A stretch of 22,344 nucleotides of DNA from a virus. Below the pieces are notes generated by a model. It searched no databases and had not been told where the DNA came from. It saw nothing but the letters and a program-made list of their open reading frames with translations. Both the position numbers and the translations under genes were made by a program. Every line of letters starts with the position of its first letter. Position 1 is the stretch's first letter. The stretch is taken from the IMG/VR virus record IMGVR_UViG_3300025306_000010, positions 1 to 22,344 of that record. One strand, 5' to 3'. Below, in pieces: positions 1-22,344 of the stretch.

Positions 1-52
1 GAATAGCCCACCACGAGATAGGAACCAGCAAGCGGAGCAAGCACGTAGGTAA

Positions 53-325
53 GCCCCCGCCGGCAGTCACCTGGACGAAAGCAGCCCAGGCGAAAAGACA
101 CCGATCGCTCAAATCGTTGGTGGAGTCGGCAACCGTCCCCCTGAATTACATGACGCCCACGAAGCCAATGCCCAGCTCATCGCCTGCGCTCCCGATCTTT
201 TCGACACCCTGGTACTGGTCAGGAATGAGCTTGAGAAGTGGTGCGACAATAAGCAGCACAATCTCTCCCAGGCGCTCGACTTCGCCAATGACTCTATCGC
301 CGAAGCCGAAGGAGTAACCCCATAA
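53..325 (+). pseudogene. 5'-incomplete phage gene with an ANAQLIACAPDL motif (Ea22-like type)
   Basis: The frame ending at TAA 323-325 reads as a credible protein of about 90 residues. It contains HEANAQLIACAPDLFDTL (codons from 158), which resembles the 'ANARLIAAAPELLEAL' motif found in many small phage early proteins of unknown function. The same frame has a stop at 50-52, and I find no ATG, GTG or TTG between that stop and the motif. The gene is therefore either decayed, frameshifted near its start, or begins with a rare codon such as CTG 71. A terminator follows within 5 bases of its stop, which supports a real gene end. The function is unknown. Confidence 0.45.
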
Positions 326-328
326 GAC

Positions 329-360
329 AAAGCCCCACCCTAACCCGGTGGGGCTTTTTG
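329..360 (+). terminator. Rho-independent terminator
   Basis: AAAGCCCCACC, then a 7-base loop (CTAACCC), then GGTGGGGCTTTTT: a GC-rich stem followed by a T run, directly after the stop at 325. It closes the upstream transcription unit before the promoter at 551. Confidence 0.85.
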
Positions 361-550
361 ATTCCAATTAGCCGTCGAGCCTGGATGCGCACCAGGCCCG
401 AGCAGTTTGTGGCGCTTACCCATTTTCGCATGGTACGCCTCGACCCTTTCCACTGGCACGCCGCTCCAGGGTCTTCTCACGGCAGCACACCAGCAGCCAC
501 ATTCTACCATAAAAGCCCGTGTCTTATAAGGCACTTTCTTCCACAATCAC
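361..550. other. Intergenic stretch without a recognisable gene
   Basis: Together with the flanking terminator and promoter this makes a 357-base gap between the genes ending at 325 and starting at 683. The short frames here have no ribosome binding site and no recognisable protein. I see no tRNA and no repeat. Confidence 0.5.
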
Positions 551-579
551 TTGACGTGCTGCAGGATCCGGATTATGAT
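551..579 (+). promoter_or_regulatory. Sigma70-type promoter for the early operon
   Basis: TTGACG (551-556), a spacer of exactly 17 bases, then TATGAT (574-579). Each box is one base from consensus. Transcription would start near 586, leaving a leader of roughly 95 bases before the ATG at 683. The leader contains a small hairpin (AAACCC 607-612 with GGGTTT 620-625) without a long T run. This could be an attenuator or a stabilising 5' hairpin, but that is inference only. Confidence 0.7.
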
Positions 580-682
580 TGGGGTGCGGAAATATGGAAG
601 AGCTAAAAACCCCTCCGGTGGGTTTGTGTCTCGCCACTCTTCCAGGCGACCGCAGACGCAAGCCCATCAGAGGAGTTTTTTT

Positions 683-991
683 ATGCCGATCAGGATCCAG
701 CGAAGTCGCAAGAAGGGCAGCCAGATGCCAGAAGGGGCAATCTATGTGGGCCGGCCAACCAAGTTTGGAAACCCCTACAAGGTGGGCGACCCGGATCCGA
801 TGTGGGTGGGTGGCGTTCTGGATGCCGCCAGCGCGGTGAGAATGTACGAATGGTACCTGGCAGCCAACCCCCATATAATAGCAGCCGCTATCCGGGACCT
901 GGCCGGTCACGACCTGGCCTGCTTTTGTAAACTCGATCGCCCGTGTCATGCGGATATTTTGCTGAAGATTGCCAACGGAGGGAAGCTATGA
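683..991 (+). CDS. DUF4326 domain protein
   Basis: This 102-residue protein starts at ATG 683, preceded by AGAGGAG (670-675) and a T run. The in-frame TTG at 551 falls inside the promoter and is rejected. It carries the hallmarks of DUF4326: YVGRPTKFGNPYKVGD near residues 20-35 and a C-terminal LACFCKLDRPCHADILLKIAN with clustered cysteines and a histidine. The family is common in phages and its reaction is not known to me. It is the first gene after the 551 promoter, and its stop overlaps the next start (ATGA at 988-991), so it is probably expressed early and translationally coupled. Confidence 0.85.
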   Translation: MPIRIQRSRKKGSQMPEGAIYVGRPTKFGNPYKVGDPDPMWVGGVLDAASAVRMYEWYLAANPHIIAAAIRDLAGHDLACFCKLDRPCHADILLKIANGGKL

Positions 992-1452
992 GCGAAGCAT
1001 TGTTGCCGCCCAAAGACATTGTTCAAAAGTTAGATGAGGTCCAAAAGTGGCTTGACTGTCACAAAGGCGTAATCTACATGGAGGACGGCGAGGGTTGGTA
1101 TATCGCCGAAGGGCTGCAAGTTAAAATATTTGCGACCGTTAATCATAGCGAGAAACTAATTGAAAACGAAATCGGAAAGAATAAATCTGGTTATGTTTAT
1201 CTTTTGCATTGCCCCCAGAACGACCTTTATAAAATTGGAAGGGCGACACATTCTCCTACAAGACAACATCAAATTGCTAAGCAATCCCCGGTAGAAATAA
1301 ACATGCTTCATTCTTTTTTAAGTGACAACGCGCCGCTGGCAGAAAAAATATTGCACGAGAAGAACGCAGCCAAACGAGTAAGAGGGGAATGGTTCTGTTT
1401 GACCTATAATGAAGTCCGAGAAATTACATCTTTGCAGGATGGGTCATTATGA
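988..1452 (+). CDS. GIY-YIG / T5orf172-type (Mug113-like) domain protein
   Basis: This 154-residue protein starts at ATG 988, preceded by GGAGGGAAGCT. The upstream ATG at 943 lies inside the previous gene and lacks a binding site. Residues 68-140 match the T5orf172/Mug113 pattern of the GIY-YIG superfamily: GYVYLLHC, then LYKIGRA (80-86), an arginine-containing helix (TRQHQIAKQSP), a glutamate in the APLAEKILHEK helix, and KRVRGEWFCLT. Family members are small nuclease-like phage proteins with poorly defined roles. The N-terminal 65 residues are not recognised. Lower GC and AAA/AAT-rich codons than its neighbours hint at separate acquisition. It overlaps the next gene by ATGA. Confidence 0.75.
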   Translation: MSEALLPPKDIVQKLDEVQKWLDCHKGVIYMEDGEGWYIAEGLQVKIFATVNHSEKLIENEIGKNKSGYVYLLHCPQNDLYKIGRATHSPTRQHQIAKQSPVEINMLHSFLSDNAPLAEKILHEKNAAKRVRGEWFCLTYNEVREITSLQDGSL

Positions 1453-2171
1453 GCGTCGATACCATGAGCCGTGTGTTCTGGACAGACATTCCCGATCTGG
1501 CTTATCCCGACAAAAAAGGGAAGCTGGTAACTGTCCAGGCAAGCACTTGTAAAATAGTCTTGCTCGCCATAGCAGATAACGCCAATGATTACGGGGAGAA
1601 TAGCTGGCAAAGTTTCGATACGCTCAAAACCAAAACCAGCCTGCAGAAGCGCTCCGTCATTCGTGCAATTCGTTCCCTGGTCGAAAATAAATATCTCATG
1701 CTCGACGGAATAAGCAGATTTGGAACCAATAACTATACCGTGAATGTGGCGGTGCTTGGTCAAAGACCCCCCAGAAGAGGGGTATTTGCTAGTGACGTAG
1801 AGTCACTAGCAAAACCAGCCAAAACTCCAGCTAGTGACTCTGGGGCTGTAGCTAGTGACTCTGGGGCGCCAGGTAGTGACGGTGAGTCACCCGATCCATC
1901 CTTATCCATCCCTAAACCACCCAAAGAGGAGGATGTAGAAAAAGAAAAAATTCTCAAAGACCTGACGATGGTCGCTCGATCGGTGTTCGGCAACAATATC
2001 ACTCTCTGGCGCAATCTATCCAGGGAGCTTGAAAAGGAATCTGTCAGGATCCACCGTGAAGATGGCAGGCTGCTCATCGGCGGGTTAGGTATGCAAGCAG
2101 CCATGTTCCAGGACAGATACGCCCGCTCGTTTTCCAACTGTCTCACCACTGAAGTGATCTTCGAGGAGTAA
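1449..2171 (+). CDS. Winged-helix phage replication-type protein
   Basis: This 240-residue protein starts at ATG 1449 and overlaps the previous stop; ATG 1464 is an alternative. Residues about 30-100 look like a winged helix-turn-helix (HTH_36-like): ASTCKIVLLAIADNAND, a TSLQKRSVIRAIRSLVEN recognition-helix region, and a strand pair GISRFGTNNYTVNV. Residues 110-165 are a low-complexity linker with a 7-residue period (ASDSGAV, ASDSGAP, GSDGES), followed by a C-terminal helical domain. This architecture is typical of phage replication initiators or helicase-loader partners. The linker DNA carries phased repeats, as in lambda O, where the origin lies inside the initiator gene. The initiator role is inferred. 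Confidence 0.65.
   Translation: MSVDTMSRVFWTDIPDLAYPDKKGKLVTVQASTCKIVLLAIADNANDYGENSWQSFDTLKTKTSLQKRSVIRAIRSLVENKYLMLDGISRFGTNNYTVNVAVLGQRPPRRGVFASDVESLAKPAKTPASDSGAVASDSGAPGSDGESPDPSLSIPKPPKEEDVEKEKILKDLTMVARSVFGNNITLWRNLSRELEKESVRIHREDGRLLIGGLGMQAAMFQDRYARSFSNCLTTEVIFEE
1784..1890 (+). repeat. Iteron-like TAGTGAC repeats, candidate replication origin
   Basis: TAGTGAC occurs at 1790, 1832, 1853 and 1874. The last three are exactly 21 bases apart and the first is 42 (2 x 21) upstream. An inverted copy GTCACTA lies at 1802-1808 and forms, with the 1790 copy, a 12-bp-arm, 5-bp-loop palindrome (1785-1813). A further half site GTCAC lies at 1886-1890. Helical phasing plus an inverted copy inside a replication-type gene suggests initiator binding sites. 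The array also encodes the 7-residue protein repeats, so a purely protein-level origin is possible. Confidence 0.5.
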
Positions 2172-2174
2172 TCA

Positions 2175-2426
2175 ATGAATGTCCAAACCCCCCAAGAAAA
2201 GAAGCGCCAGTACAATAAAACATACAACCAAAACCGCAACGCAAAGCGCAATGCTTACCTACTCGACGTAAAGCAGGTGAAGACCGTAAAGAAAATTGAG
2301 GTCGAATATCCTGGCTGCGCTTTCCGTGACAGAATGAGCAAAGCTGAGTTTGACCGGCACCCGGATACTGAATTTCCTTCCGGAACCAGGATATTCATGG
2401 GAGATAAAACGTGGATCATAAAATAG
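2175..2426 (+). CDS. Small basic protein of unknown function
   Basis: This 83-residue protein starts at ATG 2175, with GAGGAG overlapping the previous gene's end. The N-terminal third is highly basic and Asn/Lys rich (QEKKRQYNKTYNQNRNAKRN). The rest is a compact, mixed segment ending in a β-like TRIFMGDKTWIIK. No family is recognised. It lies in the replication/methylation operon, 3 bases after the winged-helix gene and overlapping the methyltransferase by 16 bases, so it is probably co-translated with both. Nucleic-acid binding is plausible from charge alone. Confidence 0.65.
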   Translation: MNVQTPQEKKRQYNKTYNQNRNAKRNAYLLDVKQVKTVKKIEVEYPGCAFRDRMSKAEFDRHPDTEFPSGTRIFMGDKTWIIK

Positions 2427-4165
2427 CCGTCGACGAATGGGCGGGATGTTATCCGTCGAACTGGAAAGGCATGATCGTCCCGGATGCCATAGCGCATCCG
2501 GCGAAATTCTCGTCGAAACTCATCCGGCGCATCTATGAACACATGAGAGAAGAGGATTGGATACCGGAAGGCTCGACAATAATTGATCCCTTCGGAGGGG
2601 TCGCGCTTGGGAGTCTGGACGCCCAGCGACTAGGTTTGTGCTGGCGGGGGGTGGAATTGGAGCCTCGTTTTGCAGATTTAGGAAACGCCAATATCGCAGA
2701 GTGGAATCGCCGCTTTTCGAGGATGCCGGGCTGGTCAGTGGACGCGCACCTGTTTAATGGCGACAGTCGGGAATTGGTAAAGGTTCTAAAAGAAGCGGGG
2801 GCGCTTGATCCGAGGTCGGCTGTATCAAGTCCGCCGTATGCTGGAACTCCGATAGTCTCTTTCACAGACGACAAAGAACGCACGAAGGAAATAAATCGTC
2901 AATTGAAAAAGCAAGGGTATATCGAATGGCAAGGAAAGAGATACTCCGAAGTCGAATGGCGCGCTATGAACCACGGGCGCATTGACGGACGCACTACGCG
3001 CGGAGCAAAAAAGGGCGCGATTGGCTACTCCGCCGCAACAATATCATCTCCTCCTTATGCTGAAAGCATCGGTAACGCCGAACAAAGTGGGATTGATTGG
3101 AGCAAGCAGGCGGACCGGGAAACCACACACCCGCATGGATGGAACGGGGCTGGCTACTCCGCCGTCGTTACTTCCCCGCCGTATGCAGACAGTATGGAGA
3201 AACCTAACGGGATTGACCGGGACAAAATAAAGAGCACAGCCGGCCCAAACAGTCAGGCCCTGCAAGATACGCGGTACTCTGCCCCCGCCGCGCCTTCGGC
3301 TGTTATTTCTTCCCCGCCTTACGCAGACGGATGTGCTCACACTGGCGGGGACACGCCCACCAGCCAGGATCACATCGAAGGCGGTACGATCAACCTACCA
3401 GGTATCCGTGGTGTAGTTTCCAGCCCGCCCTACTCCGAAACCCGCATCGGGCAGGAAAGCGGTCAGGAGAGTTGTGGGCCCGGCGACCAGTATAGCTCAA
3501 CACCAGGACAGCTTGGATCTATGAAAGCCAACGGGTTCGAGGCGGCAATCTCTTCCCCGCCCTGGGGCAAAATGGAAGAAGGCCAGGGAATTGCTGCCGC
3601 CTTACGAGGAGAAGAGACCAGATCAACTTTGCCCAATAATCACTCCGGCCCTAATCAGGGCTACCAGGCCAGCGTGAGCAGTCCGCCGTTCCGCCAAACT
3701 TCCGGCGGCACAAACGAAAACAATCCTCTCGGCAGAGGCGATCCAGGTCTTATCCGCAGGCACGCAGCCGGAAACGCAGCCGCCAAAGCCTACGGATCAA
3801 CGGATGGACAACTTGCCAATACAACAGATGATGACTTCTGGATGGCTGCCCGTCGGATATTAGATCAGGTCTACCAGGTGCTTGAACCAGGCGCTCACGC
3901 AGTCTGGGTGGTCAAGTCATTCGTCAAGAATAAGGCCCGTGTTGACTTCCCGAATCAATGGCGCCAGGTTTGCGAGGCGGCCGGTTTTATAACGCTCCAC
4001 GAACACCACGCCCTGCTCATCCGTGACAAAGGCACCAGTCACACCTTGGAAGGCGGGACGGTGCATCACCAGACGGAAACCAAGTCATTCTTCCGCAGGC
4101 TGGCTGAAAATAAAGGATCACCCAGGATCGATTGGGAAGTGGTCTATTGTATGGTTAAGCCATGA
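2411..4165 (+). CDS. DNA amino-methyltransferase with seven SPP(Y/W/F) motifs
   Basis: This 584-residue protein starts at GTG 2411, with GGGAG 7-8 bases upstream. Motif I of an S-adenosylmethionine methyltransferase is at 59-63 (DPFGG) and the acidic motif II at 80-87 (GVELEPRF). The catalytic motif IV (S/D)PP(Y/W/F) of N4-cytosine/N6-adenine enzymes appears seven times, with serines at residues 140, 213, 255, 301, 338, 382 and 424, mostly as SSPPYA. The C-terminal part (about 475-584) has LEPGAHAVWVVKSF and LIRDKGTSH, resembling the closing strands of the fold. The normal enzyme has a single motif IV, so the middle 300 residues look like a repeat expansion. It overlaps the C5-methyltransferase by ATGA. 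The target site is unknown. Confidence 0.8.
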   Translation: MDHKIAVDEWAGCYPSNWKGMIVPDAIAHPAKFSSKLIRRIYEHMREEDWIPEGSTIIDPFGGVALGSLDAQRLGLCWRGVELEPRFADLGNANIAEWNRRFSRMPGWSVDAHLFNGDSRELVKVLKEAGALDPRSAVSSPPYAGTPIVSFTDDKERTKEINRQLKKQGYIEWQGKRYSEVEWRAMNHGRIDGRTTRGAKKGAIGYSAATISSPPYAESIGNAEQSGIDWSKQADRETTHPHGWNGAGYSAVVTSPPYADSMEKPNGIDRDKIKSTAGPNSQALQDTRYSAPAAPSAVISSPPYADGCAHTGGDTPTSQDHIEGGTINLPGIRGVVSSPPYSETRIGQESGQESCGPGDQYSSTPGQLGSMKANGFEAAISSPPWGKMEEGQGIAAALRGEETRSTLPNNHSGPNQGYQASVSSPPFRQTSGGTNENNPLGRGDPGLIRRHAAGNAAAKAYGSTDGQLANTTDDDFWMAARRILDQVYQVLEPGAHAVWVVKSFVKNKARVDFPNQWRQVCEAAGFITLHEHHALLIRDKGTSHTLEGGTVHHQTETKSFFRRLAENKGSPRIDWEVVYCMVKP

Positions 4166-4971
4166 GCGAAGACTATGTCTTACATAACGGAATTGTGTGT
4201 CCTTTACACGTCGCAACCAAACCAAAGTTACCCGTGGGGATTGATCTATTCTGTGGCTGCGGAGGCTCCAGTCTTGGATTTATGCAAGCTGGCTTTGAAA
4301 TCATTGCCGCATGTGATAATGACCCTGTGGCTGCAATCACTTATACTTATAATCTGGGGGCATATCCCATGAAGTTTGTCTTCATCGAACCGAGTGACCG
4401 GGAAGCAATGGAAAAAGCACTCCGAAAAGAAATGGGCTTCGACTCGAAAAAGAATGAGATTAAAAAGGGTTTTATCACCGGCCAGGGTTGGAAACACTCT
4501 CATCCGGAAGTGCCTGGCGTGGGGGTTTTCTTTCTGGGAGACATCCGTAAATTGACCGGCAAACAGATTCTTGATGCAGTAGGCAGGAAACTCGGAGAAG
4601 TAGATTGCGTGATGGGCAGTCCCCCCTGCCAGGGATTTTCCACGGCAGGTAAGCGAGAAGTTATGGATCCAAGGAATAGTCTGGTTTTTGAATTTGCTCG
4701 CTTGGTGCTTGAGATCAAACCCAGAACGATGATATTTGAAAATGTGCCCGGCATTATAAACATGCTTACTCCAGAAGGTCTGCCCGTGCTGGACGTCTTT
4801 TGTAATATGCTGGAGAAAGGTGAATATGGATCCGCTGAAGTGCTGAAGAAATCGTTGCTGGTCAGCGCAGGTATGGGAGCGGCGGTAAAAGGGAAAAAGC
4901 GCATCAAAAGAAAAGATCCGGAAGAAACCGAAGTGGATAAAACCGATCTTCAATTAGAACTAAATCTATAA
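4162..4971 (+). CDS. C5-cytosine DNA methyltransferase, C-terminally short
   Basis: This 269-residue protein starts at ATG 4162, coupled to the previous stop. Motif I is at 28-40 (DLFCGCGGSSLGF), the catalytic motif IV at 152-160 (GSPPCQGFS, nucleophile Cys156) and motif VI ENV at 193-195. About 75 residues with many lysines separate motif II from motif IV, more than usual. The C-terminus (from about 235) is a Lys/Glu tail ending LQLELNL. I see no QxRxR (VIII), no target-recognition domain and no motif X (GNxVxP), so it is much shorter than the usual 330-450 residues. It may need a partner, be a distinct short phage subfamily, or be inactive. Confidence 0.8.
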   Translation: MSEDYVLHNGIVCPLHVATKPKLPVGIDLFCGCGGSSLGFMQAGFEIIAACDNDPVAAITYTYNLGAYPMKFVFIEPSDREAMEKALRKEMGFDSKKNEIKKGFITGQGWKHSHPEVPGVGVFFLGDIRKLTGKQILDAVGRKLGEVDCVMGSPPCQGFSTAGKREVMDPRNSLVFEFARLVLEIKPRTMIFENVPGIINMLTPEGLPVLDVFCNMLEKGEYGSAEVLKKSLLVSAGMGAAVKGKKRIKRKDPEETEVDKTDLQLELNL

Positions 4972-4988
4972 CCCCGAAAGGAGAAAAT

Positions 4989-5396
4989 GTGGCCAACAAA
5001 AAATACGACGAAATGAAACACCTGCCGGACGGCCTCGAAGAAGCCACCCTGGAGACCCTGGAGAAAGACGCCGTCGGCAAGCCGAATACCATGAGTAGGC
5101 ACGACCTGGTCTACCTTACCAGCGCCAGGATGATGCGAAAGATCGACGAGCGCCAGGTGCGCCTGGCTGTCCACGCCCTACGCAGAAAAGGGCACCTGGT
5201 CTGCTCCGCCCCTGGAGAGATAGGCGGTTATTGGCTGGCCGTAAACTGGGGAGAAGTCGATGAGTGCTGCGATCACGAGTTTCATTCCAAAGCTCTTAAT
5301 CTGCTCAAAACAGAAAGCTGCATGAAAATGGCTGCCCGCCAGCTCTTTGGCGAAGCCGTGCAGCTCGGGCTGATGCTTGAGAAAGCCGAGGTATAA
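4989..5396 (+). CDS. Winged-helix DNA-binding-type protein
   Basis: This 135-residue protein starts at GTG 4989, with AAAGGAG 7 bases upstream; the ATG at 4987 is out of frame. Residues about 45-85 (RKIDERQVRLAVHALRRKGH, LVCSAPGEIGGYWLAV) have a helix-helix-strand-wing pattern like small phage winged-helix proteins. The C-terminal half is helical and charged. No specific family was confirmed. It lies 17 bases after the cytosine methyltransferase in the early operon, so it could be a regulator or a replication accessory. Confidence 0.65.
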   Translation: MANKKYDEMKHLPDGLEEATLETLEKDAVGKPNTMSRHDLVYLTSARMMRKIDERQVRLAVHALRRKGHLVCSAPGEIGGYWLAVNWGEVDECCDHEFHSKALNLLKTESCMKMAARQLFGEAVQLGLMLEKAEV

Positions 5397-5397
5397 A

Positions 5398-5664
5398 ATG
5401 GCATTGATCGATGTAACGAACATTCCCCCAAAAGAATGGCCTGCAGCCGATTACGCTATCACCTGGGAGCAAGGTATCGGCTGGGTCAGATCCACTGTAG
5501 CTGGCGCAAAGAAGCGCAGGCTTTACCAAGAAGGAAGAACCCTACAGAGGGCGACTAAACACGCCAGGGTTATTTCCACCAACAAGAGCAACAGGGCAGC
5601 AATCCTAAAGGTTTATAGAAAAGTCCTGGAAGCTCGCAAATCGAAAGGAGAGACCCGTGAGTGA
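5398..5664 (+). CDS. Small basic protein of unknown function
   Basis: This 88-residue protein starts at ATG 5398, one base after the previous stop, with GAGG about 6 bases upstream. The in-frame TTG at 5377 is less likely. The first half is aromatic (EWPAADYAITWEQGIGWVR). The second is strongly basic (KKRRLYQEGRTLQRATKHAR and KVYRKVLEARKSK), which would suit nucleic-acid contact. It overlaps the next gene by 8 bases. No family is recognised. Confidence 0.6.
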   Translation: MALIDVTNIPPKEWPAADYAITWEQGIGWVRSTVAGAKKRRLYQEGRTLQRATKHARVISTNKSNRAAILKVYRKVLEARKSKGETRE

Positions 5665-6109
5665 AGAGATTGTACTTGACTGTATGATAAAGAGCGACTC
5701 TGCAGACTGGAGGGGCGGGGACATAAAGATCAACCTCGAAGCCACCGTCGAAGACTCCGAATACGAACGAGATCGGCTTGGCGAGCTTGCCAGGGATAAT
5801 ATTCCTTGCATCGTTCGTATTCACCAGAAAGATCTCGAAATAAACACCGCCCTGGAGCTGGCTTGTAAGGTCAAAGCAGTGCGCACGGATCACAAGACCC
5901 TGCTGGTTGTTGTAGCTATCATAGCAGATGTTTCCCAAGAAAACATCCAGAAGGCACTCTCCCTGGGCGTCTTGTCCGCCATGAATACACCCATCACCGC
6001 CCGCTTCGAGAGCCAGCAGATGCACATGAATTTCCTGGATAAGGTCCAGTCAGGCGAAGTCACCGGAACAGCCTGGATCTCGGGAGAAGAGACCGACACA
6101 GAAGAGTAG
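5657..6109 (+). CDS. Acidic protein of unknown function, last gene of the rightward operon
   Basis: This 150-residue protein starts at GTG 5657, with AAAGGAGAGA (5644-5653) just upstream. It is acidic (GEETDTEE tail) with a β-rich start (EIVLDCMIKSDSADWRGGDIKINLEATVED) and alternating hydrophobic strands (CIVRIHQKDLEINTALELACKVKAVRTD, TLLVVVAIIADV). No signal peptide or membrane segment is seen and no family is recognised. It may be a recombination or replication accessory by position, but the sequence does not show this. The operon terminator follows. Confidence 0.65.
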   Translation: MSEEIVLDCMIKSDSADWRGGDIKINLEATVEDSEYERDRLGELARDNIPCIVRIHQKDLEINTALELACKVKAVRTDHKTLLVVVAIIADVSQENIQKALSLGVLSAMNTPITARFESQQMHMNFLDKVQSGEVTGTAWISGEETDTEE

Positions 6110-6111
6110 AC

Positions 6112-6142
6112 AAAAGGCCGTCTCATAAGAGACGGCTTTTTT
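6112..6142. terminator. Intrinsic terminator between convergent operons
   Basis: A perfect 8-bp stem GCCGTCTC (6117-6124), loop ATAA, GAGACGGC (6129-6136) is followed by a run of six T. On the other strand the run after the stem is only AAAA read as TTTT. It therefore ends the rightward operon strongly and may also end the leftward late operon, whose last stop is at 6161. Confidence 0.9.
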
Positions 6143-6160
6143 GTTGCCTGTCATCGATCG

Positions 6161-6439
6161 TTACAAAACGGACTTGGGCAATTCCTTACTTGCTTTGACT
6201 TCCTTCACGAAGTCCACAGAGCCAGCCGCGCCCAGGAATAGCACAATGACATTGACGACTGCAGTCAGCCAGGGTGCGACGACCGGGAATTGTGCAATCA
6301 CGACCGGCACAAGTCCCATAATTAAGGCAACGATGAACACGGCCAGCAGGACGCGCCAGCCCTTCAAGCTCAGTTGCACTTTGAAGAACTGCGCAACCGC
6401 AACGATGAACACGGCGGTCAGAACGAGATTGTCGGACAT
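6161..6439 (-). CDS. Holin-like small membrane protein
   Basis: This 92-residue protein starts at ATG 6439-6437, with AAAGGAG 8 bases upstream; longer in-frame starts lack a binding site. Three hydrophobic segments are visible at about 5-20 (LVLTAVFIVAVAQFF), 29-50 (VLLAVFIVALIMGLVPVVIA) and 55-72, with a charged C-terminus (VKEVKASKELPK). Size, topology and its place after the endolysin fit a holin that permeabilises the inner membrane. It is the last gene of the leftward operon. No holin family signature was identified, so the role comes from context. Confidence 0.65.
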   Translation of the reverse strand: MSDNLVLTAVFIVAVAQFFKVQLSLKGWRVLLAVFIVALIMGLVPVVIAQFPVVAPWLTAVVNVIVLFLGAAGSVDFVKEVKASKELPKSVL

Positions 6440-6459
6440 ATCAGACTCCTTTGCTATTG

Positions 6460-6834
6460 CTATTTCCACTTTAGAAGAACGGCGGCGCCCAACAAGAGAA
6501 ACGTGGCTATCTCTCCGATTGCAAGGATCCACAATTGCCGCCTGAAAGCTACGGCCTCGCTGCGATCTTTATTCGCAGAGGCGACGGTTATCGCAAGAGT
6601 ATCCTTCTTGTCTTGTTTGTTTTCCTTTCTTTCTCCATCGCGTTCTTCAATCCAAGCACTATGCTGACGTACTGTTTCGGAAAGTGGGAGTTGACCATTT
6701 CCCGTCACAAGGATTTTATACATTGCTTTCGTCATTTCCTTTGTCTCTGCCTCTCCAGAAACATGAGAAGCAACCAAAAAGGCAAGCGAAGTTACTTGTG
6801 CAAGAAGTTGTTGCGTGGGCGTCAGTGCTGGCAT
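6460..6834 (-). CDS. Tail-anchored membrane protein of the lysis cassette
   Basis: This 124-residue protein starts at ATG 6834-6832, with AGGAG 8 bases upstream. The central part is charged and helical (about 60-95: AWIEERDGERKENKQDKKD and following), probably a coiled coil. One C-terminal transmembrane helix ends the protein (about 104-122: LWILAIGEIATFLLLGAAVLL) before a KWK tail. This layout is like XhlA-type lysis accessories, but no sequence match is claimed. It lies between the endolysin and the holin-like gene. Confidence 0.6.
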   Translation of the reverse strand: MPALTPTQQLLAQVTSLAFLVASHVSGEAETKEMTKAMYKILVTGNGQLPLSETVRQHSAWIEERDGERKENKQDKKDTLAITVASANKDRSEAVAFRRQLWILAIGEIATFLLLGAAVLLKWK

Positions 6835-6845
6835 GATGTTAGCTC

Positions 6846-7604
6846 CTATGCTGCTTTTGTGAGAAATTCCATGAACACCCAACCGGTGCCATCAGCGAGC
6901 TTCCCCCATTCGCCAGGAACCCCCGTAATCATCACAGACGGATTGACCGACCGCCAAATTGTGCGCACAAAGGCTGTGGCAGAGCTGGCGCCCGCCCTGA
7001 CGTTGATACCGTTGATCTTCAGTAGGTACTTTACTCCGCTGGGAGGTGGGACGGAGATTGACAGGTCCTGGATGGGCACTGTCATCAGGATCGCTCCGCC
7101 ATTGGGGTTGCCGTCCAGGGCGCATTGAGCCCAAGCGTCCTTCCACACGGCGATCGGTATCTCACGCCCGGCACCGCTGCCCGTCGAGTAAGGGTCGTTG
7201 ATGCAGACATTTTTGATGTCCACACCGATCACTACCACGAAGTGCGCACCGAGGAAGCCGGTCTTTTCAGTCAAGCCTGCCTTGACCAATACTGCGTAGT
7301 GTATAAGTGCAATGGCTGGCAGGTTGCCAACCAGTACCTCGAATAGGTTACTGGTTTTCAGATCCACCAGCCACTTGTTCTTGACGCCGTAAAGCGGGGA
7401 AGCGAGCAGGGACTGCAGGCCCCCGGCTGAGAGCGCCACATCCCCTCCGGGATGAATTGAGTCGTAAATCTGGTCTACCGACGTGGCAAGCGCCAGACGA
7501 TAGGCACGCAGAACCATCAGAACGCTGGCAGCACCGCAGTCATTATTGTGCAGTGTGGCGCCTGGCGTGATTTGAGAAACATAGGGAACTTGCAGAGTGT
7601 TCAT
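6846..7604 (-). CDS. Endolysin: C39-like cysteine peptidase plus SH3 domain
   Basis: This 252-residue protein starts at ATG 7604, with AGGAG 8 bases upstream. Residues 1-175 look like a C39-like papain-fold peptidase: NNDCGAASVLMVLRAY with catalytic Cys23, GAHFVVVIGVD with His121, and INDPYS with Asp137. Residues about 190-250 form a bacterial SH3-type wall-binding domain (YLLKINGINVRAGAS through GWVFMEFLT). No signal peptide is seen, so export through a holin is expected. It should cut peptide bonds of host peptidoglycan. Its neighbours are a secreted PT-rich protein and two small membrane proteins, which supports a lysis cassette. Confidence 0.8.
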   Translation of the reverse strand: MNTLQVPYVSQITPGATLHNNDCGAASVLMVLRAYRLALATSVDQIYDSIHPGGDVALSAGGLQSLLASPLYGVKNKWLVDLKTSNLFEVLVGNLPAIALIHYAVLVKAGLTEKTGFLGAHFVVVIGVDIKNVCINDPYSTGSGAGREIPIAVWKDAWAQCALDGNPNGGAILMTVPIQDLSISVPPPSGVKYLLKINGINVRAGASSATAFVRTIWRSVNPSVMITGVPGEWGKLADGTGWVFMEFLTKAA

Positions 7605-7613
7605 TATTTTCTC

Positions 7614-8522
7614 CTATGGGAATGTAACCCATCCCTCGCAAAACAGCCACATCGGCAGGTCATCAGTCATCATGCCGTCCCAGGTCGAATGCGGCGGAAT
7701 GTAGTTTCTAAGACAGTGCGTGTTCTCGGTTGGTTTAGCATAAACCACGTGCTCCAGAAAATAATAACTCAGGTCTGTGACGATCCCATTATACTCGCTG
7801 GGCAGGGACATGGATACCAAAACAGTGACCGGGTTGTCAGATGGCAGTTGCGACCAACGTCCCTCGTTTTCCTGGCCGCCGTATCTCGCCATGTGCCAGG
7901 CTACTGCAGTGTCAAAGTCCACTTCTACAGCCGCCCGCCTCAGCACTATTATGCCATACAGGTCGTTCCGCCTGGCGCAATCGGCCACGAGGAACGGCCC
8001 CTCCCAGTCCCATCCTACACGCTGCAGCCAGGCATCGTGGCCTATTTCCGAGCAAAACGGGAGCGCTACCGCACCGACATATTTTACTCTATCATAAACA
8101 AGACCTCGGTATTCTACCTGCGCATCCATCACCTGAGGTGCATAAAACTCTGCTAACCCCACCGATGTTTCAGGCATCCTCATAAATTGGCTTGCGGTCG
8201 TTGGTAGACCTGGTACCCAACCTTCCCCGTACCACCAATAACCGTTGTAGGCGTTGCCATCGCCAGGGGGCAATTCTGTAATCCAAGTCGGGGTCGGCTT
8301 GGGGGTCAGGATTGGGGACAGTGTAGGCGTGGACGTGATGACGGGAATCGGGGTGGAAGTAGCAGTCATTGTAGGTACCTTAGCCGTGAGCGCTTGTGCG
8401 GTAGGTGTAGGCGCCTGTATTGGCGCGGCGTCTGGGAAGCGCATGGATCCTACCCACCCTGTGATTACAAGGAACACCAGAAGCGTTATCAGGAACCTGG
8501 TCGCAAGTATAGTGTGTCTCAT
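7614..8522 (-). CDS. Membrane-anchored exported protein with a Thr/Pro-rich linker
   Basis: This 302-residue protein starts at ATG 8522. A hydrophobic anchor or signal at about 8-26 (RFLITLLVFLVITGWVGS) is followed by a Thr/Pro/Ser linker at about 33-80 (repeated TSTPxP, TPKPTPTW). A globular domain follows (about 85-302) with cysteines, including ALPFCSEIGHDAWLQRVGW, GPFLVADCARRND and VEVDFDTAVAWHM. Such linkers are frequent in exported proteins of Chloroflexota. The domain family is not identified. It lies between a distal tail protein and the endolysin, so a surface role during lysis or infection is possible. Confidence 0.6.
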   Translation of the reverse strand: MRHTILATRFLITLLVFLVITGWVGSMRFPDAAPIQAPTPTAQALTAKVPTMTATSTPIPVITSTPTLSPILTPKPTPTWITELPPGDGNAYNGYWWYGEGWVPGLPTTASQFMRMPETSVGLAEFYAPQVMDAQVEYRGLVYDRVKYVGAVALPFCSEIGHDAWLQRVGWDWEGPFLVADCARRNDLYGIIVLRRAAVEVDFDTAVAWHMARYGGQENEGRWSQLPSDNPVTVLVSMSLPSEYNGIVTDLSYYFLEHVVYAKPTENTHCLRNYIPPHSTWDGMMTDDLPMWLFCEGWVTFP

Positions 8523-8526
8523 AACA

Positions 8527-9051
8527 TCATCCGATTGCCAACTGCCACTCCAGCGTCAGGTCATTCGACCCCGCTGAATTATCGTAGCTCAGTAGAAAGT
8601 GAGACAGCATAGTCCCAGAGTTTGGAGTGATTGATGCGGTCGCTCCGCCAAACACACCGCACTCTTTGATAAAGAAGGTGCTCTCCGAAGCCAGGTAGAA
8701 AGCGTCCAGAGTCAGAGTGCTGACAGTGCGGACCCGGGTTGACCAGGCTTTGCGCGCCACTTCGGTGGTCAAGAGAACATCGGCAACATTCGGGGCAGTG
8801 ATACCGGTGCCAATTGCATGGTAGGTCAGTCCAACCGTTTCAACCCCGATCAGCAGGTCGCCTACCAGTCCTTTTCCAAGCGTCACAATCAGGTTGCGGA
8901 CTTTGACCATGTCTACCAGGCAGCCATCAGCAATTGCATAATACTTGGCTTGCGGATAAGAAAGACCTGCCCGCATCCTGGCGGGGATCTCGTCTCTCTT
9001 CCAGGCCAGCAGGGTACAGCGCCCGTGCAGCTCCAGGTTATCTTTTACCAT
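8527..9051 (-). CDS. Distal tail / minor structural protein
   Basis: This 174-residue protein starts at ATG 9051-9049, with GGAG 6 bases upstream and one base after the hub gene's stop; the upstream in-frame start at 9093 is inside that gene. The C-terminal half follows a pattern seen in many phage minor tail proteins: YHAIGTGITAPNVADVLLTTEVARK, then SESTFFIKECGVFGG and SHFLLSYDNSAGSNDLTLEW. It is probably a virion component at the tail tip or a fibre attachment. The exact role is unknown. Confidence 0.65.
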   Translation of the reverse strand: MVKDNLELHGRCTLLAWKRDEIPARMRAGLSYPQAKYYAIADGCLVDMVKVRNLIVTLGKGLVGDLLIGVETVGLTYHAIGTGITAPNVADVLLTTEVARKAWSTRVRTVSTLTLDAFYLASESTFFIKECGVFGGATASITPNSGTMLSHFLLSYDNSAGSNDLTLEWQLAIG

Positions 9052-9052
9052 A

Positions 9053-10618
9053 TCAGCTCCATTTCGCAAAATCCCATCTGGCATTGTCAGCATCTACTCC
9101 CCACTTATATGCGCCCGCGTGAGTTGTCGGAGCGAACGTAGACTCGGCCAAGGCAAGAGATTCCGAGGTGGGGATTATCTCGTCGAGCACATCATCTTCC
9201 CTCCAGACAGGAGGGGGGCTGGCATTTCGAGCCACTTTGATAATAAAGTCAATCAGGTCCAGGCGATACATCCCAACTTTCACGCTCCAGGTGGCGTAAC
9301 CTCCCGTGATGAATTTGCATGATACTCTCTGGATCAAGAACGTACTTGATATCGAAAGATTCGGATTAATAACCCCCATTAGCATCCCGGAAAACAGGCC
9401 GGGCTGGTAAACATCAAAGCTGATGGCGTTGCTACCCAGCGACTTGGCTATTAATACCCCCTGCGCGGCTAACCTGCCCGTCTCTTTATCAATGATGTCT
9501 GGATTGACAATTAGCCCGTCGAAATATTTGCTATTATAAAAAGCATAAGACGCCGCATCTGAATACCTGGATCGCAAGGGTATCTCATACCGGCAGGCGA
9601 TTTTGATGGCGTTGGTCAAGGCGGGCCAGTTGGATTGCTGCTCCAGAACCTTCTCGTTATAGTAAAACAGAACATCTGTGGCAGCAGCCAGCGCGTCAAT
9701 ATAGCCAACCTTGACCGTCATCGGCGTCCAGATTGGGACGCCCACCGTGCCATCGTTTCGCCAGACCTGGATCCCCGTAGCTCCACCAGATTGCTCGTGC
9801 AAGAAGAATGGCAGGATCGCTCTTGCATCCTGTCCGGTGCCCTGGATGTAAATCGTGGCATTTTCTGATAGATACTTTCCACCCACCACCTCGACTCTAT
9901 TAATAACTCCAGTACCATCCATGTTCTTGGTCATGTTCCCAAATGGCATGGTAGTTACCATGTCCGGGTCTGAGGATGCCGAGAATGGGGCTGCGTTAAG
10001 ACTGGCCTGGAAGAAATGAAGATAGCGGTCGTAATCAATGTGCCAGTCTCCCCCAGCACTATCAGCCAACTGGTCGAGCACCTGGCGCAGAGTCGTTCGG
10101 TTGAAACGGACACGCGGGTAGGTTTTCAAAGCAAGAACCCAGGGAGAGATAGATATATAAGGCCAGTAGGCCCCAAAGAAATACTGGATTATTGCCGCAT
10201 CGGTGACTGGAGTAATCCACTCTTTCGTAACGTAGATGTGGTCCAGGTAACACGCGTAGTCGGCACAACCGATCGTGGCATCTATTCGCAGGCCCCCGCC
10301 AGCATTGGCATTGTCAATCGTCTGGACATACCCACCAAAGATGGAGGTCAATCCATCGTAAATCTTGACCTCATCCCACTCTTTCACGACCACGCCAGAT
10401 GTAGCCAAATCTGTAATCACGAAATGGCAGGTATCAACCTGCCTGGTCAGGACGCTTGACACAGAAATGGACTCTGCCAAAACATGGTCGGTGACATCAT
10501 ACCCGTTGAGCAATATCTTTAGCTGAGCTGGGCGTGGGTACGATCCAGCGTAAACGGGCGCAGTGGAGTAAACCGCTGTCCCATAGACAAAAGAAGAACC
10601 ATAAAACGATATAGTCAC
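9053..10618 (-). CDS. Tail hub / baseplate-type protein
   Basis: This 521-residue protein starts at GTG 10618-10616, with a weak AAGGG upstream. Early residues (QLKILLNGYDVTDHVLAESISVSS, residues about 32-55) and WDEVKIYDGLTSIFGGYVQTID look like the β-rich first domain of phage tail hub proteins. The central region has RFNRTTLRQVLDQLADSAGGDWHIDYDRYLHF, typical of gp27/hub-like proteins. A long C-terminal extension ends in an Ala/Trp-rich segment. In a siphovirus this protein would form the ring at the tail tip. The call rests on pattern and position after the fibre/DGR block. Confidence 0.65.
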   Translation of the reverse strand: MTISFYGSSFVYGTAVYSTAPVYAGSYPRPAQLKILLNGYDVTDHVLAESISVSSVLTRQVDTCHFVITDLATSGVVVKEWDEVKIYDGLTSIFGGYVQTIDNANAGGGLRIDATIGCADYACYLDHIYVTKEWITPVTDAAIIQYFFGAYWPYISISPWVLALKTYPRVRFNRTTLRQVLDQLADSAGGDWHIDYDRYLHFFQASLNAAPFSASSDPDMVTTMPFGNMTKNMDGTGVINRVEVVGGKYLSENATIYIQGTGQDARAILPFFLHEQSGGATGIQVWRNDGTVGVPIWTPMTVKVGYIDALAAATDVLFYYNEKVLEQQSNWPALTNAIKIACRYEIPLRSRYSDAASYAFYNSKYFDGLIVNPDIIDKETGRLAAQGVLIAKSLGSNAISFDVYQPGLFSGMLMGVINPNLSISSTFLIQRVSCKFITGGYATWSVKVGMYRLDLIDFIIKVARNASPPPVWREDDVLDEIIPTSESLALAESTFAPTTHAGAYKWGVDADNARWDFAKWS

Positions 10619-10742
10619 ATTAGCCCTTCGGCAACGGTATTTTGCTCTACATCCCTAACTGTTTTAGCGGTGCGAGAATAATCACAGCCCATCACAAAGC
10701 ATCGGCGCTCGATCAGTGGAACACGACAAACCCGCTTTAGGT

Positions 10743-11165
10743 TTATTCCAGCGTGCCCCGTGCGAGCCAGTATTGCACCCGCGCCATTTTTTTGACAATT
10801 GCACGCAACTTTATCACCGTATCCGCCGCGTCAATTGCATTACTGACGGCCAGCCAAGTGGGGAGATTGTCAATTACTGCCTGCTTTCTTTGCGCAATAA
10901 GCAGAGAAGCGGCCTGCAATAATGCACTGCTAACATCCGATATGTTTCCGTCCCCGTCGTAAATCAGTTTTGCCACAGCGTTCCCAAGTTCTGGATCCGC
11001 GTTTTCGTCCAGGTTGATAACGCCCTGGGTAGCAGGCGGAATGTTATATCGGCCGCCAGGCAACACATTGAGAAAGCCATCAGCCACAAACGTTTCCGGA
11101 TTGAGGCACGTGCCTGTCATGAAGCGTTTCAGATTCCCGGAAGTTTTATCGTAAACGATTATCAT
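10743..11165 (-). CDS. Phage structural-region protein of unknown function
   Basis: This 140-residue protein starts at ATG 11165-11163, overlapping the previous stop (ATGA) and preceded by AGGAG. It begins IIVYDKTSGNLKRFMTGTCLNP. The C-terminal half is helical (about 80-138: SALLQAASLLIAQRKQAVID and following). No family is recognised. Near the end, codons 125-126 (Lys-Lys) lie in a run of seven A on the coding strand (10787-10793). The -1 frame stays open for more than 50 further codons to a TGA just before the hub gene, so a longer product is possible. Confidence 0.65.
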   Translation of the reverse strand: MIIVYDKTSGNLKRFMTGTCLNPETFVADGFLNVLPGGRYNIPPATQGVINLDENADPELGNAVAKLIYDGDGNISDVSSALLQAASLLIAQRKQAVIDNLPTWLAVSNAIDAADTVIKLRAIVKKMARVQYWLARGTLE

Positions 11166-11536
11166 TTTTGACTCCTGTTTTGACTAGCCAGCCATCCGCC
11201 CAGCGTCACGGCGCCACCGCTGAATGCCAGGCCATAGACAATTGCCTGCATAGTGATGCCATGCAGGATAAATGCGATCCCGATCCCGGCCCAAACTGAC
11301 ACACAAACCACACAGGTCAGGCCGAGAGCCAACCATCGCCGAAAGAAAGATAATTTTACGGGAGGGTTGTTGCTCATAAATAGCGACAGTTCTTGGGGCG
11401 ACAATCCCTCAGGCGGCACGGGGCGCTTAGTGAGCCAATATCGGAACGGTTCTGAGATCGTGTCCTGCGCAACGATCTGCGCAAAACGGTAAGTTCCGAA
11501 AACCCCAACAAGCAGTAATATGATATTTATTGTCAT
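11162..11536 (-). CDS. DUF1360-like small membrane protein
   Basis: This 124-residue protein starts at ATG 11536-11534, overlapping the RT stop (ATGA). The pattern matches DUF1360: FGTYRFAQIVAQDTISEPFRYWL near residues 13-36, and a later ALGLTCVVCVSVWAGIGIAFIL with paired cysteines. Hydrophobic segments lie at about 3-18, 75-95 and 98-118. The family is found in phages and bacteria and its function is unknown to me. It sits directly after the RT, translationally coupled to it, and overlaps the next gene in the same way. Confidence 0.75.
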   Translation of the reverse strand: MTINIILLLVGVFGTYRFAQIVAQDTISEPFRYWLTKRPVPPEGLSPQELSLFMSNNPPVKLSFFRRWLALGLTCVVCVSVWAGIGIAFILHGITMQAIVYGLAFSGGAVTLGGWLASQNRSQK

Positions 11537-12564
11537 CCGATGCTCCATTTCACGCTGTTGAATAAGGATTTTCGCAGATGCCACGTCTGCGCATAACTTG
11601 CATGAGCCGCCCAGGATCTCAGGCGCTCTCCTACTGATGCCGCATCCTCGAAGCCACTGCGATACAGGTGCGCCAGCCAGTGTACCATGCGAGCAGCACG
11701 GACCACGTTGTGGCGTGCCAGACGGCGCACTCCGGGCTGCAACACTCGAAACCCAAGCCAGTTGATACCAGCCCTGGCTGGGCTCAGCATAGTACGGGTT
11801 GGGTTGAGGATCAGACCTAACCCATCCAAGAAAACGACGATAGCCTCCCGCCACTGATGCAACTGTTCTTTCGAGTTCGAGAAGATCGCAAAGTCGTCCA
11901 TGTAACGAACGTAGCTGTGAATGCCCAGGTGCTCTTTCGCAAAATGATCTACCTGGTCCAGGTATATGTTTGCGAATAACTGTGAAGTGAGATTTCCGAT
12001 TGGAATGCCAGTATTGGGAGTTGCGCCGGTGCTGATGCTGTTCACGATCGTCTCGACCAGCCGTTTCATTTCCGGCTCACGCAGCCTGCGGTTGACCAGT
12101 TCGATCAGTTTGTCGTGCGGGATATTGAAGAAGAATTTACTGATATCCAGGCGCAAGATAAATGCCGGGCCGGTGACCTCGCACGCCCGCCAGTGGTGAT
12201 CCAGCGCTCGAAGGGCCATGTGCGTGCCTTTTCCCACCCGGCAAGCGTAGTTATCCGAGATCATGGCCCGGTCGAAGATCGGCTCGATCGCAGCAACCAG
12301 GCTGTGATGCACGATCCGGTCCCTGAATGCCGCCGCATATATCTTGCGTGGCTTCGGGTCAATGATCGAGAAACTCCGATAGCCGCTGGGTTTATAACTC
12401 CCGTCTCGCAGTTCCTGGCGCAGTTTTGTGAGTTGGCTCTCTAGATCATAGGCCAGCGAAGCCATTGCCGATGAATTGCGTTTGCAGCGCCGGGCACGTC
12501 GATATGCCAGGTAGAGTTGTTCTGTGTCTGTGACATGCTCCCAGAGGTTGCCGTAAGTTTTCAT
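11533..12564 (-). CDS. DGR reverse transcriptase
   Basis: This 343-residue protein starts at ATG 12564, chosen because the conserved N-terminus (MKTYGNLWEHVTDTEQLYLAYRRAR) begins there; the frame stays open to 12996, but that part is a shadow of TR and avd. RT motifs: LRLDISKFFFNI (137-148, Asp140), GIPIGNLTSQLFANIYLD (186-203) with the IGxxxSQ signature of DGR and related RTs, and the catalytic YMDD at 221-224. It copies TR RNA into cDNA with errors opposite adenines, for transfer to the VR. Its start overlaps the stop of the TR-spanning frame and its stop overlaps the DUF1360 gene. Confidence 0.95.
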   Translation of the reverse strand: MKTYGNLWEHVTDTEQLYLAYRRARRCKRNSSAMASLAYDLESQLTKLRQELRDGSYKPSGYRSFSIIDPKPRKIYAAAFRDRIVHHSLVAAIEPIFDRAMISDNYACRVGKGTHMALRALDHHWRACEVTGPAFILRLDISKFFFNIPHDKLIELVNRRLREPEMKRLVETIVNSISTGATPNTGIPIGNLTSQLFANIYLDQVDHFAKEHLGIHSYVRYMDDFAIFSNSKEQLHQWREAIVVFLDGLGLILNPTRTMLSPARAGINWLGFRVLQPGVRRLARHNVVRAARMVHWLAHLYRSGFEDAASVGERLRSWAAHASYAQTWHLRKSLFNSVKWSIG

Positions 12565-12872
12565 AGCACCTGCCCCATGAAGGAGTGCTCGACGGGAGCG
12601 TTGGCGCACCGCGCTACTAACCCCCGTCGCGCGGTGATCTTCGGCCCAGCTTGCGGGCACGGGGTCGGACCGAGTCTCTCTCGGGGCTGGCGCACTAGCC
12701 TTGACCGGTGCGCATCCGCCCAATATGGAGGCTTGGAGCAGCAACGAAAGCCGATGTTCGTGTTGACGTTCCGAGGCGAGTTGTTGCCGTTGACATACCA
12801 GCCACCCGCGTTGACCGAGTTGTTCCAGTTGCCACCGCGGATGAGGGCGCGTAAGGTCCTGACCCCAGTCAT
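12561..12872 (-). other. Open reading frame spanning the TR, coupled to avd and RT
   Basis: A frame of 103 codons runs from ATG 12872 (overlapping the avd stop as ATGA) to TGA 12561 (overlapping the RT start as ATGA). Its first 46 residues are the TR read in the VR frame and end in GFRCCS. The last part (KPPYWADAHRSRLVRQPRER and on) matches nothing I know. It is not an independent lectin or FGE gene. It may be translated only to couple avd and RT, or be an ORF kept open because the TR mirrors coding sequence. Confidence 0.5.
12735..12851 (-). repeat. DGR template repeat (TR)
   Basis: A 117-base segment is nearly identical to 13308-13424, at a constant offset of 573. Twelve bases differ, all of them A in the TR on the coding strand: plus positions 12755, 12763, 12782, 12790, 12791, 12796, 12811, 12812, 12823, 12824, 12829, 12830. 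There are 24 adenines in the TR, so half are substituted, and none of the 93 other positions is. Four Asn AAC codons became Leu CTC by double substitution. It lies between avd and the RT. Confidence 0.97.
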
Positions 12873-13252
12873 ACAGCATGCTCCAGGTAATAATTGTGCG
12901 GCACGCTTTTATCAAGCGTGGCTCGCAACCAGCCCCAGAGCAGCCGACCGACTTCATCGAGTAACCCGGCAGCGTATTCGTACTGCCGAAAGGCAATGAA
13001 TTTGAGCTCCATCGCCAGGCGAATTAGTGTTTTGAGTTGCCGCAGCTTCACCACCAGCTCAGCCAGTGTGGCCGTCTTGCTTTGTTCAGCATTGGCCTGA
13101 ATTGCTCCCAACATAATCTCCGTGGCCAGCTTCTGTGTTTGCTCACCCAGTACGTAGCGCTGTGTTTTAGGGTAGTTGGCTACAACCGGATAAAGCCATT
13201 TGCAAAACTGGTACAGGCGATCGTGAATGATGAGGTGCTGCTTTTCTGCCAT
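12869..13252 (-). CDS. avd: DGR accessory variability determinant (Avd-like four-helix protein)
   Basis: This 127-residue protein starts at ATG 13252-13250. It is almost entirely helical with conserved Avd features: IIHDRLYQFCKWLYPVVANYPKTQRYVLG at the N-terminus and YEYAAGLLDEVGRLLWGWLRA near the end. Avd proteins form a barrel-shaped pentamer, bind the RT and are required for mutagenic retrohoming. Position between the VR gene and the TR is the classic order. The ATG has no good ribosome binding site (CTTAAACG upstream), unlike neighbouring genes, so translation may be weak. Its stop overlaps the next frame as ATGA. Confidence 0.93.
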   Translation of the reverse strand: MAEKQHLIIHDRLYQFCKWLYPVVANYPKTQRYVLGEQTQKLATEIMLGAIQANAEQSKTATLAELVVKLRQLKTLIRLAMELKFIAFRQYEYAAGLLDEVGRLLWGWLRATLDKSVPHNYYLEHAV

Positions 13253-13304
13253 CGTTTAAGTCCACAGATTACAGATTGTCAGATTACAGATTTCAGGAGA
13301 GAGC
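13253..13304 (-). repeat. Tandem 13-bp direct repeat downstream of the VR
   Basis: CAGATTACAGATT occurs at 13265-13277 and 13280-13292 on the plus strand, 15 bases apart. The gap lies between the end of the variable repeat and avd, where other DGRs carry a hairpin needed for efficient homing. I see no clear hairpin here, so the direct repeat may have another role or none. Confidence 0.5.
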
Positions 13305-13327
13305 CTAGGAGCAGCAACGAAAGCCGA
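13301..13327 (-). other. Initiation of mutagenic homing (IMH)-like end of the VR
   Basis: The 3' end of the VR on the coding strand (13308-13327, about TCGGCTTTCGTTGCTGCTCC) has no adenine and is identical to the TR. Just beyond, bases 13301-13307 align with 12728-12734 but differ at two places (13304, 13307). That is comparable to the IMH/IMH* mismatch that makes transfer directional in BPP-1. The stop codon TAG of the target is one of these differences; the TR reads AAG there. Confidence 0.65.
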
Positions 13328-14381
13328 GGTTCGTGCTGACGTTCCGAGGCGAGTAGTTGCCGAGGACAAACCAGCCACCCGCGAGGACCGAGTTGAGCCA
13401 GAGGCCACCGCGGATGAGGGCGCGAGGCCCCTGATGTGCGTCAGGGCCTGCGTTGACTCCGAATGCGGTGTAGGCCTCTCCGCCTTCACTCTCGTTGGTC
13501 CAGGTTCCGGCTTCGTTTGTGTACGCCCAGCCGTTTTGATCAGCCGCCACGTCGGTGACCATTGACCAGGTCGCAACACGCTCAAGAACATTTCCGACCA
13601 TGTCGTAGCAGCCTAATGTGGACACGCAATTCGGCAAAGTCCCGGTGGCGTGGCTGCCGGCATTGGCTGCCGCGGTCCAGCAGTTGTCGTTATTGTTCGC
13701 TCCTGGAGGCGTCCCAAACACAGCCATGCTCCACTCCTCGTTCGAGCACAGCCGTTTACCTGCGTTCATACAAGCCTTGTACTGCTGAAAATATGTTCCT
13801 GAGACCCACGGCGTGGCGTTGTAGGCTGATGCTGCGGCGTTGCCAGCGTGGACAGCCTTGCCCGTTCCGCCAGAGTCACTGGCGATGTAAATATCGATCA
13901 TCCAGCTTGAACCGGGGAATTGAAGCATCCCTGGCTTGGGGCCTTTCTCTGGATAGTCTACATCCGCATCGCTGCGTGCGCTACCGATGGAATACCGCAA
14001 GATGGCGCTTCCTACATTGTTGTGGAACCAGCCGATGAGTCGGAAATTGGCATATCCGGTCGGGGCGGTAGCGCTGAGCGAAATGATGGCGTCGAATTGA
14101 CCAGGCACTGCCCCAGGCACGGCATGGACAAAGTAATCCTTCCCGGCGGCCTCCGCGCCGGTATCGAGATTCGCAAATGTCACGTTAAAAGCAGCGGCAC
14201 GGTCATACGCCACCCCGTTGATAATCAGTCCGCCAATGCCGATGCTTATAGTGGATACATCTACCCAAGACAGAAAGCACTTATGCTTACCCGTCGTCAT
14301 TACAATGTCTGCTCGTAAACTATTATACTGGGTAGCTAAAATTCCTCCGCCTGCTGCTACATCTGCTGAGTGAATAGTCAT
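13305..14381 (-). CDS. DGR target: FGE/C-type-lectin-like tail receptor-binding protein
   Basis: This 358-residue protein starts at ATG 14381, with AGGAG 8 bases upstream. Residues 1-150 are β-rich and virion-like (IGGLIINGVAYDRAAAFNVT, YANFRLIGWFH), probably the attachment part. Residues about 155-358 fit the FGE-sulfatase/SUMF1 fold used as a C-type-lectin scaffold by DGR targets: GKRLCSNEEWSMAVFG (209-223), GCYDMVGNVLERVATW (257-272), RALIRGG (320-326) and the terminal GFRCCS. The variable residues lie in the last 39. It should bind host surface ligands at the tail tip. It follows the 14394 fibre-type gene and precedes avd in one operon. Confidence 0.92.
   Translation of the reverse strand: MTIHSADVAAGGGILATQYNSLRADIVMTTGKHKCFLSWVDVSTISIGIGGLIINGVAYDRAAAFNVTFANLDTGAEAAGKDYFVHAVPGAVPGQFDAIISLSATAPTGYANFRLIGWFHNNVGSAILRYSIGSARSDADVDYPEKGPKPGMLQFPGSSWMIDIYIASDSGGTGKAVHAGNAAASAYNATPWVSGTYFQQYKACMNAGKRLCSNEEWSMAVFGTPPGANNNDNCWTAAANAGSHATGTLPNCVSTLGCYDMVGNVLERVATWSMVTDVAADQNGWAYTNEAGTWTNESEGGEAYTAFGVNAGPDAHQGPRALIRGGLWLNSVLAGGWFVLGNYSPRNVSTNLGFRCCS
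13308..13424 (-). repeat. DGR variable repeat (VR)
   Basis: This is the last 117 bases before the target's stop. Compared with the TR it changes eight residues: Leu327, Leu329, Leu333, Phe338, Leu340, Tyr343, Ser349 and Leu352 (TR: Asn, Asn, Asn, Tyr, Asn, Asn, Asn, Ile). Unchanged AAC codons (for example Asn330, 342, 347, 351) remain as further mutable sites. Confidence 0.97.
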
Positions 14382-14393
14382 ATTATTCTCCTA

Positions 14394-14813
14394 TTAAGAC
14401 CATGTGGCGCCGACTGTGGCCCACTGGTTGGATCCGTCTGATAAAAGTATCTGCGTTCCCAGGGGCGGTATGTAACACAATACCGCCGCAGCGGGGGTCT
14501 TGATTGTGAGCGTGAAAGTTGCGCTCCTGTTGAGAATATAAAAAAGGTGATTTGTGGTAGCCAGGGCCGGCAAGGTCACGTCTCTGGCCGCAGTCGGTGA
14601 ATAAGACTGGATCGGATAATCGGCATCCACCAGCACCTTGTTGCCAGCAAGACTTTGCACATTCCCGGCGCCGGCAGTTCCTGGATATATCCCAACAGCG
14701 GTCTCGATGGCCGTGACCTCAGCCTGTAGGTCGCCTACATGAGCAGCCAGGATGACATCGCCGTCTGCTTTGGTTGTAAATGTTTTTATTGCACCAGGAA
14801 AAGAGGCAGGCAT
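14394..14813 (-). CDS. Tail fibre-type / structural protein
   Basis: This 139-residue protein starts at ATG 14813, with AAGGAG 5 bases upstream. The N-terminus (MPASFPGAIKTFTTKADGDVILAAHVGDLQAEVTAIETAVG) has a pattern frequent in phage tail fibre or capsid-decoration proteins, in which a DLQxEVTAIE helix probably trimerises. The C-terminal half is β-rich (LFYILNRSATFTLTIKTP). It lies between the tape measure and the DGR target and may anchor the target protein. The role is inferred from position. Confidence 0.6.
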   Translation of the reverse strand: MPASFPGAIKTFTTKADGDVILAAHVGDLQAEVTAIETAVGIYPGTAGAGNVQSLAGNKVLVDADYPIQSYSPTAARDVTLPALATTNHLFYILNRSATFTLTIKTPAAAVLCYIPPLGTQILLSDGSNQWATVGATWS

Positions 14814-14822
14814 AAGGACTCC

Positions 14823-16862
14823 TTACAACGTCTGAATACCGTTCAGTCTGAGCAGTTGGGCAATCTCACGAGCCACTTCCATCGGACTCTTCGACCCGTC
14901 AATATTGAAAGTAATATTATTTCCACCCCCTCCGGATCCCCCCAGCGCCGCCATCGCATCCTGCTTGGTAAGGATGTAACCACCCCCAGACACGAACACT
15001 TCTGGAGTGCTGGATGCGCTCTCGTTCCACAAATAGGAATTAGGTTCAATCGGGCCGCCGGCCCCCATCCACTGGGCAGGATCCCCCAGACGTTGTGTCG
15101 TTCTCGGGGCGTCGGTGTAGTAATTGTCATAATGGTTTGTGGTGATATTGATCGCGGCTTCAGTCAGCTTTGGAATGCTCGCCAGATTCTGGGCGATATG
15201 CAACGATTCAAGGGCGGCTGCGTAGGCTTCGTCAGTGAGTAACCCAACGGCAAGTCGATAGTCCAAGACTTTTCTAATATCATCTTCGGTGAATGCGCCA
15301 TCAGCCGTCAGTTGTGCCTGCAGAAACCCCGCTATCATTTCGTTTGTGGCATCCTGAGCGGCTTTCTCTGCGACTCCAAGAGCCCCGCTCATCTCTTCCA
15401 CTTTCTCGCGGGCGTTTTTGATTTCTGCACTGCCTTCGGGCCACTTTGCTTTGATAAGCGCCAGCAGTTCTTGTTGTGCTATGGAAAGGTTATCCGAAGC
15501 CGTTTCTATATTCGTCACCCCGGTTTCATATTGCTTTGCAAAACTGATAATACTGGCGTATTCCTGCCCCGCTTGCTGCATCGCACTGTTCGTGTCGACT
15601 ATCGCTAACCCGAACATGTCATAAGAAACAGTAGCAGTATCTGTGGTTGCTACCACCGTAGAAAGTCGTTCGTTCATGTCACTTAATGCTTTATCAGTGG
15701 GCGGTAGGGTTTGGTAGAGTCGATCAAGCTCCGCCTGGTCATATATAATCGCGGCAGTGTAAACATCCCAAGCCGACCCCCCTTCAAGCGATGTCCCTCG
15801 TAAAGCCTCCAGACTTCCCTTATTAGCCGATAAGTTGTTAGTGAGCTTCGCTATACTTTCATTCGTTACTTCCACATTGGTCGAGTATCCAGCCTGCGCA
15901 AGTTCGACTACTTTCAACAATTCCTCATGTGTCACCAAATGACCATTTACCCATGTTAGCCCTAGCATATAATTATGGACTATATCAACTCCCGCCTTTT
16001 GTGCCTGCGTAACTGCATTGGTCTTGTCGGCGACGGTATAAAGCGCATTGGAAATCTTTGGCAGCAGCCCAGAATTTTCCATTAACGCAATCGAGGATGC
16101 ACCAAGGGCTTCTTTCACTTCGCCCCATGCTGTACCAACCGCTTTTGTCTGCCCGGCATACGTGCCCATTAAGGCAATAGCCGTCCCGCCATATCTTCGA
16201 GTCAGCTCATCCATTATCAAGACCAGGGCGCCCCCTGAATCTCCAGCCGCAATCTGCTCCCGTATCTGCGCCTTCAGCGCTGTGCTGAAAGCCCAGGTGC
16301 GCGGGATGACGCCGGTCTCCAGTACCCGTGCGATCTGGGTAGCGTTGCTGGATAAATCCCCGCCGAAGGCAGCCGACATATCCGCGGCAAGGGTGACGAC
16401 CGCCTCCATTTTGTCGGTCGGCAAACTTTCAAACTTATTGATGGCCGTAAAAGCCGCCTTGATTGATTCGTCGTCAAAGTTGGTGGTTTTCATCAGGGCG
16501 TCGGCAAACATACCAATCTGGGCGGAGCTTATCTCGGCTCCCCGTCCAGTGGACAGTAATGACTGCGCCAGTAAAACCTCAGCTGTCTCAGCCTCTGCCG
16601 CTGAACTGACTATATCCCCCATTAATTTATAGGCGGCCATCCCCGCCCCAACCAGAGACGTGAATCCAATCACGCTGCCGACCAAGGACGTGGTCAGACT
16701 CTTCATCTGCCCGTCCAGGCTACTGGTGGCAGCCCCTGTCGCCGGCAGAGTGTTTTTGGCAAGGCCGTCCAGGGCGCCGCTCGTTTTCTCCAGAGCGGCG
16801 TCAGCCTGGGAGCTGTCAAATAACATTCGACCTACAACGTCAAAAACACTCTCGTCGCCCAT
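14823..16862 (-). CDS. Tail tape measure protein
   Basis: This 679-residue protein starts at ATG 16862-16860, preceded by AAGAAGGAAG and located 4 bases after the frameshifted chaperone's stop. The longer in-frame start (16898) lies inside the chaperone extension. N-terminal SVFDVVGRMLFDSSQADAALEKTSGALDGL is the usual tape-measure start. A Gly/Ala-rich hydrophobic helix (VGSVIGFTSLVGAGMAAYKLMGD) follows near residues 50-75, then long helical stretches with many Ala/Glu/Lys residues. The C-terminus ends near a Gly-rich segment (GGSGGGGNNITFNIDGS). Length suggests a tail of roughly 100 nm, by the usual 0.15 nm per residue. Confidence 0.8.
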   Translation of the reverse strand: MGDESVFDVVGRMLFDSSQADAALEKTSGALDGLAKNTLPATGAATSSLDGQMKSLTTSLVGSVIGFTSLVGAGMAAYKLMGDIVSSAAEAETAEVLLAQSLLSTGRGAEISSAQIGMFADALMKTTNFDDESIKAAFTAINKFESLPTDKMEAVVTLAADMSAAFGGDLSSNATQIARVLETGVIPRTWAFSTALKAQIREQIAAGDSGGALVLIMDELTRRYGGTAIALMGTYAGQTKAVGTAWGEVKEALGASSIALMENSGLLPKISNALYTVADKTNAVTQAQKAGVDIVHNYMLGLTWVNGHLVTHEELLKVVELAQAGYSTNVEVTNESIAKLTNNLSANKGSLEALRGTSLEGGSAWDVYTAAIIYDQAELDRLYQTLPPTDKALSDMNERLSTVVATTDTATVSYDMFGLAIVDTNSAMQQAGQEYASIISFAKQYETGVTNIETASDNLSIAQQELLALIKAKWPEGSAEIKNAREKVEEMSGALGVAEKAAQDATNEMIAGFLQAQLTADGAFTEDDIRKVLDYRLAVGLLTDEAYAAALESLHIAQNLASIPKLTEAAINITTNHYDNYYTDAPRTTQRLGDPAQWMGAGGPIEPNSYLWNESASSTPEVFVSGGGYILTKQDAMAALGGSGGGGNNITFNIDGSKSPMEVAREIAQLLRLNGIQTL

Positions 16863-16866
16863 CGTT

Positions 16867-17399
16867 TTACTTCCTTCTTGGGCGCCTTGCCAGGGCAATT
16901 TCGAAGGATATGATCTTTTGAATATCCTCGATTTCCACTGGCAAACTCACTCCGTAATTGCTCCAGAGCAGGCGCCTCAAGAAAATTGTATATGCCCAGT
17001 CCGGTAGATCGTCGCTCAAGCCTTGGGCGTACTTTCCAAGGTCTCTACCGGACGGATCGGGTTTTTTGGCAGCAACTCCACAAAGGCATTAAGAATGGCA
17101 ATGCCATCCCAGACAGAAAGTTTCTTGAAGCCATCGATAGTCGTGCCCGTCATTGAAGAAAGCAACGGGTATACACTTGCCATTGTCGCGTCAGATAATT
17201 CGCTCATCAGCCCGATGATGTTGGCGCCGTCTTTATTCCCGGCGCTGCGTAGCGCACGGAATAACACCGGCATGGCAGGCACGGCACTGAGATAAAAGGG
17301 GAGGTCACTTACCTGGGGCTCATGCACAAAGATCTTCGTTTTGCCATCAGACAAAGTAACCTCTATTGCCCTTTGTTTAACTTCTTCAGTTTCCGACAT
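16867..17399 (-). CDS. Tail assembly chaperone, -1 frameshift extended form (gpGT-like)
   Basis: The -1 frame after codon 113 (AAC, 17063-17061) is open to TAA 16869-16867. It adds 64 residues containing DLGKYAQGLSDDLPDWAYT, then LPVEIEDIQKIISFEIALARR, a plausible protein with no shadow-like composition. The total is about 177 residues. The slippery site is A AAA AAC (plus 17061-17067), with zero-frame codons CCA AAA AAC, exactly the phase a -1 slip needs. The tape-measure start follows 4 bases after its stop. This is the conserved arrangement of siphovirus G/GT chaperones. Confidence 0.85.
17016..17399 (-). CDS. Tail assembly chaperone (short form, gpG-like)
   Basis: This 127-residue protein starts at ATG 17399. 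It sits between the tail tube and the tape measure, the fixed position of tail chaperones, and its sequence (IEVTLSDGKTKIFVHEPQVSDLPFYLSAVPAMP then a helical part) suits the family. It ends LESTPKA-stop. A slippery heptamer lies near its 3' end, so most ribosomes should make this form and some the longer one. It coats the tape measure during tail building and is not in the mature virion. Confidence 0.8.
   Translation of the reverse strand: MSETEEVKQRAIEVTLSDGKTKIFVHEPQVSDLPFYLSAVPAMPVLFRALRSAGNKDGANIIGLMSELSDATMASVYPLLSSMTGTTIDGFKKLSVWDGIAILNAFVELLPKNPIRPVETLESTPKA
17061..17067 (-). promoter_or_regulatory. Programmed -1 ribosomal frameshift site (A AAA AAC)
   Basis: On the coding strand the heptamer AAAAAAC spans zero-frame codons xxA AAA AAC, a classic -1 slippery sequence followed by CCC. 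Both tRNAs can re-pair one base back. The -1 frame beyond is open for 64 codons. Confidence 0.85.
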
Positions 17400-17424
17400 C
17401 TTGTCTCTCCTATTCGGTTTGTGC

Positions 17425-17619
17425 TTACTGGTTTTCAGCTTCGCCTTGATGCTGCTCTCCCTTTACTTTCTTTCCAGCCTCTTTAAGCGGAGCATAGACG
17501 CTCATCTTGACCGCTGCGGCAAGCAGGATTTTCTGCTCATCGTTGAGGTCTTTATCATCCAGGTCGCCAATTGGCAACCCTTGATAATAATGATCGGTCA
17601 GTACATGGATATACTTCAC
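17425..17619 (-). CDS. Small tail-region protein of unknown function
   Basis: This 64-residue protein starts at GTG 17619-17617, with AAAGGTGG upstream. It reads YIHVLTDHYYQGLPIGDLDD, then a helical LNDEQKILLAAAVKMSVYAP, then a Lys/Glu/Gln-rich tail (KEAGKKVKGEQHQGEAENQ). No family is recognised. It lies between the tail tube and the chaperone and is probably co-expressed with them. Confidence 0.55.
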   Translation of the reverse strand: MKYIHVLTDHYYQGLPIGDLDDKDLNDEQKILLAAAVKMSVYAPLKEAGKKVKGEQHQGEAENQ

Positions 17620-17634
17620 AATAGACCACCTTTT

Positions 17635-18846
17635 CTACGGGAGCGCCAGGATAGCATTGGTGACGAGGATCTTCATGTCGTTGACCAGGGTGGCAGCATC
17701 GTACTGGCCTTCGAGCTTGACCGTGATGTACTGGGCGCCATTCTTGTCTGGATAGAAGCTGATGTCATCAGCCAGGACACCGACAAAGTCGATCTCGGCG
17801 ATCTTGGCTGCGCTGGTGCTTTTGAGCTGGACGGCTACCCCGGTATTGCCAAAGAAGTTTGTCTGAACCAGGGCGCGCACATAACTGTTGTAAAGCAGGT
17901 CCAACGTCAAGACCGGCTTCATGCGCTCAAAGGTGTAAATGGTCGGATAGAGCTGGCCGCCAGTGTACTGGGGTTTGATACCCGTTTCGATGTCCAGGTC
18001 AAACTTCAGCAGCGTGCCTGGCAGATCGGTGGTGCCCATCACAGTGCCCTTCGGATCAATGGCACATGCGGTTGTACCCATAAGGATGGCTTCGACAGTC
18101 CGATCGGCGATGCTCTTGGTGATGGCCTTGCTGGTCGTACCGGTGGCCGCACCAATAATTGTACCGACAGCTCCTGTGATGGTGAAGATATAATCATCAA
18201 TCCGCACTACCGGCCAGGTGCCATTGGCATTTGTGTTGAGCAGGTGCCCTTCGATAAAGACAGTGTCCCCGGTTACCAGCCCATGTTCTGTGGAAGTGGT
18301 GATCTGGATCGGCGTGGCGAAAGTGGAGCTGGCAATGGGCGCCAGGGTTGGGAAGCTCAGGGATTTGAAAAAGCCTGAGAAGTCCAAATCCCACCATTTT
18401 TCTGCTTCGGCTGAGATCTTCACTTTGTTGAAGATGGCACCGTGAGCAAAGATGGATCCGTTGTTGTACCCATATTCGATGGTGTACGATTGTGGTACGA
18501 AGACGGCGGTAGTGGGAGCCACATAGGTTCTGAGATACGGAGGGCCGGCACTGGGGGCAACCATGCCAAGCGCAGACTCCAGAATGATAGGCAGGTCTTC
18601 GTAGGTGGCAAATCCTTTCATGGTAAGCTCGCCACCAGATTTGACAATTGCAGCGTAGAAGTTATTTTGCAGACTGCCCCTCTGCTCCACGAACAGGTTA
18701 GGTTTGTAGTACGGCTTGATGGCCGGATTCGGATCCACTCCCATCCAGGCCGCCGTTGCATAACCCTTTGTACCCCAGACGGTTTCCTTAAATGCTTGTA
18801 CTCTCTTCAGAGCACTGGTCAGGGGGTTAATAATTGATACAGGCAT
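17635..18846 (-). CDS. Major tail tube protein with inserted domain
   Basis: This 403-residue protein starts at ATG 18846, with AAGGTG upstream. N-terminal RVQAFKETVWGTKGYATAAWMG and SGGELTMKGFATYEDLPIILESALG resemble phage tail tube proteins (as does the C-terminal YDAATLVNDMKILVTN). Residues about 200-250 hold an extra segment (STEHGLVTGDTVFIEGHLLN, TNANGTWPVVRIDDYIFTITG), a β-sandwich-like module common as an insertion in phage structural proteins, likely exposed on the tail surface. Its place before the chaperone and tape measure supports the call. Confidence 0.75.
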   Translation of the reverse strand: MPVSIINPLTSALKRVQAFKETVWGTKGYATAAWMGVDPNPAIKPYYKPNLFVEQRGSLQNNFYAAIVKSGGELTMKGFATYEDLPIILESALGMVAPSAGPPYLRTYVAPTTAVFVPQSYTIEYGYNNGSIFAHGAIFNKVKISAEAEKWWDLDFSGFFKSLSFPTLAPIASSTFATPIQITTSTEHGLVTGDTVFIEGHLLNTNANGTWPVVRIDDYIFTITGAVGTIIGAATGTTSKAITKSIADRTVEAILMGTTACAIDPKGTVMGTTDLPGTLLKFDLDIETGIKPQYTGGQLYPTIYTFERMKPVLTLDLLYNSYVRALVQTNFFGNTGVAVQLKSTSAAKIAEIDFVGVLADDISFYPDKNGAQYITVKLEGQYDAATLVNDMKILVTNAILALP

Positions 18847-18854
18847 GGTACACC

Positions 18855-19412
18855 TTATCCTTTCATCGGCTGGGCGTAACGCTCACGCACAGTAAGGGAA
18901 AATTCTATAGCCAGGTAAGTGACATCGTTCATTTCGATATCGCGCATCTTCCAGGCTTTGATCTTAGCGTCAACGACGCTGGGTATATCGACGGCAAAAG
19001 TGGTCGGGTGGGACAGCTTCAGGTGCATGGCAAAGGTGGCGTAGACCGTATCCACCCAGAGAGCCGTGTCCCAGATTCCCCACTTCAGATCTGCGTGTCC
19101 TTCTCTTCGCTCCACACACAAGAGCATGTCAAACTGGGAGTCGCGTGCTTGCTGCCCAGTCCCAGAAGGGGGATTGCTCCCTGCAGCTCCGATGTCACTG
19201 ATGCCTTGTTTTATCTCGTTCACAAAGAACGGGCACAAGGCACTGGACGTTGTGCTGGGGTGGAAGGGCTCGGCATGTATAACGCCAGGGCGATCCATCC
19301 CAGGGACAGTGATAGTCATCTGCAGCTCAGCCAGGCGCCTGGCAATATCCACCAGGGTGCTGATACCGGCAGGGAGTAACTGATTTCCTGGCAACAGGGT
19401 TGGATCGCTCAC
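18855..19412 (-). CDS. Head-tail joining / tail completion protein
   Basis: This 185-residue protein starts at GTG 19412-19410, overlapping the previous stop (GTGA) with GAGGGG upstream. The TTG at 19430 is possible but inside the previous gene. The N-terminal half is helical (PAGISTLVDIARRLAELQMTITVPGMDR). The C-terminal half is β-rich (WVDTVYATFAMHLKLSHP, EFSLTVRERYAQP). Position between connector and tail tube is that of the tail terminator or joining protein. Confidence 0.6.
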   Translation of the reverse strand: MSDPTLLPGNQLLPAGISTLVDIARRLAELQMTITVPGMDRPGVIHAEPFHPSTTSSALCPFFVNEIKQGISDIGAAGSNPPSGTGQQARDSQFDMLLCVERREGHADLKWGIWDTALWVDTVYATFAMHLKLSHPTTFAVDIPSVVDAKIKAWKMRDIEMNDVTYLAIEFSLTVRERYAQPMKG

Positions 19413-20053
19413 GACCCACCCCTCGACCAAAATATAGAGTCGGCTTTAATGTCAGGCGGGATGGAAAGCGGAATGTCGACAAGTCCCAGCAGCGGGTTCT
19501 TGACGATCCCCAGCGGGGCTTCCCTGGTCAACTTCCACACCCACCAGGCCAACCGTGCGATATGCGCCTTCAGCGCATCCGGGGTGGTGACATAGCCGGC
19601 GGTGTAAGTCCACTTGGCATAGAGCTGTCCAACAGAAGCACACATCAGCGGGGGAGTTGGTTTGATGAGCACATCCCATGAATTGGGTCGGGGGGGGGTT
19701 GTTGCAGCTGGCAGCAGGATCCCATTTGTGGCGTCCCAGGTGATGTCTGTCCAGACACTCTCACCAAAAAACACGTTCATGGTCTTGACGGCAGTGACGG
19801 CAGTGACCGGCCCGCCTTCGAGAGCGGTCAGCCGCATCCATCCGTTACTATCCACGAAGACAATGGACGGAGCGACCAGGATATAAGTCTGCTGGTCGAA
19901 GCGACAGCCGCAGAGCTGCTCCCATTGTGCCTCAGCTCGGGCAATAGCCTTGCCCATCTCTGAGTCGTTTGGCAGATTGGTACTGGGGTCGATGTCCAGA
20001 CCCCACCCCTTCAGCTCTGCAAGAGTGAGATAGCGCCCGTCACCAGTTGCCAC
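19409..20053 (-). CDS. Head-tail connector (adaptor) protein
   Basis: This 214-residue protein starts at GTG 20053-20051, with AAGGGA upstream. It begins RYLTLAELKGWGLDI and MGKAIARAEAQWEQLCGCRFD, the helical start of gp6-like phage connectors. It continues with YILVAPSIVFVDSNGWMRL and a C-terminal helical part (ALKAHIARLAWWVWKLTREAP). It docks on the portal and bridges to the tail. The plus strand has a run of seven G (19690-19696) within it, but the frame is intact. Confidence 0.7.
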   Translation of the reverse strand: MATGDGRYLTLAELKGWGLDIDPSTNLPNDSEMGKAIARAEAQWEQLCGCRFDQQTYILVAPSIVFVDSNGWMRLTALEGGPVTAVTAVKTMNVFFGESVWTDITWDATNGILLPAATTPPRPNSWDVLIKPTPPLMCASVGQLYAKWTYTAGYVTTPDALKAHIARLAWWVWKLTREAPLGIVKNPLLGLVDIPLSIPPDIKADSIFWSRGGS

Positions 20054-20056
20054 GGC

Positions 20057-20404
20057 TTATCCCTTTTTGGTTTCCTTCTTTACGGGGATCTTTTTCGCCG
20101 GGACGGTTTTCTTCTCAGAACGTCCTACGGGCATTTTTGCAGGTGTCGGCTGAATGGGTGAGCTACTTTCAACCAAGAACGCCTCAACTGCCTGTTTCGA
20201 GGCCTTTTTGACCCAATTGGTGATACCAAGTTGCTTCTCGGTGAAGTAAGTCCCGTCGTTAAGATTGGCAGGATCATAGAGAGTGACCAGGCAGTGGTCG
20301 CTTGGCATGACCCTCACCGACGTGACAGCCCATGTCTTGGGTGACCCATCAAACTGGATCAGATCATCAGGTCCGAGCTTTTTTACGTCTTCGAATTTAA
20401 TCAT
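20057..20404 (-). CDS. Small Lys-rich-tailed protein of unknown function
   Basis: This 115-residue protein starts at ATG 20404-20402, with AAAGGAA upstream; longer starts cross the hairpin and are rejected. Residues 1-75 form a compact β-rich domain (DLIQFDGSPKTWAVTSVRVMPSDHCLVTLYDP). The C-terminus is a Pro/Lys-rich tail (AKMPVGRSEKKTVPAKKIP). It lies just after the capsid gene and may be a head-associated or decoration protein. No family is recognised. Confidence 0.6.
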   Translation of the reverse strand: MIKFEDVKKLGPDDLIQFDGSPKTWAVTSVRVMPSDHCLVTLYDPANLNDGTYFTEKQLGITNWVKKASKQAVEAFLVESSSPIQPTPAKMPVGRSEKKTVPAKKIPVKKETKKG

Positions 20405-20422
20405 TGGAAATTCCTTTCCACA

Positions 20423-20452
20423 GCCCTGGTGGCGTGGGCACACCACCAGGGC
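20423..20452 (-). promoter_or_regulatory. Hairpin between capsid gene and next gene
   Basis: A perfect 10-bp inverted repeat, GCCCTGGTGG (20423-20432) and CCACCAGGGC (20443-20452), with a 10-base loop. It has no following U run, so it is more likely a leaky terminator, processing site or 3' stabiliser that lets the capsid mRNA be more abundant than downstream genes. Confidence 0.55.
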
Positions 20453-20504
20453 AAAGGAGAGACGGTCAAGCGGCCGCGGAGGTCACGGCTGCGAGAACCT
20501 AAAG

Positions 20505-22022
20505 TTACACAACCCGGATGCCGGAGATGGAAGCCTGGGCAAGAGGGTGGTAGCACTTCAGCGTCTGAATGTCAAAGACGGTGAAGGGGAAGCTGACTTG
20601 CGCACGTCCAAGCTCGAAGTAGGTGTAGGGGACCTGCACGTCCAAAGCAAAAGCCTTGCCTTTGCGGGCGTAGGCGTAGGGGATGTTCTCGGAGAGGAAC
20701 AGGATTTTCCCATCTTCCATGTAGGGGTGAGCCCACAGGTCGATGTTCTGTTGCTGGCCGGCCATCGAGCTGGCAAACTTGTTGGTGTATCCGCCGATAT
20801 ACAGGCCACCAACAATGTTGCCCTGCTCTTGCTGATTGAAGTTGAAGTGCCACATCGCGCCAGTGTTCATGCTGGCGAGGATGTTGCCGATGTGGGTGAC
20901 GGTGGCGGAGCTGGCAACCATCAGCGATGGGCTGGTGTGCCATACTTTCCAGAGCGACTGCAGGATCGAGTCGATCTCGGCAATGCCAGTACCTGCAGCG
21001 GTCAGGTAGGCGCCGTCTTGGTCGATGCCGATCTTGGTGCCCAGAGCCTGACCATACATAGTCGGCTTCTCGCACCAGTTGATGATTCCGTCAAAGATCA
21101 GGGCATTGGCGGACACATCGGCGACGGGCGGAACCGGCGCCGTGTTGACGCCGACGGCGATGATCTGGATATGATTGACCGTGACGTAAGTCTGACCAGT
21201 CGGTACAACGATCGCCGTTCCGAAGGCAGTCAGGTTACCAGTCTTGTAGCGCAGACTGGTGACGGGCACCAGATACCAAGCACCGGAGGTGGCGGTATCT
21301 TCGCAGTAGACCTTGTAGCCCACTGCTCCAGGCACAACCGGCCAGCTCACGTCCAAGAAGTCGCAGTCGCCACCAGGAACGACGACGGTGATCGAAGCAC
21401 TTGGCAGGCTTTCGCCCAAAGTGCTGTTTGCTACAGCGTTGGCGATGGCGCCTTGCTGGGTGATGGCCGTCACTTTGAAGTGCCAGTTGCCAGCCGCAAA
21501 GGTGTTGACTGCAGTGGCGGTGGAGGGCGACCCAACAGGGACGGGCGGGGTCAGGGCAACGGAGTTGCCTGACAGAACGTTCAGTTCATCGTGTTTGATG
21601 AGCGTGCTCAGGGCGATGGAAGTTTCGATGGCAAGGGCGTCATCGTAGCCCTGGGATTGCACCACCGCCTGGAAGGTCGGGTCACCGCGTACCGGCTGGT
21701 AGCGGTAGTTTGCAGCGACGGTCACGGCCAGCGGTGTGGTGTTCGCACCGACGGCAGCTTCGGCTGCTCCCTGGTTGGTGGCAAAGGCATAAGCTCCGAA
21801 GCCAATCTGCATCCGCCACTGAGCGGTCGTGGCGCCGATGGCTGGCTTGTCAACCGAAACACGGTTGCGCAGGCCGGCGAAGAATGGCAGGAGCAAGGCC
21901 GCTTTGGATTCGAGGTTGATACCGACGAACCCGGAGGCGGAGGTCAAAGTTTTCTGCAGCTCACCAGGGAGTTGAGATCCCATTGTGAGTGCTTCGAGGT
22001 TGGCGAGATCTGGGATAATCAT
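20505..22022 (-). CDS. Major capsid protein (HK97-type) with Ig/Fn3-like insertion
   Basis: This 505-residue protein starts at ATG 22022, with AAAGGAAA upstream. N-terminal GFVGINLESKAALLLPFFAGLRNRVS and ATTAQWRMQIGF, then long helices, and the C-terminal QQNIDLWAHPYMEDGKILFLS fit a capsid shell protein. Residues about 155-275 form a β-rich insertion with an Fn3-like look (NWHFKVTAITQQG, GAVGYKVYCEDTATSGAWYLVP), likely displayed outside the shell. It is preceded by a scaffold or protease C-terminus and followed by connectors, as expected for the head module. Confidence 0.75.
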   Translation of the reverse strand: MIIPDLANLEALTMGSQLPGELQKTLTSASGFVGINLESKAALLLPFFAGLRNRVSVDKPAIGATTAQWRMQIGFGAYAFATNQGAAEAAVGANTTPLAVTVAANYRYQPVRGDPTFQAVVQSQGYDDALAIETSIALSTLIKHDELNVLSGNSVALTPPVPVGSPSTATAVNTFAAGNWHFKVTAITQQGAIANAVANSTLGESLPSASITVVVPGGDCDFLDVSWPVVPGAVGYKVYCEDTATSGAWYLVPVTSLRYKTGNLTAFGTAIVVPTGQTYVTVNHIQIIAVGVNTAPVPPVADVSANALIFDGIINWCEKPTMYGQALGTKIGIDQDGAYLTAAGTGIAEIDSILQSLWKVWHTSPSLMVASSATVTHIGNILASMNTGAMWHFNFNQQEQGNIVGGLYIGGYTNKFASSMAGQQQNIDLWAHPYMEDGKILFLSENIPYAYARKGKAFALDVQVPYTYFELGRAQVSFPFTVFDIQTLKCYHPLAQASISGIRVV

Positions 22023-22078
22023 GGTAGCGTTTCCTTTTCTTAGATCAATAGGTTACAGATGAGAGTCCGTCTTCTGGG

Positions 22079-22344
22079 TTACAGGGGCGGATTGTAGATC
22101 TGGTGGCTGCGGACACTGATGCGCCCGTCGTCAACCAGGGCTTTGATGAACAGCTCTTGGGCTGCGTTCTGAAGCTGGGCTGGTGTCTTGCCGGTCTTCT
22201 CAATGGCCTTTTTCAGACCAGTGATCGGATCGGAGGTCAGCATCTTCGCCAGATCGCTATCATCGCTTCCGTTCCCGACAATGGCCTGGAGGTCACCGGC
22301 GGGCAGGTTCTTGGCGACTAGCCTCTCTTCCGGCGCTTTAATTT
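22079..22344 (-). CDS. C-terminal part of a head-module protein (probable scaffold or protease), cut by the window edge
   Basis: The minus-strand frame is open from the window edge to TAA 22081-22079, giving about 87 residues: APEERLVAKNLPAGDLQAIVG, then TGLKKAIEKTGKTPAQLQNA, ending SVRSHQIYNPPL. It lies just upstream of the capsid gene, where scaffolding proteins or prohead proteases usually sit. The start and full length are outside the window, so the function is by position only. Confidence 0.6.
   Translation of the reverse strand, partial: IKAPEERLVAKNLPAGDLQAIVGNGSDDSDLAKMLTSDPITGLKKAIEKTGKTPAQLQNAAQELFIKALVDDGRISVRSHQIYNPPL

What the first reader, a model, noticed from the sequence alone, without database searches (positions are those of the whole stretch)
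11533..13424. Complete diversity-generating retroelement in a phage tail module
VR, avd, TR and RT are all present in canonical order on one strand. By my count all 12 TR/VR differences fall on TR adenines (12 of 24 adenines, 0 of 93 other bases). The target is a tail-region FGE/C-type-lectin-type protein with eight changed residues in its last 39. Four AAC to CTC double changes show dense adenine mutagenesis rather than ordinary drift.
Basis: partly seen in the sequence, partly recalled or inferred. Interest (0 to 1): 0.92.

Follow-up and report, generated by a model that had tools for sequence, protein, structure and literature searches.

The report
Phage tail-tip hypermutation cassette (DGR)
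A virus of bacteria carries a complete, probably working cassette that rewrites one end of a tail protein at chosen letters; the cassette is a known kind, but just behind its rewritten stretch lies a regular 7-8-letter repeat array that turns out to mark such sites widely and that I could not find described.

Summary
On the minus strand the window (an IMG/VR virus fragment) carries target gene with VR, avd, TR and reverse transcriptase. All 12 TR/VR differences in 117 nt lie at TR adenines (12/24 A, 0/93 other; p = 3.5e-10). RT, Avd and target match DGR families, and the target has an Mtd domain plus an FGE/C-lectin end. Its two sister contigs L010/L011 differ at 3 of 1,240 sites upstream but 14 of 104 in VR, nearly all at TR adenines, so the family is active in nature. 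As a DGR this is a new member of a well-known kind.

Just after VR, at 13298-13264, are five (A)ATCTG units at 7-8 nt pitch, and the GC hairpin reported to follow phage VRs is missing. A 7-8-nt array follows VR, not TR, in most of 74 viral loci, isolates and bacterial DGRs. In a BPP-1-type phage its units coincide with the mismatches of the 21-bp IMH said to set directionality. Similar arrays precede free-standing relatives of Avd. I propose the array is the general target-site (IMH) mark, possibly read by Avd. That role is untested.

The parts
13305..14381 (-). Target gene (358 aa), Mtd-like tail protein with FGE/C-type-lectin C-terminus
   Evidence: Pfam mtd_2nd 1.3e-9 and FGE-sulfatase 2.1e-7; PHROG tail protein 4.2e-14
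13308..13424 (-). Variable repeat (VR); homology runs on to 13305, taking in the stop codon
   Evidence: 12/12 differences at TR adenines; extended segment 13/13
13264..13298 (-). Array of five (A)ATCTG/CTGA units, CTG pitch 7,7,8,7 nt, directly after VR
   Evidence: 7/8-nt periodicity 0 of 2000 shuffles as high; no GC hairpin here
12869..13252 (-). avd, accessory variability determinant (127 aa)
   Evidence: bAvd PF22296 2e-23; PHROG Avd 5.1e-24; dN 0.017, dS 1.13 against L009
12735..12851 (-). Template repeat (TR)
12565..12734 (-). TR-RT spacer, expected to hold the structured RNA that binds the RT-Avd complex
   Evidence: position only; read; no Rfam family matched
11533..12564 (-). DGR reverse transcriptase (343 aa), motifs IGNLTSQ and YMDD
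   Evidence: tree

Best explanation
This is a diversity-generating retroelement of a tailed phage. Transcribed TR RNA is copied by the RT-Avd complex with errors opposite adenines, and the cDNA replaces the VR at the 3' end of the Mtd-like tail gene, varying eight or more surface residues and presumably receptor binding. Shown here: anatomy, adenine-only TR/VR differences, intact RT and Avd frames, and VR variation between two near-identical sister genomes. Inferred from the BPP-1 work: the copying mechanism and the receptor role. New part: the stretch just after VR is an array of five ~7-nt CTGA-type units, without the usual hairpin. Such arrays follow VR, and not TR, across DGRs, so the array most likely marks VR as the recipient, as the 21-bp IMH element does in BPP-1. 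That last step is inferred. The stated confidence is for the DGR itself; for the array as target mark I would give about 0.5.
For: TR/VR. Families. Sister pair L010/L011: 3 of 1,240 upstream and 14 of 104 VR differences; against TR, 16 of 18 and 15 of 17 fall at A. Contigs L007, L008 and L011 end just before, just after or inside VR, as expected if VR varies in the sample. Array: 74 dereplicated loci, CTG in 45 nt after VR 226 against 117 in dinucleotide shuffles (z 16), ATCTG z 29, none after TR or before VR. Motif-free lag-7/8 signal after VR in viral (z 18/6), isolate (5.7/2.2) and bacterial (7.9/10.3) sets, weak or absent after TR. It persists where no avd lies within 250 nt: 20 of 29. BPP-1-type phage: VR GTGA-CTGA-TTGA against TR GTGC-CACC-TTGC; Guo 2011 gives 5 mismatches in a 21-bp element that set directionality (PMC3240598).
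Against: No VR variation seen for this exact phage: L006/L013 has the same VR. Relative L009 has lost most of the RT and the end of TR, so decay happens in this lineage. The AlphaFold model of the target failed (pLDDT 28), so the fold rests on Pfam. No experiment tests the array; the BPP-1 match is one case read after the fact, with degenerate units.
Confidence: 0.95

Rival explanations
1. The cassette is a recently silenced DGR: the VR is a fossil of past homing and no longer changes in this phage, perhaps because the hairpin is gone.
For: L006 has the same VR over 9.5 kb of otherwise identical sequence; no hairpin after VR; relative L009 is visibly decayed; in BPP-1 loss of the inverted repeat strongly reduces homing (PMC3240598; PMC12875486).
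Against: RT and avd frames intact, catalytic motifs present; avd under strong purifying selection (dN 0.017, dS 1.13); hairpin-less relative L010 and its twin L011 differ in VR almost only at TR adenines; several other hairpin-less loci keep adenine-biased TR/VR pairs.
Confidence: 0.12
2. The array belongs to avd, not to VR: a regulatory repeat upstream of four-helix-bundle genes that lies after VR only because avd does.
For: Free-standing four-helix-bundle genes without an RT or TR/VR have 7-8-nt arrays upstream in 22 of 31 (p<0.01 each; controls).
Against: Arrays follow VRs with no avd within 250 nt in 20 of 29; upstream of distant avd genes the signal is 8 of 24, mostly where another VR lies there; remote VR-like sites L102, L107, L117, L135, L137, L156 carry array and hairpin.
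Confidence: 0.1
3. The array is a by-product: slippage or repeated 3' joining during retrohoming leaves short tandem repeats that do nothing.
For: 7-nt perfect minisatellites with similar units exist elsewhere in viral contigs; arrays vary in copy number.
Against: Units are degenerate but pitch (7 or 8), CTG core and place between VR and hairpin are kept across RTs around 40% identical or less; unit type differs by clade.
Confidence: 0.2
4. The array pairs with the DGR RNA, or supplies stop codons in all frames.
For: CTG is most often followed by A (125 of 228), and stops in all three frames occur in 31% of loci against 11% in shuffles.
Against: No excess complementarity or identity between array and the avd end-TR-spacer RNA (mean z 0.0 and 0.15); about 45% of units are not CTGA and 69% of loci lack three-frame stops.
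Confidence: 0.05

Closest known systems
Bordetella phage BPP-1 DGR (mtd-avd-TR-brt)
   Same: Same gene order; Avd; Mtd-family target; adenine-only TR/VR changes at the 3' end of the tail gene; RT matches the solved reverse transcriptase 8ub7 (that 8ub7 is the BPP-1 enzyme is from my own knowledge).
   Different: BPP-1-type phage has a GC hairpin with GAAA loop 4 bp after VR and only a short degenerate three-unit form of the array inside IMH; the window has five clear units and no hairpin.
Phage DGRs of VP58.5, phiARM81mr, BalMu-1 and other SUMF1/FGE-type targets
   Same: FGE/C-lectin target, avd, TR, RT; post-VR 7-8-nt units.
   Different: Their RTs match the window's at <60% identity (33-38% listed); they keep the hairpin.
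IMG/VR contigs L010/L011, L009, L008
   Same: Same target family (59-79%), avd (71-97%), array after VR, no GC hairpin where the region is held.
   Different: L009 has lost most of RT and the TR end; L010 VR lacks one codon relative to TR.
Free-standing four-helix-bundle (23S_rRNA_IVP) genes
   Same: Distant relatives of Avd (window Avd scores 7.8e-6 to PF05635, below its cut-off); 7-8-nt arrays nearby.
   Different: No RT, TR or VR in the stretch; arrays lie upstream of the gene; unit on the gene strand is more often TCAG or GTAG.

Membership tests
Diversity-generating retroelement | RT of the DGR type | tested here: met
   RVT_1, PHROG RT 1.3e-114, 8ub7 1.6e-82, IGNLTSQ and YMDD motifs
Diversity-generating retroelement | TR/VR pair with differences at TR adenines | tested here: met
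   12 of 12, 13 of 13 in the extended segment
Diversity-generating retroelement | VR in the 3' end of a gene with C-type-lectin/FGE fold | tested here: met
   Pfam FGE-sulfatase to residue 357 and mtd_2nd; fold itself not modelled (pLDDT 28)
Diversity-generating retroelement | Accessory protein (Avd) | tested here: met
   bAvd 2e-23
Diversity-generating retroelement | VR hypervariable while TR is constant | tested here: inconclusive
   VR variation met in sister pair L010/L011; only one other VR of this very phage available and it is identical
BPP-1-type DGR target site | GC-rich inverted repeat with GRNA loop within about 4-34 bp after VR | tested here: not met
   No hairpin in 90 nt after VR, folding weaker than shuffles
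BPP-1-type DGR target site | IMH and IMH* differ, marking VR as recipient | tested here: inconclusive
   Post-VR and post-TR sequences differ completely after 13305/12732; the array is present only after VR; function not testable here
Diversity-generating retroelement | Mutagenic homing in an assay | not testable with these tools
   needs experiment

The most novel reading that the evidence does not exclude
DGR target sites carry a general, so far undescribed mark: three to five iterated 7-8-nt units (CTGA, TTGA or CATTTA by clade) between VR and the hairpin, of which the 21-bp directionality part of the BPP-1 IMH is a degenerate case. The mark is read by Avd, a pentameric four-helix bundle whose free-standing relatives sit behind arrays of the same pitch. 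In the window's clade the array alone, with no hairpin, defines the target.
Probability: 0.3. Interest if true: 0.85.

Novelty: new variant of a known kind. Interest (0 to 1): 0.55.

Why it matters
DGRs are used in nature, and increasingly as tools, to diversify proteins. How the machinery tells VR from TR and what it recognises at the target is open: the cited papers leave the role of the hairpin, the endonuclease and cDNA integration unresolved. A regular repeat mark at most target sites, absent behind TR and tied to Avd relatives, turns that question into a short mutational experiment. It would also help find remote or hidden target genes that lie far from any RT.

Tried and rejected
Pairing of the array with the DGR RNA: no signal. 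Array as multi-frame stop codons: only partly fits. CAG enrichment after TR as a complement of CTG: it belongs to the conserved spacer RNA (CAG pairs about 29 nt apart), not to a repeat. Array as an avd upstream element: rejected for DGRs. AlphaFold of the target from five sequences: pLDDT 28, not used further. PDB sequence search with the Avd profile: nothing. Degenerate VR pattern over viral contigs: only the near-identical contig. Rfam over the DGR: nothing credible. 48 of 80 hits of the array pattern have no avd or RT in the stretch held; about a dozen of these look like remote VR sites with hairpins, most of the rest are 7-nt minisatellites without DGR context or coding sequence, so the bare pattern is not DGR-specific.

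Full report
WHAT IS THERE. The window is a 22,344-base IMG/VR virus record. On its minus strand lie, in order, a 358-aa tail protein gene whose end is the VR (13424-13308), avd (13252-12869), TR (12851-12735) and an RT gene (12564-11533). The TR/VR repeat is the only long repeat nearby. All 12 differences in 117 nt are at TR adenines, p = 3.5e-10. Extending the alignment adds a thirteenth, in the stop codon, where TR has AAG and VR TAG.

FAMILIES. RT: RVT_1 1.5e-24, PHROG reverse transcriptase 1.3e-114 and, as a profile, solved structure 8ub7 at 1.6e-82; motifs IGNLTSQ and YMDD are intact. Avd: bAvd 2e-23. Target: mtd_2nd and FGE-sulfatase, PHROG tail protein. Phage records in the annotated collection carry only RTs below 60% identity; in a tree of 88 RTs the window pairs with L010 (62% identity) on a deep branch.

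ACTIVITY. A second contig (L006/L013) is identical over the whole DGR, VR included, and departs from the window only below 10824, where it switches to a relative, i.e. is mosaic. Contig L007 stops 38 nt before VR. The best evidence is the sister pair L010/L011 from data sets with consecutive numbers: 3 differences in 1,240 aligned positions upstream of VR, 14 in 104 within VR. Against their TR, 16 of 18 and 15 of 17 differences are at adenines. So the family is active in nature; for the window's own copy this is inference.

TARGET SITE. Guo et al. 2011 (PMC3240598) describe a GC hairpin with GRNA loop 4-34 bp after VR in phage DGRs and a 21-bp part of IMH with 5 mismatches to TR that sets directionality. 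In the window no hairpin follows VR. Instead there are five CTG units at 7, 7, 8, 7 nt pitch, 13298-13264.

IS IT GENERAL? An RT-profile scan gave 80 viral loci. With those already held, 81 loci have an adenine-biased TR/VR, 74 entries remain after dereplication. In the 45 nt after VR, CTG occurs 226 times against 117 in dinucleotide shuffles, ATCTG 102 against 11; nothing after TR, before VR or 100 nt on. Successive CTGs are 7 or 8 nt apart in 122 of 157 cases. Under a threshold with 1% false positives, 58 of 89 loci have the array after VR and none after TR. A motif-free test (self-match at lag 7/8) is positive after VR in 74 viral loci, 13 isolate phages and 35 bacterial VRs, and weak or absent after TR; per-locus p<0.05 in 56/74, 8/13 and 24/35 against 5/74, 2/13 and 0/34 (bacterial loci). 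The unit differs: ATCTGA in most phages, TTGA in others, CATTTA in a chromosomal clade.

DOES IT GO WITH VR OR WITH AVD? It is there in 20 of 29 VRs without avd within 250 nt, and generally not upstream of distant avd genes unless another VR lies there. It goes with VR. In a BPP-1-type phage (L222) the VR reads GTGA-CTGA-TTGA at 8 and 7 nt inside or at the edge of the 21-bp stretch, while TR reads GTGC-CACC-TTGC: most IMH/IMH* mismatches fall in these units. This is one case seen after the fact, but it links the array to an element with known genetics.

LINK TO AVD. Free-standing four-helix-bundle genes, without RT or TR/VR in 3.3 kb, carry 7-8-nt arrays upstream in 22 of 31 at p<0.01; other lags and other regions are near background. 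I infer that this protein family recognises iterated 7-8-nt sites, and that Avd may read the array behind VR. That Avd is a pentamer is from my own knowledge; five units of about 7 nt would suit it, but this is only a thought.

PRIOR ART. Full-text searches and passages read in the main papers mention hairpins and IMH but no post-VR direct-repeat array. Subscription papers, including the original IMH work, could not be searched, so 'undescribed' is provisional.

LIMITS. The 74 loci were chosen by RT similarity to the window and relatives, so they sample avd-type phage DGRs best; the bacterial set comes from one phylum. Some loci scored as lacking array or hairpin have imperfect copies that the thresholds missed (compare). 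L007, L008 and L011 ending at VR fits VR diversity but could be chance.

VERDICT. The DGR itself is ordinary: a clear new member of a known kind, in a divergent RT branch and with a hairpin-less target site. The array is real beyond chance and general; its role is a hypothesis.

Noticed in passing
window 2411-4165 (+): A DNA methylase-like protein (N6_N4_Mtase 2.9e-7) carries the catalytic-type motif (S/T)SPP(Y/W/F) seven times in one 584-aa chain (read), where one copy is expected; overlapped by a short C5-type methylase at 4162-4971.
   Followed up: no
L253-L303 (free-standing four-helix-bundle genes): Heptamer arrays such as (GGCAGTA)n, (GAGTAGT)n, (GTCAGCC)n lie just upstream of 23S_rRNA_IVP/Avd-like genes with no DGR.
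   Followed up: partly
L009 7433-7857: Relative with a nearly identical Avd (97% aa) but TR cut after about 95 nt and most of the RT deleted; a decayed DGR or an assembly artefact.
   Followed up: partly
L006 / window 10743-10824: Near-identical phage contig switches abruptly to an 88%-identical relative with a 118-nt gap: a recombination mosaic.
   Followed up: partly
L010 3941-4053 against TR 4508-4623: VR lacks one codon relative to TR; an in-frame deletion within AAC-rich template, fitting slippage.
   Followed up: no
window 13305-13307 / 12732-12734: The target stop codon TAG lies opposite AAG in TR (AAT in L010), so the T of the stop sits at a template adenine at the very edge of homology.
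   Followed up: no
L102, L107, L117, L135, L137, L156: Genes ending in a VR-like C-lectin motif followed by array and hairpin with no avd or RT in the stretch held: probable remote DGR targets.
   Followed up: partly
window 12869-13252 against L009: avd under very strong purifying selection: 48 of 56 differences at third codon positions, dN 0.017, dS 1.13.
   Followed up: yes
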